Source: Thermosipho melanesiensis BI429
GTDB lineage: Bacteria > Thermotogota > Thermotogae > Thermotogales > Fervidobacteriaceae
Assembly: GCF_000016905.1 (NCBI RefSeq)
Contig: NC_009616.1
Coordinates: 744,001-808,000 of the forward strand
DNA: 64,000 nucleotides
Reading direction: 5' to 3'
Part shown: positions 1 to 64,000 of the stretch, one piece after another
How the letters are laid out: each line of letters opens with the position of its first letter
How positions within the stretch are numbered: the stretch's first letter is position 1
The notes under the pieces: generated by a model
The model's input: the letters and a program-made list of their open reading frames with translations, nothing else
Told to the model about the DNA's origin: nothing
The model's database searches: none
Made by a program: the position numbers and the translations under genes

Positions 1-1
1 A

Positions 2-79
2 ATACAAAAAAGCCTCAAAAGTTGTACTAAGAAAATTGTAAGCTACCACATCAACTATATAAAGGAGAAGGTTATATGA
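2..79 (+). CDS. 3' end of an upstream gene, possibly hemA (partial)
   Basis: A reading frame is already open at base 2 and ends at TGA 77-79, so only about 25 C-terminal residues are visible (ending YIKEKVI). Its stop overlaps the hemC start as ATGA, the usual sign of translational coupling. Position just ahead of hemC in a C5-pathway cluster that contains hemL but no glutamyl-tRNA reductase makes hemA the best guess. The fragment is too short to identify by itself. Confidence 0.35.
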   Translation: MQKSLKSCTKKIVSYHINYIKEKVI

Positions 80-915
80 AAATAAGGGTAGGAACAAGAA
101 AAAGTAAACTTGCATTAATCCAAACACAGTTAGTTGTAAACAAACTAAAAGAATTACTACCCAATATAGATTTTGAAATAACCCCTGTTGTTACAAAAGG
201 AGATAGATTAAAAACACCCATAGATAAAATTGGCGGAAAAGGTGTTTTTGTAAGTGATATTGAAAAATTAATTCTAGACGATAAGTTAGATATCGCTATC
301 CACAGTATGAAAGATCTTCCAAGCAAAATACCTGATAAACTGTTTTTAACTTCCGTTCTAAAAAGAGAATGCCCAAATGATGTATTCATTGGAAAAGAGA
401 ACTTTTTCAATCTAAAAAAAGGGGCAAAAATTGGTACATCTAGCAAAAGAAGAGCATTACAAATCAACATGTTAAGACCTGATATAGAAATAGTCCCTAT
501 CCGTGGAAATGTAGATACACGCATAAAAAAAATAGGAGAATTAGACGGTATTGTAATTGCGGCAGCGGGAGTAATCAGGTTGGGACTAAAAGATAAAATA
601 ACAAATCTTTTTGAATTTGAAAAAATTGTCCCCGCTCCATGTCAAGGAATTTTGGCACTTGAATTTTCAGAAAAATTTCTCAAACCTTTTGAAGAAATAA
701 AAGATGTAATTGTTGATCCCAAAACAGAAGTAGAAACTCAAATTGAAAGAAAAATACTTTCGCTACTGAACTTTGATTGTAATACACCTTTTGGTTTCTA
801 CTGCGATGCTAGCAAAAAAGTCACATGCTATATGTTCAAAAATAACGAAAGAAAAAAATTTACATTTGAATCACCCGAAATTGAAAAGATTTTAGGAGAG
901 ATAATATGGGAATAG
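76..915 (+). CDS. hemC: Porphobilinogen deaminase (hydroxymethylbilane synthase)
   Basis: Joins four porphobilinogen molecules into hydroxymethylbilane in the cytoplasm. The start RVGTRKSKLALIQT is the family signature, followed by KGDR, the IHSMKDLP loop and GTSSKRRALQ. The Cys that carries the dipyrromethane cofactor is probably the one in NFDCNTPFG near residue 235, where most relatives have GGC. At 279 residues it is slightly short for the family, mainly in the C-terminal domain. The ATG at 76 follows AAGGAGAAGG. It overlaps the next gene by 10 bases and belongs to a corrinoid-directed operon. Confidence 0.95.
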   Translation: MKIRVGTRKSKLALIQTQLVVNKLKELLPNIDFEITPVVTKGDRLKTPIDKIGGKGVFVSDIEKLILDDKLDIAIHSMKDLPSKIPDKLFLTSVLKRECPNDVFIGKENFFNLKKGAKIGTSSKRRALQINMLRPDIEIVPIRGNVDTRIKKIGELDGIVIAAAGVIRLGLKDKITNLFEFEKIVPAPCQGILALEFSEKFLKPFEEIKDVIVDPKTEVETQIERKILSLLNFDCNTPFGFYCDASKKVTCYMFKNNERKKFTFESPEIEKILGEIIWE

Positions 916-2300
916 TTTACCTTGTAGGTGCTGGACCAGGTGACTTAAAGTTAGTTACTGTAAAAGGTCTAGAAATAATTAAAAATGCTGACACAATCGT
1001 CTACGATAGATTGATAAATAAAAAACTACTCTCTCTTGCGAAAAAAGGAGCAAAACTTATATACGTTGGAAAAAAGGCAGGAAGACACTATAAAACACAA
1101 GAAGAGATAAACAAAATATTAGAAGAAGAGGCAAAGAATGTTGAAATAGTCGTAAGACTAAAAGGAGGAGATCCCATACTCTTTGGTAGGGGAGCAGAAG
1201 AATTCGAATATTTAAAAAGCAAAAACATAGAAGTAAAAATAATTCCAGGAATTACATCTGCAATAGCTGTACCAACCTATGCAGGTATCCCAATAACTCA
1301 CAGGGAGGTTTCTTCAAGTGTCCATATATATACCGGGCACAAAGAAATAGACTTAAGAAAAAACCGTGGAACATCTATTTTTCTAATGGCAGGGAAAAAT
1401 CTTAATAATTTAAAAAAACAATTAATGAAAACATATGGCAAAGACACGCCATGTGCAATTATTTCAAATGGTACGTATAACACACAAAAAACAATAAGAA
1501 CCACAATTTCAAATCTACCAAAAAACATTCCATCACCTTCTCTCTTGATAATTGGCAGTGTTGTAAATAAAAACATAAATTGGTTTGAAAATCAAAAACT
1601 ATTTGGAAAAAAGATACTCATAACCAGAGAATATAGTAGTGAATTTGACTTATTAGAAGAACAAGGTGCTATTGTTTACTGTATTCCTACGTTTAAGATA
1701 ATACCAAAGTATGAAAATATAAAGGATTTCATGAAAAAAATAGATAATTACAAAAGCATTGTTTTCACAAGCAAAAATGGAGTAATTTTCTTTTTTGAAA
1801 CGTTAAAGATGATAAAAATGGATGTACGCAAAATAAAAGCAGATATAGCAGTAGTGGGAGAAAAAACCTCAAAATTATTGGAAAATTATGGTATATATCC
1901 AACTTTAGTTGGAAAAACAGCAAAGGATATATACGACAAAATAACTCTTCCCTGTGCAACGTTAACCTCAAATATTTCAACTGTTCCTACACACATATAT
2001 AAAATAACTGCATACGAAAATATACCAATTTTGAAAAACAAAACTAAACTTCAAAAAATAATAAATGATAAAGTAGATTACGTGGTATTTACCAGCCCTT
2101 CTTCATTCCACTATTTCAGAAACATGGTCACTTTAACTTCTGAAATTATTTGTGCTATAGGAGCCACAACAAAAAGCGAGATAGAAAAACGCGGATACAA
2201 AGTACACATAACACCTAAAAAAGCAACATTTGAGGAACTTTCAAAAGAAATAATACTTTGGGAGGGAAAACATGAAAAGACTAAGAAGATTGAGAAATAA
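906..2300 (+). CDS. Uroporphyrinogen-III C-methyltransferase / uroporphyrinogen-III synthase fusion
   Basis: A two-domain CobA-HemD fusion. Residues 1 to about 235 are the SAM-dependent methyltransferase that makes precorrin-2 (VGAGPGDLKLVT, GGDPILFGRG, GITSAIAVPTYAGIPITHR). Residues from about 236 (KKILITREY) to the end are uroporphyrinogen-III synthase, recognised by the PSSFHYF and AIGATTKSEIEKRG segments. The fusion thus closes hydroxymethylbilane to uroporphyrinogen III and methylates it at C2 and C7. It starts inside hemC and runs 29 bases into hemB. The fusion occurs in several Firmicutes and in corrinoid-making Thermotogae. It points away from protoheme. Confidence 0.93.
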   Translation: MGIVYLVGAGPGDLKLVTVKGLEIIKNADTIVYDRLINKKLLSLAKKGAKLIYVGKKAGRHYKTQEEINKILEEEAKNVEIVVRLKGGDPILFGRGAEEFEYLKSKNIEVKIIPGITSAIAVPTYAGIPITHREVSSSVHIYTGHKEIDLRKNRGTSIFLMAGKNLNNLKKQLMKTYGKDTPCAIISNGTYNTQKTIRTTISNLPKNIPSPSLLIIGSVVNKNINWFENQKLFGKKILITREYSSEFDLLEEQGAIVYCIPTFKIIPKYENIKDFMKKIDNYKSIVFTSKNGVIFFFETLKMIKMDVRKIKADIAVVGEKTSKLLENYGIYPTLVGKTAKDIYDKITLPCATLTSNISTVPTHIYKITAYENIPILKNKTKLQKIINDKVDYVVFTSPSSFHYFRNMVTLTSEIICAIGATTKSEIEKRGYKVHITPKKATFEELSKEIILWEGKHEKTKKIEK

Positions 2301-3219
2301 CGAAACTATTAGATCCCTTATTAGAGAAACACATTTAACTACTAACGATTTAATATACCCTTTGTTTATAAAGGACGGATACAAAATCAAAGAAGAAATT
2401 CCATCAATGCCAGAAATATTCAGGCTTTCTATAGACATGGCAATTGATGAGATTAAAACTTTAAGAAATCTAGGTATTAATGCCTTCTTACTCTTTGGTG
2501 TACCAAATAAAAAAGATTTAAAGTGTATAAATATTGTAAATAAAGCGTTGGAAGAAATTAAATCAGAAATAAAAGACGCCTACCTTATTACAGACGTATG
2601 TCTTTGCTCTTACACAGAAGATGGACACTGCGGTATTACAAAAGATGGAATAATATTAAACGACGAATCTGTAGAATTACTATCTGAAATATCGCTATCG
2701 TACGCGCAAAGTGGTGCAGATATGATAGCACCATCCGATATGATGGATGGTAGAGTGAAAAAAATAAGAAAAACACTTGATAAAAATAATTTTTCAGACA
2801 TTCCTATCATGTCTTACAGCGCAAAATTTGCTTCTTCATTCTACGGACCTTTCAGAGATGCGGCAAATTCTGCTCCAAAATTTGGTGATAGAAAGACATA
2901 TCAATTAGATATTGCAAACAAAAATGAGGCATTGAGAGAAATAGCATTAGATATCGAAGAAGGAGCAGATATTGTGATGATTAAACCTGCACTTTCATTC
3001 TTAGACATAGTTGAAGCCACAAAAAGAACTTTTAACATTCCAGTTGCAGTATACAACGTAAGTGGAGAATACAGCATGGTAAAAGCAGCTGCACAAAAAG
3101 GATGGATAGATGAAAAAGAGGTAGTGCTTGAAACTCTAACAAGCATGAAACGTGCAGGTGCAGATATTATTATAACTTACCATGCAAAGGATGTTGCAAA
3201 ATGGCTTTCATACCAATAA
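2272..3219 (+). CDS. hemB: Delta-aminolevulinic acid dehydratase (porphobilinogen synthase)
   Basis: Condenses two 5-aminolevulinate molecules into porphobilinogen. The cysteine-rich zinc site is present (DVCLCSYTEDGHCG), as are the two active-site lysine segments, SAKFASSFYGPFRDA and MIKPALSFLD, the latter carrying the Schiff-base Lys. The C-terminal GADIIITYHA strand is typical. At 315 residues it has normal length. The ATG at 2272 follows GGGAGGG by five bases, which places the start inside the end of the upstream fusion gene. Confidence 0.95.
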   Translation: MKRLRRLRNNETIRSLIRETHLTTNDLIYPLFIKDGYKIKEEIPSMPEIFRLSIDMAIDEIKTLRNLGINAFLLFGVPNKKDLKCINIVNKALEEIKSEIKDAYLITDVCLCSYTEDGHCGITKDGIILNDESVELLSEISLSYAQSGADMIAPSDMMDGRVKKIRKTLDKNNFSDIPIMSYSAKFASSFYGPFRDAANSAPKFGDRKTYQLDIANKNEALREIALDIEEGADIVMIKPALSFLDIVEATKRTFNIPVAVYNVSGEYSMVKAAAQKGWIDEKEVVLETLTSMKRAGADIIITYHAKDVAKWLSYQ

Positions 3220-3647
3220 TGTTGAACTTAACGGGAAAAAAATGTCTTGTAATTGGTGGGGGAAAAGTTGCCGCAAGAAAACTAAAATACTTTGTAAATA
3301 AAGCCGATGTCACAGTTATAGCGAAAAATATATCAAAAGAAATTAAAAACACGAAAGGAGTAATGTATATAGAAAAAGAGTATTCACCAGGTGATTTAGA
3401 AGGATTTGATGTTGTAATAATCACAACGAACGACAAAAAACTAAACGAAAAGATCCATCATGAAGCAAAAAAGAAGAAGATACTTACAAATAATGCAACA
3501 AGTAAAATTTTTTGTGAATTTATTATGCCTGCAATAATCGAATACAAAGGATACACTATTTCAATTTCCACAAACGGAGAAAACCCAAAAAAAGTAAAAC
3601 AATTAAAAGAAAAAATAAAAAAATTCTTGGAGGGATTAGATGTTTGA
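3201..3647 (+). CDS. Precorrin-2 dehydrogenase-like protein (CysG N-terminal / SirC type), short form
   Basis: Expected to oxidise precorrin-2 to sirohydrochlorin with NAD+. The start FIPIMLNLTGKKCLVIGGGK is the characteristic Rossmann opening with the GGGKVA nucleotide loop, and FIMPAIIEYKGYTISISTNG is the conserved second half. Only 148 residues are present, so the helical C-terminal dimer domain is largely missing. The usual NVVD segment reads NNAT here, losing the Asp implicated in dehydrogenation and chelation. It may be dehydrogenase-impaired or a short variant. The start overlaps hemB by 19 bases, and ATG 3219 is an alternative. Confidence 0.85.
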   Translation: MAFIPIMLNLTGKKCLVIGGGKVAARKLKYFVNKADVTVIAKNISKEIKNTKGVMYIEKEYSPGDLEGFDVVIITTNDKKLNEKIHHEAKKKKILTNNATSKIFCEFIMPAIIEYKGYTISISTNGENPKKVKQLKEKIKKFLEGLDV

Positions 3648-4911
3648 AAAAGCAAAAGAATTTATGCCAGGCGGTGTAAATAGCCCTGTAAGAGCCTTTA
3701 AATCTGTTGAACTTGACCCCATATTCGTAAAAAGCGCAAAAGGTAGTAAAATCAAAGACATAAATAACAACGAATATATAGATTATATCCAATCTTGGGG
3801 AGCACTTATATTAGGCCATTCACACGAGGTAGTTATTAATGCAATAAATGAACAATCACAAAAAGGAACAAGTTACGGGCTATGTCATCCTTTGGAAGTG
3901 GAAATGGCACAGATACTTGTGGAAAACATTCCTTCAATTGAAATGGTAAGAATGGTCAATTCTGGAACTGAAGCAGTTATGAGTGCAATCAGACTTGCAC
4001 GGGCATACACAAAAAGAGATTTTATTGTAAAGTTTGAAGGTTGTTATCATGGTCATTCAGATTCTTTACTTGTAAAAGCGGGCTCTGGTGCACTTACATT
4101 TGGTACACCAAATTCAGAAGGTGTAACGAAAGAATTTGTATCTAAAACAATAGTTGCAAAATATAATGATGTACAAAACATAAATGAAATATTTGAAAAT
4201 TTTGGAGATAAAATTGCATGTGTAATAGTAGAGCCCATTGCTGGAAATATGGGGGTTGTTCCTCCAAAACCAAATTTTTTGTTAACACTCCGTAAGCTTA
4301 CCAAAAAGTATAATAGTATTTTAATATTCGACGAGGTAATTACAGGTTTTAGGGTATCACAAAATGGCGCTCAAGGTCTATTTAATGTAATACCAGATCT
4401 CACTACATTAGGAAAAGTCATTGGAGGAGGACTTCCCGTCGGGGCATTTGGTGGAAAAAAAGAAATTATGCAATTAATTTCTCCACAAGGCCCTGTGTAT
4501 CAAGCGGGAACTTTATCTGGGAATCCACTTACCCTTGCAGCAGGAGTATCCACTTTAAAATTTATCTTGAATAACAAAAACTTTTACAAAAAATTAGATG
4601 AGCTTGCTAAAACACTTGAAGAAGGATTATTGTACGCACTAAAGGATTTCAATATAAAAGTAAATAGGGTAGGAAGTATGATATCATTTTTCTTTAACGG
4701 TTCTTCCGTTGACACGTACGAAAAAGTTATATCTTCAGACGTTAATATGTACAAAAAATTATTTAAGTATTTCCTATCATACGGGATACTTTTGCCCCCT
4801 TCTCCTTTTGAAAGTCTCTTTATCTCTTATGCTCATACAAATGAAGATATCCAACAAACTATAGATATCGCAATGAAATTTTCCAAAAACTTAAAGGAGG
4901 GAAAAGTATGA
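3640..4911 (+). CDS. hemL: Glutamate-1-semialdehyde 2,1-aminomutase
   Basis: PLP enzyme that makes 5-aminolevulinate from glutamate-1-semialdehyde, the last step of the C5 route. Visible hallmarks are [10 protein letters not shown] at the N terminus, [29 protein letters not shown], the [10 protein letters not shown] Asp that contacts PLP, and the Schiff-base Lys in [18 protein letters not shown]. Length is 423 residues, normal for the family. ATG 3640 sits six bases after GGAGGG and overlaps the previous stop by eight bases. Its presence shows that tetrapyrroles are made from glutamyl-tRNA. Confidence 0.96.
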
Positions 4912-5615
4912 GGTACTTAAAGTTCTTCTTATTATTAGTTTTTTTAGTACCATCTTTTGGCTTTAGTATGCATATTATGGAAGGGTTTCTTCCACCAACC
5001 CACGCTTTAATTTGGTATATCTTATCTCTTCCGTTTTTTGTAATAGGACTCTTTACCATCAGAAAAACTATAAAAGAAAAACCAAATTTAAAAATGCTTC
5101 TTGCCTTTGTCGGAGCATTTACCTTTGTATTGTCTGCTATGAAAATTCCATCTGTTACGGGCAGCTGCTCACATCCAACAGGAATCGGCTTAGGTGCTAT
5201 AATTTTCGGACCATTTACAATGACTGTAATAGGAACGATTGTACTTTTGTTCCAAGCTTTGTTACTTGCCCACGGTGGATTAACCACACTCGGAGCAAAC
5301 ACATTTTCAATGGCTATCGTAGGCTCACTTGTTAGTTATTTTATATACAAATCACTTTACAAGAAAAATAGAAATATTGCAGTGTTTTTGGCTGCATTCT
5401 TAGGTGATTTATTTACATATGTAACTACATCTTTCCAACTTGCAGTGGCCTTTCCAGATAAAACGCATGGTTTCATTTTCTCCTTAGCAAAATTTCTCAG
5501 TATATTTGCGATAACCCAGGTACCACTAGCAATTATTGAAGGACTTGTAACCGTTGTTGTAATTGACTTAATCTACAAATACAACAAAAATGAACTGTTT
5601 GAGGAGGGATTATAA
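4908..5615 (+). CDS. cbiM: Cobalt ECF transporter substrate-binding membrane component
   Basis: S-component of the energy-coupling-factor cobalt importer. A signal peptide of about 20 residues (ends SFGFS) precedes [10 protein letters not shown], whose free Met-His amino end forms the metal site in the CbiM/NikM family. The motif [13 protein letters not shown] and several membrane helices follow. ATG 4908 has an AAAGGAGGG site and overlaps the hemL stop by four bases. Cobalt rather than nickel is inferred from the corrinoid genes upstream and from the CbiN gene downstream. Confidence 0.94.
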
Positions 5616-5896
5616 TGTCAAAAAAGCACATAATCCTACTTTCTATCTGTATTATTTTAGTTATATTTTCTCTATTAATAAACGGAGGAGCAGAATTCTC
5701 TGGTGCAGATGGACAAGCTGAAGAACTTATTGGTACTATTGCAAAAGATTATTCACCTTGGTTTTCACCCATTTGGGAACCACCAAGTGGTGAAATAGAA
5801 AGTTTATTATTTTCCTTACAAGCAGCTTTGGGAGCAATATTTATAGGTTACTATTTTGGATATATGAAAGGAAGAAAGGTAAAAAATGATAATTGA
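5615..5896 (+). CDS. cbiN: Cobalt ECF transporter accessory protein
   Basis: Small membrane subunit (93 residues) with an N-terminal helix (about 6-25), an extracytoplasmic loop containing FSGADGQAEELIG, and a second helix near 68-84 (LQAALGAIFIGYYFGYMKG). These are the typical features of CbiN, which binds CbiM and is needed for cobalt uptake. The start overlaps the cbiM stop as TAATG. Confidence 0.92.
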   Translation: MSKKHIILLSICIILVIFSLLINGGAEFSGADGQAEELIGTIAKDYSPWFSPIWEPPSGEIESLLFSLQAALGAIFIGYYFGYMKGRKVKNDN

Positions 5897-6566
5897 AAAA
5901 ATTTCATATACGAATAGTTTTTCAAACTATCATCCTTTTCCAAAAATACTTTTTTCTTTATCATTACTCTTTCTCACTTTTTGGTTTAGTCCTATAATCA
6001 ATTTAATAACCGTTTTCACGGTTATATCTTTACTTTTATACACAAAAGTTCCACCAAAAAAATTATTTAACATCTTTCTAGGTGTTTTTCTTTTTATATT
6101 TTTAACTAGTATAGCCCTATTTTTTGACTTTTCAGAGATTACCCCCGAAAGGGGGACCTCTGTTTTCTTAAGAAGTTGTGCAGGCGTATCATCAATACTT
6201 TTTTTGGTATTAACAACTCCTGTCTTTGAACTTATATCACTAATTCCAAATAGGACAATTAAAGACATGCTTTTTCTTATCTATAGAGCTATATACATAT
6301 TACTAAATATTACCAATGAAATAATACTTTCACAAAATTCACGATACGGATATTCAACACCCAAGAACACAATTAATAGCCTGAAATACCTTACATATGG
6401 CATCTTCAATAAAGCTTTATACTTCTCAAAAGAAAGTGAAAAAGGACTAATTAGTAGATTCTATTCAAACAATATTTCAATCTTAAATCGTTTTAATACA
6501 AAAAAAGATATAAGTTTGATTTTTATTGCAGAAATGTTTTTAATTTATTTGGAGGTAATTATATGA
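5886..6566 (+). CDS. cbiQ: Cobalt ECF transporter T-component (CbiQ)
   Basis: Transmembrane coupling component of the ECF cobalt importer, 226 residues. It opens with the family-like stretch YTNSFSNYHPFPKILFS and has four to five hydrophobic helices. The cytoplasmic coupling segments that contact the ATPase lie near ILSQNSRYGYS and the C-terminal EKGLISRFYS. It overlaps cbiN by 11 bases and cbiO by four. A 13-base perfect GC-rich repeat element is not present, so expression probably simply follows the operon. Confidence 0.88.
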   Translation: MIIEKISYTNSFSNYHPFPKILFSLSLLFLTFWFSPIINLITVFTVISLLLYTKVPPKKLFNIFLGVFLFIFLTSIALFFDFSEITPERGTSVFLRSCAGVSSILFLVLTTPVFELISLIPNRTIKDMLFLIYRAIYILLNITNEIILSQNSRYGYSTPKNTINSLKYLTYGIFNKALYFSKESEKGLISRFYSNNISILNRFNTKKDISLIFIAEMFLIYLEVII

Positions 6567-7276
6567 TAGAACTAAAGAACATATCGTTTGGATATGATAA
6601 AGAATACGTACTTGAGAATGTCACTTTATGCTTTCCAAAAAATAAAAAAATTGCCATTTTAGGAAACAACGGTTGTGGCAAAACAACTCTTTTGTTAATA
6701 TGTTCTGGGCTTTTAAAACCTAAAAAAGGAAAGATTTACTTAGATAATACACTAGTAAAAAACAAGGAATTACGAAAAAAAGTTGGAATTGTCTTTCAAA
6801 ACCCAGACACACAACTTCTCCCCGTAAAAGTTTATCAAGATATATCCTTTGGGCTTTTCAACCTTGGATATGAAAAATCTTTTGTGGAAAAACGGGTAAA
6901 AGAAATAATAAAGGAATTTGAGATGGAAAGTTTAAAAGATAAACCTACACAATTTTTAAGTTACGGACAAAAAAAACTCGTTTCTATTGCAGATATTGTA
7001 GCTTTAAATCCAGAATATATATTGCTCGATGAACCAGATTCTTATCTTGACTACAAATCATTTATACGCATACAAAAAATTCTGGATAAATTATTAAAAA
7101 AAGGAAAAACAATTGTTATTTCTACACACAACAGTGATTTTGCTTATCAATGGGCAGATTATGTGTATATTATAGATAACAAAAAAGTAATACTCGAAGG
7201 AAATCCTTCTTTTGTATTCTCAAAAAAAGATATATTGGAAAAAACTAATTTAAAAATACCAGGAGGTGTACTATGA
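6563..7276 (+). CDS. cbiO: Cobalt ECF transporter ATP-binding protein
   Basis: ATPase of the cobalt importer, 237 residues. It has Walker A GNNGCGKTTLL, Q-loop VFQNPDTQLLP, a signature motif with one change from LSGGQ (LSYGQKKLVSIA), Walker B YILLDEPDSYLD and the switch His in ISTHN. The start ATG 6563 follows GGAGG and overlaps cbiQ, so MNQO are translated as one set. Confidence 0.94.
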   Translation: MIELKNISFGYDKEYVLENVTLCFPKNKKIAILGNNGCGKTTLLLICSGLLKPKKGKIYLDNTLVKNKELRKKVGIVFQNPDTQLLPVKVYQDISFGLFNLGYEKSFVEKRVKEIIKEFEMESLKDKPTQFLSYGQKKLVSIADIVALNPEYILLDEPDSYLDYKSFIRIQKILDKLLKKGKTIVISTHNSDFAYQWADYVYIIDNKKVILEGNPSFVFSKKDILEKTNLKIPGGVL

Positions 7277-7905
7277 AAACTTTTTGTTCTTGGAGTGGGG
7301 GAAAGGATTCAACACTTGCTCTTTACCATGGTTTAAAAAAGTTCAAAGTAGATTATCTTTTTACGATGCTTTCAGAAGACGGTATACATTCACGTGCTCA
7401 TGGTCTTCCAAAAAGTATTCTCGAAAAACAGGCAAATAGCATAGGCATCCCACTAATCACAAAATGTAGTACTTGGGGAGAATACGAAAAAAACTTTTTG
7501 GATTTTTTAGAAGAATATGCTAAGGGAGGAATGGGAATTTTTGGTGATATAGACCTTCAAGAACATCTTGATTGGGTAGAAAATGTATGTAATAAAAAGA
7601 ATGTGCGTGTGTTTGAACCTCTTTGGAGAAGAAACAGAAGGGAAATAGTAGAGGAATTCTTAAAATTGGGTTTCAAAGCAAAAATCATAGCGGTAAAAAA
7701 AGACTTAAACATAGAAAAATATCTGGGGAAAGATCTTTCTTTTGACTTAATTAGTGAGTTCGAAAGTATAGGAATAGATGCATGTGGGGAAAACGGAGAA
7801 TTTCACACATTTGTATATAATGGACCTATATTCAAAAATCCAGTAGATTTTGAGATAGGAACATGTGTTGAAAAATCAAAAAATCTCGTACTTGAAATTA
7901 AATAA
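7273..7905 (+). CDS. DUF71/COG2102 PP-loop ATPase, probable B12-salvage subfamily
   Basis: N-type ATP pyrophosphatase fold with the PP-loop SWSGGKDSTLALYHG at the N terminus and the C-terminal signature GENGEFHTFVYNGP. The archaeal and eukaryotic members make diphthamide, which bacteria lack. Comparative genomics (de Crecy-Lagard and colleagues) placed a bacterial branch in B12 salvage, and the four-base overlap with cbiO at the end of a corrinoid operon agrees with that. The actual substrate is not known from sequence. It is the last gene before a terminator. Confidence 0.82.
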   Translation: MKTFCSWSGGKDSTLALYHGLKKFKVDYLFTMLSEDGIHSRAHGLPKSILEKQANSIGIPLITKCSTWGEYEKNFLDFLEEYAKGGMGIFGDIDLQEHLDWVENVCNKKNVRVFEPLWRRNRREIVEEFLKLGFKAKIIAVKKDLNIEKYLGKDLSFDLISEFESIGIDACGENGEFHTFVYNGPIFKNPVDFEIGTCVEKSKNLVLEIK

Positions 7906-7924
7906 ACCCGCTAAAAGCGGGTTT
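7904..7924. terminator. Bidirectional Rho-independent terminator
   Basis: A perfect nine-base-pair stem AAACCCGCT/AGCGGGTTT with a three-base loop lies between two convergent genes. It overlaps both stop codons. It ends the hem-cbi operon on the plus strand and the RNase H-like gene on the minus strand. Confidence 0.8.
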
Positions 7925-8585
7925 ATATTTCAAATTCAACGTTCGAGCTGTTGGTTTTAATGGCATATTTCGCAAGTTTATCAGCTTGCTCATTGTATTT
8001 ATCTCCTGTGTGTGCCCTAACCTTTTCGAATTTTATATTTATATACTTTCCATATTCCAAAACTTTTTCCTTATACATCTTCGTAAGTTCCGTTTTCGCT
8101 TTCCATTCCCCAACCACCCATTTTTCTATACCTTCATAATCGTAATATAATTTTACACACCCATATCCATTTTCATACGCATAACTAAGTGCATATATAA
8201 CTCCCAAAATTTCTCCTGTTACATTTCTGTGTTTCAAAAATTTGTTAATTACCATATAATATTTTTCAATATTTTTCGATAAAATCACTACACCAAAAGA
8301 AGCTCTCTTAAATTCATGTGAATAGCTCCCATCCACATAAATTTCCAAACATTTAAAATAATTCACAAATTTTTCTACAATCTCTTTGTTTTCAGCTTTT
8401 AAAATAACCAATGAGGTGATTTTATCAGTTTTGTTGTAAAAAAGCTGTAATTTCAAATGTCCATTTTTATTTTTTAAACAACAAATTTCTTGAAACCTCG
8501 CCTTTTTCACACCAACAACTTCAAATTCATAAGGCAAAATTTCAAATATTTTTTCATTTCCTAAAAATCTTTCACAAAGTTTCAC
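7923..8585 (-). CDS. RNase H-like protein with unrecognised N-terminal domain
   Basis: The C-terminal 140 residues are an RNase HI fold with all four acidic positions: YVDGSY, TGEILGVIYAL, YYDYEGI and NEQADKLAKYA, plus the RAHTGD handle His. The first 80 or so residues do not look like the usual hybrid-binding domain and were not recognised. The frame remains open up to 8663, inside guaA. A GTG at 8585 just after the guaA stop is preferred because no good ribosome site lies further up, giving 220 residues. It probably removes RNA from RNA/DNA hybrids. Confidence 0.75.
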   Translation of the reverse strand: MKLCERFLGNEKIFEILPYEFEVVGVKKARFQEICCLKNKNGHLKLQLFYNKTDKITSLVILKAENKEIVEKFVNYFKCLEIYVDGSYSHEFKRASFGVVILSKNIEKYYMVINKFLKHRNVTGEILGVIYALSYAYENGYGCVKLYYDYEGIEKWVVGEWKAKTELTKMYKEKVLEYGKYINIKFEKVRAHTGDKYNEQADKLAKYAIKTNSSNVEFEI

Positions 8586-8613
8586 TTTTCCATAAAAATC
8601 TCTGTTTTTTATT

Positions 8614-10155
8614 TTATTCCCACTCAATTGTAGCAGGTGGTTTTGATGTGATATCATAGACAACCCTATTAACCCCTTTTACTTCATTTATGATTCTTTT
8701 TGCAACTTTATTTAAAAATTCATGTGGTAACTTTGACCAATCAGCGGTCATACCATCAAAACTGTTAACCGCCCTTAAAGCTATCACGTTCTCATATGTT
8801 CTGTAATCTCCCATAACTCCTACTGACTTTATCGGCAAAAAAACCGCAAATGCTTGCCAGACCTTATCATATAGATTGTTCTTTTTCAGTTCTTCGATAA
8901 ATATATAGTCAGCTTTTTGTAATATACTAATGGCTTCTTCTGTAACTTTCCCTATTATCCTTACTGCAAGTCCAGGCCCTGGAAATGGATGTCTATTAAT
9001 CATTGATTGAGGAAGTTCCAATATTTCTCCTATCTTCCGCACTTCATCTTTGAATAAATACCTTAATGGCTCTATTATCTTAAACGGCAATTTTTCAGGT
9101 AGTCCCCCCACATTGTGATGTGTTTTTATCTTTGCAGCAGATTTTCTTTCGCTTACCTTACTCTCAATAATATCCGGGTAGAGGGTCCCTTGCGCTAAGT
9201 ATTTTATATTACCAAATTCTTCCAAAAGTTGCATTGAGGTTTCATAAAATACATCAATAAAGGTATGCCCTATTATTTTTCTCTTTTCTTCTGGATCTTC
9301 CACGTCTTTTAAAGCATCTAAAAACCTCTTTTTTGCATCTACAACAAAAATCTTTATACCCAATCTTTCAAAATTTTCTTTTACCTCTTCTCCTTCGTTT
9401 AACCTTAAAAGTCCTGTATCAACAAACACGGGGACTAAATTATCTCCTATAGCCTTGTGTAAAAGCATAGCAACTACCGAAGAATCAACTCCTCCAGAAA
9501 GCCCCAATATTACCTTATCATTACCTACAATCCCCTTTATTTCTTTTATTTTTTCAGAAACAAAATCCTTCATTTCCCAATTTTTTTCCATCTTTGCAAT
9601 TTTGGAAACAAAATTTTCCAATATTTTTGAACCAAATTGTGTGTGTGTTACCTCTGGATGAAACTGAACACCATAAATAGTTTCATTTTTGTTTCTTATT
9701 GCTGCAAACGGTGAATTTTCACTTCTTCCTATTACATAGAACCCCTCAGGAAGTTTCTCTACTCTATCAGAATGGCTCATCCAAACATCAAATTTTTTTG
9801 GTAATCCCTCAAATAGTGGGTCTTCTTCTACCTCCAAAATTGCATGACCAAATTCTCTTTTTTGCGATTTTTCTACTCTTCCACCAAATTTATGTACAAG
9901 TGCTTGAAGTCCATAACAAATTCCCAAAATTGGAATATTCAAATGTAAAACATATTCTGGTACAAATGGAGCATCTTTCTCATACACACTGGAAGGTCCC
10001 CCGGATAGGATAATAGCAGTTGGATTTAATCTTTTTACCTCTTCTTCTTTTGCATCCCAAGGTAAAAGTTCTGCATAATACCCCTTTTCACGTACCCTTC
10101 TTACAATAAGCTGGGTATACTGCGAACCATAATCTAAAACAACCACTGTTTTCAA
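8614..10155 (-). CDS. guaA: GMP synthase (glutamine-hydrolysing)
   Basis: Converts XMP to GMP with glutamine and ATP. The N-terminal glutamine amidotransferase has GICYGLQAL (nucleophilic Cys) and [11 protein letters not shown] (His, Glu). The ATP pyrophosphatase has [13 protein letters not shown], and the C-terminal dimer domain ends PPATIEWE. The start is probably TTG 10155 ([12 protein letters not shown]), seven bases after GGGGGGTG. A GTG at 10164 lies inside that ribosome site and is unlikely. About 513 residues, full length. Its last bases overlap the open frame of the RNase H-like gene. Confidence 0.96.
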
Positions 10156-10184
10156 AAAAGACACCCCCCATATTTGTTTTCTAA

Positions 10185-10190
10185 ATTATA
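10185..10190 (-). promoter_or_regulatory. Probable -10 element for guaA
   Basis: A TATAAT on the minus strand lies about 30 bases ahead of the guaA TTG start. The matching -35 is weak. No purine riboswitch fold was recognised in the 300 bases upstream. Confidence 0.35.
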
Positions 10191-10495
10191 TCATCTTTAC
10201 ATTTTTTTAAATTAAAAGCACCATAAAAAAATGTTAATTATTAAGATATCATAACCTACACATAATTTAATGTTGTCTTTTCCGTTTTTAAGTTTTATTT
10301 TTTAAACTTGAAGATAAACAGCTTCTTCGCCTATACCTTTCTAAAATAATAAAAATATTTGATATATATGTACTTCGTTGTTTTGTTGTTACAAAAATAG
10401 GTATTTCTCTATGATTTTTCCCTTTTAAAATTAACATTTTCACATCTTGTTTTATCTTTTTTCTTCTTACTTAAAAAGTCAAGTAATCAAATAAA

Positions 10496-10522
10496 AACCA
10501 CCCTTAATTTAAAAGGGTGGTT
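10496..10522 (-). terminator. Terminator at the trailer end of the CRISPR array
   Basis: A perfect ten-base-pair stem AACCACCCTT/AAGGGTGGTT with a seven-base loop is followed by a U-rich tract only when read on the minus strand. It lies 40 bases beyond the most degenerate repeat, so it fits as the end of a leftward pre-crRNA transcript. The rest of 10165-10562 is AT-rich and shows no gene. Confidence 0.7.
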
Positions 10523-11006
10523 AGGTAACTCTTTGAATATATATTTCAATCCCTATTGAAAATTTTCCATTCCTCATAGGTAGATTCTAAACTAACATTG
10601 CAATATTGCGACGATACTGGATATGAAATGTAATTTCCATTCCTCATAGGTAGATTCTAAACATCTCATATCCAAGCATATGGTTCAAGACAAGGCCTCA
10701 ATTTCTATTCCTCATAGGTAGATTCTAAACACGCAATCGTGGATCAACTTGAAAAAGCCAAATATTACATTTCTATTCCTCATAGGTAGATTCTAAACGA
10801 AACAATAAACGTTGCCAACAAAACGTGGCAAAAAGTTAATTTCTATTCCTCATAGGTAGATTCTAAACTCAATTATTTTTGATGAAGAATGGCCTGCGGG
10901 TATTTTTAATTTCTATTCCTCATAGGTAGATTCTAAACTTGCCGCCACGGTGGCTGAGGCAACAGTGGCTGCCAAAATTTCTATTCCTCATAGGTAGATT
11001 CTAAAC

Positions 11007-11045
11007 AACGAATTGTTGGGGTTCCTGGTTTTGTAAGATAAATAA
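11007..11045 (-). repeat. Duplicated CRISPR spacer, copy 1 (spacer 7)
   Basis: This 39-base spacer, beginning AACGAATTGTTGGGG, is identical to the one at 12059-12097. Spacers are numbered from the left. Read on the plus strand in the third frame it gives RIVGVPGFVR followed by a stop, like the end of a protein. Confidence 0.95.
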
Positions 11046-12058
11046 ATTTCTATTCCTCATAGGTAGATTCTAAACGAAATATGTATTTGGAATATTTATG
11101 ATAGGGTGCAGGACAGATTTCTATTCCTCATAGGTAGATTCTAAACGTAGTCCCCCCCTCTGAGGGAGAAATCATTTTCGTCGATTTCTATTCCTCATAG
11201 GTAGATTCTAAACATTAATAAATTGGATGAGGAAGACCTAATCAAACTTGTACATTTCTATTCCTCATAGGTAGATTCTAAACTATACTTACCGCTAAAC
11301 GCAGATTTAGATCAAATAAAAGATTTCTATTCCTCATAGGTAGATTCTAAACTTCTTAGTTTTGAAGATTTTGAAGGGAGTAAAGTTTAATTTCTATTCC
11401 TCATAGGTAGATTCTAAACTTGGTGAATATGTAAATATATATTTCAGGAAGATTGATAGATTTCTATTCCTCATAGGTAGATTCTAAACAAAATGTATTT
11501 TAAATTTTTATAAATTTTATCCATCACAGAATTCAAATTTCTATTCCTCATAGGTAGATTCTAAACAAAAGTATTATGGAATAGGACTTTATGAAGATTT
11601 AATATTTCTATTCCTCATAGGTAGATTCTAAACGACGAATTTTGGACTAATGGCTGGGATGCTGAAAAAACTGCATTTCTATTCCTCATAGGTAGATTCT
11701 AAACCTATTTGAACGCATTGTCAAGAGAGTACATCAACTAAAATCTATTTCTATTCCTCATAGGTAGATTCTAAACTTTTTTAGCGCGCTTGGTGTATAA
11801 CTTACCAATGTCGCATTTCTATTCCTCATAGGTAGATTCTAAACACAAAAAATTATCAGGTATGATTCAGGCAACCAAAAACAAAATTTCTATTCCTCAT
11901 AGGTAGATTCTAAACAAAGTCCTCTTCTTTTTTTACTTAACAATGGAATCGTTTCATTTCTATTCCTCATAGGTAGATTCTAAACAAAACAATTACCAAT
12001 TGAAATATGGAACGATGATGAAACAAACATTTCTATTCCTCATAGGTAGATTCTAAAC

Positions 12059-12097
12059 AACGAATTGTTGGGGTTCCTGGTTTTGTAAGATAAATAA
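12059..12097 (-). repeat. Duplicated CRISPR spacer, copy 2 (spacer 22)
   Basis: Identical over all 39 bases to the spacer at 11007-11045, about 1 kb away. The neighbouring spacers on either side differ, so this is not a simple block duplication of several units. Confidence 0.95.
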
Positions 12098-14169
12098 ATT
12101 TCTATTCCTCATAGGTAGATTCTAAACAGGATCATGTAGAAGAATTAAAACGTAGCATCGAAGAGGTTGATTTCTATTCCTCATAGGTAGATTCTAAACG
12201 GTATTTTTGAGGTTCAAGAGTATCGTTTGAGCGACAATTTAAATTTCTATTCCTCATAGGTAGATTCTAAACTTCAAGTGCAAAGACTGGGTGATTGTAT
12301 TGAAATTTCTTATTTCTATTCCTCATAGGTAGATTCTAAACGAACATTTTAGGCGCATTTGTTTCTAAGTATTTTAGAGGATTTCTATTCCTCATAGGTA
12401 GATTCTAAACTTAAAAACCCCTAACATTGGCAATTTATCAGGTAATGGTGTAACTAATTTCTATTCCTCATAGGTAGATTCTAAACTATATATTTTATAA
12501 TTGTGTGGGTTCTGGATATGGACAAATACATTTCTATTCCTCATAGGTAGATTCTAAACGAAAGCATGGAGGTTGAAACAAAAATTTTTGGCGGGGGTGA
12601 TTTCTATTCCTCATAGGTAGATTCTAAACGAGAATTATCAGAAGAAGTAATGGTGGACTTGCATGATATTGAATTTCTATTCCTCATAGGTAGATTCTAA
12701 ACATTGATCCAGAAACTGGCGATAAAATTGGCGAGACGTATTTCTATTCCTCATAGGTAGATTCTAAACAACCTTGCAAAACGGGAAGGTCAATCTGACC
12801 TTCCAAATGGATTTCTATTCCTCATAGGTAGATTCTAAACTGTATTTCAAGAGGATTGATATAGAATTGTTGAAATCCTTATTTCTATTCCTCATAGGTA
12901 GATTCTAAACCGATGATAGCGGTCATGGCAGAGCAGTATTGACTTATTTCTATTCCTCATAGGTAGATTCTAAACGAATTAAGAAAATTTGCAGGGTCAC
13001 TCGGGGTGTGACCCTGATTTCTATTCCTCATAGGTAGATTCTAAACATATTAAACTGCTAGTCCTCGCAATAATAGGGGACCATTTCTATTCCTCATAGG
13101 TAGATTCTAAACCATTAGACACAATTTTGAATGTCGCACTTGAAAAGCTTGCAGATTTCTATTCCTCATAGGTAGATTCTAAACTGATATTTTTTAGTTT
13201 TGAGGATTTTGTTAGAAGTAAAGTTTATATTTCTATTCCTCATAGGTAGATTCTAAACTGTTTTATATTGTCAAAAAAGGGGCTATAATCGAACCCCCAT
13301 TTCTATTCCTCATAGGTAGATTCTAAACAACCAGGAAGCGGCGGGAAGGTGCCATGGCCTGTCGTGTAATTTCTATTCCTCATAGGTAGATTCTAAACGG
13401 ATTATATTGTAGAAAAATTAACAGTTGTTGACTTGTATATTTCTATTCCTCATAGGTAGATTCTAAACAGAAATAATTGATTTACATGAGGAGGTGGGGT
13501 ATTATGTTATTTCTATTCCTCATAGGTAGATTCTAAACTATTTTTTAATTATGAGGATTTTGTTAGAAGTAAAGTTTAATTTCTATTCCTCATAGGTAGA
13601 TTCTAAACGGGGATTTCGGTGACAGTTACGATTTGTTTTATATTGTCAATTTCTATTCCTCATAGGTAGATTCTAAACAAACAAAACATGCAAGATATTT
13701 GGTATTTACTGAAACACAATTTCTATTCCTCATAGGTAGATTCTAAACGTATTTTAAATTTTTATAAATTTTATGCTTCGCAATTTCTATTCCTCATAGG
13801 TAGATTCTAAACCATATAATAGCATTTAGCAATGTATTTTTACGAATACTACAACATTTCTATTCCTCATAGGTAGATTCTAAACGAGTTTTATTCCCCT
13901 ACCTCAAGCGGTGCTTGGGTAGGGGTAAAATTTCTATTCCTCATAGGTAGATTCTAAACCTTATTTAAAACATTAAAAGAAGAAGCACAAGAATCTGAAC
14001 AATTTCTATTCCTCATAGGTAGATTCTAAACTTATTTTGGTTGATCACAGAAAGCCCTTTGCTGAAATTATATTTCTATTCCTCATAGGTAGATTCTAAA
14101 CTTTTTATTGCGGCGACGTGCCCTTTCGAAGCAAGACTAATTTCTATTCCTCATAGGTAGATTCTAAAC

Positions 14170-14580
14170 CCGTCACTTTCCCCATAAATATTATAACACC
14201 CTATTTTTTACGAATGCATTTCCGGGAAGTTTCTAATTTGTAAAATTATTTATTCATGAGGCTTCATTCACATTTTAGCTTCGGAAAACCTACTCAATTT
14301 TCGGGTTATTTTTCTTGCTTAACACAAACGTTACAAATAGCATTTTGCAAATCATTTATTAAAGATACTTTGCGATATGTTGTTACAGAAAAATTACCGT
14401 GAATTTCGTAACGGTTTTATTTGTGTTTTTATTCACTTTTTCTTTTTTGTAAATATAAAATGATTATTTTTTATATCTACAATTTACTTATTTGAATTAT
14501 TTTTTGAATTACATCAATATTAATTTATACTATTTCGAAAAATTGATTTGATTTTATTTAATTAATTATTTATTATAACA
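14170..14580 (-). promoter_or_regulatory. CRISPR leader
   Basis: About 410 bases of AT-rich, gene-free sequence next to the undegenerate end of the array. A minus-strand TATAAT (14195-14190) lies about 20 bases before the first repeat, with only a poor -35. The position fits the leader that drives array transcription and receives new spacers. No protein-like frame was found here. Confidence 0.65.
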
Positions 14581-14614
14581 AAACATGGCGTTGGATAAGT
14601 CCAATGCCATGTTT
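14581..14614. terminator. Terminator downstream of lemA
   Basis: A 15-base-pair stem with one G-U pair and a four-base TAAG loop. The minus-strand transcript continues TTTTGTTATAA, ending the lemA unit just before the CRISPR leader. The plus strand also has eight Ts, so it can act both ways. Confidence 0.8.
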
Positions 14615-14671
14615 TTTTTGAGCTACTTGATTTATCGATTTTGAGTAAGATAGTTTTCAAACTTTTATGAA

Positions 14672-15223
14672 TTACTCAAATGAAACTGTTGGAACTTCTT
14701 TTTCTGTCTCTTTGATTTTGAAAAATGGTTCTCCTTTAAAATTGAACATCTTTGCAACTACATTTGATGGAAATACAGATATCTTTGTGTTATATTTCAT
14801 CACCGTATCGTTATAAAACTGCCTTGCATATGCAATCTTATCTTCTGTTTTCCTGAGCTCATTCATAAGTTGATTTACATTTTCATTTGCCTTTAATTCA
14901 GGATAATTTTCCACAACGGCTAACAATCTAGATAAAAGTCCTGTTAATTCGTTTTCGCTTTCCATTCTTTTGTTAATATCCTTACTAGATATTGCAGCTG
15001 CCCTGGCTTTCATAACCTTTTCCAACGTTTCTTGCTCATATTTCATATAACCTTTTACGGAATTTACGAGATTTGGAATTAAATCGTGCCTTCTTTTTAA
15101 CTGTACATCAATTTGACTCCAAGCATTTTCAATCAATTTCTTTAACCTTACAAGACTATTATACGTACCTATGAGATAAAGCACAAAAAGCAAAACTATC
15201 GCTAACACTATATACCCAATCAT
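14672..15223 (-). CDS. LemA family membrane protein
   Basis: 183 residues with one N-terminal membrane helix (YIVLAIVLLFVLYLIGTY) and then the conserved LemA coil: LIENAWSQIDVQLKRRHDLIPNLV begins the domain, followed by ENYPELKAN and ARQFYNDTV. The biochemical role of LemA proteins is unclear. They are repeatedly encoded next to DUF2207 or TPM-domain membrane proteins, as here, which suggests that the two form an envelope complex. It starts 23 bases after the DUF2207 stop. Confidence 0.9.
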   Translation of the reverse strand: MIGYIVLAIVLLFVLYLIGTYNSLVRLKKLIENAWSQIDVQLKRRHDLIPNLVNSVKGYMKYEQETLEKVMKARAAAISSKDINKRMESENELTGLLSRLLAVVENYPELKANENVNQLMNELRKTEDKIAYARQFYNDTVMKYNTKISVFPSNVVAKMFNFKGEPFFKIKETEKEVPTVSFE

Positions 15224-15246
15224 AAAAATACCCCCTTTTCAATCTT

Positions 15247-16968
15247 TTAAAATGCTCCACCTCCGCCTCCTCCAGATCCACCACCAACGCCTCCAGCACC
15301 TCCTGAAAATCCTCCACCATTTGAGGAACTAGATACAGCACTTGTTGCAACATATGATACCGCAAAAAATTGCGAGCCAAATCTACGGTATGGGTAATAA
15401 TATATGGAATCATCACTTATTTCTTTTGGTACTAATTTTTTCATATGTTTTTCAACCTCATCAGCTATTCCCAACGCCGTTGCATACACAAGATACTCTT
15501 CCCATAAAATTATAGAATCAGGAGGGTATTTTGATAGTGCAGAAAAATCCAATAAAAACTCCTTAAATTTGTTCCATTTTACATAATACTCCCTTCCCTC
15601 TTTCGACCAGCTGCCAAATACATCTCTGTCCAATAAAAAGACTACCCCTCCCAATACGAACAATACTCCAGAGAAAAATAGTTGATATTTAAAAGTTACA
15701 CTTGAAAACAAAATAAAATACGCTATAGCGAGCACAATGGAAAAAGATGCCAAAACATACGATATGTAAGTTCCCATAAGTGATAAATATCCTCTTGATT
15801 TTGCTTCATCCAAAACCGTAGATTTATATGCTCCAAAATCTCCTAAAAATTCCTTTGCAAGACTTTTATCCTTGGAAAGTGTCTTTTTTAATTCTGAAAA
15901 TGAAAACAAACTATTTGTTGAGTATTTTTTCAGAAATTCATAAAAATACCTCTCAGTTAATGGCAAATCACCTTCTTTTTCCAACACTTTAATGTACTTT
16001 CCTTCTTTGTCTAACTCTAAATATCCTTTTTTATATAAATCCATAATTACCGCGCTTATACCATCCTTATCTATCTTCTTTAACTGATTTACAACTATTG
16101 CATTTACAATATCCGGCGTATCTTTATAGGGTATCTTTCGTTCATATATACCATGATACTGTATATCCTTTTCCCTTCCAAAATAATAGAAAGTTAAAAC
16201 TAGTAACAAAATAACTAAAATTATGGAAATTGGTGGTAAAATTAAAGATAGAGTGTGTCTTAAGCTATATTTTTTCTCTATTTCCTCTACTTCATTTAAA
16301 GTCAAAGTGGGATTTCTATATAAATATTTAGGAGAAAAATTATCGATTAAAAACCTTGCTTCTGCAAACGATCGCTTTGGATGATTGTTAATAGATACAG
16401 TATACGAATTTCCTATTTTTTCAACATCAACCTTTGGATGAACATATACCTTCACTATATTAGCCTCTTTTGGAAAAATGAATTTTGCCGTAAGTTTTCC
16501 CACAGTTGAATCCCATTCATTACCCCAAAATTGTCTAAAAACTTGTGAAATATCCTTTCCTTTTTCAATTGCATATTTTGCATCATACGTAACGTGAAGT
16601 ATTAATTTATCTACCTTTTCAGGAGAAATAGGTGTTTTTGATACCCAAACCCGTGCCTTAAATGATTTATTATCTTTTTCTAACTCAACCCATTCTCCTT
16701 CCACATTCTCTATCCATAACTTAACGTTTTCTATTTCCACCGCCCTAGATGCAGGTACTTCCCTATATACACCTCTAAATGGCTTTTTCATGTCAAAGGT
16801 TATTATCTCATGAACATGTAATATTCCATTACTATCCATCACCTGTTCTACATTTGCACTGGAAATTTTATATACCTTAAAAAAGTCATCAAAATATCCA
16901 GTTACAAAGACAAAAAACACAAAATACACCAAAGAAAACAAAAACATGCCAACTATTGCTTTCTTCAA
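15247..16968 (-). CDS. DUF2207 domain membrane protein with glycine-rich tail
   Basis: 573 residues. An N-terminal signal or anchor helix is followed by an extracytoplasmic DUF2207 domain (VMDSNGILHVHEIITFDM, then FRGVYREVPASRAVEI), a membrane helix near 235-258, a cytoplasmic segment, two more helices around 410-450, and a Ser/Gly-rich C terminus that is almost all glycine at the end, a regular feature of the family. TTG 16968 is the start, eight bases after AGGAGGGG. The function is unknown. It is paired with lemA and begins 12 bases after the esterase remnant. Confidence 0.88.
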   Translation of the reverse strand: MKKAIVGMFLFSLVYFVFFVFVTGYFDDFFKVYKISSANVEQVMDSNGILHVHEIITFDMKKPFRGVYREVPASRAVEIENVKLWIENVEGEWVELEKDNKSFKARVWVSKTPISPEKVDKLILHVTYDAKYAIEKGKDISQVFRQFWGNEWDSTVGKLTAKFIFPKEANIVKVYVHPKVDVEKIGNSYTVSINNHPKRSFAEARFLIDNFSPKYLYRNPTLTLNEVEEIEKKYSLRHTLSLILPPISIILVILLLVLTFYYFGREKDIQYHGIYERKIPYKDTPDIVNAIVVNQLKKIDKDGISAVIMDLYKKGYLELDKEGKYIKVLEKEGDLPLTERYFYEFLKKYSTNSLFSFSELKKTLSKDKSLAKEFLGDFGAYKSTVLDEAKSRGYLSLMGTYISYVLASFSIVLAIAYFILFSSVTFKYQLFFSGVLFVLGGVVFLLDRDVFGSWSKEGREYYVKWNKFKEFLLDFSALSKYPPDSIILWEEYLVYATALGIADEVEKHMKKLVPKEISDDSIYYYPYRRFGSQFFAVSYVATSAVSSSSNGGGFSGGAGGVGGGSGGGGGGAF

Positions 16969-16980
16969 TGATATCCCCTC

Positions 16981-18040
16981 CTATTTTCCAAATAAAAAGA
17001 CGATGGCATAAAAAAACCATTTCGCCCAGTAATATTCATTGTGTAATCCTTCAAGATCGTATTCATAACCTACCATAGCACCTTTTTGTTTTAATATCCT
17101 TTCCAACTTTTCCACATTTCTAACAAAATCCATATTTTTCGATTCTTTAAATCCGACATAAAGAAATACCTTTTTTTCTTTTACATTTTTAACTTCTTCA
17201 AATATTTTTGAATTTCCAAAAAAAGTGAAGGACTCATTACTATCGCACCTTTAAAAAACGGGTATTTAAGTGCATACAGTAAGATTAATCCGCCCATAGA
17301 AAAACCACCTATGTAATTTTCTTCTTTATTAGTTGAAAATTTATCATCTATGTGTGGTTTTAAGGTGTTAATTATAAACTCTATGTATTTTTCCCCCTTC
17401 TCCCCTGCTTTATACCTTTCATTATACCAAGGAGAATACTCAGATAATCTATCACTGTTGTTATAAATACCTACAACAATTATAGATTTTATTTTTCCTG
17501 TGGTTATCAATTCATTTAATGTCTCATCAACTTTCCACTCTATTTTTGAAAAAGAAGTATTTTTATCAAACAAATTCTGTCCATCATGCATGTACAAAAC
17601 AGGATATCTTTTATCTTCATCGTATCCAGGTGGAAGGTATATTAATATATTTCTTGTGTTTTTTAACTGCGGAGAATAAAAATCCTTTATTTTTATCAAC
17701 TTTCCTTTCATATCTAACCAACCCTTTATCTTTATCTTCACAATCATTCCATCTTTTGATACCCTTACCAATCTATATTCCACATCTTCACTAGTCTCGG
17801 TACTCCCCTAGTAATTTTGTACTTTACAACTCCACTTAAATCTGTCTTTAGAACATATACCCCATCCTTGCACGTAAATTTATACCTTTCATCATCTGGT
17901 TTCCAACTATTAAAGCTCCCTGTAAGGTACAGGGAGCAGCCTTTTGGTATATTACCAAAAGCTATAAATGTAATTGTATGTGAGTAACATATAAAACTAA
18001 TCAAAAGCAACCCAAAAATAATTTTTTTCATTTCCACCAC
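16981..18040 (-). pseudogene. Secreted alpha/beta-hydrolase esterase with E-set domain, two frameshifts
   Basis: Three frames join into one protein of about 350 residues. 18040 to about 17815 encodes a signal peptide and a carbohydrate-binding-like E-set (YLTGSFNSWKPDDERYKF, ending YKITRG). About 17812 to 17220 continues with STETSEDVEYRLV and the hydrolase core (YMHDGQNLFD, nucleophile GGFSMGG). About 17220 to 16981 gives the rest (KVFLYVGFKES, then GLHNEYYWAKW with the catalytic His). One G is missing from a GGGG run near 17812 and one T from a TTTTTTT run near 17220. Both are homopolymers, so sequencing error is possible. As written, the catalytic His is lost. Family resemblance is to Fes/IroE-like esterases. 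Confidence 0.8.
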
Positions 18041-18070
18041 CTTTAATAATTATACCATTAAATTATACCA

Positions 18071-19327
18071 TTAACTATATGCACTTAAATCAAATAATCC
18101 ATGCCCTGATAGTGTAAAAACAATAACCTTTTCTCTTTTTTCCTCCTTTGCCCTTTTTGCTTCCCTTATTGCGCCTGCTATAGCATGAGCCGATTCAGGA
18201 GCTGGAACAATTCCTTCAACCTTTGCAAATATCCTTGCTGCATTAAATGTTTCATCTTGCGAAAAACTTTCTGCACGAATTATTTCTTCTTTTACAAGAC
18301 GCGAAATTATTGGTGAAGCACCATGATATCTTAAGCCACCTGCATGAATCTTTGGTGGAATAAAATCTTTTCCCAAGGTATACATCTTCAACAAAGGAGT
18401 TAAACCAGAACTATCACCAAAATCATATCTATATACTCCTTTTGTCAAAGTAGGACAACTTTCCGGCTCACATGCAACAAAATCCACATTTTTTCCAGAA
18501 AGTTTATCTGGAACAAAAGGAAAAACTGTTCCGCCAAAATTTGAACCTCCACCATGACACGCTATTATTACATCAGGTTCTAAATTAACTTTTTCAAGTT
18601 GTTTTTTTATTTCAAGCCCTATTACCGTTTGATGCAACAACACATGATTTAAAACACTTCCCAAAGAATATTTTGCACCTTCCTCGTTTAACACTTTTTC
18701 CATAGCCTCACTAATGGCTATACCCAAACTTCCCGGATGATTTTCATCAAAACTCTTACCAAACTCTGTAAATTTACTAGGCGATGGTACCACATCTCCA
18801 CCAAAAAGATTCATAAGTTGTTTTCTCATTGGTTTTTGCTCAAAGCTTACTCTTACCATAAACACTTTTACAGGAATATTGAATTTTAACCCTGCGTAAG
18901 ATAAAGCACTTCCCCATTGTCCCGCACCTGTTTCAGTGTACAACACCTTTGTTCCAGAAATCCTATTGTAATACACCTGCGCTATTGCCGTATTTGTTTT
19001 ATGACTCCCTGTTGGACTTACACCTTCGTATTTGTAAAAAATCTTTGCAGGAGTATCTAGATACTCTTCCAAAAATTTTGCCCTAATTAGTGGAGTTGGT
19101 CTAAATCTTAAATACTCCTTTAGTACTTCATCTGGAATTTCTATAAATCTTTTTTTAGTCATCTCCTGTTCAAGCAAAGGCTCTGGAAAAATCTTTAAAA
19201 GCTTTTCCGGAGAAATGGGATTTGTCGTCTCAGGATCAAGTGGTGGATCTAATTCAAAAGGCAAATCTGAAAGAACGTTATACCAATGCCTTGGCATCTC
19301 CTCAGTGCTTAGATAAATAACCCTCAT
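18071..19327 (-). CDS. Tryptophan synthase beta chain, TrpB2 type
   Basis: PLP enzyme joining indole and serine to make tryptophan. The Schiff-base Lys lies in GVSPTGSHKTNTA, and TETGAGQWGSAL, HGGGSNFGG and VPAPESAHAIAG are all present. The extended N terminus (MPRHWYNVLSDLP) and the RPTPLIRAKFLEEYL segment mark the TrpB2 branch, which T. maritima also has and which does not form the standard TrpA complex. ATG 19327 (MRVIYLS) follows GGGGGAGAG. No trpA or other trp gene is nearby. Transcription is controlled by the Trp attenuator just upstream. Confidence 0.95.
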   Translation of the reverse strand: MRVIYLSTEEMPRHWYNVLSDLPFELDPPLDPETTNPISPEKLLKIFPEPLLEQEMTKKRFIEIPDEVLKEYLRFRPTPLIRAKFLEEYLDTPAKIFYKYEGVSPTGSHKTNTAIAQVYYNRISGTKVLYTETGAGQWGSALSYAGLKFNIPVKVFMVRVSFEQKPMRKQLMNLFGGDVVPSPSKFTEFGKSFDENHPGSLGIAISEAMEKVLNEEGAKYSLGSVLNHVLLHQTVIGLEIKKQLEKVNLEPDVIIACHGGGSNFGGTVFPFVPDKLSGKNVDFVACEPESCPTLTKGVYRYDFGDSSGLTPLLKMYTLGKDFIPPKIHAGGLRYHGASPIISRLVKEEIIRAESFSQDETFNAARIFAKVEGIVPAPESAHAIAGAIREAKRAKEEKREKVIVFTLSGHGLFDLSAYS

Positions 19328-19360
19328 ACTCTCTCCCCCTTTTCTTTTTAAAATAAAAAA

Positions 19361-19381
19361 GCCGGGCTTTTTCAGCCCGGC
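19361..19381 (-). terminator. Attenuator terminator (segments 3:4) of trpB2
   Basis: Stem GCCGGGCT/AGCCCGGC with a five-base loop, then a run of seven Us on the minus strand. It ends 34 bases before the trpB2 start and after the leader peptide stop. Confidence 0.9.
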
Positions 19382-19447
19382 AATTGTCCACATAAAAGAA
19401 TTTCAGCACGACAAAGGTGGTGGACAATTGCCCATTTTCCACCACCA
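19379..19447 (-). promoter_or_regulatory. Trp attenuator: alternative RNA pairings 1:2 and 2:3
   Basis: Segment 1 (19439-19446, coincident with the three Trp codons) can pair with segment 2 (19416-19423) over eight bases. Segment 2 (19420-19432) can instead pair with segment 3 (19379-19391) over 13 perfect bases, GTGGACAATTGCC with its complement. Segment 3 shares bases with the terminator stem. A ribosome stalled on the Trp codons would cover segment 1, free segment 2, and so prevent the terminator. This is the classical attenuation layout. Confidence 0.88.
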
Positions 19448-19495
19448 AACCTTTTTTTCTGTTTTATTAAAACACACAAATAATTTATCCACCAT
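19403..19495 (-). CDS. Trp leader peptide (30 residues)
   Basis: ATG 19495 is preceded by AAGGTGAG. The short frame runs to TGA 19405-19403 and contains KKVWWWKMGNCPPP, with three consecutive TGG codons at 19447-19439. Trp is the rarest amino acid, so a run of three in a 30-residue peptide ahead of a Trp gene is strong evidence for a stalling leader peptide. Its stop lies about ten bases beyond segment 2, so a ribosome that finishes would mask segment 2 and allow termination. Confidence 0.88.
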   Translation of the reverse strand: MVDKLFVCFNKTEKKVWWWKMGNCPPPLSC

Positions 19496-19520
19496 AAATC
19501 TCACCTTCTTTATTTTGATA

Positions 19521-19548
19521 ATTCTAACATATTTTTCGTATAAGTCAA
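19521..19548 (-). promoter_or_regulatory. Promoter of the trp leader-trpB2 unit
   Basis: TTGACT (19548-19543), 16 bases, TAGAAT (19526-19521) on the minus strand, about 26 bases before the leader peptide start. This is one of the clearest sigma-A-type promoters in the window. Confidence 0.7.
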
Positions 19549-19555
19549 TTAAATA

Positions 19556-20476
19556 TTAATCAAAAAAATTTGTAATGTAATACAAAAGGATTGTAAAAAA
19601 AGCAGAAAAAGTAGGGGTAACTATCCATGTTAATGCTATCTTGACTATTATCCGTTTATTTACAAGTTTTGAACCTTTCGCAAATCCAGCACCAATTACA
19701 GCACCAACTATAGCCTGAGAAACTGAAACGGGAATACCAACAAGTGAATACAGCCAAACCGTTATCGCCTGACCTAAAACTGAAATTGCAGAAGAAAAGT
19801 AATCAAGTTCTATTATTCTTTTACTAATTGTATACATCACCCTCTTGTTACTAAAAAGAGCTCCCACCGATATACTCAAACCACCAATAAACACAGCTGT
19901 ATCTATTCCCATCTTCTTTGCAAAAACACCCGTTACATTTGCAACGTTATTTGCACCTAAAGAAAACGAAGCATATGCTCCAATTACTAATGTAAATAAA
20001 ACAATTAGCTTTTCACGTAATTGTATAGACCTTATCTTGTTAAAAGGTACAGACAATACTTTATACATCAAAAACCCAAAGAACATTCCACCAATTGGTG
20101 TTAGAACCCAGGCAACTAACAATTTAAATAATATACCAATATTAACATAGTTATTTAAAATTCCTGCACCTAAAATCCCTCCAACAATGGCTTGTGATGA
20201 TGAAGAAGGAATCCCAAGTTTTGAGAGTATTACCATAGTAAGCACAGCAGAAATAGTTGAAAGAACGGCAAAATAAATATTCATATTCGAAAAACTACTT
20301 ATTGTTTCTATTCCACTTTTTCCCCCAAAAATAGCTCCAAAAAATATGGATATAGCAGATACAACTGTAATTAACCTATACCTTAAAATCCCCATCTCCA
20401 CAGATGGTCCAAAAATATTTGCCGAATCATTTGAACCAAGAAATACTCCAAAAAGTATAGCAGGTAAAATATACAA
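19556..20476 (-). CDS. PiT-family inorganic anion (phosphate) transporter
   Basis: 306-residue membrane protein with the two inverted PiT signatures, FLGSNDSANIFG near the N terminus and SLGANNVANVTG in the middle, plus the GIPSSSSQAIVG and GIPVSVSQAIVGA repeats. Ten or so helices. It should import phosphate with a cation, though some relatives carry sulfate. The short central loop suits the small prokaryotic form. TTG 20476 follows AAGGAGTGA. The trp promoter lies immediately after its stop. Confidence 0.88.
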   Translation of the reverse strand: MYILPAILFGVFLGSNDSANIFGPSVEMGILRYRLITVVSAISIFFGAIFGGKSGIETISSFSNMNIYFAVLSTISAVLTMVILSKLGIPSSSSQAIVGGILGAGILNNYVNIGILFKLLVAWVLTPIGGMFFGFLMYKVLSVPFNKIRSIQLREKLIVLFTLVIGAYASFSLGANNVANVTGVFAKKMGIDTAVFIGGLSISVGALFSNKRVMYTISKRIIELDYFSSAISVLGQAITVWLYSLVGIPVSVSQAIVGAVIGAGFAKGSKLVNKRIIVKIALTWIVTPTFSAFFTILLYYITNFFD

Positions 20477-20541
20477 AGTATATCACTCCTTAACAAGCTT
20501 TTTGTTTCATATTTTATCATTATATAACATTTTTTCAAGAA

Positions 20542-20571
20542 AAAAGTACCACCCAAATAGGTGGTACTTTT
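20542..20571. terminator. Terminator between the lipoprotein and PiT genes
   Basis: A perfect 12-base-pair stem AAAAGTACCACC/GGTGGTACTTTT with a six-base loop, U-rich on both strands. It ends the lipoprotein gene (stop 20600) before the PiT gene. Confidence 0.8.
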
Positions 20572-20599
20572 CTAAGCTTTCTAAGTTATTAGATATCAA

Positions 20600-22135
20600 C
20601 TAAGGAGCCGAAAATAACAAATTAGATAACTCCCCGGCTAATAGATCTATTAACACATCTATAAACTCATCTATTGAAAGTGTTTCAAAAGAGATAGAAA
20701 ATTCATACTTTACAGGCTCAAGCTCCAATTTCAAATTAAGTTTATTATCACTTCGTGTTATTAAAGTTTGAGATTCGAAAAAATCATAAATTATATTTTT
20801 AATCTTCTCTTTTGCATTTGTTGAATCCAAATTCCAAATTTGGTTTTCTATGAAACTTTGGAAGAATATTTTTTGAATTCCTATGTTATTTTCTTTCCAA
20901 TCAATGGTTTCAGCAGATAGTTTAGAAAAATCAACCGTAAACTTTCCAGTGACAAACACCGTTTCTGATGATGATGAGGTAATTCCATCTATTTTTTCTT
21001 CATATGAAAAATCAATAGTCAACGTTTTATCCGGTAAAGACTCATTGATAACTTTTAATACATCGTAAATTTTTGTTTCACTACCCACTTCAAATGAATT
21101 TAATTTCAACGTCATACTTTCTGGAAGTTCTTCCAAAATTTTTTCATCCAATAGTTCTTTTGCTACAAATATATTTTCACTTCTAGTAGCTAAGCTTTTA
21201 AGTTGATAAAGTTCATACAGACTATACCAACTTGTCCAACCTTTTTCATCTGCTTTTAGCTTTTCAAACTCATATATCTCAATTAAGCTATCCAAAGTAA
21301 CACTTGCAAAATCTATTTCCTTAGAAAATCCTGGTGTTACAAAGGCATCTTCGATAAATATATCTTTCATATCTAAAATATTAACATCAGGTTTTAATCC
21401 AGCCAGTGAATCCGCAAGTATTTTTAAATTTTGCCAATAAGTTTCTAATAATGGCGATGGATTTTTAGAGATAAAATCAACAATTAAAGAACTTGCATCA
21501 TCTGAAATAAATGGAATATCAATATTTTCCATAGAGTTTTTTACTTTTCTTGCATCTCTTACCATACTTCTTATATTTTTCCTTTTATCATATGCATTAA
21601 TAAGTGTTTTTGCACTTACCCTTATTAGCATTAAATCTCTGTAATCCAATGCAACTTCATCGGTTGAAGTTACAGCAGCATGAGGAAAAACACTCAAAAT
21701 CTTATCTCTTGCTTCACCTTCAAACACAATTTTAAAATTATACCTATCATCCCTTTGTCTTACTTTTTCAGTAATGGTCATTACCTTTCTAATCTTATCA
21801 ATAGCCCCTTTGTGTTTTTCTAACACATCCAAAATAGCTTCAATAATTTCAAATTCATCTTTATCATATGTTTCATATGAGTCACTTTTTGAATTTAAAC
21901 TGAAAGAACTATATGTAGACATACTGCCAGAAAATACCATCATAACATCTTCAATCAATGATTGTGTTTCATCATCTACAACAACAGCTGCAACATAAGC
22001 CGGGTTATCCTCAGTAACACTATCTAGATCTTCCACTTTGCTTTCCAACGAAATATCATTAAAGAAATTTCCAACACAACCGAAAAATGTTAAAAAAATT
22101 AATACAACTACTAATATCCACAAAAATTTTTTCAT
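20600..22135 (-). CDS. Lipoprotein of unknown function
   Basis: 511 residues. A signal peptide with lipobox LTFFGC (Cys 20) predicts export and lipid anchoring. The rest is a soluble, acidic, mostly helical-looking chain (EFEIIEAILDVLEKHKGAID, later EKLKADEKGWTSWYSLYELYQ) followed by strand-rich sequence. I recognise no domain. ATG 22135 follows GGGGTGA. It stands alone between terminators, with 124 AT-rich bases upstream that presumably hold its promoter. Confidence 0.75.
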   Translation of the reverse strand: MKKFLWILVVVLIFLTFFGCVGNFFNDISLESKVEDLDSVTEDNPAYVAAVVVDDETQSLIEDVMMVFSGSMSTYSSFSLNSKSDSYETYDKDEFEIIEAILDVLEKHKGAIDKIRKVMTITEKVRQRDDRYNFKIVFEGEARDKILSVFPHAAVTSTDEVALDYRDLMLIRVSAKTLINAYDKRKNIRSMVRDARKVKNSMENIDIPFISDDASSLIVDFISKNPSPLLETYWQNLKILADSLAGLKPDVNILDMKDIFIEDAFVTPGFSKEIDFASVTLDSLIEIYEFEKLKADEKGWTSWYSLYELYQLKSLATRSENIFVAKELLDEKILEELPESMTLKLNSFEVGSETKIYDVLKVINESLPDKTLTIDFSYEEKIDGITSSSSETVFVTGKFTVDFSKLSAETIDWKENNIGIQKIFFQSFIENQIWNLDSTNAKEKIKNIIYDFFESQTLITRSDNKLNLKLELEPVKYEFSISFETLSIDEFIDVLIDLLAGELSNLLFSAP

Positions 22136-22259
22136 ATTTTCACCCCTATCTTATTATACAAAATAAAATCATAAAAATAAATAATTTTATTATTATTTTA
22201 ATTATTTATTCGTAAATTTCACAAAAAAAATAAGCAATCAAGAAACAAAATCGTAAAAT

Positions 22260-22808
22260 TCAAAAAATATCATTAAAAGAAATAATTTCATCTATATTTT
22301 TTCGGTGATATTTTTCCTTTGGATCATTACCATATCCAATTGGAAGAATAACCTCTAGTTTATAATTTCCAAAAGAAAAATCATTTAGATTTGGAGGGGT
22401 ATACGTTACAGTAGAAAGACCTATTTCTTCAAGAGCTAATAACAAATAACCTATTGCTAGCCACGTGGATTCTTTGGAAAAAGGTGCACTTTTATCGGAA
22501 TAAACAAATAAAAGATAAGGAGCTTGAGTTAAAAATTCCTTTTTCCAAGTGATATTAGCATTTTTCAAAAATTCTTTTAATTTCCCTTTTGAAGATTCAT
22601 AAAACTTTCTCTCCTCTTTCTCTACAATTTCTCTGATTTTTTCTTTTTCTTTTTGAGCATCTACTATTTTAAAATGCCAAGGCTGTGCATTCATACCAGA
22701 TGGTGCTTCCTTTGCAACATTTATAGCATATTTTATATCCTCAATATCTGGCTTTTTGTCTGAAAAAATCCTTACTGTTTTTCTTTTTTTAGCAAGTTCT
22801 AATAACAT
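22260..22808 (-). CDS. Nitroreductase family protein
   Basis: Flavin-dependent oxidoreductase of 182 residues. The start LAKKRKTVRIFSDKKPD and the phosphate-binding APSGMNAQPWHFKIV are typical, and the C-terminal VILPIGYGNDPKEK is the usual last motif. The substrate cannot be read from sequence. It begins four bases after the metH stop and so may share the met operon transcript, although no methionine role is known for it. Confidence 0.87.
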   Translation of the reverse strand: MLLELAKKRKTVRIFSDKKPDIEDIKYAINVAKEAPSGMNAQPWHFKIVDAQKEKEKIREIVEKEERKFYESSKGKLKEFLKNANITWKKEFLTQAPYLLFVYSDKSAPFSKESTWLAIGYLLLALEEIGLSTVTYTPPNLNDFSFGNYKLEVILPIGYGNDPKEKYHRKNIDEIISFNDIF

Positions 22809-22812
22809 CCTA

Positions 22813-25134
22813 TCACCTCTTAAGTATTTTTTTTACCAACTTTAGTGCTTGTGATGCGTTTTTGGCATAATATACACCAAAATTATCCGCAATTTCTTTG
22901 TTCATAGATGCTCCTCCAGAAATTATAGGAATATCTACATTATTATCGACAAATAAATCCTTTACCTCTTTTATTCTTCCAATAGTTGTTGTCATCATGG
23001 CAGATAAACCGACTATATCAGGTTTATATTCCTTAACCGCCTTTAAAATTTCTTTTGCAGGAACGTCCTTTCCAAGATCTATAACGTTTATACCAGAACT
23101 TTTTAAAACCGTTCCAACTATCCTTTTACCTATATCATGCACATCCCCCTCTACCGTTGCAAGTACAACTGTTCCCAACTTTTCCCTAGCGTTACTTTCA
23201 ATTAATGAATTTAGGTATTCAAATATAGGAGTTACTGTTTCTGCGGCGAGAATAAGTTGTGGGAGATATATTTCCCCTTTTGAATACAGTTCTCCAATGT
23301 ACTCCATCTTCTTCGAAAGAATATCCTGACTTATTTGAAGAGGAGTATATTCTTCAAGTAATTTCTCTATCTCTCTTTTTAATTCATCTTCTTTTTTGTT
23401 TAGTATCATTTCAATCATGGGCTCGTTACGTATTATCTCTTTTTTTTCAAAATCCACTCCTTTTAAAGTAAGGCTACCAAATACAGCATTCATGGTACAC
23501 TTTTCAGATGTATTCAAAATAGCCGCAGTTAATCCCTTATCAATACAAAGAGCCAAAAATGAACTATTAAGAGCTTCTCTATTTGGCATACCAAAACTTA
23601 AATTAGAAAGTCCTATACTTGTATTTATACCCTCTTTTGAAAGAAGTTCGATTGTTTTTATTGTAACAGCTGGATCTTTCTTGGCCCCCAATGGCAAAAC
23701 CAACGGATCAACAATTACACGCTCTTTTTCTATATCATGTTTTTCTAGATACCTTATAGCTTCAAGTGCTATATCAAATCGCTCCTTTGCACTTTCAGGT
23801 ATCTTATCCTTCATGGTTAAGAGAATCAAAATTCCACCGTATCTTTTTAAAAGATAAATTGCTTTATCTAAATTTTCCCTTTTTGCAGTTGAAGAGTTTA
23901 TTATAGGTCTTCCTACATATTCTTTCAATGCCATTTCCATAAACTCAAATTCTTGTATATCCAACGAAAGAGGTAAAGAACTTATCTTATCTAATGTATT
24001 AACAACTTGACTAAAATGTGTTTTATCAAGTAATTTTTCTATTCCAAGGTTTAGATCCAATACATGGGCACCTTCTTTTTCTTGTAAAATTGCAAGTTCT
24101 ACTATCTTGTTGTAATTTCTTTCTCTTATTTTTTGTTGAAACTTTTTCTTTCCTGCAGCATTAATTCTTTCGCCGATTATAAGGAATGGCTTCATTTTTT
24201 TTAACTTGGTTCTACTTGAAACAAATTCCTCTTTTACTATCTCTCTTTTCTTAGGCTTTTTTTCTTTCAAAAATTCAACCATCAACCTTATATGCTCAGG
24301 TGATGTCCCACAACATCCTCCTACTATATTTGCACCAAATTCAACAAAGTCTTCCATATACAATGCAAATTTTTCAGGAGATGTGTTATATACTATGCTA
24401 CCATCTCTCAATAGCTTTGGTTTTCCCGCATTTGGCTCTACACTTATAGGCTTTCTTGAATAATTTGAGAGTTGCTTAAAAACGGGTAATAATTTTTCCG
24501 GCTCAAGTGTACAATTTATTCCTACAACATCCACATCTAAATCATTCATCAATGTAGAAAAAATTTCCACACTTGTCCCCGTAACAGCTACTCCATCTTC
24601 ATCAAACGTCATTTGAACAATTATTGGTACATCCTTTGACAAATCTCTCAAGGCCAAAATAGCCGCTTTTAACTCTTTTAAATCAGACATAGTTTCCAAA
24701 ATAAACCCATCAATCCCAGAATTTAAAAGTATCTCCCCTTGCTCTTTAAACACCTCGTATGCTTCATCAAAAGTTAATTCTCCAAGTGGTGAAATAAGGT
24801 ATCCCGTTGACGATATATCACCAAGTATATAAACTTTTTTATCCTTTCTGGCCTTCTTCGCTATCTTTACCGCATTGTAATTAATATCCTTTAAATTATA
24901 TTTCACCTTTAATGAACTTAGTTTCAACCTGTTTGCACTAAAAGTGTTTGTTAAAAGAAAATCTACCCCTGCATCAACATAAGCCTTTTGAAGGGCATAA
25001 ACCATTTCACTATTTGTAACATTTAAAGTTTCAATTACTTCCTTAAAACCCAATTTAAAAAATTCCGTACCATATGCTCCATCCAAAAAATATATTCTTT
25101 CATTTAACAGTTCTAAAAATTCTTTTCTTTCCAA
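22813..25134 (-). CDS. metH: B12-dependent methionine synthase lacking the activation domain
   Basis: Transfers the methyl group of 5-methyltetrahydrofolate to homocysteine through cobalamin. The order is homocysteine domain (LDGAYGTEFFKLGF; zinc ligands in INCTLEP and GGCCGTSPEH), pterin-binding domain from about 320 (IGERINAAGKKKF), helical cap, and cobalamin domain with the ligand motif GDVHDIGKRIV. It ends at about 773 residues, without the SAM-binding reactivation domain, which is the separate gene just upstream. TTG 25134, two bases after that gene's stop and behind GGATGGTGG, is the preferred start. ATG 25146 is possible. Confidence 0.95.
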   Translation of the reverse strand: MERKEFLELLNERIYFLDGAYGTEFFKLGFKEVIETLNVTNSEMVYALQKAYVDAGVDFLLTNTFSANRLKLSSLKVKYNLKDINYNAVKIAKKARKDKKVYILGDISSTGYLISPLGELTFDEAYEVFKEQGEILLNSGIDGFILETMSDLKELKAAILALRDLSKDVPIIVQMTFDEDGVAVTGTSVEIFSTLMNDLDVDVVGINCTLEPEKLLPVFKQLSNYSRKPISVEPNAGKPKLLRDGSIVYNTSPEKFALYMEDFVEFGANIVGGCCGTSPEHIRLMVEFLKEKKPKKREIVKEEFVSSRTKLKKMKPFLIIGERINAAGKKKFQQKIRERNYNKIVELAILQEKEGAHVLDLNLGIEKLLDKTHFSQVVNTLDKISSLPLSLDIQEFEFMEMALKEYVGRPIINSSTAKRENLDKAIYLLKRYGGILILLTMKDKIPESAKERFDIALEAIRYLEKHDIEKERVIVDPLVLPLGAKKDPAVTIKTIELLSKEGINTSIGLSNLSFGMPNREALNSSFLALCIDKGLTAAILNTSEKCTMNAVFGSLTLKGVDFEKKEIIRNEPMIEMILNKKEDELKREIEKLLEEYTPLQISQDILSKKMEYIGELYSKGEIYLPQLILAAETVTPIFEYLNSLIESNAREKLGTVVLATVEGDVHDIGKRIVGTVLKSSGINVIDLGKDVPAKEILKAVKEYKPDIVGLSAMMTTTIGRIKEVKDLFVDNNVDIPIISGGASMNKEIADNFGVYYAKNASQALKLVKKILKR

Positions 25135-25136
25135 AA

Positions 25137-25673
25137 TTACCACCATCCTACCATACATGTTGTTGTCTTTCTTGGAATCATAACACCGCTTTGCAAAACC
25201 TTAATCTCTTTTATTTTCAAGAAGTTTATAATATCTTTATTTTTCCTAATATCCACATCACCATAGCCAGGAGAAAAACGCATAGTTCCTTTTCCCATTT
25301 TTTCCCTAAGTTTTTTATCAAAAGAATCATTGAGTTTTTCCAAAGCCTCAGATGCCCAGGCATCTAATATTGCACCTTTAAAAATTTCGCCATTTTCCAT
25401 GTATTCCTCTATTTTTTCATCTATATCTTTACCAAGAGTGGAAACAAAAATAGTGATTTTTTTTATTCCTTTAAAACTTTTAGGAACGAAATTTGGAATG
25501 TCTTTAATTGTATCAAACCATACAATGGGTTTAGAAAGCCTCAAACCTTCCAAATAAATCTCGTTAATTTCTTCGTTTAGATCATTTTCCATACCTTTGT
25601 ATCTCATACCAGCTCTTGCAAGAAAAATCTTCTTTGATGGCATATACTCGTGCTTTTCAGGAATATAGACCAT
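25137..25673 (-). CDS. Stand-alone MetH activation-domain protein
   Basis: 178 residues resembling the AdoMet-binding reactivation domain of MetH, which re-methylates oxidised cobalamin. Telling segments are GAILDAWASEALEKL, FSPGYGDVDI, and the C-terminal LQSGVMIPRKTTTCMVGW. T. maritima TM0269, solved structurally and described as a MetH activation-domain relative, is the closest known type. It lies between metF and metH, with two bases before the latter, so equal production is likely. Confidence 0.9.
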   Translation of the reverse strand: MVYIPEKHEYMPSKKIFLARAGMRYKGMENDLNEEINEIYLEGLRLSKPIVWFDTIKDIPNFVPKSFKGIKKITIFVSTLGKDIDEKIEEYMENGEIFKGAILDAWASEALEKLNDSFDKKLREKMGKGTMRFSPGYGDVDIRKNKDIINFLKIKEIKVLQSGVMIPRKTTTCMVGWW

Positions 25674-25681
25674 ACTCTCAC

Positions 25682-26599
25682 CTATATATTCTTTAATATT
25701 TCTAATACTGGATCTGGCTTACTCATAGTAAATATATGAATTCCAGGTATACCATACTCACGAAGTTTTTCTATCATCTTTATGGTATGCCTTATTCCTA
25801 CAAAAAATTCTTCTTTTTCTGTTTTTGCCTCTCTCAAATCCTCAAGTAATTTTTCTGGAATGTCTATAAAAAACGTCCCGGGAAGTTTTTTTGCGCTTTT
25901 ATAGCTTGTTATTGGCTTAATACCAGGAATAATAGGAATTGTTATATTCTCCTTTTTCAATCTTTCAACAAAATCAATGTACTTTTTTTCATCAAAGAAC
26001 ATTTGAGTTATTACAAACTTTGCACCGGCTTCTATCTTTCTTTTAAGATATTTTATATCTTCCGTCATATTAGGAGACTCAAAATGCTTTTCTGGATATC
26101 CTGCAACACCTATACAGAAATCCGTTTTTTTTGCATTTTGGTATAGGTACTTTCCCTTGTTCATATTAAAAATCTGCTCAACAAGCTGATATGCATACTC
26201 ATACTGCCCATCTTTTTTTATTACATTCCTTTTTTTATCACCTCTTACAACAAAAACATTATCTATGCCTATAAAATCAAGGTCAATAAGGAGTTCTTCA
26301 AGTTCAAACTTGCTATTCCCAATACAAGTAAGATGTGGAACAACATCTATATCGTACCGCATCTTTAATGCTGCAACTATTCCCATTGTTCCAGGTCTTC
26401 TCACTTTTGGAAGTTTCAAAATCCGCCCATCTACCTCATAATACTCCAGTTCAGCAGGATGTTTTGTAACACTTATAAACGCTGGATTAAAAGGTGCTAT
26501 TTTGTCAACCACCTTATAAATCTCATCTATACTGTGACCTCTAAGTGGTGGAATCACCTCAACTGATACAAAAAAATCCTTTATTTTAGATATCTTCAT
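25682..26599 (-). CDS. metF: 5,10-methylenetetrahydrofolate reductase
   Basis: Makes the 5-methyltetrahydrofolate used by MetH. A TIM-barrel flavoprotein of 305 residues with VSVEVIPPLRGHS at the start, FISVTKHPAE, NVFVVRGDK, and FVITQMFFDEKKYIDFVERLK near 205. The final GIPGIHIFTMSKPDPVLEIL is characteristic. It follows UPF0280 with one base between the genes. ATG 26599 has a modest GATGG site, consistent with coupling. Confidence 0.94.
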   Translation of the reverse strand: MKISKIKDFFVSVEVIPPLRGHSIDEIYKVVDKIAPFNPAFISVTKHPAELEYYEVDGRILKLPKVRRPGTMGIVAALKMRYDIDVVPHLTCIGNSKFELEELLIDLDFIGIDNVFVVRGDKKRNVIKKDGQYEYAYQLVEQIFNMNKGKYLYQNAKKTDFCIGVAGYPEKHFESPNMTEDIKYLKRKIEAGAKFVITQMFFDEKKYIDFVERLKKENITIPIIPGIKPITSYKSAKKLPGTFFIDIPEKLLEDLREAKTEKEEFFVGIRHTIKMIEKLREYGIPGIHIFTMSKPDPVLEILKNI

Positions 26600-26600
26600 C

Positions 26601-27299
26601 TTACCATCCCCTCACTCTGTGTATACCCTTTATAACAACATATCCATCTATAATTACAACTATATCTTGTATTTCTTGAAACTCTTTTTTTAAAATTCTT
26701 TTTGCATCGTATACGTTTTTTATATTGTTTGATATAGCAGTTGCGTAGGCGTCTGAAAGAGTTGCATCGTGTGTAACAACAGTAGTCGTATCTGTTTTTC
26801 CAAAATTTTTTGAATGACCTATATATCTCGATGAAGTGGCAATACCATATTCTCCAGCAGGAAGTTCTATTTTCAAATTTATCGTATTTGAAACTATTCC
26901 AACACTTGTATCAGTTGTAGAAAAAACATATAAATCTCCGCCATTTTCCACAAAAAGTTTTTGTGGAGAAAATGTGTTTAATATAAACCGTCCAACAAAC
27001 TTCGAAAACGCACCAGCAACAGCTGCCATAGGACCAACACCTGCTTTTTGTGAACAAAGTATCATATCTTTAACTATTTCCGGCTCATCACACTTGATTT
27101 TTAATGGCTTTAGCACACCTAAAAACTCTTCATCTACATACTCTTCTATACTCTTTCTTAAATCCACAAGATACTCATAAATCAAAATTGGCAAACCAGG
27201 TATCTTTTTATCCATCCCTATCCAAATATCGCTTTCTTTATATTTTACCCTAAACGAAAATAAATTATGTCCCATTAACTCTCTATAATACCTATTCAA
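26601..27299 (-). CDS. UPF0280 (COG2122) protein, probable sulfide-to-homocysteine factor
   Basis: About 232 residues of an ApbE-like fold, with GVGPMAAVAGAFSKFVGR, FVENGGDLYVFS and THDATLSDAYATAISN as family motifs. In Methanosarcina, the COG2122 protein MA1715 improves sulfide assimilation into homocysteine together with COG1900 proteins, and here it sits directly after a COG1900 gene. TTG 27299 overlaps the previous stop as TTGA and has GGGGG eight bases upstream. The longer frame to 27338 lacks such a site. Confidence 0.87.
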   Translation of the reverse strand: MNRYYRELMGHNLFSFRVKYKESDIWIGMDKKIPGLPILIYEYLVDLRKSIEEYVDEEFLGVLKPLKIKCDEPEIVKDMILCSQKAGVGPMAAVAGAFSKFVGRFILNTFSPQKLFVENGGDLYVFSTTDTSVGIVSNTINLKIELPAGEYGIATSSRYIGHSKNFGKTDTTTVVTHDATLSDAYATAISNNIKNVYDAKRILKKEFQEIQDIVVIIDGYVVIKGIHRVRGW

Positions 27300-28600
27300 T
27301 TTAGCAACCCCCAAGGAAGTTCTATCCCGATAGGACACACATCACTGCACAAACCACAATCCACACACTTTTCACTGTAAAACCTTACTATATCATCTTC
27401 AAGTACTAGTGCATCACAATATCCCGTACAAAGTCCACAATTAACACACGTTTTTTTTACATTGTTTGTATTCGTAGATTTTTTCTTTATCTTTAAGGAC
27501 TTGTAATCTGACTCTTTTGGAAGAAATGATACGGGTTTTGTTATGTAAAATTTCTTTTCTAATATCTTTTCCTTCAGTTTTTTTGCAATCTTTCTTGAAA
27601 CACTTAAACTCGTTAGTGGTGCTGTCCTCACAACTTTTTCGTTTATTTCTATTCTACCACTTCTCAACTCTTTAAAACTTACTTCTTTTATAGTAGGTTT
27701 TCCAGGTTTCCCATAGTCTTTCAACGTAGTAATTAATTCTTCGTTTGATCTGGTTACAAAATATGCTATTTCTTCAGAAAGTATTGGAATGGGAATTCCA
27801 ATACCAACAAACATCGTTATTCCATAATTTTTAAACTTTGCCGCTCTAATATATTCCAAACTCATTTCCTTTGCATTTCCAATAACAGCTAAAGTTCTAG
27901 AAGGACCTTTGGGAATTATTTCTTTAGATGGATTGTACTGTGTTCCCTGCCAAATAATATATCCTTCTGTTCCTCCAAAAAATATCCTAGTTCCAATGCC
28001 TACAGTTTCTAAATTCGGATCATTTAATAGCGGACTTAGTTCTCCTGATGTTGCATAAGTTACATTTCCATAATTTGGGAGCAATTTCCCCATGTATGTA
28101 TACAAAGTTCTATTTGAACTATTTGTCGCTGCAGAATAATTTTGATATACATTACGTGGATTGAAAAAATAAAACTCATTTATTAATTCCTTATTTACAT
28201 ACCCACTTATCTCCTTTCTCGGATAACAATCTGTCCCCTTTCCTTTTGCTTGTAAAAGTACATCTTTACCGGAAATCAGCTTTTCAATAACATATGCCCC
28301 GCCACTTTTTCTACTTTCTTGAGTTACACCCAAATATCCATCGACTGCCGCAAGCCCACCGTGTGCAGATACTCCATCTAACTTTATCTGCTCCATCCTC
28401 ATAGGAGGGGTTGTATGTCCAAAGTTAAAAAACACGCCAGAAGAACACATAGGAGAAAAAGTCCCGGTAGTTACCACATCAACATTTTCATACACATACT
28501 TTACCCCTTTTTCTTTTGAAAGCTTCACAACTTCTTCAGCAGTTAATACTACTACCTTACCCTTCGAAATTTTTTCATTAATCTCCTCATACGTTCTCAT
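27296..28600 (-). CDS. DUF39 (COG1900) homocysteine biosynthesis protein fused to a 2[4Fe-4S] ferredoxin domain
   Basis: 434 residues. Residues 1 to about 370 are DUF39, with conserved cysteines in FSPMCSSGVFFNFGH and GKGTDCYPRKE and the GTEGYIIWQGTQ motif. Residues from about 383 carry two clusters, CVNCGLCTGYC and CVDCGLCSDVCP. In methanogens, the COG1900 protein and a separate NIL/ferredoxin protein convert aspartate semialdehyde and sulfide to homocysteine. Here the ferredoxin is built in. It overlaps lysC by four bases, placing it second in the met operon. Confidence 0.9.
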   Translation of the reverse strand: MRTYEEINEKISKGKVVVLTAEEVVKLSKEKGVKYVYENVDVVTTGTFSPMCSSGVFFNFGHTTPPMRMEQIKLDGVSAHGGLAAVDGYLGVTQESRKSGGAYVIEKLISGKDVLLQAKGKGTDCYPRKEISGYVNKELINEFYFFNPRNVYQNYSAATNSSNRTLYTYMGKLLPNYGNVTYATSGELSPLLNDPNLETVGIGTRIFFGGTEGYIIWQGTQYNPSKEIIPKGPSRTLAVIGNAKEMSLEYIRAAKFKNYGITMFVGIGIPIPILSEEIAYFVTRSNEELITTLKDYGKPGKPTIKEVSFKELRSGRIEINEKVVRTAPLTSLSVSRKIAKKLKEKILEKKFYITKPVSFLPKESDYKSLKIKKKSTNTNNVKKTCVNCGLCTGYCDALVLEDDIVRFYSEKCVDCGLCSDVCPIGIELPWGLLN

Positions 28601-29739
28601 ACAATCTCCTCCTTTGTATACAATATATTATGAATTATATGGATAATTTGTTTTAATCTTTCTCTTTTAACTAGCAAAATCAAAAAATTATTACCATCTT
28701 TCAACACAAAAAAATTGTGATTGTGGAAGTAAAGAGCGTTTAATATTAATAGTTTTTTTCCTATATCAATATCTCCACCTATTACCAGCAAGGAAAGATC
28801 TTCAACTACAGAAAATTCGGAAAAATAAGACTTTATTTCCTCAATTTTTTCCCTCTCTACCACAACATTTGCTTTATTTTGAAAAACATCCAAATACTTT
28901 ACGTTTCTTGGAATCTTCTCAATAGTTCCACTTATTAACACCTCATTTTCCAAAAAACTCATAGAAAAAACTCCAAAATCAAGTTCTTTTGAAATAAGAG
29001 TATACTTTCCACCTTTTATTCCAGTAATTCTTACAGGTATATTTTTCAACTTGGCAGGAAGAATAGCTTGGGAATGTATTATCTTTGCTCCAAAATAAGA
29101 TAGAATTTCTGCTATTTCATATGAAATCTTTGTTATTGGAACAGAATTTTTTACCATTTTGGGATCACAAGAAAAAAGTGAACTTACATCTTTATAAAGT
29201 ATTACTTCCTTTACATCTAGCATGTATGCTAATGCCGTTGCGGTATAATCACTGCCACCTCTACCCAATGTTTTTACCTCTCCATTATACATTGCATAAA
29301 ACCCCGGAACTATGTAAATTTTTTCTTCATTAAAAGAATCTTTTAAACTAACACTAAGATCAATCTGTTCTTCCATATTTAAAGTTAATCCTATGTTCTC
29401 AGGAAGCCTTTCTTCTGCGTTAAAACCTTTTCTTTCAAGAAAAATTTTTAACGCCAAAGAGGTACATCTTTCACCATGAGAAATGATTTTCTCAATATTT
29501 TCTTCTCCTCTGATTTCATAAACTCTTTTTCTTAATTCATCTGAATCCCCCCCCAAAAACCCACTAATTTTTTCATACATATTTCCCAAAAATACATCGT
29601 TAATATCATTTTTCAAAAGTTCATCTGTTAACCCAAATGGAGCTGATACAACTATTACGAGTTTTTTCTCATCTAAAAGTTTAGGTACAAAAGAAAAAGT
29701 GTTTTTTAGAATAGAACCGCCAAGTTTAAGTATCTTCAA
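28597..29739 (-). CDS. lysC: Aspartate kinase
   Basis: Phosphorylates aspartate, the first step toward methionine, lysine and threonine. The kinase core shows KILKLGGSIL, ISHGERCTSLAL, TLGRGGSDYTATALAYML and LYKDVSSLFSCDP. A shortened C-terminal regulatory region follows (about residues 270-380), with an ACT-like character but weak conservation. TTG 29739 lies six bases after AGGAGGTG. A GTG at 29748 is inside that site and unlikely. The gene heads the methionine operon behind a Met attenuator, so it is probably the methionine-dedicated isoform. Confidence 0.9.
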   Translation of the reverse strand: MKILKLGGSILKNTFSFVPKLLDEKKLVIVVSAPFGLTDELLKNDINDVFLGNMYEKISGFLGGDSDELRKRVYEIRGEENIEKIISHGERCTSLALKIFLERKGFNAEERLPENIGLTLNMEEQIDLSVSLKDSFNEEKIYIVPGFYAMYNGEVKTLGRGGSDYTATALAYMLDVKEVILYKDVSSLFSCDPKMVKNSVPITKISYEIAEILSYFGAKIIHSQAILPAKLKNIPVRITGIKGGKYTLISKELDFGVFSMSFLENEVLISGTIEKIPRNVKYLDVFQNKANVVVEREKIEEIKSYFSEFSVVEDLSLLVIGGDIDIGKKLLILNALYFHNHNFFVLKDGNNFLILLVKRERLKQIIHIIHNILYTKEEIV

Positions 29740-29766
29740 TGCTTTCACCTCCTTAAAATAAAAAAA

Positions 29767-29791
29767 CGGCCAGTGTTGTACACACTGGCCG
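29767..29791 (-). terminator. Attenuator terminator (segments 3:4) of the met operon
   Basis: A perfect ten-base-pair stem CGGCCAGTGT/ACACTGGCCG with a five-base loop, followed on the minus strand by TTTTTTATTTT. It lies about 28 bases before the lysC start. Confidence 0.92.
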
Positions 29792-29861
29792 CTTGTTTGT
29801 CTAGCTAATAATTACTAAATTTCCATAACAAAAGGCTGCGGCCAGTGTAGCCACATGCCGC
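29782..29861 (-). promoter_or_regulatory. Met attenuator: alternative RNA pairings 1:2 and 2:3
   Basis: Segment 1 (29857-29861) pairs with segment 2 (29838-29842) over GCGGC/GCCGC, extended by an inner GTG/CAC. Segment 2 (29838-29848) can instead pair perfectly over 11 bases with segment 3 (29782-29792), which is the upstream arm of the terminator. The Met codons lie just before and within segment 1. A ribosome waiting for Met-tRNA would hide segment 1 and favour the 2:3 antiterminator. Confidence 0.88.
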
Positions 29862-29928
29862 GCATTATCATCATGTTAACTATATTGATATGATCAATAT
29901 TTACACCTTCAACTTTTTTCCTTTCCAT
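29815..29928 (-). CDS. Met-rich leader peptide (37 residues)
   Basis: ATG 29928 follows GAGGGAGAG. The frame ends at TAG 29817-29815. Its middle reads NIVNMMIMRGMWLHWP, with Met codons at 29874-29869, 29865-29863 and 29856-29854, ahead of an attenuator and an operon for methionine synthesis. Six of the 37 residues are Met, counting the start. The peptide overlaps all of segments 1 and 2, as a stalling leader should. Confidence 0.87.
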   Translation of the reverse strand: MERKKVEGVNIDHINIVNMMIMRGMWLHWPQPFVMEI

Positions 29929-29956
29929 AACTCTCCCTCACAGTAAGTTTTTTTAT

Positions 29957-29984
29957 ATTTTAACAAAAATAAAAAAATTGTCAA
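29957..29984 (-). promoter_or_regulatory. Promoter of the met leader-lysC operon
   Basis: Consensus TTGACA (29984-29979), 16 bases, TAAAAT (29962-29957) on the minus strand, about 29 bases ahead of the leader peptide start. It lies back to back with the promoter of the decayed MATE gene. Confidence 0.75.
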
Positions 29985-29991
29985 GAGAACT

Positions 29992-30021
29992 TTGAAAAAC
30001 CTCATTAATGTAAAGTATAAT
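29992..30021 (+). promoter_or_regulatory. Promoter remaining ahead of the MATE remnant
   Basis: TTGAAA (29992-29997), 18 bases, TATAAT (30016-30021), followed by a ribosome site AAGGAG at 30041-30046. The promoter appears intact although the gene behind it is broken. Confidence 0.5.
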
Positions 30022-30054
30022 TAAACAAAAAAGTGCAAAGAAGGAGTTCCAAGA

Positions 30055-31318
30055 ATAGCAATTAAAAAACTATCTTTGCCTATGATTTTAACGATGTTAG
30101 TACAAACAATTTAGTAGATGGAATATGGGTTGCAGGATTAGGTTCAAATGCATTAGCAGCAATAGGTTTATTTTTTCCCATATTCATGATAATCATCGCT
30201 TTATCTTCAGGACTTGGAGTGGGGACAAGTTCAGAAATTTCCAGAAAAATTGGAGAAAAAACAAAAAAGGAGCAGATACAGCTGCTATTATTTCTGTATT
30301 ATTATTGTATTAGACATTTTATCTGTAATTATATTTCTAATCACAATTAAACCCATATTACTCTCTACTGGTACAAGTAGCGAAACATTAAAATTAGCTT
30401 TAGACTATGCATATATATTGTTAATTTTTTCTCCTTTTTTAATGTTTAACAAAGTAGCCAACGAAATATTAAATGCAAAAAAAGCTATGCTTGCAATTGC
30501 AATAGGTTCCTTTCTAAACATGGTATTAGATCCAATATTTATATATAATACATTTAAATTAGGTATTAAAGGTGCGGCAATTGCAACTGTTGTTTCTTTT
30601 AGTATATCTACCCTGTTTATAGTTTACTGGATGTTTATAAAAAGAAACACATACCTAAAAATAACATTTAAAGATTTTAAATATGATTCAAAAATTTAAA
30701 AAATATTTTAAAAGTTGGTATTTTATCTTCTTTGTCACAAGCTGTTATGTCCGTTGCTATATTTATCTTAAACATTTTTGCGGTAAAAGCGGGAGGAGAT
30801 TTGGGAATTGCGATATTTACAAGTTCGTGGAGGATAATAAACTTTGTTACAATTACATTAAGCGGTAACCACCGTAACAGGTGCAGCATATGGACAAAGA
30901 AATGGTAAAAAATTATCTCAAGCACATTTATATTCAATAAACTTTGGCTCGACCATTAGTATATTTGTTTTACTTGGAATATTCATATTTACACCTCAAA
31001 TAGCAAAGATATTTTCATACTCTAAAGATGGCTCTTTAATATATAACGATATAATAGTTGCATTAAAAATTATGAGTTTATTTTTACCTGGTGTACCATT
31101 TGGAATGTTCACATCGTCTATGTTTCAAGGTATAGGACATGTGCTCAAAAGTCTAACAGTAACAATAATGCGAACAATAATAATGCAACTTTTGTTTTCC
31201 TGGATATATATTTCCCTATTTAACTTTGGACTTTTAAGGGTTTGCTGGAAAATTAATGATTACTTTCCTTTGAGGAAGAATAACCATTAAAAAATTAAGA
31301 ATAGTTGAAGGAATATAA
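30055..31318 (+). pseudogene. Decayed MATE-family efflux transporter
   Basis: Pieces in all three frames align end to end as one MATE exporter: [78 protein letters not shown], then VGILSSLSQAVMSVAIFIL, VTGAAYGQRNG, MFQGIGHVLKSL and finally RITIKKLRIVEGI. The likely start codon reads ATA (30055) instead of ATG. About seven bases seem missing near 30110, single bases near 30296 and 30695, a gap near 30868, and another shift near 31250. So many independent lesions, not all in homopolymers, argue for true decay rather than error. Confidence 0.85.
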
Positions 31319-31326
31319 TTAAAAAG

Positions 31327-31374
31327 TTCAAAAATTTATTTGTTTTTGATATAATATTTTGGAAACGATACCAA
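31327..31374 (+). promoter_or_regulatory. Promoter and LacI-type operator of the amylase gene
   Basis: TTCAAA (31327-31332), 17 bases, TATAAT (31350-31355). Directly after it, 31359-31374 reads TTGGAAACGATACCAA, an imperfect inverted repeat with a central CG as in LacI-family operators. Binding there would block initiation. Confidence 0.5.
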
Positions 31375-31389
31375 AAGGAGGGGAATATT

Positions 31390-33837
31390 TTGAAGAAGGG
31401 TATTTTGTTATTTTTGGTAATATTACTAATTTTTTCTTCTTGTGTAAAAACATCACCAGTTATATTAAACATTTCACTTTATGGAGACATTGAAAAACTG
31501 GATAGTTCTAAAACATTCAAAGTTCAAAGTTTCGAAGAAAACATACAAATAGAAAGATATAAATTAAAGATACTCCAAGAAAAAAAACTAATATTTGAGA
31601 AAGACATTACTACAAATTTTCACATCAACCTTGGTGAAATTATTCCTGGGAAATATACAATTAGAATTGATGCATATGAAAAAGATAATCTAATACTTTA
31701 CGGCGAAAAAGAAGCGTTACTATCATACGGCGAAAACAACATCACAATATATACGCGCTTTACAAATGGAAAATTAGTTATAACCCTATCTTCTGATGGA
31801 AATACAATAACTCAATCAAAAATTACAGGAACGCTACCTGCTTCTCCTGTAAATACATTTATTGAAGAAAATAAAACATATATAGAAAAAGAAGTCTATC
31901 CTGGTGTATGGGAAATAACCATAGATGCAACCCTAAATGATAATATTAACAAAAACTACAACACGGTAATAGAAATTTTACCGTCAAAAACAAAAGAAAT
32001 AAATTTTGAAATAAACAACAGTGGTATCACTATCATGCCTGTGCTCCCATATCTTGAAAAAATAAATAATACAACTGCACAATTAGACAACGAGGGAATA
32101 AAACTTTATTGGGACTACGACCTACCCGCAACCTTTTGGATATACAAAGGTTCAAATGATTTTGATATATCATTCGTTGGAACTACAACAAATAATTATT
32201 TCATCGATAAAAATCCATTAAAAGAAAAATATTTCTACTATGTTAATGCAATACTTGACGGAAAAGAAAGCGGATTAACAAAAATTGATGCAAAAAAAAT
32301 TATTGATGAAATTTTCTCCTCAAACATTATGTACCTTTTATTCGTAAGATCGTTTTTTGATAGCAATAACGATGGCATAGGTAATTTAAAAGGAATCACT
32401 CAGAAAATGGATTATTTAAAAGATTTAGGTATAAGCGTTATATGGCTCATGCCCATATTCAAAGCTACATCATATCACGGTTACGATGTAGTTGATTACT
32501 ATAACATAAATCCTGAATATGGAACAATTGAAGATTTAAAAGAATTACTGGAAAAGGCTCATGAGAATAACATAAAGGTTATTTTAGACATACCTTTAAA
32601 CCACAGCTCTGATGAAAATATATGGTTTAAAGACGCGATTGAAAATACTACCAATTCAAAATATTGGAATTACTACATCATGAGCCTTGAAGAGAAAAAT
32701 GAACCACATTGGCATTACAAAATAAACTCAAAAGGTAAAAAGGTATATTATTTTGGAATATTTAGTCCATCTATGCCCGATTTTAACTTAAATAACGAGG
32801 AAGTAAAAAAACTACATAAAGAAATATTAAGCTATTGGATAAATTATGGAGTTGATGGTTTTAGATTTGACGCTGTAAAACATTTCTTTGGAGATGATTG
32901 GGATAATGGAATAGAAGATTCAAGTAAATATTCCCAAGAATTAGCAAGGTATGTAAAATCAATAAAGAAAGATGCCATAATCGTAGGAGAAGTATATGAT
33001 GGTAACATAGATACGTTAAAAAAATTTGCTCCAATGCCTGTGTTTGATTTTAATTTTATGTTCAATATAAGAGAAAATTTTGAAGGAAAAGATAACCTCT
33101 TATCTACTTGGTATAAAGAGGTGAATTATGAAGAAATTACACCAAACTATTTTCCATTTATCAACAATCACGACTTAAATAGATTTATATCAGTCTTGTG
33201 TGATGAAAAATACAAAGATACATATCACGGGACAATACAATTTGCATTACTTAATAGCTTACTTGTAATGTTAGAAGGGCTACCTACTATATATTACGGT
33301 GATGAAATTGGTTTAAAAGGCTTTAAATGGAATGGGCCAGTTTATGATGAGCCTGTTAGAGAACCTATGCAGTGGTATGCCTCACAAAGCGGAGAGGGAC
33401 AAACGAATTGGACAAAAGAAATCTATATATCAAACAATATCACATTTGGAAATGCAAATATAGATGGTGCAATATACGATGATCCATACGATGGTATATC
33501 AGTTGAAGAACAGGAAAATGAAAATTCTTTGCTAACTTACTTTAAAACCCTCTTTAATTTAAAAAAGGAATACTACTCTCTTTCACATGGAACAGTTGAA
33601 ATATTAAAAAATTGGAAAAACCTAATTGTCTTGAAAAAAACTTATTTTAGCCAAGAGGCTTTGGTAATATTTAACTTAGATCCATTCTATTCAAACAATT
33701 TTACAATTCCAAAAGATTACAAACAAATCTTTTATGCTAACCTAAATGATTTTACTTTTGAAAAAGTTGAAAAGATTATAGAAAAAGATACAAATTACAT
33801 TATTAACCCAAGACAAGTTTATATATTTATAAAATAA
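31390..33837 (+). CDS. Membrane-anchored alpha-amylase family (GH13) lipoprotein
   Basis: 815 residues. Lipobox IFSSC (Cys 18) predicts anchoring outside the cell membrane, as for T. maritima AmyA. About 300 residues of beta-sandwich-like sequence precede the GH13 barrel, which starts near 315 (MYLLFVRSFFDSNNDGIG). The catalytic residues are visible: nucleophile in GVDGFRFDAVKH (about 495), acid/base in IVGEVYDG (about 534) and the transition-state Asp in FINNHDLNR (about 594). A C-terminal sandwich ends the protein. TTG 31390 follows AAAGGAGGGG. It should cut external starch-like glucans. Confidence 0.92.
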   Translation: MKKGILLFLVILLIFSSCVKTSPVILNISLYGDIEKLDSSKTFKVQSFEENIQIERYKLKILQEKKLIFEKDITTNFHINLGEIIPGKYTIRIDAYEKDNLILYGEKEALLSYGENNITIYTRFTNGKLVITLSSDGNTITQSKITGTLPASPVNTFIEENKTYIEKEVYPGVWEITIDATLNDNINKNYNTVIEILPSKTKEINFEINNSGITIMPVLPYLEKINNTTAQLDNEGIKLYWDYDLPATFWIYKGSNDFDISFVGTTTNNYFIDKNPLKEKYFYYVNAILDGKESGLTKIDAKKIIDEIFSSNIMYLLFVRSFFDSNNDGIGNLKGITQKMDYLKDLGISVIWLMPIFKATSYHGYDVVDYYNINPEYGTIEDLKELLEKAHENNIKVILDIPLNHSSDENIWFKDAIENTTNSKYWNYYIMSLEEKNEPHWHYKINSKGKKVYYFGIFSPSMPDFNLNNEEVKKLHKEILSYWINYGVDGFRFDAVKHFFGDDWDNGIEDSSKYSQELARYVKSIKKDAIIVGEVYDGNIDTLKKFAPMPVFDFNFMFNIRENFEGKDNLLSTWYKEVNYEEITPNYFPFINNHDLNRFISVLCDEKYKDTYHGTIQFALLNSLLVMLEGLPTIYYGDEIGLKGFKWNGPVYDEPVREPMQWYASQSGEGQTNWTKEIYISNNITFGNANIDGAIYDDPYDGISVEEQENENSLLTYFKTLFNLKKEYYSLSHGTVEILKNWKNLIVLKKTYFSQEALVIFNLDPFYSNNFTIPKDYKQIFYANLNDFTFEKVEKIIEKDTNYIINPRQVYIFIK

Positions 33838-33852
33838 ACTAACTAATTAAAA

Positions 33853-33883
33853 AAATGGCTTCGGCAATCCACCGAGGCCATTT
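33853..33883. terminator. Terminator after the amylase gene
   Basis: A 12-base-pair stem AAATGGCTTCGG/CCGAGGCCATTT with one T-G pair and a seven-base loop, followed by TTT. It lies between convergent genes and is A/T-flanked on both sides. Confidence 0.78.
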
Positions 33884-33906
33884 TTTATTAAATTATTCTT
33901 GAGGCA

Positions 33907-35085
33907 TTAAAACTTTCCAGAGAGAAGATTTTTATACACATTCAATAACTCAAACGTTTTTGAATAGCCAAATGCATCAAATTTTGCATCTATCTTTAAC
34001 CCACCTAGAATCTTTCAATCTGGAATATCTACATTTGCTGTTACCTTTGGTAGCATGAAAAGCTCCAATCCTGCTGAACCATTTATTGTAAATCCAAGAT
34101 TTATTGGCATACCTGCAGTTACACTTGTATTGTAATCCGCATCTATCGAAAGTGGAGATATATGAAATTTTACCTCTTTAATTGTATTCCATTCACCATC
34201 GTATTCTAATCCCATTTCTTCACCTTTTAAGGTTTGTAATACTCCAAATGATAAATATGCATTAACAGTCCCATCTAGAAACACAGATATATTTACCCTA
34301 GGAATAATAACTATTGGAATACCCAAAATATTAAACTTTATTGGATTATACTCAACTAAAGCAACGGGAATAGATATATTTTTACTAAAATCCAAATTAA
34401 ACTCTGGACTAACTGAAGCCCTTAATTGAACATGCTGTTCTATATCTTTTATTCCAACCTTCAAATATTTCAGTTTAAACCAACCTATCTTTATATCAAT
34501 TTCACCTTTTGCTGAAAAGGTTAAATCACCACTTAACGTTATCCTATCATAAGTTGTCAAAGGATTTTTATCTATATCTATTACATATTCAAAGTTCTTG
34601 TTAAATATAATTGGTGAAGTAACAAAATCTGGTTTTGGAGTATCTTTCAACATTACCCCATCATATACCTTTATCTCTTTAATATTTTTTGGATTTAAAT
34701 CTAAAGTTTTTTCTATTTCCACATTTGCAAAAATTTCTTCAATTTTTGCAATAGATGTATATACAACTATTTTCGTATCAAACCTTTCTACCTTTTTAAC
34801 TTTTCCTATAAATCCATAAGGTGTTAAAGAAGTTTCTCCCGCAACTAAAACCATTCCTTCTTTTAAACTACTTGAAAAATCATCATAAGTAAATGTTAGT
34901 ACTCCTTTTTCAACACTTAAAACCGTACCTTTTGATATTTCCTCGTCTAAAACAATTACGTTGTCTGATATTCTTTCTTCTGTTAAAGCTTCTTCTTTAT
35001 TTACCCCATTAATCTTTGCACAGGAAAATAGAAAGAAACCTAACAATAAAAGAGCGGCCACTAATAAATAAAAATACTTTCTCAT
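33907..35085 (-). pseudogene. Lipoprotein gene interrupted by an in-frame TGA
   Basis: The first 356 residues (35085 to 34018) begin with a lipoprotein signal (LFSC, Cys 22) and continue as beta-rich extracytoplasmic sequence such as VLSVEKGVLTFTYDDF and LKVGIKDIEQHVQLRA. I recognise no family. A TGA at 34017-34015 follows VTANVDIPD, but the same frame continues for 35 codons as KILGGLKIDAKFDAFG up to TAA 33907. This looks like a nonsense mutation near the C terminus. The short form may still be made and functional. Confidence 0.6.
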
Positions 35086-35313
35086 CTTTACCCCCTTCTT
35101 ATATAAAAATAAAATAAGTAATACAATAATAATTATATATTATAATTTCTTAATTTTTACATTTTTATTTATTTTTATACCAGACGAAATAAAAATATGT
35201 AAATTGTTTGTAATATAAAGCAATTAATAAAAATAGGATTTATATTAAAAATATATAAATTAACATTTTGATAATATTTTGTTAGCTTAAATTATATATT
35301 AAAATTTAAAAAA
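35086..35313. other. AT-rich intergenic region without a gene
   Basis: About 230 bases of nearly pure A/T between the lipoprotein gene (minus strand, promoter expected here) and the bcp terminator. No frame, structured RNA or repeat was recognised. Confidence 0.5.
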
Positions 35314-35335
35314 AATGTGCGCCTTTGCGCACATT
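35314..35335 (-). terminator. Terminator of bcp
   Basis: A perfect nine-base-pair stem AATGTGCGC/GCGCACATT with a four-base loop, then eight Us on the minus strand. It overlaps the bcp stop codon and ends the long 35-44 kb gene run. Confidence 0.85.
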
Positions 35336-35804
35336 AATCTATCATCTCTTTTAATTTTTCTAATACTTCTTTTGCATGGCCCTTGGCTTTAACTTTTTCC
35401 CACACATACGCTATCTTTCCATCAGGATTTATTAAAACTGTCGTTCTAACTATGCCATAATATTCCCTTCCATACATTTTTTTCAACTGCCAAATCCCTA
35501 ACTTTTCCAAAACTTTTTTATTTTCGTCACTAAACAAATTCACCCTCAAATTATGTTTAGCTATAAACTTTTTATGACTTTCTATACTATCTGAACTTAC
35601 ACCTATCACTACTGCTCCTAATTTTTCAAACTCGTCTAAAAGCTCGGAAAATTCCACTGCTTCTGTTGTACAACCTTTTGTATTATCTTTAGGATAAAAA
35701 TACAGTACCACCCATTTTCCTTTTGGGATTTTAACTTTTTCACCTTCCAAATTAGTAAACTCAAAATCAAAACTATCACCTATGTTGTATTTAAAATATT
35801 TCAT
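35334..35804 (-). CDS. bcp: Thiol peroxidase, Bcp/PrxQ type
   Basis: Thioredoxin-fold peroxiredoxin of 156 residues that reduces hydroperoxides. The peroxidatic Cys is in YFYPKDNTKGCTTEAVEF. The resolving Cys found five residues later in many BCPs is replaced (AVEF), so it is probably a one-Cys enzyme or uses another thiol. The remaining motifs SDENKKVLEKLG and GIVRTTVLINPDG are normal. It starts nine bases after the ABC permease stop. Confidence 0.9.
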   Translation of the reverse strand: MKYFKYNIGDSFDFEFTNLEGEKVKIPKGKWVVLYFYPKDNTKGCTTEAVEFSELLDEFEKLGAVVIGVSSDSIESHKKFIAKHNLRVNLFSDENKKVLEKLGIWQLKKMYGREYYGIVRTTVLINPDGKIAYVWEKVKAKGHAKEVLEKLKEMID

Positions 35805-35813
35805 ACTATCACC

Positions 35814-37301
35814 TCACAATTTACTATAAATAATCTTAACAAGCTTTCTGAAATACATAACAAATATCAAAAAGCTTGTCACCAGCGAACCTACAAATAT
35901 AAGGTAAACCCACCATGGAGAATTCCCTCTCTCAATTATAAAAGATAACGGCATTATAATTCCAAAAGCAAGGCCCATAGTTATCCCTTCTATTATAAAT
36001 GTAGCGGAAATGGAAAACACTCTATTTGTGTTATTAGATTTCACATTAGGAGATTTTATCGCATAATACGCTCCTAACACACTACTCATTAAAAACAAAA
36101 GTAAAGAAAAAATCATTGATAAAACTAAAAAAATACTAACCGCATTGAAAAACAAAGAAATTACAAAGACAAGTAAAAGAAGCAAAAAATTTAAACCAAC
36201 AGGTATTAATAGTTTTGGCATCATAAGCTTTTTAAAAGTTATTGGATATGTGGAAACAACCTCAATTTTTGAAACTTCCGAAATGGTTAATATACCAGTT
36301 TCAAAAGCAACATAGAATGTAAAGATAGGTATAGTGTAAAAGATTGGAGAAACACCTTGATTATTTATAAACATCATAAAGATACCAAATCCCAAAGGAT
36401 ATAAAATAAAATACAAAAATTGTTCATACCTTATAGCTGCCTTCAAATCCTTTTTGAAAAGCGCCTTTAAAATTGACCCTGTTCCAGCTATTTGATACCT
36501 TTCTTTTCTTTTCACCTGGACAGGTTCAAAACCAACTTTTTTAGATATAACCAAAAACAAAATCGACAGGAAAATACTAGAAATCAAAGAATACCCCAAC
36601 GTCTTGTTTGAAATTAAACTCCATGCAAGAAAATTATAATCCTTTGTGGAAAAAATGAACATCTTAACCAGATTCTCCATTTCGGAAACATCTACATCAG
36701 TCATTGCAATTATAAAGAAATAGAAAAACACGGATAGTAAAAGAACAATAGTATAAAACCTTTTTGTAAAAGACTTAGATGTTCTTCCTCCAATAAGTAC
36801 GGCAATAACTGAAGAGAAACTTATTAAAAACCAAATGTGTAACACTATTTTCAAAATACCTAACAAAACATTTTGATTCGTAGAAACAAAATACGCAAGT
36901 GAAATAAAGATAAAAAACGAAAGGGTATAGATTTGAGAAATTGTTGCGGAAAAAATTTGATATGCACTTATCACTGTTCTTGATATTGGCATTGTAAGTA
37001 AAAGTTCTACTTCTTCGTTTCTTGAAAGAGAATACATTCCAAGACCTATAAAACCTATAACAAAAAACAACGAAAGCATAGAAGACCACATAAGATACAT
37101 ATATCTTGCAACCAACGGATCTACATTGTATATCTTTTCAAACAAATCTATTGTAAAAAAATATACAATCAATCCCAAAGGAACTGATCCTATTATATAT
37201 TGCAATATTTGACGGAAAAAGTTACCTTTTACAGTTGATTTTTTGCTTCTTGTGTTATAAGGATTGCTTAGATACTTAATCAAAATCGCAAAGTTTCTCA
37301 T
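35814..37301 (-). CDS. ABC-2 type transporter permease
   Basis: 495 residues with about a dozen hydrophobic helices in two halves, separated by a soluble loop (KRKERYQIAGTGSILKALFK). It is the membrane partner of the ATP-binding protein encoded 12 bases upstream. ABC-2 permeases of this size export drugs, lipids or polymers, and nothing narrows the substrate. ATG 37301 follows GGGGGG. Confidence 0.85.
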   Translation of the reverse strand: MRNFAILIKYLSNPYNTRSKKSTVKGNFFRQILQYIIGSVPLGLIVYFFTIDLFEKIYNVDPLVARYMYLMWSSMLSLFFVIGFIGLGMYSLSRNEEVELLLTMPISRTVISAYQIFSATISQIYTLSFFIFISLAYFVSTNQNVLLGILKIVLHIWFLISFSSVIAVLIGGRTSKSFTKRFYTIVLLLSVFFYFFIIAMTDVDVSEMENLVKMFIFSTKDYNFLAWSLISNKTLGYSLISSIFLSILFLVISKKVGFEPVQVKRKERYQIAGTGSILKALFKKDLKAAIRYEQFLYFILYPLGFGIFMMFINNQGVSPIFYTIPIFTFYVAFETGILTISEVSKIEVVSTYPITFKKLMMPKLLIPVGLNFLLLLLVFVISLFFNAVSIFLVLSMIFSLLLFLMSSVLGAYYAIKSPNVKSNNTNRVFSISATFIIEGITMGLAFGIIMPLSFIIERGNSPWWVYLIFVGSLVTSFLIFVMYFRKLVKIIYSKL

Positions 37302-37313
37302 ATTATCCCCCCA

Positions 37314-38057
37314 TTACAACGAATCTACAATATTTTTTATATCTTTTTCTTGCGCAGTTAATTCTAAGAATAGGTCTTCCAATGATTTATTCTCACCTTT
37401 TCTTAATGTTTCCATATTTCCTTGTACTATTATTTTACCTTCGTTAATAATAGCAATTTCATTACACATCTTTTCTGCAATTTCAAGTATATGCGTTGTC
37501 AAAAATATGGTAATATCCTGTTCTGCATACTTTCTCAAAAGTTCCTTTAAAATTTTTGCGCTTTTTGCATCAAGACCTACTGTAGGCTCATCTAAAAAGA
37601 TAACCTCTGGTTTTCTCATTAGAACACTAATTAACATCAACTTTTGTTTCATTCCATGCGACATATCCGATACTTGTTTGTCAAGGTAATTCACACCAAA
37701 TGCCTGACATAACTCATCTATTCTTTTTCTTGTTTCTTCATTATTGATTCTATAAACATCCATAATAAACTCCAAGTATTCAAATCCCTTTAGATGATCG
37801 TATATCCTCGGCTCATCTGGAACAACACCTATCCTTCTTTTTATCTCTATCTCATGTTTTTTCATATCAAGTCCCAAGATTTCTACCTTTCCACTTGTGG
37901 GTTTTAAAGAACCTGTAAGCATACGGATCGTAGTTGTCTTTCCCGCTCCATTTGGCCCTAAAAAACCAAAAATCTTCCCCTTTTCCACATATAGATCTAT
38001 ATCGTCTACCGCTACAAAATCTCCAAATTTTTTAGTTAACTTTTCCGCTTTTATCAT
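37314..38057 (-). CDS. ABC transporter ATP-binding protein
   Basis: 247-residue ATPase with Walker A GPNGAGKTTTIRML, signature region DMSHGMKQKLMLI (MSHGM in place of LSGGQ), Walker B VIFLDEPTVGLD and switch TTHILE. The order and spacing fit the CcmA/DrrA-type export ATPases. ATG 38057 follows AGGAGGTGG and lies inside the previous gene's end (26-base overlap). Confidence 0.93.
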   Translation of the reverse strand: MIKAEKLTKKFGDFVAVDDIDLYVEKGKIFGFLGPNGAGKTTTIRMLTGSLKPTSGKVEILGLDMKKHEIEIKRRIGVVPDEPRIYDHLKGFEYLEFIMDVYRINNEETRKRIDELCQAFGVNYLDKQVSDMSHGMKQKLMLISVLMRKPEVIFLDEPTVGLDAKSAKILKELLRKYAEQDITIFLTTHILEIAEKMCNEIAIINEGKIIVQGNMETLRKGENKSLEDLFLELTAQEKDIKNIVDSL

Positions 38058-38679
38058 ACAACCACCTCCTAATTATTTTAGACATTTTTTCACAAAATTC
38101 ATACAAATTTGGTGTTCCCAAAAGCTCATGTGTACTCTTTGAAATCCTAAAAATTGCTTTATCTTTTTTTACATTTACAATTATCCCTTTTCCATTAATC
38201 ACAATATTATCGTTAAAATCTCCTAATATCACCAAAGGCCTTTTTATATACTCCCCTTTTCTACAGCTTTTTGCCACTTCTTCTGCTTTATTAGACACAT
38301 GAATCCAGTTGTATACAGGTACTTTTTTTGCCCTAAAAAGCTTGTAAAAGATGGGAATCAATGCCAACCATATATAATTTGGAAAAACAAAACATGTGTA
38401 TATTGTCACATTCAAAATAAAATCAAAAAGGGAAATCTTATATGTAAGAAAGCTATAAACATTAAAAATGAACGCAATTGAAATTAAAATATATAAAATA
38501 TACATATCAACATTTAAAAATACCGTGGAAAAAAGGACAAAAAACAATAAGAAAAATCTTAAAAGATTATCACTATCAATCAACTTACTTTTTCTATATC
38601 CCAAAAATTTCATAACAACATACCTTAAAATAAAAAACATCACTAAAAAAATTAATAAACTCAAAATTTTTTCCATCAT
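38032..38679 (-). CDS. Membrane protein of unknown function
   Basis: 215 residues. About five hydrophobic helices fill the first 120 residues (such as ILSLLIFLVMFFILRYVVM and YILYILISIAFIFNVYSFL), followed by a soluble C-terminal domain of roughly 90 residues with PLVILGDFNDNIVINGKGI. No family recognised. It is sandwiched, with overlaps, between a winged-helix regulator and the ABC ATPase, so it may sense or process the same substrate. Confidence 0.7.
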   Translation of the reverse strand: MMEKILSLLIFLVMFFILRYVVMKFLGYRKSKLIDSDNLLRFFLLFFVLFSTVFLNVDMYILYILISIAFIFNVYSFLTYKISLFDFILNVTIYTCFVFPNYIWLALIPIFYKLFRAKKVPVYNWIHVSNKAEEVAKSCRKGEYIKRPLVILGDFNDNIVINGKGIIVNVKKDKAIFRISKSTHELLGTPNLYEFCEKMSKIIRRWLYDKSGKVN

Positions 38680-39209
38680 TCAACCACCTCGATTATTTCC
38701 AGAGATATTAACTTTTTTAACGATGAAAGTATATCGAATTCTGAAAATTTCACTTTTTCTATTATCTTCTCAACTTGTATCCCCTCACTATCAAAAGGGG
38801 GAATTAAAAACAAAACTTTTCCTTCCATATCAGATAACTTTGTTATTCTCTCAATATCTACTACTCCGTTAATTTTTTCCCCTTTTAAATCATAACTGTA
38901 CCTTAAGCTTTTCTTTTTTTCTCTCACCTTTTTATTTTTTAAATCAAACATACTCAAAATATCGTCAAAATCGATGGTGATATTCCCGCCAACATATGTA
39001 TATTTCTTAGAAGGTCTCCCAACCTTTTTTTCAACCTTTGCCTTTACTATACCAAATCTTTCGAGAACTTCCAAATACCTTTGTACGGTAAAGGTATGAA
39101 ATCCTAGAGCTCTTGCTATAGAACTTGGATTTTTATTAGGGTTGTTTCTCAAAAAATTCAAAACCTCAAAGAGCTGTGGTGAAGAAATTATTTTCAGTAT
39201 CTCGTACAT
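38676..39209 (-). CDS. Winged-helix transcriptional regulator
   Basis: About 177 residues. The N-terminal HTH reads LFEVLNFLRNNPNKNP, SSIARALGFHTFTVQRYLEVL, then the wing KVEKKVGRPSKKYTYVG, as in ArsR/TrmB-like proteins. The C-terminal half is a putative ligand or dimer domain without recognised motifs. ATG 39209 follows AAGGTGG. A 7-3-7 inverted repeat and a -10 box lie just upstream, so it probably represses itself and the three ABC-related genes that follow. Confidence 0.82.
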   Translation of the reverse strand: MYEILKIISSPQLFEVLNFLRNNPNKNPSSIARALGFHTFTVQRYLEVLERFGIVKAKVEKKVGRPSKKYTYVGGNITIDFDDILSMFDLKNKKVREKKKSLRYSYDLKGEKINGVVDIERITKLSDMEGKVLFLIPPFDSEGIQVEKIIEKVKFSEFDILSSLKKLISLEIIEVVE

Positions 39210-39222
39210 ACCTACCACCTTT

Positions 39223-39244
39223 TTTCAATTCCATTGAAATTATA
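39223..39244 (-). promoter_or_regulatory. Operator and -10 box ahead of the winged-helix regulator
   Basis: TTTCAAT-TCC-ATTGAAA (39223-39239) is a perfect inverted repeat. A minus-strand TATAAT (39244-39239) abuts it, so the transcription start would fall inside the repeat. This is the layout of an autorepressor site. Confidence 0.6.
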
Positions 39245-39256
39245 TAACAAATGAAA

Positions 39257-39541
39257 TTAAAAATCAACATTTTCCAAAAAATATACCGTAACCTCTACAT
39301 CATCAATATTAAACTTAACCACATTGATATTTTTTTCCACCTTTTCGTTATTTTGAATTAAATAAACAGGGGTAGAAATAAAGGAAGGATTTTGCCAAAG
39401 GAGGTTTTCGGCTTGAAGTTTTGAAATTTCGGAAATTAAAATTTTATTATAAAGTGTTTTTTGTTCTTCTATGGTAAAAAAAACGGCAGATATAGCTATA
39501 ATTGTTACAACCATAGCTATAACTGCCTCAACATAATTCAT
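39257..39541 (-). CDS. Small pilin-like protein
   Basis: 94 residues. The N terminus MNYVEAVIAMVVTIIAISA, with Glu at position 5 followed by a hydrophobic helix and then an amphipathic helix (KLQAENLLW), resembles the conserved first helix of type IV pilins and pseudopilins. The positively charged leader and the Gly before the cleavage site are missing. It overlaps the hisS stop by four bases. It may be a minor pilin processed differently, or only an anchored protein of similar shape. Confidence 0.55.
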   Translation of the reverse strand: MNYVEAVIAMVVTIIAISAVFFTIEEQKTLYNKILISEISKLQAENLLWQNPSFISTPVYLIQNNEKVEKNINVVKFNIDDVEVTVYFLENVDF

Positions 39542-40797
39542 TGCTCATCAATCCATTCCCTTGTGGTTCCAACTATATAATCCCTTTCTATTTCAATTTG
39601 TTCGCCTGTTTTCATATTTCTTAAAATAACCACGTTTCTTTCCAACTCATTTTCACCAACAATTAAACACAATCTACAATTTAACCTTGATGCATGTTTA
39701 AGTTGTGCACTTAAACCTCGCTCCATGGTATTAAAGACAACAGATATACCATTATCCCTCAACTCCTCTGATATCTTTATTGCTTCAATTCTTGCACTTT
39801 CACCAAGGTGTGCAACAAAAACTTCATTATTTTTGATTTCTTCAACTGGTATCCCTTCTTTTTTTACTGCAATTATTAACCTTTCTATCCCCATTGCAAA
39901 ACCTAACGACGGTGTTTGCTGCCCACCTAACTCCTTAATAAGGTTGTCGTATCTACCACCGCCTCCTATTGCACTCTGTGCTCCAAGTTTTCCATGGTGA
40001 ATCTCGAAAACTATTCCATTGTAATAATCAAGACCTCTTACTAATAATGGGTCTTCCTCGTAATTTATATCCAATTTATCTAAAATATTCTTTGTCTCTT
40101 CATAATGTTTTTTACAATTATCACACAAATAATCCGTTATCTTTGGTGCATCTTTTACATATTCAACGTCAACTTTGCAATCAAGTAAACGTAGAATATT
40201 TGTATTATACCTTCTCTTACAATCATCACATACCTTATCTAACTTATCCGAATAATACTCTTTCAATTTCTTTTTGTATTCAGCACGGCATTTTTCACAA
40301 CCTATCGAATTTATTTTTATTGTGTAATCAACTAATCCCAAGCTCTTTAAAAATCTATCTGCAACTACTATTGCTTCTGCATCAGCAAGAGAGGAAGAAG
40401 AACCAATCAATTCTATACCAAATTGGTGAAATTGTCTTTGTCTTCCCGCTTGTGGTCTTTCATATCTGAACATAGGGCCAATGTAAAATAGTCTCTTTGG
40501 AAGCCCTGTTGCAACCATGGAGTTTTCAATAAAAGCCCGTATGGTCGGAGCCGTTCCCTCTGGTCTAAGTGTTATACTTCTATCACCTTTATCTTTGAAC
40601 GTATACATCTCTTTTTGCACAATATCCGTTTCTTCACCTACACTTCTTACAAAGAGTTCCGTTTGTTCAAAAATAGGCGTTCTAATTTCAGAGTAACCGT
40701 ATAATCTTGTTATTTCTCTTGCTGTATTTTCTATAAAATACCAATACTTCATATCCTCCCCATAAATATCATCCGTACCTTTTATCTTTTTGTACAC
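39538..40797 (-). CDS. hisS: Histidine-tRNA ligase
   Basis: Class II synthetase charging tRNA-His, 419 residues. Motif 2 region RYERPQAGRQRQFHQFG, the motif LRPEGTAPTIRAF, histidine-specific GLDYYNGIVFEI, GGGGRYDNL and motif 3 GFAMGIERL are all present. CxxC pairs in the insertion (CEKC, CDDC, CDNC) may bind zinc. GTG 40797 behind GGTGGAAAAGAA is the start. It overlaps the TPR gene by 16 bases. Confidence 0.96.
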   Translation of the reverse strand: MYKKIKGTDDIYGEDMKYWYFIENTAREITRLYGYSEIRTPIFEQTELFVRSVGEETDIVQKEMYTFKDKGDRSITLRPEGTAPTIRAFIENSMVATGLPKRLFYIGPMFRYERPQAGRQRQFHQFGIELIGSSSSLADAEAIVVADRFLKSLGLVDYTIKINSIGCEKCRAEYKKKLKEYYSDKLDKVCDDCKRRYNTNILRLLDCKVDVEYVKDAPKITDYLCDNCKKHYEETKNILDKLDINYEEDPLLVRGLDYYNGIVFEIHHGKLGAQSAIGGGGRYDNLIKELGGQQTPSLGFAMGIERLIIAVKKEGIPVEEIKNNEVFVAHLGESARIEAIKISEELRDNGISVVFNTMERGLSAQLKHASRLNCRLCLIVGENELERNVVILRNMKTGEQIEIERDYIVGTTREWIDEQ

Positions 40798-41480
40798 TTC
40801 TTTTCCACCTCCGCCAACCTTTTCCTTGCCTCATTTTTCCCTTCTATATTTATAGCTTTCCAAATAGGTAATCCATCCACTTCTAAAGCTTTTTTATACA
40901 TCTTCTTTGCCATTTGAAAATCTTTTATCTTCTCGTAATATTTTCCAAGTTCAACATAGGTATACACATGCTCTGGATTTAAATCTAAAGCTTTCAACAG
41001 ATGCACCTTTGCTTTTGCAATGTCTCCAAAAGGAGTTTCAAGATTTAATATACCATACAAAAGATGGGCAAGATACTCATCTTGCCCGTATTCAACAGCC
41101 TTTTTAGCAAAGTCGAATATTTTTCCATAATAAAACAGTGCTAAAAGATAATTTCTCTGTACATAATGACCATATACTAAAGAAGCTGTATAATATACCT
41201 TCCAATAAGTGGGATTATCATCTAACAAATCGTCAATATACTCTCTTGCAATATCTTGATATTTATCCACATTTCCTTTTCCCCAAAAGTACAAATCCGT
41301 GTACGCAAGTATAATCTCACATTTAAATTCCAAAGAAACTGCTTCATAATCTATTGCATTTAGAATATTTAACACTTTTTCCTGATTTCTCTCTCCAACT
41401 GCTAGTTGAAGATCATACATAGTATACGAAAAAACTGTTAGCGATAGCAATATGCTAAAGCACAAACTTTTCCACCGCAA
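40782..41480 (-). CDS. Secreted TPR-repeat protein
   Basis: 232 residues with a signal peptide (SLCFSILLSLTVFSYT), then helical repeats. The clearest TPR is ALDLNPEHVYTYVELGKYYE followed by FQMAKKMYKKALEVDG. It probably scaffolds other envelope proteins. It overlaps the HAD gene upstream by 26 bases and hisS downstream by 16, so all three are likely co-translated. Confidence 0.75.
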   Translation of the reverse strand: MRWKSLCFSILLSLTVFSYTMYDLQLAVGERNQEKVLNILNAIDYEAVSLEFKCEIILAYTDLYFWGKGNVDKYQDIAREYIDDLLDDNPTYWKVYYTASLVYGHYVQRNYLLALFYYGKIFDFAKKAVEYGQDEYLAHLLYGILNLETPFGDIAKAKVHLLKALDLNPEHVYTYVELGKYYEKIKDFQMAKKMYKKALEVDGLPIWKAINIEGKNEARKRLAEVEKKCTKR

Positions 41481-42276
41481 AACCTACTCCCCCATCGTTG
41501 TTAGAAAGTGTCACAAACTTTGCTACTTTCTTTACTTCTTCAAACGCATTCTCCATAGCAACTGGAAATCCTACTAATTTCATAATTCCTATATCGTTGT
41601 AACTATCTCCCAAAAACATCGTTTCATTTTCAGAAACACCAAAATAGTCAAGTAAAAATCTCAAAGCATCCTCTTTAGATGCACCTTTTCCAAAAAACTC
41701 AAAGAAAGCCCATCCATCAATAACATTATTTTTAACCACGCTAAATTTTCCCTGATATTTTCTTCTTAAAATCTCAACAACCTTTAAAATTTTGTCCTCT
41801 TTTCCCATTAACACCACTTCTGCTACGGTATCTTCAAGTATGTACTTTTTAACATCATCTACTTTATTTATTCTCCAACTATTTTGCTGCAAATATTTTA
41901 CATATCCTCCTTGGTGTTCTTTGTCCATGTACATATCCTTTTCATCAAAAAAGTCCGAAAATAAAATATAATCTAAACCTTCATCTCTTGCAAAATCTAT
42001 CAACTGTTTTGCTATATCTGAATGTAACGGAGTTTCATACAAAATTTTGTTTTCAAATGGCATGTATATAAATGCACCATTTTGGAAAACAACAGGTACA
42101 TCCAACCCAAGTTCTTCTACATATTTTTTTGCCGAATAATAATTTCTACCTGTGGCTATACTTACATGGATTCCCTTGTCCATTGCCTTTTTCAAAGCAA
42201 TTTTATTTCTTTCTGGAATGTGTTTTTCATCATTTAACAATGTCCCATCTAAATCTGTTAAAATAAGTTTTATCAA
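41455..42276 (-). CDS. HAD-superfamily (Cof-type) hydrolase
   Basis: About 273 residues of a Cof/IIB sugar-phosphatase type. Motif I is LILTDLDGTLLN, motif II VSIATGRNYY, and motif IV FLGDSYNDIGIMKLVGFPVAMENA. The cap domain lies between about 80 and 190. It probably dephosphorylates a sugar phosphate or nucleotide. TTG 42276 behind GAGGTGA is preferred to a GTG at 42285 inside that site. Confidence 0.88.
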   Translation of the reverse strand: MIKLILTDLDGTLLNDEKHIPERNKIALKKAMDKGIHVSIATGRNYYSAKKYVEELGLDVPVVFQNGAFIYMPFENKILYETPLHSDIAKQLIDFARDEGLDYILFSDFFDEKDMYMDKEHQGGYVKYLQQNSWRINKVDDVKKYILEDTVAEVVLMGKEDKILKVVEILRRKYQGKFSVVKNNVIDGWAFFEFFGKGASKEDALRFLLDYFGVSENETMFLGDSYNDIGIMKLVGFPVAMENAFEEVKKVAKFVTLSNNDGGVGFAVEKFVL

Positions 42277-42281
42277 AGCTT

Positions 42282-43361
42282 TCACCTCACTATTTCTACT
42301 TTTCCCATGTCACCAATTACAAATTTCATTGCTTTAGGTTTTCGCTCGCTATTTACTATCTGTACATTTTTTCCAATTAAAGAAGAATCAATTGGATAAG
42401 GTAAATTTATCAACTTAACACGATCCATTAAAATGCTATTTTCTAATTCACAGCTTTCTATTAATACTCCATCACCAACAGAGGTGTACGGTCCAATGTA
42501 AGAATCTTTTATAACACAATTATTTCCAATTACAACTGGCCCCCTAATAATAGAATTGATTACTTCGGTATTTTCCCCAACATATACCCTTCCCTGTATC
42601 TCAGAAAGAGAATCAATTACTCCATTTACTTCTATTTTAAAATGGCTATCATCTAAAATCTTTCTATTTGCTTCAATTAAATCTTCCGGTTTACCCGTAT
42701 CTTTCCACCATCCATAAACTATATAACCTTTTACTTTGTAATCCTTTTCTATTAAATATCCTATAGCATCTGTTATTTCTAATTCTCCTCTCCAAGAAGG
42801 TTTAATATTGTCTATACCTTCAAAAATGGTATTTCTAAAGAGATAAAGCCCTATAATTGCAAGATTAGAAATGGGATCTTTTGGTTTCTCAACCACTTTT
42901 ACGATCTTTCCTTCATTTACAATCGCTATTCCAAACCTAGAAGGATCTTTAACAGGAGAAAGTAATATAGATGCCTTTAACTTTTCGTCATTTCTAAATT
43001 CAGTTACAAACTGCGAAATATCATCTAGTATTAAATTATCACCGAGATACATCAAAAAATCATCGTTCCCTATAAAGTCTCTCGCCATGGAAACTGCATG
43101 AGCCAATCCTTTTGGTTCATTTTGTAGTATATACTCTATCTTTAAACCAAACCTTTCACCATTACCCAAAAAATTTTTAAAATCATTTATATTCTCGTTA
43201 TTTACCACAATACCTACTTCATCTATACCTACACCCTTTATTTTTTCTAAACTGTAATATATCACCGGTTTATTGGCAATGGGAATAAGATGTTTTGCAA
43301 TTGTAAAGGTTAGAGGTCTAAGCCTAGTTCCTTTTCCCGCGCATAATATTATCGCTTTCAT
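42282..43361 (-). CDS. Sugar nucleotidyltransferase, long RmlA type (glucose-1-phosphate thymidylyltransferase-like)
   Basis: 359 residues. The catalytic domain opens MKAIILCAGKGTRLRPLT and contains MYLGDNLI, VVEKPKDP and the WWKDTGKPEDLIEANR motif. About 100 C-terminal residues form a left-handed beta-helix (NCVIKDSYIGPYTSVGDG). This makes NDP-hexoses for surface glycans, most likely dTDP-glucose. ATG 43361 follows GGAGGTGG. No rmlBCD genes lie nearby. Confidence 0.88.
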   Translation of the reverse strand: MKAIILCAGKGTRLRPLTFTIAKHLIPIANKPVIYYSLEKIKGVGIDEVGIVVNNENINDFKNFLGNGERFGLKIEYILQNEPKGLAHAVSMARDFIGNDDFLMYLGDNLILDDISQFVTEFRNDEKLKASILLSPVKDPSRFGIAIVNEGKIVKVVEKPKDPISNLAIIGLYLFRNTIFEGIDNIKPSWRGELEITDAIGYLIEKDYKVKGYIVYGWWKDTGKPEDLIEANRKILDDSHFKIEVNGVIDSLSEIQGRVYVGENTEVINSIIRGPVVIGNNCVIKDSYIGPYTSVGDGVLIESCELENSILMDRVKLINLPYPIDSSLIGKNVQIVNSERKPKAMKFVIGDMGKVEIVR

Positions 43362-43382
43362 TTTATTCCACCTCCGCATTGA

Positions 43383-43916
43383 TTATATCATAGTCTTCAC
43401 TTTTTTTATTATCTCATCTGGCCGTAATTTACTCACCTTTGCCATGCTAAAATTTGTATATTCTTCAAAATCTTCCACAGGCTTTTTCAAATTAAAAATC
43501 TCTTCATATTTTTCAAAATTTTCATCTGTTTCTATCTCGGCAAGGTATTTAACCTTTATTGAAAAATCAAGAGGTATAAATTCATCTATGGAAACTTCTG
43601 CTGGAGAAAACATTAAAAAATACCTTATCTTTGCAACAACGGGATAATACTTCAAAAAGCTTATATCCTTTATTTCCAAGTCATATTCTTCTTCTATCCT
43701 TTGAAAATCACCAAAAAGCTTTGATTTAAACGCAACAACCCATTTTTCATTTCCATTTTCATCTATGGTATACCTCAATCTACAATTCTCTCTTTTTATA
43801 AACCTACAGTTGTCCATATACCACTGGACAACTCCAACTTTATACACACTTTTTTTAATCAATTTCTCAAACAAATGTTCATCCAATATATACTTTTTTT
43901 CACGTTCTATTTTCAT
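43383..43916 (-). CDS. CYTH domain protein (triphosphatase-like)
   Basis: 177 residues with the CYTH tunnel residues in order: EREKKY near the N terminus, CRLRY, AFKSK, EEEYDLEI, AKIRYF and LAEIE. Such enzymes hydrolyse inorganic triphosphate or, as class IV cyclases, make cAMP, and sequence alone does not decide. ATG 43916 lies only seven bases after a TATAAT, and no ribosome site precedes it, so the mRNA may be leaderless. It is first in an eleven-gene minus-strand run. Confidence 0.82.
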   Translation of the reverse strand: MKIEREKKYILDEHLFEKLIKKSVYKVGVVQWYMDNCRFIKRENCRLRYTIDENGNEKWVVAFKSKLFGDFQRIEEEYDLEIKDISFLKYYPVVAKIRYFLMFSPAEVSIDEFIPLDFSIKVKYLAEIETDENFEKYEEIFNLKKPVEDFEEYTNFSMAKVSKLRPDEIIKKVKTMI

Positions 43917-43923
43917 ATTGTTT

Positions 43924-43951
43924 ATTATATCACCAAAAAAATTTGTTTCAA
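43924..43951 (-). promoter_or_regulatory. Promoter of the CYTH gene run
   Basis: TTGAAA (43951-43946), 16 bases, TATAAT (43929-43924) on the minus strand. The expected start of transcription coincides with the ATG at 43916. The remaining bases up to 44204 are AT-rich and should hold the divergent chemoreceptor promoter, which I could not place. Confidence 0.65.
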
Positions 43952-44204
43952 AAATACAACTAAATATTTTCCAAAAATTTTAAACAGTTTACTACAAATA
44001 TCTTTTTATTACTTTTTTGATTAATAAGATATAAATTATTTTTGTACAAATTATATAGAATATTATAAAAAATACTTGATGTATTTTTTATTTTTAACAA
44101 CACATAAAATTAACTATAAAGTTATTTTATTTTAATATTTAGGTAGTAAAATTAAATATAGATTAACTAAATACCATACTTTTATTAATTAGGAGGTGAT
44201 TTAC

Positions 44205-46178
44205 ATGAAAAGTATAAAGTTAAAAATGATGGTATATATTTCTGTGCCTATAGTTATACTTTTATTAATAATGGGAATAGTGATATTTAACATATCTACA
44301 AGGGAAGTAACTAGTTTATCAATAGATTTTTCCAACAGCATATTGGAATGTTCAAACGATACGTTCTTTGAATACTTTAACAGGTTCATAGATTTTGTTA
44401 AAAATATGTCACAACTTCCAGAAATAAAATCACTTGATAATAATGCTATATCTTTTTTAAAAAGTCAACTTAATAGATTTCAAGATGTTGATGATTTCTT
44501 TGTAGCAGACTTAAACGGCAATTTTCTTGCAACAAGCGGAGTAAAGGGAAACATCAGTGATAGAGAATACTTTAAAAAGATAAAGGCAGGAGAAGATATT
44601 GTAATAAACGATCCTGTATTTTCAAAGGCTTCTGGAAAACCTGTCTTTGTAATTGCAAGTGCAATAAAAAAAGATGGAAAAACAATAGGGCTTTTAGGTG
44701 CTGCTATTTATCTAAAAGCACTTTCCAAAAAAATTGAAGAATTAAAAATAGGACAAACAGGTTACGCAGCAATTATTAACTCAAAGGGGTTAACAATAGC
44801 ACATCCAAACGAAGAATATGTTTTAAAACTAAATATATTGGAAACAGACGGATTTAAGGAACTAAAAGACGCAGGAGAAAAAATGATAATAGGAGAAACA
44901 GGATATTCCGAAATTGTAGATCCAAACAACGTAGAAAAATATATCTTCTACTCACCAATAAAAGGTTCTCCAGGTTGGTCTCTTGCTATAATAGTCCCAA
45001 AAAAAGAAGTTCTGGCAGGAGTATACTTTATTTCAAATGCAATATTAATTTCCTTTACTGTGATAATCATAATATCTTTTGTAGCAATTTTTTCTGTTTC
45101 AAATTATATTTCCAAAAATATAAAAACACTATCTGAAAAAGTACTAATTTTTGGTGAAGGAAATCTAAAAGTAACTTTCAAAACAAAAGGAAAAGATGAG
45201 ATATCTGCAATAGGAAATGCTCTAAACAAAATGGCAAATGAACTAAAAAGCGCACTAATTGAAATTAAAGATTCCGCTGATACCGTAACTGAATCAGCAA
45301 AAAAATTATTCTCAGATTCTGAGATTTTAGATAATCTTGGAAAAAAAGTAAATAATGAAATGAATAAATCTAACTCTTCAATGCAAAATATATCCGCCAC
45401 AATGCAAGAGATAACAAGTAGCATTGAAGAAATCGCTTCATCTGCTCAAACAGTATCTGATGCCGCACAAAAGCTATCAGAAAGTGCTTCGGTTGTAAGT
45501 GCTGATGCAAAAGAAGGAGAAAATGCCATTAACATGATAGTAAGAGTAATAGATTCAACTAAACAAAAAGCAGATCTTACAAATGAAATTGTCAACTCTC
45601 TATCAACAAAAGCTCAAAACATAGAAGAAATAGTTGAAACCATAAATTCCATAGCAGAACAGACAAATTTATTAGCTCTTAACGCAGCAATTGAAGCGGC
45701 AAGAGCAGGGGAAGCAGGAAAAGGTTTTGCGGTAGTTGCTGATGAAATTAGAAAACTTGCAGAAGAAAGTAAAAATGCAACTCAAAAAATAAACGAAATA
45801 CTAGTTTCAATAAAAGATTCCTCCCTGAAAGCTTCTAGCGCTACAAATGAAACTGTTCAGGAAATAATAAACACAAAAGAAAAAGCAGAAAATGCTCAAA
45901 AAGCAATTATTGGTATATTAAAACAGATTGAAAACATATCTGAGATGATAGATTCTTTGGCATCAAGTGCGCAAGAACAAAGTGCATCCACTCAAGAAAT
46001 AAGTAGCGCAATAGAAGCTGCTACCCAGGAAATTTCAGAAGTTTCAAACGTTGTTGAAGAAACAACTAAAATAACTCATGAACAATTTGAGCTTATCGAA
46101 AACGTAAAAAACGAAAGTAACGTGCTTTCCATGATAGCAGAAAAATTAGATGAGAAAGTTAATAAATTTAAATTTTAA
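44205..46178 (+). CDS. Methyl-accepting chemotaxis protein
   Basis: About 657 residues. Helix 1 (about 8-30), a periplasmic double-Cache sensor ([33 protein letters not shown]), helix 2 near 275, HAMP, then a long coiled signalling domain. The hairpin tip is conserved: [20 protein letters not shown] followed by [21 protein letters not shown]. No C-terminal CheR pentapeptide is seen. ATG 44205 follows AGGAGGTGA. The ligand is unknown, but Cache sensors often bind small organic molecules. Confidence 0.95.
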
Positions 46179-46213
46179 ATAACAAAAAGAATTTCTTTTA
46201 AAAATAAAGTTAC

Positions 46214-46233
46214 AAAGCCCCGATTGGGGCTTT
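46214..46233 (+). terminator. Terminator of the chemoreceptor gene
   Basis: A perfect eight-base-pair stem AAAGCCCC/GGGGCTTT with a GATT loop, followed by ATTTTTTTTT. Confidence 0.85.
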
Positions 46234-46285
46234 ATTTTTTTTTCAAAATAATATATAATTCTATTGAATTAATAGGAGGGAGTAA

Positions 46286-48745
46286 ATGGATTATTTTGCA
46301 TTATTTTTAAGTTTGGTATTAATTTTACATCTTTACGAAAGAAATTTGCATAAAGTAACAAAAGCATTTTTGCATATATCTTTTATACTTTTTATCATCT
46401 CTTTGCTTGAAGTTTTAAAAAGAAGGTTTAACATTTTTCCAATCCAACTCATTGAAGATATTATAGGCCTCACTTTGATTCCATCTTTTTACGCCTTTTC
46501 AGAAGACTTTTTGGGAAAAAAGAGAAATCCAAAAAAACGGCTCTTTATTTCCATCCCCGTTTTTATTCTAATCTTACCAAACTTCTTTTCCAATAAAAAA
46601 GTAGATCTATTGTTCAACAATAAAATTTTAGGTACACTATTTTTGATTTATACTATAACCATATTAGTAGCAAGTTTTAGAAATTTAATAAAAGCAGAAG
46701 TAAAAAAAGCCGTAAAATACGTTATTGTATCTATTTTTTCCATACTCTTTGTTTACATATCTATTGAGATTCTATTTTTAAAATTTAATACTACGCATGT
46801 TACCTTTTTTACTGTCCTTTCTTTCTTAATATCAGAATTTGTTTTAATAAGGAAAAGCTGGTTAAGTAGCTTGGAAGAAATAAAGCAAAAACTATTAATG
46901 ACTCTTTCAGATGGAATAATTCTTGTGGATAAAAAAGGATATGTTATGGATTTAAATGAAACTGCCTCAAAAATCATTAGACTTGATTTTAATAATATAG
47001 TGAATAAAACTCTTTCAAAAAACTTCGATGAAGGTGAAATAATCTTTCAAAATGAGTCATACTATATGGTTAAAAAAATTCCCTTTGAAGATGGAACAGC
47101 GTACTTTTTTAGAGATGTGACAAAAGAAATGGAATTTTCAAAAAAACACAACATTGCCGATAAACTTTTTTCGACGCTTTTCAAAAATATACCAGACGGG
47201 GTTGCAATAATTACACCAAAAGGAAAAATAATTGATTGTAATAAGCAATTTACTAAATTATTTGGGTTAAAAAGACTGGAAAATTTAGAAACTATAGTAC
47301 CACCTCTTCTAAAACAAGAATCAAAACTTTTAATTTTAGAAGTTCTAAAAAACGGTTATGCAACCTACGAAACTATTAGAAGATCTAAAGATGGAAAAGA
47401 AATATACGTAAAGATAAAAGCAATTAAATTCGAAATAGACGATAAAGTATTTATATATACAATTTACACTGACATCTCAAAAGAAAAAACGCTCTCTGAA
47501 CAACTAACGAAACTTATAGAAAAAGACCCTTTAACTAATACATACAACAAAACATATATTACAAAACAAATAAAATATCTTTCAAATATATTTTTCCATT
47601 CATTAATTTTTGTAGATATAAAAGACTTTAAGTGGATAAATTCAATAAAAGGATATAAATATGGAAATGAACTATTGAGGAACATCGCAGCAAAACTAAT
47701 GGATTTTGTTTCCGAGGAAAAAATAGATGCAATAATATCACGAGCTCAGAACGACGAATTTTGGATTTTGATAAAAGATATAGACATAGATTCACAAAAA
47801 GCTTATCAAAAAAATAAAAAATTAATAGAAAAAATAAAGCAAAAATTATCAACTTTCGAACAAAAATTCTATATTGGATCACATCTATTTAAAAACTCCG
47901 AAGATCTAGAAGAAATAATAAGAAAAACAACTCTTGCACTTTCAAAATCAAAAGATGTAGAAATGGAAATAGTATATTCCAAAGAAATGGAAGAACAGGT
48001 AATTAAAGAAGTAACCAAAGAAATACAAATAAAACAAGCAATAAAAAACAGAGATTTCATTCCATTCTTACAACCTATCTCAAAAGAAAATATGGAAATA
48101 GTCGGAGCAGAGATGTTACTTAGATGGGAGAAGGAAGGAAAAATAATACCCCCTAGTGATTTTTTAGACTACATAGAACGTTCTGGACAAATACACGAAA
48201 TATCACTTCAAGTTTTTGAAAAAACAATGGAATTTTTGAAAAAGCATCCTAATCTTAAATTTATCGATGTTAATATTAGTCCCATACAATTAAAAGATAA
48301 AAACTTCTTCGATGAATATCTCAAAATAATCGAAAAATTTAATATTTCACCTAAAAAAATTGCCTTTGAAATAACGGAAAATCTGTTTTTAAGTTATGAC
48401 GAGCAAGTCAAAGAAAATATTTCAAAGATAAAAAAGGAAGGAATAAAGTTATGTTTAGATGATTTTGGAACTGGTTATTCTTCATTAAGTTACTTAAGAA
48501 ATTTACCATTTGACATGTTAAAAATAGATAGAGAATTTATAAAAAATATCGACAATGAACGAAACACAAATTTGTTAAAAGCTATTTATAGTATTTGTGA
48601 AACATTCAATTTAACCCCTATACCAGAAGGCGTAGAAACTGTAAAACAGCTTGAAATACTTTCTATGATTGGATTTAAATTATTCCAAGGATACTATTTT
48701 GGAAAACCTATGTCATTGGAAGAATTTGAAAAAATTGTAAGTTAA
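46286..48745 (+). CDS. Membrane GGDEF/EAL protein, probable cyclic-di-GMP phosphodiesterase
   Basis: 819 residues. About seven helices fill residues 1-190, followed by two PAS-like segments (about 200-270 and 290-400), a GGDEF domain and an EAL domain. The GGDEF site is degenerate (RAQNDEFW), so cyclase activity is unlikely. The EAL domain keeps GAEMLLRW (EML for EAL), NISPIQLKD, ITENLF, LDDFGTGYSSLSYL, LKIDREF, PEGVET and FQGYYFGKP. It should therefore hydrolyse cyclic-di-GMP in response to a PAS or membrane signal. ATG 46286 follows AGGAGGG. Confidence 0.93.
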   Translation: MDYFALFLSLVLILHLYERNLHKVTKAFLHISFILFIISLLEVLKRRFNIFPIQLIEDIIGLTLIPSFYAFSEDFLGKKRNPKKRLFISIPVFILILPNFFSNKKVDLLFNNKILGTLFLIYTITILVASFRNLIKAEVKKAVKYVIVSIFSILFVYISIEILFLKFNTTHVTFFTVLSFLISEFVLIRKSWLSSLEEIKQKLLMTLSDGIILVDKKGYVMDLNETASKIIRLDFNNIVNKTLSKNFDEGEIIFQNESYYMVKKIPFEDGTAYFFRDVTKEMEFSKKHNIADKLFSTLFKNIPDGVAIITPKGKIIDCNKQFTKLFGLKRLENLETIVPPLLKQESKLLILEVLKNGYATYETIRRSKDGKEIYVKIKAIKFEIDDKVFIYTIYTDISKEKTLSEQLTKLIEKDPLTNTYNKTYITKQIKYLSNIFFHSLIFVDIKDFKWINSIKGYKYGNELLRNIAAKLMDFVSEEKIDAIISRAQNDEFWILIKDIDIDSQKAYQKNKKLIEKIKQKLSTFEQKFYIGSHLFKNSEDLEEIIRKTTLALSKSKDVEMEIVYSKEMEEQVIKEVTKEIQIKQAIKNRDFIPFLQPISKENMEIVGAEMLLRWEKEGKIIPPSDFLDYIERSGQIHEISLQVFEKTMEFLKKHPNLKFIDVNISPIQLKDKNFFDEYLKIIEKFNISPKKIAFEITENLFLSYDEQVKENISKIKKEGIKLCLDDFGTGYSSLSYLRNLPFDMLKIDREFIKNIDNERNTNLLKAIYSICETFNLTPIPEGVETVKQLEILSMIGFKLFQGYYFGKPMSLEEFEKIVS

Positions 48746-48855
48746 ATTACTTTTTAAACTGTTCCTGTTCTACAGATAAAAACATGGTATTTATCTACAT
48801 AAACTCACATTAAAACTTTTATCTAGGTATTTTTTTGCTGGTCTTCCGTTACTTT

Positions 48856-49689
48856 TTATCCTTTCAAACCACTACTTACAAGACTTCTAACAAATAAGTT
48901 TTGTATTAAAAAGAAAATAAGTAGTGTAGGTGCAAGTGCTATCATTGTTCCTGCCATAATCGTTCCCCAATTATTTGCTGCCTCAGCATCGATAAGCATC
49001 TTTACACCAATCTGTACCGTTTTCATTTCATCTTCCATTGTCACAACAAGTGGCCAAAGATACATATTCCATGCATAAACAAAATTTATCAAAGCCGCAC
49101 CGCCTATCATAGCTTTTGAAAGTGGAAGTAAAACCTTTACAAGATATTGCATAGGAGTTGCACCATCTATCCTTGCTGCATCATTAAGTTCCATAGGAAT
49201 AGTTCTAAAATGTTGCCTCATTAAAAATGTGTTAGTTGCACTAGCGGTAAATGGAATAATAAGGGCATAGTATGTATTTACCCATCCAAGTGCTTTCATA
49301 AGCAAAAACATTGGTACTATCATAACAGTTTCCGCAGGCAAAAAAAGTGTTATAAAAAGCGTGGAAAATGCCATTTTTTTGCCCTTGAAAGAAAAATTTG
49401 CAAATGCATATCCAGCCAAAATTCCCGTAATTAGTTTGCCTAAAGTAATAAATGCGGATACTATTATGGAATTTACAAGCATCCTACCTAAAGGTACCAA
49501 TTTTAAAGCTTCTTTGTAATTTTGCCAATAAAAACTACTCGGAAAAACCTTTGGAGGAAAACTAAAAACCTCTGCTGGTTTCATAAAACTCATAAAAAAA
49601 GCAAGTAAAATTGGAGCAAACATTATCAATCCTATCAAGATTAAAAGTAACTCTAAAATAATAAATGTAAATTTATTTTTAATTTTCAT
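48856..49689 (-). CDS. Sugar ABC transporter permease, MalG/UgpE type
   Basis: 277 residues, six helices, with the EAA loop MELNDAARIDGATPMQYLVKV that docks the ATPase. It ends SLVSSGLKG, typical of this family. It starts nine bases after the partner permease. No ATPase gene is present, so the complex probably borrows a shared one from elsewhere in the genome, as Thermotogae often do. Confidence 0.93.
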   Translation of the reverse strand: MKIKNKFTFIILELLLILIGLIMFAPILLAFFMSFMKPAEVFSFPPKVFPSSFYWQNYKEALKLVPLGRMLVNSIIVSAFITLGKLITGILAGYAFANFSFKGKKMAFSTLFITLFLPAETVMIVPMFLLMKALGWVNTYYALIIPFTASATNTFLMRQHFRTIPMELNDAARIDGATPMQYLVKVLLPLSKAMIGGAALINFVYAWNMYLWPLVVTMEDEMKTVQIGVKMLIDAEAANNWGTIMAGTMIALAPTLLIFFLIQNLFVRSLVSSGLKG

Positions 49690-49698
49690 ATTTTCACC

Positions 49699-50565
49699 TC
49701 ACTGATAGTGTACTTTTCTTTCAACGAACCTAAAATAGAAATACGTAATCACCGACATAACACTAAACATTACAACAGATTCTGCCGATGCAAGACCATT
49801 ATCTTGAAAAGCAAATCCATCCAAATAAAGTCTATAAATCATATTTGTTGTACTATTTAATGGTCCTCCACGAGTCATAATATCTATAATTCCAAATGAA
49901 GAAAACATAGTAGTTGTAAAATTCATTATAAAAAGATAAAAAGTAATTGGAGTTACAAGTGGAAACTTTATTCTCCACATTCTTGTCCAACTATTTGCTC
50001 CATCCATTAATGAAGATTCCAAAATGGAATCGGGGATATTCTGCAGTGCTGCAATGTAAAAAATAAGGTCAAAAGGAAGCATCTTCCATACAGTAGCCGC
50101 AATTATTGCTATCATTGCATACGGTTTTGTAGTAAGCCATTTAACATCTAAATTAAAAGTAATCTGAAATAAATAACTTAAAAGACCAGCAGTTGGAGTA
50201 AACAACATAGCCCACAGTGTTGCAGAAATTGCCGGTGAAACAGCATACGGTGAAAACATTAGGGTTCTAATAATCCTTGTTCCTGGAAGATTTAGTACCA
50301 AAAGTTGTGAAATCAAAAACGCCAAAAAAATAGTTATTCCTACACTTGTAAATGAATATATAAACGTATTTTTTAGCACGTTATAATATTCGCTATCTGT
50401 AAATAAATCAATATAATTATCAAATCCCACAAAAACCTTTTTGTCTCCAAAAAAAGTTTCTTGGAAAAAACTCATCTTGAAGGAATTAAAAGCAGGGATA
50501 TATATAAAAAGAATAATTACCACAAATGTGGGGATTAAAAGAAAATAAGGTGTCAACTTTCTCAA
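49699..50565 (-). CDS. Sugar ABC transporter permease, MalF/UgpA type
   Basis: 288 residues, six helices. The EAA loop reads ESSLMDGANSWTRMWRIKFP and the N terminus LTPYFLLIPTFVVIILFIY. TTG 50565 follows GGAGGTG. An intercistronic terminator lies between it and the binding-protein gene, so the permeases are probably expressed below the binding protein. Confidence 0.92.
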   Translation of the reverse strand: MRKLTPYFLLIPTFVVIILFIYIPAFNSFKMSFFQETFFGDKKVFVGFDNYIDLFTDSEYYNVLKNTFIYSFTSVGITIFLAFLISQLLVLNLPGTRIIRTLMFSPYAVSPAISATLWAMLFTPTAGLLSYLFQITFNLDVKWLTTKPYAMIAIIAATVWKMLPFDLIFYIAALQNIPDSILESSLMDGANSWTRMWRIKFPLVTPITFYLFIMNFTTTMFSSFGIIDIMTRGGPLNSTTNMIYRLYLDGFAFQDNGLASAESVVMFSVMSVITYFYFRFVERKVHYQ

Positions 50566-50583
50566 AATTACACCTCCAAAAAC

Positions 50584-50599
50584 GCCCCCAAATGGGGGC
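50584..50599 (-). terminator. Intercistronic terminator after the binding-protein gene
   Basis: A six-base-pair all-GC stem GCCCCC/GGGGGC with an AAAT loop, followed on the minus strand by GTTTTTGG. It lies in the 41-base gap between the binding protein and the first permease. Partial read-through would give more binding protein than permease. Confidence 0.75.
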
Positions 50600-50606
50600 T
50601 TAAATT

Positions 50607-51920
50607 TTATTCATATAATCTATTGTATTTTTTCAAGGCTTTTGTAACTTCTGAAGCCGCCCAATTTAATGCTTTTTCAACTGTCATTTCACCATTTATA
50701 ACTTTTTCATATGCTGTTTCTATAATATCCCTTGTCTCTGGGAAAACACCTATTATTGCTCCGTTTGTGTTAGGTGTTTGTTTTGAAAGTAAAAGTTGGA
50801 AAATAGCAGTTAAATAATTTGGTTTTTCAGCATAAAAACCTTCTAACAAAAGTTGTTCGACTGCATCTTTTCTTACAGGGAAATAACCTGTTTCAAGATG
50901 CCATTTTATTTGTTGTTTTGGTTCTGTCATCCATTTAACAAATTTCCAAGCTGCATCTATTTCTTCTTTTGGATGGTTCTTCAATATCCAAAGAGAACCT
51001 CCTCCAATTACCACACCACCTTGAACAGATAGGGATGGTTTTGGAAGGAATGCCGTACCTACTTCCCAACCATTTTCTCTTGCTGTATCGGTAATAAATT
51101 TAACATCGGACGTTGAATAGAATAACATTGCTGCTTTTCCCGATAAGAAAATTTGCCTTGCTCCACTCCAATCTTCCCTCTTTGTGTTTATTAGTAATCC
51201 TTCCTTTGTCATTTTGGTTAAAAGTTCAAAAATATTTTTTCCCGCTTGACTATTAAAAATTGCTTCTGTTGGCCTCTTATCCCCTCTTCCATTGTCATTG
51301 TTAACAAGAGGCGCATCTTGTACAGCCATTAACTGTTCAAAGAACCAAGAATGTGTTGGCCACGTAAGACCGTATCTAATAATATTACCTTTATCATCCT
51401 TCTTTACCAATTTTCTACTGTATTCAATTAATTCATCAAACGTTCTTGGAGGTTTTGTAGGATCTAACCCTGCTTCTTTAAACGCTGTTTTGTTATAGAA
51501 CAATATAGCATTTGAAGAATTAAAAGGCATTGAATATAGTTTTCCGCCTACTGTGTAGTAATTCAACACTTGTGGTAAAAATGCACCAAGATCTATCGTT
51601 GGATCTTGCTCAATTAAATCTCCTATCGGAACTGCTATATTTCCATCTATCATTGCTCTAGTTCCAATATCATAAATCTGTACAACGTGAGGTGGATTTC
51701 CCGCCTTTACCGCAGCTATCGTTTTGTTAAACGTATCTCTGTATGAACCTGTATACTGCACTTTTACCTCAATATCCGGGTGCGTTGCCATAAACTCCTT
51801 TGCCATATTTTCTAGTAATTCTATTCTCCAACCACTCATAGCATGCCAAAATTCAATGGTTACCTTTGAAAAACTTACCACACTTAAAACAACTAGCAAA
51901 AAAATAAAAAACTTCTTCAT
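50607..51920 (-). CDS. Extracellular solute-binding protein, UgpB-like
   Basis: 437 residues with a signal peptide ending FSK. The mature part begins VTIEFWHAMSGW and continues with KVQYTGSYRDTFNKTIAAVK, GNPPHVVQIYDIGT and MPFNSSNAILFYNK, which resemble the glycerol-3-phosphate/glycerophosphodiester binder UgpB. Related family-1 proteins bind oligosaccharides, so the ligand is uncertain. ATG 51920 follows AAAGGAGGGG. A minus-strand TATAAT (51959-51954) is the likely -10. Confidence 0.9.
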   Translation of the reverse strand: MKKFFIFLLVVLSVVSFSKVTIEFWHAMSGWRIELLENMAKEFMATHPDIEVKVQYTGSYRDTFNKTIAAVKAGNPPHVVQIYDIGTRAMIDGNIAVPIGDLIEQDPTIDLGAFLPQVLNYYTVGGKLYSMPFNSSNAILFYNKTAFKEAGLDPTKPPRTFDELIEYSRKLVKKDDKGNIIRYGLTWPTHSWFFEQLMAVQDAPLVNNDNGRGDKRPTEAIFNSQAGKNIFELLTKMTKEGLLINTKREDWSGARQIFLSGKAAMLFYSTSDVKFITDTARENGWEVGTAFLPKPSLSVQGGVVIGGGSLWILKNHPKEEIDAAWKFVKWMTEPKQQIKWHLETGYFPVRKDAVEQLLLEGFYAEKPNYLTAIFQLLLSKQTPNTNGAIIGVFPETRDIIETAYEKVINGEMTVEKALNWAASEVTKALKKYNRLYE

Positions 51921-52102
51921 GCTCTCCCCTCCTTTTAAACAAATTCTTTTAATATTATATTAAAATTAATTTTATTAGAAAAACACAAATACAAAGCGAT
52001 GAATAAAAATAAATTAATATATTTCTTATTATTTCCTCTATTTCCTCTTTATTTAAACAAAAAAATCTTTAGAAAAGATTAAAAAATATTAAGAAAAATA
52101 AA

Positions 52103-52124
52103 CCCCCATCCAACGATGGGGGTA
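52103..52124 (-). terminator. Terminator of hcp
   Basis: A perfect nine-base-pair stem ACCCCCATC/GATGGGGGT with a four-base loop, then TTATTTTTC on the minus strand. It follows the hcp stop by about 20 bases. Confidence 0.82.
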
Positions 52125-52143
52125 TTGTTTTTTTCTTTTAATT

Positions 52144-53802
52144 TTAGGATAAAAGTACTTTTAAATCTTCTTCAACTGTTGTAATAGGTGCAATGTTAAA
52201 TTTATCAACAAGTACTTTCAAAACATTTGGAGAGATAAACGCAGGTAGCACTGGTCCAAGTCTTATTCCTTTCACTCCCAAATATAACAGTGCTAGAAGT
52301 ACCGCAATTGCCTTTTGTTCATACCAAGCAATATTATACACTATTGGTAAATCATTAATATCATCTAACCCCAAAGCTTCTTTTAACTTGAGGGCTGTAA
52401 CAACGAGTGAATAAGAATCATTACATTGACCTGCATCTAACACCCTTGGTATACCTCCAATATCTCCCAAATCAAGGTGATTGTATCTGTATTTTGCACA
52501 ACCAGCTGTTAAAATTACAGTATCTTTTGGAAGTTTTTTTGCAAATTCTGTATAGTATTCTCTTTCTTTGTGTCTTCCATCACATCCACCCATTACAACA
52601 AACTTTTTTATTGCTCCAGATTTTACCGCATCAATTACCTTATCCAAAAGCCTTGACACTTGATCATGAGCAAATCCTATAACTATCTTCTTACCTTTTC
52701 TTTCTGGAATTGGTCCTAATTCAAGTGCTTTTTTAATAACAGGTGAAAAATCTTTTGGTTTTCCATCTGTTCTATTTGGAATATGCGTTAGCTTGTCAAA
52801 TCCCACAAGACCAGTTGTAAATACCCTATCTTTGTATGATTCTTTTGGAGGAACTAAACAATTTGTTGTCATTAAAATTGCCCCGCCAAATTCTTCAAAT
52901 TCTTCTGATTGCTTCCACCACGCGCTTCCAAAGTTTCCTGCAAGGTGTTTGTATTTTTTCAATTTTGGATATGCGTGAGCCGGTAGCATCTCTCCATGCG
53001 TATATACCATTATTCCCGTTCCTTCAGTTTGCTTTAAAAGTTCTTCTAAATCCAAAAGGTCATGTCCACTAACTAAAATAGCAGGTGTATTATACGTTCC
53101 AGTGTACACTTCTGTAATTTCTGGATTTCCAAATTCCGTTGTGTTTGCTTTATCAAGTAAAGCCATAGCATCTACAGCAACCTTTCCAGCTTCTAAAACC
53201 AAAGATACTAATTCATCTACTGTTATATCTTCTCTTAAAGTTTCAACTAAACCTTTTTGTATGAAATACAATATATCATCATTTGTATGTTTTAAAATAT
53301 ACGCATGATCCGTATAAGCAGCTATACCTTTTAGACCATATATTAACAATTGCTTTAACGATCTTATATCTTCATCTTTATCAAAAAGAACACCAACTTC
53401 CATACCTTTTAATTCGTAAAGATCTACTCCACCTTTTTTGTGCCATTCCGCTGCTTCAGGTACTTTTTCATCAAATGTTTTTCCTTCTTTTTCTGCATAT
53501 GCTTCCAAAAATCTATGTTTTATCCTTTCCCTTAATTCAAATGCACGCTCTATAAACTCCACCATTCTTTTAGCAGAAAAATTCACGTTGGTAATAGTAC
53601 TAAATAAAGCTTCTGCCACAAACAAATTTACTTCATCGTCTTTTACACCATATTCTTTTGCTTTAAGTGCCCAGTAAGAAATACCCCTTGTCAACCAAAT
53701 AAGTAAATCCTGTAAATTTGCTACATCTGGAGTCTTTCCACAAACACCTATAGTAGTACAACCCACTCCTTTTGAAGCTTCTGAACATTGATAACAAAAC
53801 AT
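52144..53802 (-). CDS. hcp: Hydroxylamine reductase (hybrid cluster protein)
   Basis: 552 residues. The N-terminal cluster ligands are in [15 protein letters not shown] and GVCGKT, and the hybrid-cluster ligands in [41 protein letters not shown] and AWYEQKA. It reduces hydroxylamine in vitro, and in vivo it is linked to nitric oxide and nitrosative stress in anaerobes. ATG 53802 follows AGGAGGTGA. The GTG at 53811 is within that site. It lies directly behind a DUF438 gene and near a Crp/Fnr regulator. Confidence 0.96.
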
Positions 53803-53814
53803 AACTTTCACCTC

Positions 53815-55002
53815 CTATTTTTCATCATAAATTCTTTTTTCTCCTTTTATCTCTTGAATGGGTTTAATATCTTGTGTTACTTCAAGTGTACCCAAATACT
53901 TTCCTTTTTCATTGCGTACAGCAAAATACCTTATGTATACATATCTCTCACCTAACCTTAACCAAAAATCCGCAATATCTCTTTTTCCAGATTTAAAATC
54001 CATCAAAATTTTATTTACTATCTCAATACTTTTTTCCGGATGACAGTTTTGAACCTTTCTTCCAATTATTGCTCTACTTCTCACAAAAATCCTATCTTTT
54101 GTTTCACTAAAGTACTTAACCTCATCGTTTTTATCTACAAATGTCATATCTACGGGCAATGTATTCAAAATATATTTCAATTCTTCTATGGTTAACTCAC
54201 CACTCGGGAACTTCACTTTTCCATTCTTTACTTCTTCCTCTTTTAAAGTTTTTCTTTTAAACTCTTCTGTTTTGACAATATATCCTATTTCATCAAACTG
54301 CTCCCTTATATCCATCCATTCCTCTTTATTAATCAATTTCAAAGATGTTGGAAATAACACTGAATGCTCCTTATGAACGTGCTTTAGGAAAAACTCCAAA
54401 AGATAAAGTGAAATTTCATACAATTTCTTTTTTGCATGTTCAAAATCTCTGCTTTCTTTAACCTTTAGAAGTTCTTTTCTTAATTGTCTTACTTCATCGT
54501 GCTCTTTCCACATAACCGCTGGTGGTTTTGTAATTCCATACTTTTCAAGATATGGAAATAAAACATTTTCTTCCTTTAAGAAGTACTTTTCCGCATCTTG
54601 CAATTCATCAATGTACTTTTGAACTTCAAGCAAAATTGAAATAGCATCTGCAAAAACTTCCTTTTTAATCAACTTTTTTGATAATTCCTTCAACTCTTCC
54701 AAAGTTGAAATGATCTTTTCATGTTCCTTCATTAGAATATTTATAGGATGCCATTCTTCAACTTCTATTTTTTCTGAATCAATATAATCTTTAAACAGCT
54801 CCAAATGAACGTCACAAACAGATTGAATTTTCTCTACAGTTAAACCTTCTTCTTCCATTAATTCTTGTTCAACCTGCGCAATTTCTTCCGCTGATAAACT
54901 CTCTATTGTTTTCTTCAATTCATCCTTTAGCTTTTCATCGCCTTTTTCAACTCTTAAAATTAGATTTTTTAAATATTCCTTTTTATTGAAAAGTTCGCTC
55001 AT
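53815..55002 (-). CDS. DUF438-hemerythrin-PAS protein
   Basis: About 395 residues. DUF438 spans roughly 1-75, a hemerythrin-like HHE domain 85-235 (HPINILMKEHEKI, EENVLFPYLEKYG, MWKEHDEVR, KHVHKEHSVLFP, giving the His/Glu ligands of a di-iron site), and a PAS domain 275-390 (VDMTFVDKNDEVKYFS, NCHPEKSIEIVN). Di-iron hemerythrins can bind oxygen or nitric oxide, which suits its place upstream of hcp. ATG 55002 is preferred to 55011 for its spacing from AAAGGGG. Confidence 0.88.
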   Translation of the reverse strand: MSELFNKKEYLKNLILRVEKGDEKLKDELKKTIESLSAEEIAQVEQELMEEEGLTVEKIQSVCDVHLELFKDYIDSEKIEVEEWHPINILMKEHEKIISTLEELKELSKKLIKKEVFADAISILLEVQKYIDELQDAEKYFLKEENVLFPYLEKYGITKPPAVMWKEHDEVRQLRKELLKVKESRDFEHAKKKLYEISLYLLEFFLKHVHKEHSVLFPTSLKLINKEEWMDIREQFDEIGYIVKTEEFKRKTLKEEEVKNGKVKFPSGELTIEELKYILNTLPVDMTFVDKNDEVKYFSETKDRIFVRSRAIIGRKVQNCHPEKSIEIVNKILMDFKSGKRDIADFWLRLGERYVYIRYFAVRNEKGKYLGTLEVTQDIKPIQEIKGEKRIYDEK

Positions 55003-55052
55003 ATTTCTCATCCCCTTTCAACTCCATACTACAAAATTTAAAATATTTTTTC

Positions 55053-55068
55053 CGTAACTTATGTTACG
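55053..55068. promoter_or_regulatory. Palindromic Crp/Fnr-type operator for the DUF438-hcp operon
   Basis: CGTAAC-TTAT-GTTACG is a perfect inverted repeat about 50 bases ahead of the DUF438 gene. Its GTAAC-N4-GTTAC form fits what I recall of sites predicted for HcpR regulators in clostridia and Thermotogae. The Crp/Fnr gene is immediately next to it. Confidence 0.7.
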
Positions 55069-55075
55069 CTAAAAA

Positions 55076-55106
55076 AATAACCCATCCTCTTTTTGGATGG
55101 GTTATT
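55076..55106 (-). terminator. Terminator of the Crp/Fnr regulator gene
   Basis: A perfect 12-base-pair stem AATAACCCATCC/GGATGGGTTATT with a seven-base loop, then a U run on the minus strand. It overlaps the regulator stop codon and separates it from the operator at 55053. Confidence 0.85.
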
Positions 55107-55764
55107 TTTCAAAAAAATCCTTATCCAGCAGATACACTTTATTTCCCTCTTTTTTTATTATCCCTTCCTTTTCAAGTTGCGAAAAAGCTCTTGAAAGCGC
55201 TGGTCTTGTGGAACCAAATAATTGTGAAAGTTGTTCTATGGTTTTATCAAGGATAACAACTTCTCTTCCGTCAAATTTAGAAGAAAGATAAATCAAAATC
55301 TTATCTTTTAGAGAATTTAACGTAACAAACCAAAGTTTTTGGGAAATAAAATAGAACTTTGAACCAAGATATTCCACCAATGCTTTTAAAAATTCTCTAT
55401 TTTTCATTGCAAGATCAAAAACTTTATCTTTTTTCATATATGCCACTAAACTTTTTTTTAGGGTTATAATATCCACCGGTAATTTCTCTTCTTTTGAGAA
55501 TGTTATATTTATCGCCAAAAAATTTGGAGCATCTATTTCCTCAACCATCAAACTTTTTCCGTTGTAATCCGTCATTTCCGCTTTAACTTTTCCATTTATT
55601 AATATCATTATCTCATCTATCACTTCACCTTGTGACTTTATTAATACACCTTCTTCATATTCCTCAAAAATAATATCTCTATTTTTGAAAAGCTCCTCAA
55701 GTTCAACTATTTTTAACTTTTTAAAAACTTCTATTTTTGAAAATTTATCAATAATAGGATGCAT
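55102..55764 (-). CDS. Crp/Fnr family regulator, HcpR-like
   Basis: 220 residues. A cyclic-nucleotide-type sensor domain fills the first 140 (EYEEGVLIKSQGEVIDEIMI), followed by a winged helix with the recognition helix QLSQLFGSTRPALSRAFSQL. No Fnr-type cysteine cluster is present, so oxygen sensing by an iron-sulfur centre is unlikely, and heme or direct ligand sensing is possible. Position beside hcp and a palindromic site supports control of the nitrosative-stress operon. Confidence 0.87.
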   Translation of the reverse strand: MHPIIDKFSKIEVFKKLKIVELEELFKNRDIIFEEYEEGVLIKSQGEVIDEIMILINGKVKAEMTDYNGKSLMVEEIDAPNFLAINITFSKEEKLPVDIITLKKSLVAYMKKDKVFDLAMKNREFLKALVEYLGSKFYFISQKLWFVTLNSLKDKILIYLSSKFDGREVVILDKTIEQLSQLFGSTRPALSRAFSQLEKEGIIKKEGNKVYLLDKDFFEK

Positions 55765-55780
55765 AAAATCACCTCAAAAA

Positions 55781-55803
55781 AAACCTGGGGAATTCCCAGG
55801 TTT
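55781..55803 (-). terminator. Terminator of the phosphohexomutase gene
   Basis: A nine-base-pair stem AAACCTGGG/CCCAGGTTT with a five-base loop, then a U run on the minus strand. It overlaps the stop codon. Confidence 0.82.
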
Positions 55804-57527
55804 TAAACATCTTTAATCAAATTCTTAAATTCTTCTTCTATAATATCCAATTTTTCTTCTGACTCTTTTCTTGTCATTGCAAAGGAATATATATACACTT
55901 TCAATTTTGGTTCTGTACCAGAAGGTCTCACTGCATACCAGCTCCCATCTTCAAAGAAAAATCTCAACACATTAGAAGATGGAATATGATTTTGATTTAG
56001 CTTATCTATAACTTCTCTATTTACGTTATATACATTTCCATCAAGATAGTCTATATATTTAGAAAGTTTCAATGTGCCAATTTGTTTTGGAAAACTCTTT
56101 CTATAAAACTCCATTATTCCTTTTATCTTTTCCATACCCTCTATACCTTCGTAAATAAGAGAGAAGTTATTCTCAAGATAATATCCATACTTTTCGTATA
56201 ATTCATTTAGCACATCTACCAAAGTCTTTCCCTGCTTTTTGTAATATCCCGCTGCCTCTGCTAACATCATAGCGGAAATTACACCATCTTTATCCCTAAC
56301 AAAGTTTCCAGTAACAAAACCTATACTTTCTTCATAACCAAATTCAAACTGATAACCCTCTTTTTCCAACTTATTCTCAAGCCCACAAATGTTTTTAAAA
56401 CCGGTAAGTGTTTCGAAGGTATTTACCCCATACTCTTGTGCAACTAATTTTCCAAGATTTCCCGTAACAATTGATTTTATTATGATACTTTTATCCGATA
56501 ATAAATTTTTTTTCTTTCTTTGTGATAAAATATATTGAATTAACACTGCACCAGTTTGGTTTCCATTAAGTGCTATGTATTGGTCATTATGCTTTACCAT
56601 AACTGCAAGCCTATCACAATCAGGATCAGTAGCAAGAATAATATCTGCATTCTTTTCACGGGCCAGCGAAAGCGCAAGCTCAAACGCTTTTATATCTTCT
56701 GGATTTGGATATCCCACCGTTTTAAAATCAGGATCGGGAAGTTCTTGCTCTTTTACCACAAATACATTTTTAAAACCTCTTTCCTTTAACACATATCTCA
56801 CGGGAATATTTCCCGTACCATTTAAAGGGGTGTATACTATCTTGACTTCTTTGTCTAAATCTTCATTAAGTGCCAAACTTAAAACCCTTTTGTAATATTC
56901 TTCGTCAACCTCTTTTCCAATAATTTCGATCAATCCTTTTTCAATAGCCTCGTCAAAATCCATTTTCTTTATCATTCCAAAATCAGTTAATGCCTTTATA
57001 TTATTCTGAACGGGAATAGCCACTTCATCCAAAATTTGAGAACCCTCATCCCAATATACTTTGTATCCATTGTATTCTGGTGGGTTGTGACTTGCGGTAA
57101 TAACAATACCGGCAGTTGCACCTAAATGTCTTACGGCAAATGAAAGTTCAGGAGTAGGTCTTATATCCTCAAAAAGATATACCTTGATTCCATTTCCTGC
57201 TAACACACTAGCAGCTTCTTTGGCAAAATCCTTTGAGAAATGTCTTACATCATATGCAATTACAACTCCCATTTTTGCTCTTTCTTTTCCTTTGGAATTT
57301 ATGAAATCTGCAAGCCCTTGTGTTGCCTTTGCAACTACATATTTGTTCATTCTATTGGTACCAGCTCCTATCTTCCCACGAAGACCAGCTGTTCCAAACT
57401 CTAAATCTTTAAAAAATCTTTCCTTTATCTCTTCTTCTTTGTCTTTTATCGATAAGAGCTCCTTTTTTGTTTCCTCATCAACGTAAGGACTTTCCAGCCA
57501 TTTTTTGTATTCATCCATGTAACTCAT
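55803..57527 (-). CDS. Phosphoglucomutase/phosphomannomutase
   Basis: 574-residue alpha-D-phosphohexomutase of the PgcA type. Motifs in order: GTAGLRGKIGAGTNRMN, the phosphoserine loop TASHNPPEYNGYKVY, metal loop ATDPDCDRLAVM, sugar loop FGYEESIGF and phosphate site VRPSGTEPKLKVY. It interconverts hexose-1- and hexose-6-phosphates and would feed NDP-sugar or glycogen metabolism. It starts four bases after the CoA-binding gene. Confidence 0.94.
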   Translation of the reverse strand: MSYMDEYKKWLESPYVDEETKKELLSIKDKEEEIKERFFKDLEFGTAGLRGKIGAGTNRMNKYVVAKATQGLADFINSKGKERAKMGVVIAYDVRHFSKDFAKEAASVLAGNGIKVYLFEDIRPTPELSFAVRHLGATAGIVITASHNPPEYNGYKVYWDEGSQILDEVAIPVQNNIKALTDFGMIKKMDFDEAIEKGLIEIIGKEVDEEYYKRVLSLALNEDLDKEVKIVYTPLNGTGNIPVRYVLKERGFKNVFVVKEQELPDPDFKTVGYPNPEDIKAFELALSLAREKNADIILATDPDCDRLAVMVKHNDQYIALNGNQTGAVLIQYILSQRKKKNLLSDKSIIIKSIVTGNLGKLVAQEYGVNTFETLTGFKNICGLENKLEKEGYQFEFGYEESIGFVTGNFVRDKDGVISAMMLAEAAGYYKKQGKTLVDVLNELYEKYGYYLENNFSLIYEGIEGMEKIKGIMEFYRKSFPKQIGTLKLSKYIDYLDGNVYNVNREVIDKLNQNHIPSSNVLRFFFEDGSWYAVRPSGTEPKLKVYIYSFAMTRKESEEKLDIIEEEFKNLIKDV

Positions 57528-57531
57528 ACAT

Positions 57532-57903
57532 TCACCTCCTGGTTTCTACCATTATACATTTATCATGTACTGCATCAATTCTTTTTTCTTTTAAAAACGT
57601 ATCAATTTCACTTGAATATGCCCCAGGTTGATACCATAACGTTCTAAAACCATTTTCAATAGCTTCCTTTGTAACAGATAATCCTACTTTCGGTGGAACA
57701 ACAAAAACTATCAAATCTATATTTTTATCAAGTTCACCTACAGATTTCACCGTTTTTATACCTTCAATCTCCTCATACTTCGGTGTTATGGGAATTACAT
57801 CAAAACCTTTACCCGTAAGATCTTTCAGAATTATATAACCGTATTTTTCCTTGTTAGTTGTTGCACCAACCAATGCTATTCTTTTGAGATTTTCCAAATT
57901 CAT
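57532..57903 (-). CDS. CoA-binding domain protein (COG1832)
   Basis: 123 residues of a single Rossmann-type CoA-binding domain: RIALVGATTNKEKYGY, IVFVVPPKVGLSVTKEAIE, LWYQPGAYSSE and a terminal CIMVETRR. The molecular role of these small proteins is unknown, but CoA binding is the family property. ATG 57903 follows AAAGGGGTGA, and a minus-strand TATAAT lies about 30 bases upstream. Confidence 0.87.
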   Translation of the reverse strand: MNLENLKRIALVGATTNKEKYGYIILKDLTGKGFDVIPITPKYEEIEGIKTVKSVGELDKNIDLIVFVVPPKVGLSVTKEAIENGFRTLWYQPGAYSSEIDTFLKEKRIDAVHDKCIMVETRR

Positions 57904-57957
57904 GAAATCACCCCTTTATTTATATTATATCACTTTTTAATTTTAAATTTTTTATGG

Positions 57958-57984
57958 TATAATATAATTAGTTCAAACTAATTA
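57958..57984 (+). promoter_or_regulatory. -10 box and palindromic operator of the peroxiredoxin-phzF operon
   Basis: TATAAT (57958-57963) is followed at once by a perfect 9-2-9 inverted repeat, TAATTAGTT-CA-AACTAATTA (57965-57984), which covers the expected transcription start and ends just before the AAAGGAG ribosome site. A dimeric repressor, perhaps redox-responsive, would block this promoter. Confidence 0.7.
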
Positions 57985-57998
57985 AAGGAGTGATGTGT

Positions 57999-58463
57999 AT
58001 GTTAAAAAAAGGAGATAAATTTGTAGATTTTGAACTTGTAAACACGGACCTAAAGAAAATAAAACTTTCAGAGCATTTAAATGGAAAAGTTGCTTTGGTA
58101 TTTTATCCCGGTGCATTTACCAGTGTATGTGAAAAAGAATTGTGTTCTTTTAGAGATATGATAGCTAAGTTTAACAACATAAATGCAAAAGTATTTGGAA
58201 TAAGTGTTGATTCTCCGTTTTCAAATAAAGCATTTGCGGAAAAAAATCATTTGAGTTTTGATCTTCTTTCAGATTTTGGTGGAAAAGTTTCAGAAAAATA
58301 TGGCGGTATACACAAAAATTTTATTGGAATAGAAAATTACACAGTTTCAAAAAGGGCTGTTTACATAATAGACGAAAATGGAACAATTATATATGATTGG
58401 GTATCGGATGATCCCGGAAAAGAACCACTATATGATGAAATTGAAAAAATACTAGAACAATAG
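57999..58463 (+). CDS. Peroxiredoxin (AhpC/TSA or Prx5-like)
   Basis: About 154 residues. The peroxidatic Cys is in FYPGAFTSVCEKELCSFRD, with a second Cys five residues later as potential resolving partner. KVFGISVDSPFSNKAFAEKN and AVYIIDENGTI are standard. It detoxifies peroxides in the cytoplasm. ATG 57999 is eight bases after AAAGGAG, and two earlier in-frame start codons (57990, 57993) are worse placed. Confidence 0.92.
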   Translation: MLKKGDKFVDFELVNTDLKKIKLSEHLNGKVALVFYPGAFTSVCEKELCSFRDMIAKFNNINAKVFGISVDSPFSNKAFAEKNHLSFDLLSDFGGKVSEKYGGIHKNFIGIENYTVSKRAVYIIDENGTIIYDWVSDDPGKEPLYDEIEKILEQ

Positions 58464-58471
58464 GTAGAGAT

Positions 58472-59308
58472 ATGGATTTTTTCATAGTAGATACCTTTAC
58501 CGATAAACCTTTTAAGGGAAATCCCGCGGCAGTTGTAATATTAAATACCGATATTTCAAAAGACACCAAGCAAAACCTTGCAAAAGAAATAGGCTTTTCA
58601 GAAACTGCTTTTGTTAAAATAAAAGATGAAATTTCCATTGAATATTTTACACCGATAAACGAAATTGATCTTTGCGGTCACGCAACTATTGCAACTTTAC
58701 ATGTATTAAAAGAAAACAAATTTATTAACGGGAAAAACATAAAAATAAATACAAATGTTGGAAAACTAAATACATTTTTTAAAGATGGAATTATATTCAT
58801 GGAACAAGCAAAACCAAAGCTGGGAAAAATAGTAAAAGAAAGAGACAAAATAACAAAAATGCTTGGATTAAAAATAGGCGATTTAGATGGAAAATTTCCT
58901 ATACAAAAAGCTTTTACTGGGATATGGGATCTTATGATCCCAATAAAAAGCAAGAAAGCTCTTTTTGAAATTTCTCCTGATTTTGAAAAAATAGAAAAAT
59001 TTTGTAAAGAAAATAACATTGTAAGTTTCCATGCCTTTACATTAGACGAAGAAAATGCTGCTGCAAATACAAGAAATTTCTCTCCATTATATGGAATTAA
59101 TGAAGAATCTGCAACTGGAACGTCAAATGGGGCACTTGCGTATTATTTATACTTCTACAAAACTCTTAAAAAGGAAAAAATATACAAAATAATCCAAGGA
59201 GAAAGTATGAACAGAAAATCTGAAATTTATGTAAAAATTACAGAAAAAGACATAATCAACGTAGGAGGAAAAGCTAAAACTATTTTGTTTGGCATGTTGA
59301 AAATTTAA
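58472..59308 (+). CDS. PhzF family isomerase/epimerase-like protein
   Basis: 278 residues with the two-lobed diaminopimelate-epimerase-like fold. Motifs are FIVDTFTDKPFKGNPAAVV, GFSETAFVK (with the catalytic Glu of PhzF), EIDLCGHATIATLHVL and SATGTSNGALAYYL. The reaction is unknown outside phenazine makers. It starts nine bases after the peroxiredoxin and shares its promoter. Confidence 0.88.
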   Translation: MDFFIVDTFTDKPFKGNPAAVVILNTDISKDTKQNLAKEIGFSETAFVKIKDEISIEYFTPINEIDLCGHATIATLHVLKENKFINGKNIKINTNVGKLNTFFKDGIIFMEQAKPKLGKIVKERDKITKMLGLKIGDLDGKFPIQKAFTGIWDLMIPIKSKKALFEISPDFEKIEKFCKENNIVSFHAFTLDEENAAANTRNFSPLYGINEESATGTSNGALAYYLYFYKTLKKEKIYKIIQGESMNRKSEIYVKITEKDIINVGGKAKTILFGMLKI

Positions 59309-59311
59309 ATA

Positions 59312-59337
59312 AAAGCCCGCTAATAAAAGCGGGCTTT
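59312..59337. terminator. Bidirectional terminator between phzF-like and epimerase genes
   Basis: A perfect ten-base-pair stem AAAGCCCGCT/AGCGGGCTTT with a six-base loop and T/A runs on both sides, between convergent genes. Confidence 0.85.
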
Positions 59338-59338
59338 T

Positions 59339-60370
59339 TTATATGGCAACATAATAGGGTTTTTGTATTTTATACTTTCCTCTAAATTCTTTTTCCTTTA
59401 GCATTAATGAACTATCCAAGTCGTGAAAATCGAAAGCCCCTGTTCCAAGTGCAAAATGAACACTTTGGTTTATACCTAAACTAGATTCTCCCATACAGCC
59501 TATCATTAATCTTAAATTTGCCGCTTTTACTATCTCAACAATTGAAAGTGCATCTGAAATTCCACTTTTCATAAGCTTTATATTTACATAATCTATTGCC
59601 TCTTCTTTTATCAATCTCATTACATCATGTTTTGTTCTTGCACTTTCATCTGCAGATACAGGAAATGGAGATTTAAATCTTACAAACTTTAACCCCTCAA
59701 TATCATATCTTTGAACAGGTTGTTCAAAAACATGGATATCTATACCTTTCTTGTAAATTTCATTTACAAATGTCACTGCCTGTTTAGGGGTATAACCCAT
59801 GTTTGCATCAACAATATATTTTGCTCCTTTCGTTATTTCATATATAGCTTCTATAGCTTCTATATCTTCCTTTAAATCTTCCCCCACCTTAATCTTTATT
59901 GTTCTAAATCCCTCTTCAAAAAATTTTTTTGCATCCAATATCCTTTCATCAAGTGAGCTAATACCTATTGTTTTATCGGTTTCAATTTTTTCTTCGCTAC
60001 CACCTAGCAACTGATATACGGGAATACCTATTTCCTCTGAAAATGCATCTAACACTGCATATTGAACCGCTGCTTTTATGCTCGGAAATGAAAAAAATCT
60101 ATCGATAATATCAAAAATTTGCCTGTAATTTCTCACTTCTTTCCCTTTTATCATCTCGTTTACAATAGGTTCCAATGAAAGTAATGTTTCAAATCTTTCT
60201 CCATTTACCCTAAACGATGGAGAAGCCTCCCCATAACCCAAAATTCCATTTTCTAATTCTATAATTACCTCAACGTTATTGACTTTATCTGAAACACTTC
60301 CAGTTATATGAAATGGTTTTTCATATTCAAAAGTATTTAATTTAAACTTTACCGTTTTTATTTTTCCCAT
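59339..60370 (-). CDS. Dipeptide epimerase (L-Ala-D/L-Glu epimerase-like, enolase superfamily)
   Basis: 343 residues. The catalytic lysine pair and metal ligands are visible: FRTIKIKVGEDL (KxK), YIVDANMGY (Asp), HVFEQPVQ (Glu), VSADESAR (Asp) and YVNIKLMKSG (Lys). The closest described type is the T. maritima L-Ala-D/L-Glu epimerase, used in recycling cell-wall peptides. The neighbouring pyroglutamyl peptidase fits a peptide-recycling role. ATG 60370 follows GGGGGGAGA. Confidence 0.92.
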   Translation of the reverse strand: MGKIKTVKFKLNTFEYEKPFHITGSVSDKVNNVEVIIELENGILGYGEASPSFRVNGERFETLLSLEPIVNEMIKGKEVRNYRQIFDIIDRFFSFPSIKAAVQYAVLDAFSEEIGIPVYQLLGGSEEKIETDKTIGISSLDERILDAKKFFEEGFRTIKIKVGEDLKEDIEAIEAIYEITKGAKYIVDANMGYTPKQAVTFVNEIYKKGIDIHVFEQPVQRYDIEGLKFVRFKSPFPVSADESARTKHDVMRLIKEEAIDYVNIKLMKSGISDALSIVEIVKAANLRLMIGCMGESSLGINQSVHFALGTGAFDFHDLDSSLMLKEKEFRGKYKIQKPYYVAI

Positions 60371-60382
60371 AAATCTCCCCCC

Positions 60383-60991
60383 CTATTTTTCACTTAACAC
60401 CCCTTTAATTGCGTAAAATAAACCATTTGTAATATCCTCTAAAGACATACTTGGAACGTTCTTTTTTTCAAGCACCTGATTATGAGAAAATGGAACATGT
60501 ATAAATCCACCTTTAAGATTTTTGAATTTTTTATCTATTAAGTACATAAGTCCGTAAAAAACATGGTTGCAAACATATGTTCCAGCTGAATTGCTGATTT
60601 CAGCAGGAATATTGTGTTCTTTTATGGTTTTAACCATTAACTTAATGGGTAAATTTGAAAAATATGCATTTTCACCATCTACAAATATTTTTTCATCTTT
60701 AGGCTTGTTTCCTTCATTATCATTTATCTCTGCATCATCAATGTTTATAGCTACCCGTTCTATTGAAATTTTACTTCTTCCAGCTGCCTGTCCAACACAA
60801 ATTACAATATCTGGATTTTCTTTACTAATTAATTCTTCAAGTTCACATAGACTCTTTCTAAAAACCGTTGGAAGTTTTGCCTTAATAATCTTTGCCCCTT
60901 CAACCTCATCTGGCAACATTTTAATAGCTTCAAAAGATGGGTTAATAGTTTCACCATTAAATGGTTCAAAACCAGTTACAAGTACTTTCAT
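60383..60991 (-). CDS. pcp: Pyrrolidone-carboxylate (pyroglutamyl) peptidase
   Basis: About 202 residues. Removes N-terminal pyroglutamate from peptides. The start MKVLVTGFEPFNGETINPS, the catalytic Cys in NSAGTYVCNHVFYGLMY and the His in GGFIHVPFSHNQVLEK are all typical. ATG 60991 follows AAGGAGGAA. A longer frame to 61039 has no ribosome site. It lies 12 bases ahead of the dipeptide epimerase, as one operon. Confidence 0.94.
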   Translation of the reverse strand: MKVLVTGFEPFNGETINPSFEAIKMLPDEVEGAKIIKAKLPTVFRKSLCELEELISKENPDIVICVGQAAGRSKISIERVAINIDDAEINDNEGNKPKDEKIFVDGENAYFSNLPIKLMVKTIKEHNIPAEISNSAGTYVCNHVFYGLMYLIDKKFKNLKGGFIHVPFSHNQVLEKKNVPSMSLEDITNGLFYAIKGVLSEK

Positions 60992-61090
60992 ATACAATTC
61001 CTCCTTTCTCTTATTATACAAAACTTTTAAAAATTCCACAAGATATACAATTAAACAAAATTATATACAATTAAATTCTCAAAACTCACT

Positions 61091-61138
61091 TTCAAAAAAT
61101 ACACTTTTTGTGTTATCTTAAATTGTAAACGCTTACAA
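61091..61138 (+). promoter_or_regulatory. Promoter and LacI-family operator of the glycan locus
   Basis: TTCAAA (61091-61096), 17 bases, TATCTT (61114-61119). Just downstream, TTGTAAACGCTTACAA (61123-61138) is a nearly perfect palindrome with central CG, the classic LacI-family form. It probably mediates autorepression of the regulator and the sugar genes behind it. Confidence 0.7.
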
Positions 61139-61154
61139 AGAATAGGAGGGGAAT

Positions 61155-62117
61155 ATGTCAAGGATAGAGGATGTAGCAAAAAAAGCAGGGGTATCTATAG
61201 CCACAGTTTCAAGGGTAATCAATAATTCTGGGAACGTTTCTGAAAAAACAAAAATGAAAGTTTGGAAAGCCATAAAAGAATTAAATTACAAACCAAAAAT
61301 ACTTGCTTCTGCTCTTGCAAGGCACAAAGAAAAATTTTATGTGGGAATTTGCAAAAGTAACAGGTTAATAAAGATGGAAAAGGAAAAAACATCTCCCGAA
61401 TTTTATTCGGTAATACTGGAAGCTTTGGAAGAGGTGGGAAAAACATATGGAATAAAGTTTGAAAAAATGGATATACAAAAACCAGAAAAATGCGACGGAT
61501 ATATATTAGTTGGTGGTGATTCCACCAAAGAAATTATTAATTTTTACAGAGAACTGGAAAAACCATTTTTATTACTTGATCATTATATTCCTGGAGAAAA
61601 AATAGATTGCATAGTTACAAATGGTTACGATGGTGCTTACTTTGTTACAAATTATTTAATCAAAAAGGGGTTCAAAAAGATATACCATATACATGGTCCG
61701 TTGTATTCATATGGCTTCAAAAGTCGCTTTGAAGGTTATAGAAATGCAATGGAGGATGCCAATTTAATTCCAAGATTTTTTGAATACGACGATGTTAATG
61801 ATAATATGTCTGAGGTAATTAACAGTATAGATATCCCAGAGGCGATATTCGCATCAAATGATATCACAGCCATGAGGATTATAAGGGAATTAAGGAAAAG
61901 AAATATAAGAGTACCTGAAGATGTGTCCGTTATAGGGTTTGATGATATTTTAAGTGCAAAAGATTTTGATCCTCCACTTACCACTTTAAAAGTATTTAAA
62001 GATGAAATGGGGTCACTTGCAGCCAAAAGAATATATGAGCTTTTAGTTGGACACGATGTTCATCCTATTTTAATATCTCTTTTTACAAAATTTATTAAAA
62101 GAAAAAGTTCTATATAA
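61155..62117 (+). CDS. LacI-family transcriptional regulator
   Basis: 320 residues. The HTH and hinge are classical (IEDVAKKAGVSIATVSRVIN, then YKPKILASALA). The periplasmic-binding-protein-like sensor follows (GAYFVTNYLIKKGFKKIYHI, PEAIFASNDITAMRIIREL, DVSVIGFDDI). The C terminus ends a little short and reads SLFTKFIKRKSSI in place of the usual conserved end. ATG 61155 follows AGGAGGGG. It is followed by two sugar-hydrolase genes, so a mannoside or glucoside breakdown product is the likely inducer. Confidence 0.93.
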   Translation: MSRIEDVAKKAGVSIATVSRVINNSGNVSEKTKMKVWKAIKELNYKPKILASALARHKEKFYVGICKSNRLIKMEKEKTSPEFYSVILEALEEVGKTYGIKFEKMDIQKPEKCDGYILVGGDSTKEIINFYRELEKPFLLLDHYIPGEKIDCIVTNGYDGAYFVTNYLIKKGFKKIYHIHGPLYSYGFKSRFEGYRNAMEDANLIPRFFEYDDVNDNMSEVINSIDIPEAIFASNDITAMRIIRELRKRNIRVPEDVSVIGFDDILSAKDFDPPLTTLKVFKDEMGSLAAKRIYELLVGHDVHPILISLFTKFIKRKSSI

Positions 62118-62130
62118 AGGGGGGGTTTTT

Positions 62131-64000
<1,870 letters not shown>

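Follow-up and report, generated by a model that had tools for sequence, protein, structure and literature searches.

A candidate Met-codon attenuator ahead of methionine operons in Thermotogota

The leader and the operon behind it in Thermosipho melanesiensis

The window, i.e., the whole stretch of 64,000 nucleotides that was analysed (NC_009616.1, positions 744,001 to 808,000), belongs to the 1,915,238-bp genome of Thermosipho melanesiensis and carries on its minus strand a Met-rich leader followed by six genes that begin with lysC (Table 1). Because lysC is followed by genes for a HcyBio/DUF39 protein, a COG2122-like protein, MTHFR, a probable MetH activation protein and MetH itself, the array is a methionine operon; the third product, assigned to the PRK04334 type, is the one that we take to be COG2122/UPF0280. 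In Desulfovibrio vulgaris, homocysteine synthesis needs both a DUF39 and a COG2122 protein (PMC5764234). On the other side of the leader, a divergent gene for a MATE-type transporter (30040-30700, plus strand) looks broken, with a stop codon upstream, near its beginning, and an open part that only encodes a MatE fragment of 161 amino acids (30214-30699; PF01554).

Table 1. Features of the Met leader and of the methionine operon in the window (all on the minus strand)
Feature	Position	Strand	Description and support
Promoter	29957..29984	-	TTGACA-16-TAAAAT, with TG before the -10 box (extended -10); 11/12 consensus matches
Leader ORF	29815..29928	-	37 codons, Shine-Dalgarno-like GAGGGAG ahead of ATG; ORF kept in relatives
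Met run	29863..29874	-	ATG ATG ATA ATG (MMIM), proposed stall site; invariant in four genomes, residues ahead diverge
1:2 hairpin	29838..29861	-	GCGGC...GCCGC, sequesters segment 2; predicted to fold before segment 3 is made
Segment 2	29838..29848	-	ACACTGGCCGC; complements segment 3 over 11 bp
Segment 3	29782..29792	-	GCGGCCAGTGT; shared by the antiterminator (as its 3' half) and the terminator (as its 5' half); homologous helix covaries in genera g2 and g3
Intrinsic terminator	29760..29791	-	Perfect 10-bp stem CGGCCAGTGT/ACACTGGCCG (29791-29767) and T tract (29766-29760); kept in relatives
lysC, aspartate kinase	28597..29739	-	Start most likely the TTG at 29739, after AAGGAGG; AA_kinase PF00696, aspartate kinase models
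HcyBio/DUF39 homocysteine synthesis protein	27296..28600	-	Ferredoxin-like tail; PF01837, E 7.7e-134
PRK04334-type protein	26601..27338	-	NCBIfam NF003323, E 2.8e-49, under cut-off
Methylenetetrahydrofolate reductase (MTHFR, metF)	25682..26599	-	PF02219
Probable MetH activation protein	25137..25673	-	Weak PF02965 match under cut-off, and gene context
Cobalamin-dependent methionine synthase (MetH)	22813..25158	-	PF02574, PF00809, PF02310, PF02607

An earlier note on this DNA had described, ahead of lysC, a consensus promoter, a frame of 37 codons with clustered Met codons, a 1:2 hairpin, a perfect 2:3 antiterminator of 11 bp and a terminator with an equally perfect stem of 10 bp and a U tract, all of which are present. 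The leader peptide reads MERKKVEGVNIDHINIVNMMIMRGMWLHWPQPFVMEI and its frame continues through segment 2, which pairs with segment 3 without mismatch. Altogether, the region shows the features of trpL-type leaders: a short ORF with a ribosome-binding site between the promoter and the first gene, 1:2, 2:3 and 3:4 stems that exclude one another, with an intrinsic terminator at the end, and, next to segment 1, a cluster of codons for the product of the operon, methionine (MMIM before GCGGC). When the leader was shuffled 2000 times with its dinucleotide composition preserved, no shuffle yielded even the combination of a terminator and a segment 2, although the thresholds had been loosened.

The same note had placed the Met codons exactly where a stalled ribosome would free segment 2, and this holds for part of the cluster. 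Stalls were modelled by hiding the 12 nt beyond the Met codon in the A site, each Met codon of the run being tried in turn. With the ribosome at the third Met codon (ATG 29865-29863), the 1:2 hairpin would weaken from -23.5 to -7.0 kcal/mol while all 11 bases of segment 2 would stay available for the 2:3 helix (11/11), i.e., the 5' arm of 1:2 would be hidden and segment 2 left wholly free, which is the geometry of trpL-type attenuators. A stall at the later Met codon, that of the GM pair, would hide 7 of the 11 bases of segment 2. More generally, modelled stalls at the first Met codons of a run spare more of 1:2 and those at the last hide part of segment 2; masking at only the last Met codon before segment 2 gave mixed results, which were resolved once every codon of the run was tried.

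Distribution and covariation of Met leaders in Thermotogota

A DNA search of 61 genomes located the element ahead of lysC in two further genomes of the genus (G001 and G002) and in one of a sister genus (G007). Across the window genome and these three near relatives, ATGATGATAATG is invariant and the peptide preceding it has diverged. The leader frame, its Met codons, the 2:3 complementarity and the terminator are all kept, as the earlier note had asked of related genomes. In eight genomes of two other genera of the family of T. melanesiensis (g2 and g3, probably Fervidobacterium-like), lysC is preceded by a leader whose Met run reads MMAMMM or MMPMMM and whose stems are quite different. In genus g6 of family f2 (G020, G022, G024 and G036), the operon begins with the MetH-activation gene, and the leaders ahead of it have MIM followed by Cys or Arg.

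A scanner that looked on both strands of 89 loci for a terminator, a segment 2 and a short ORF with clustered Met codons added further Met leaders before lysC or HcyBio in families f4 (G045), f5 (G046, G065 and G058), f8 (G055) and f9 (G100), and before metY in another genome of f8 (G049). Relaxed scans and inspection of the regions upstream of metY then contributed G047 (f6, HcyBio), G066 (f5, metF) and G059 (f8, metY). The further families thus have MIM or MMM versions ahead of lysC, HcyBio, the MetH-activation gene, metF or metY, and in some leaders the run holds two Met codons only. In total, Met leaders were recognized in 26 genomes from seven families (f1, f2, f4, f5, f6, f8 and f9), so that the predicted element goes well beyond the near relatives of T. 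melanesiensis. No leader was detected ahead of the operon in G009, genus g10, G030, G023 and G051, the last two being covered by the scanner alone.

Several loci deserve a separate mention. In G005, the terminator of the Met leader and lysC are separated by an insertion that carries an IS110-like transposase (L123 1690-2907, minus strand), and the operon is cut off from its leader. The metF genes of G052 and G067 are preceded by a terminator leader (L164 ~200-310; L170 ~3900-4090) with one or two Met codons (TILMCRK and ELIMCLMCRK); these are perhaps degenerate Met leaders, and, being weak candidates, they were left out of the count of 26 genomes. In G010, a terminator leader ahead of an asd-like gene (L016 ~1300-1520) could be a lysine riboswitch. 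Finally, in the leaders seen, an Ile codon between two Met codons is always ATA and never ATT or ATC (window 29866-29868; L115, L117, L118, L131, L138 and L169), which may reflect codon bias or the trace of a mutated ATG.

The earlier note had also proposed that covarying stems with conserved Met codons would support the element, and such covariation is clearest for the 2:3 helix of g2 and g3. A MAFFT alignment of the whole cores put the 1:2 arm of G011 and G015 in the wrong place, so the segments were extracted and aligned without gaps before pairs were counted. In this gap-free alignment, which has six distinct rows and whose segments were picked by eye, a choice that favours the structure, 97% of the 2:3 cells are paired and four pairs have changed on both sides. 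Such a covariation score was reached in none of 500 shuffles, and sliding the segments by 1-3 columns destroys the signal. Moreover, three of the four covarying 2:3 pairs fall outside the terminator stem, and therefore the constraint on the terminator does not explain them. The 1:2 and 3:4 stems have one exchange each (U-A to C-G and A-U to G-C, respectively). Altogether, this is good but not overwhelming comparative support for the proposed structure.

Among the scanned sites, the Met clusters are also specific to methionine operons. Among the scanned loci and the window, 125 terminator-like sites have a short ORF upstream; a Met cluster occurs at 17 of these, and all 17 are starts of met operons, a comparison that is between sites within loci and not genome-wide, because the loci were chosen for holding met genes. 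As a background, 38 of 7354 short ORFs (0.5%) in ~1.1 Mb of strand sequence have at least three Met in six codons. Matches to the pattern MMxMMM outside met operons were rejected, since they lie inside ordinary proteins or in chance frames, and a protein search of the genome contigs returned a distant Staphylococcus kinase as its sole match.

Proposed mechanism and alternative explanations

On the anatomy of the leader, its conservation, its covariation and the position of its Met codons, we consider it highly probable that the element is a ribosome-mediated transcription attenuator reading the scarcity of charged tRNA-Met, and from them we infer leader translation, stalling, termination and the response to methionine. 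Briefly, the short ORF would be translated behind the RNA polymerase. When Met-tRNA is scarce, the ribosome would pause in ATG ATG ATA ATG and cover the 5' arm of 1:2, leaving segment 2 free to pair with segment 3, which would block the terminator and allow the transcription of lysC-HcyBio-COG2122-metF-metH. When Met-tRNA is plentiful, the ribosome would reach the stop codon and 1:2 would sequester segment 2 (in some leaders, a ribosome at the stop codon would do so in part), upon which 3:4 would form and transcription would end before lysC. The same device, with different stems, appears to serve met genes across Thermotogota.

Stalls modelled in other leaders are consistent with this attenuator. 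Before segment 3 is made, most leaders are predicted to form a hairpin that lies on the Met run or just downstream of it and ties up part of segment 2. At one of the run codons, a modelled stall removes most of this hairpin and leaves the 2:3 helix complete; it weakens the hairpin from -18.8 to -7.4 kcal/mol in G017 (2:3 helix 10/10) and from -19.1 to -2.4 kcal/mol in G011 (11/11), and the effect is less clear in the leaders of genus g6, where the strongest fold lies further downstream. The stop codon is located 17-32 nt before segment 3 in correctly framed leaders, and 45 nt before it in the weak candidate of G067. Other points speak against the attenuator. Once segment 3 is out, folding of the naked RNA prefers 2:3 to 1:2 in most leaders and thus does not by itself account for termination in times of plenty, which would have to come from the order of folding and from the moving ribosome. 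Since Met also starts the leader, severe starvation should cut leader translation and favour termination. Finally, the run of some leaders is down to two Met codons, and the operon stands without a leader in several genomes.

Because whatever stalls a ribosome on the Met run should trigger an arrangement of three segments, a constitutive attenuator, or one sensitive to translation in general, might be envisaged, in which ribosomes that slow down for any reason cause read-through and nothing depends on the Met codons as such; that several genomes keep the operon without the leader could be taken in the same sense. Yet, of all scanned terminator sites, only those of met operons have Met clusters, and the Met codons are kept while the other codons of the leader drift. 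We regard this explanation as the least probable of those considered here, its probability being very close to nil.

A second possibility is a switch by nascent-peptide arrest, in which the leader peptide itself would stall the ribosome on free methionine or SAM. TnaC responds to tryptophan in this manner. Arg or Cys invariably follows the Met run, in some cases after a Trp, as might be expected from an arrest motif; this sign was set aside, because in g2 and g3 the choice between the Arg and the Cys codon reflects a covarying base of the stem (C-G vs. U-A). Moreover, in three close pairs of leaders, 24 nonsynonymous against five synonymous codon changes, with no indels, have accumulated ahead of a Met run that is itself fixed, and between clades the residues ahead of the run are without similarity, conserved exit-tunnel residues such as those of TnaC being absent. 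Since these residues drift freely, it is the codons that matter rather than an arrest peptide. In addition, a stall under plenty of ligand would turn a biosynthetic operon on, which is the wrong sign. In our opinion, peptide arrest is thus quite unlikely.

Finally, the leader might be a ligand-binding riboswitch, with an aptamer of a new type for SAM or methionine, and its ORF might be accidental. Sensing of SAM by RNA is available in the phylum, since another family of Thermotogota has its met genes under SAM-I riboswitches. Against this, Rfam scans for known leaders gave nothing convincing for the element, with no match to the T-box covariance model and none to that of SAM-I (RF00162) in the window or in the order. 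Furthermore, the stems differ between clades, so that only the Met codons and the logic of the segments persist, without a conserved aptamer core, and the ~100 nt that follow from the Met run are mostly taken up by the 1:2, 2:3 and 3:4 stems. A riboswitch therefore strikes us as very improbable.

Comparison with known systems

Within the phylum, SAM-I riboswitches were found only in family f9, of which three genomes are instructive. In G100 (L134 4516-4782, minus strand), a SAM-I riboswitch (RF00162, 86 bits) with its own terminator is directly followed by a Met leader and then by lysC, a tandem that may provide two-input control. In G093 (L135 8682-9010, plus strand), the SAM-I riboswitch precedes another terminator leader, which resembles the one of G100 but has no Met run beside segment 2 and is possibly a decaying Met leader. 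G102 has the SAM-I riboswitch alone. On balance, we lean towards a scenario in which Met-codon attenuation would be an old and general means by which Thermotogota control their methionine synthesis. It would have been reassembled time and again from new stems and transferred among the lysC, HcyBio, metF, MetH-activation and metY operons; in one family, SAM-I riboswitches would have taken its place, and the tandem of G100 would respond to two inputs, SAM and Met-tRNA. Such attenuation would work even though Met also starts the leader.

Accounts of methionine sensing usually name riboswitches, which detect it as SAM, T-boxes or repressors. SAM-I riboswitches (S-box) share with the Thermotogota leader the premature termination of transcription before methionine genes but sense SAM through an aptamer. 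A methionine T-box would likewise sense uncharged tRNA-Met and antiterminate, but by binding the tRNA directly, without translation. In Xanthomonas campestris, methionine represses the met operon through its 5'UTR, possibly in part by attenuation, but this control is described as mainly translational, and neither a leader peptide nor a terminator turned up in a search of the text (PMC6230763). Closer in appearance is the metL leader proposed before metNIQ in Streptomyces lividans, also a small frame that contains some Met codons and precedes methionine genes; it differs in being leaderless, in preceding a transporter and in its unrelated sequence, while a typical terminator was not found and an antiterminator was not shown (PMC8079986). 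In the literature searched, with most subscription journals outside its scope, we found no described Met-codon attenuator with a terminator and an antiterminator, in agreement with the earlier note, which knew of no Met-peptide attenuator in Thermotogae.

The nearest relatives in design are the trpL-type attenuators (trp, his, leu, thr, ilv and phe), which share the leader ORF and its run of regulatory codons beside segment 1, the competing 1:2, 2:3 and 3:4 stems and the terminator before biosynthetic genes. Unlike in these, the regulatory codon of the Thermotogota leader is Met, which is also the start codon, and the ORF runs through segment 2. The attenuators listed in a survey respond to His, Leu, Thr, Trp, Ile/Val and Phe only, without Met (PMC3766115), a gap that the comparative case made here for a complete, phylum-wide Met-codon attenuator fills. 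Judged from sequence comparison, methionine would thus be a new specificity for ribosome-mediated attenuation by a leader peptide. It raises the puzzle of a ribosome-based sensor for an amino acid that also starts translation, while the combination of drifting stems and fixed Met codons amounts to a natural experiment on what such switches require, and the tandem of a SAM riboswitch and a Met leader bears on two-input control.
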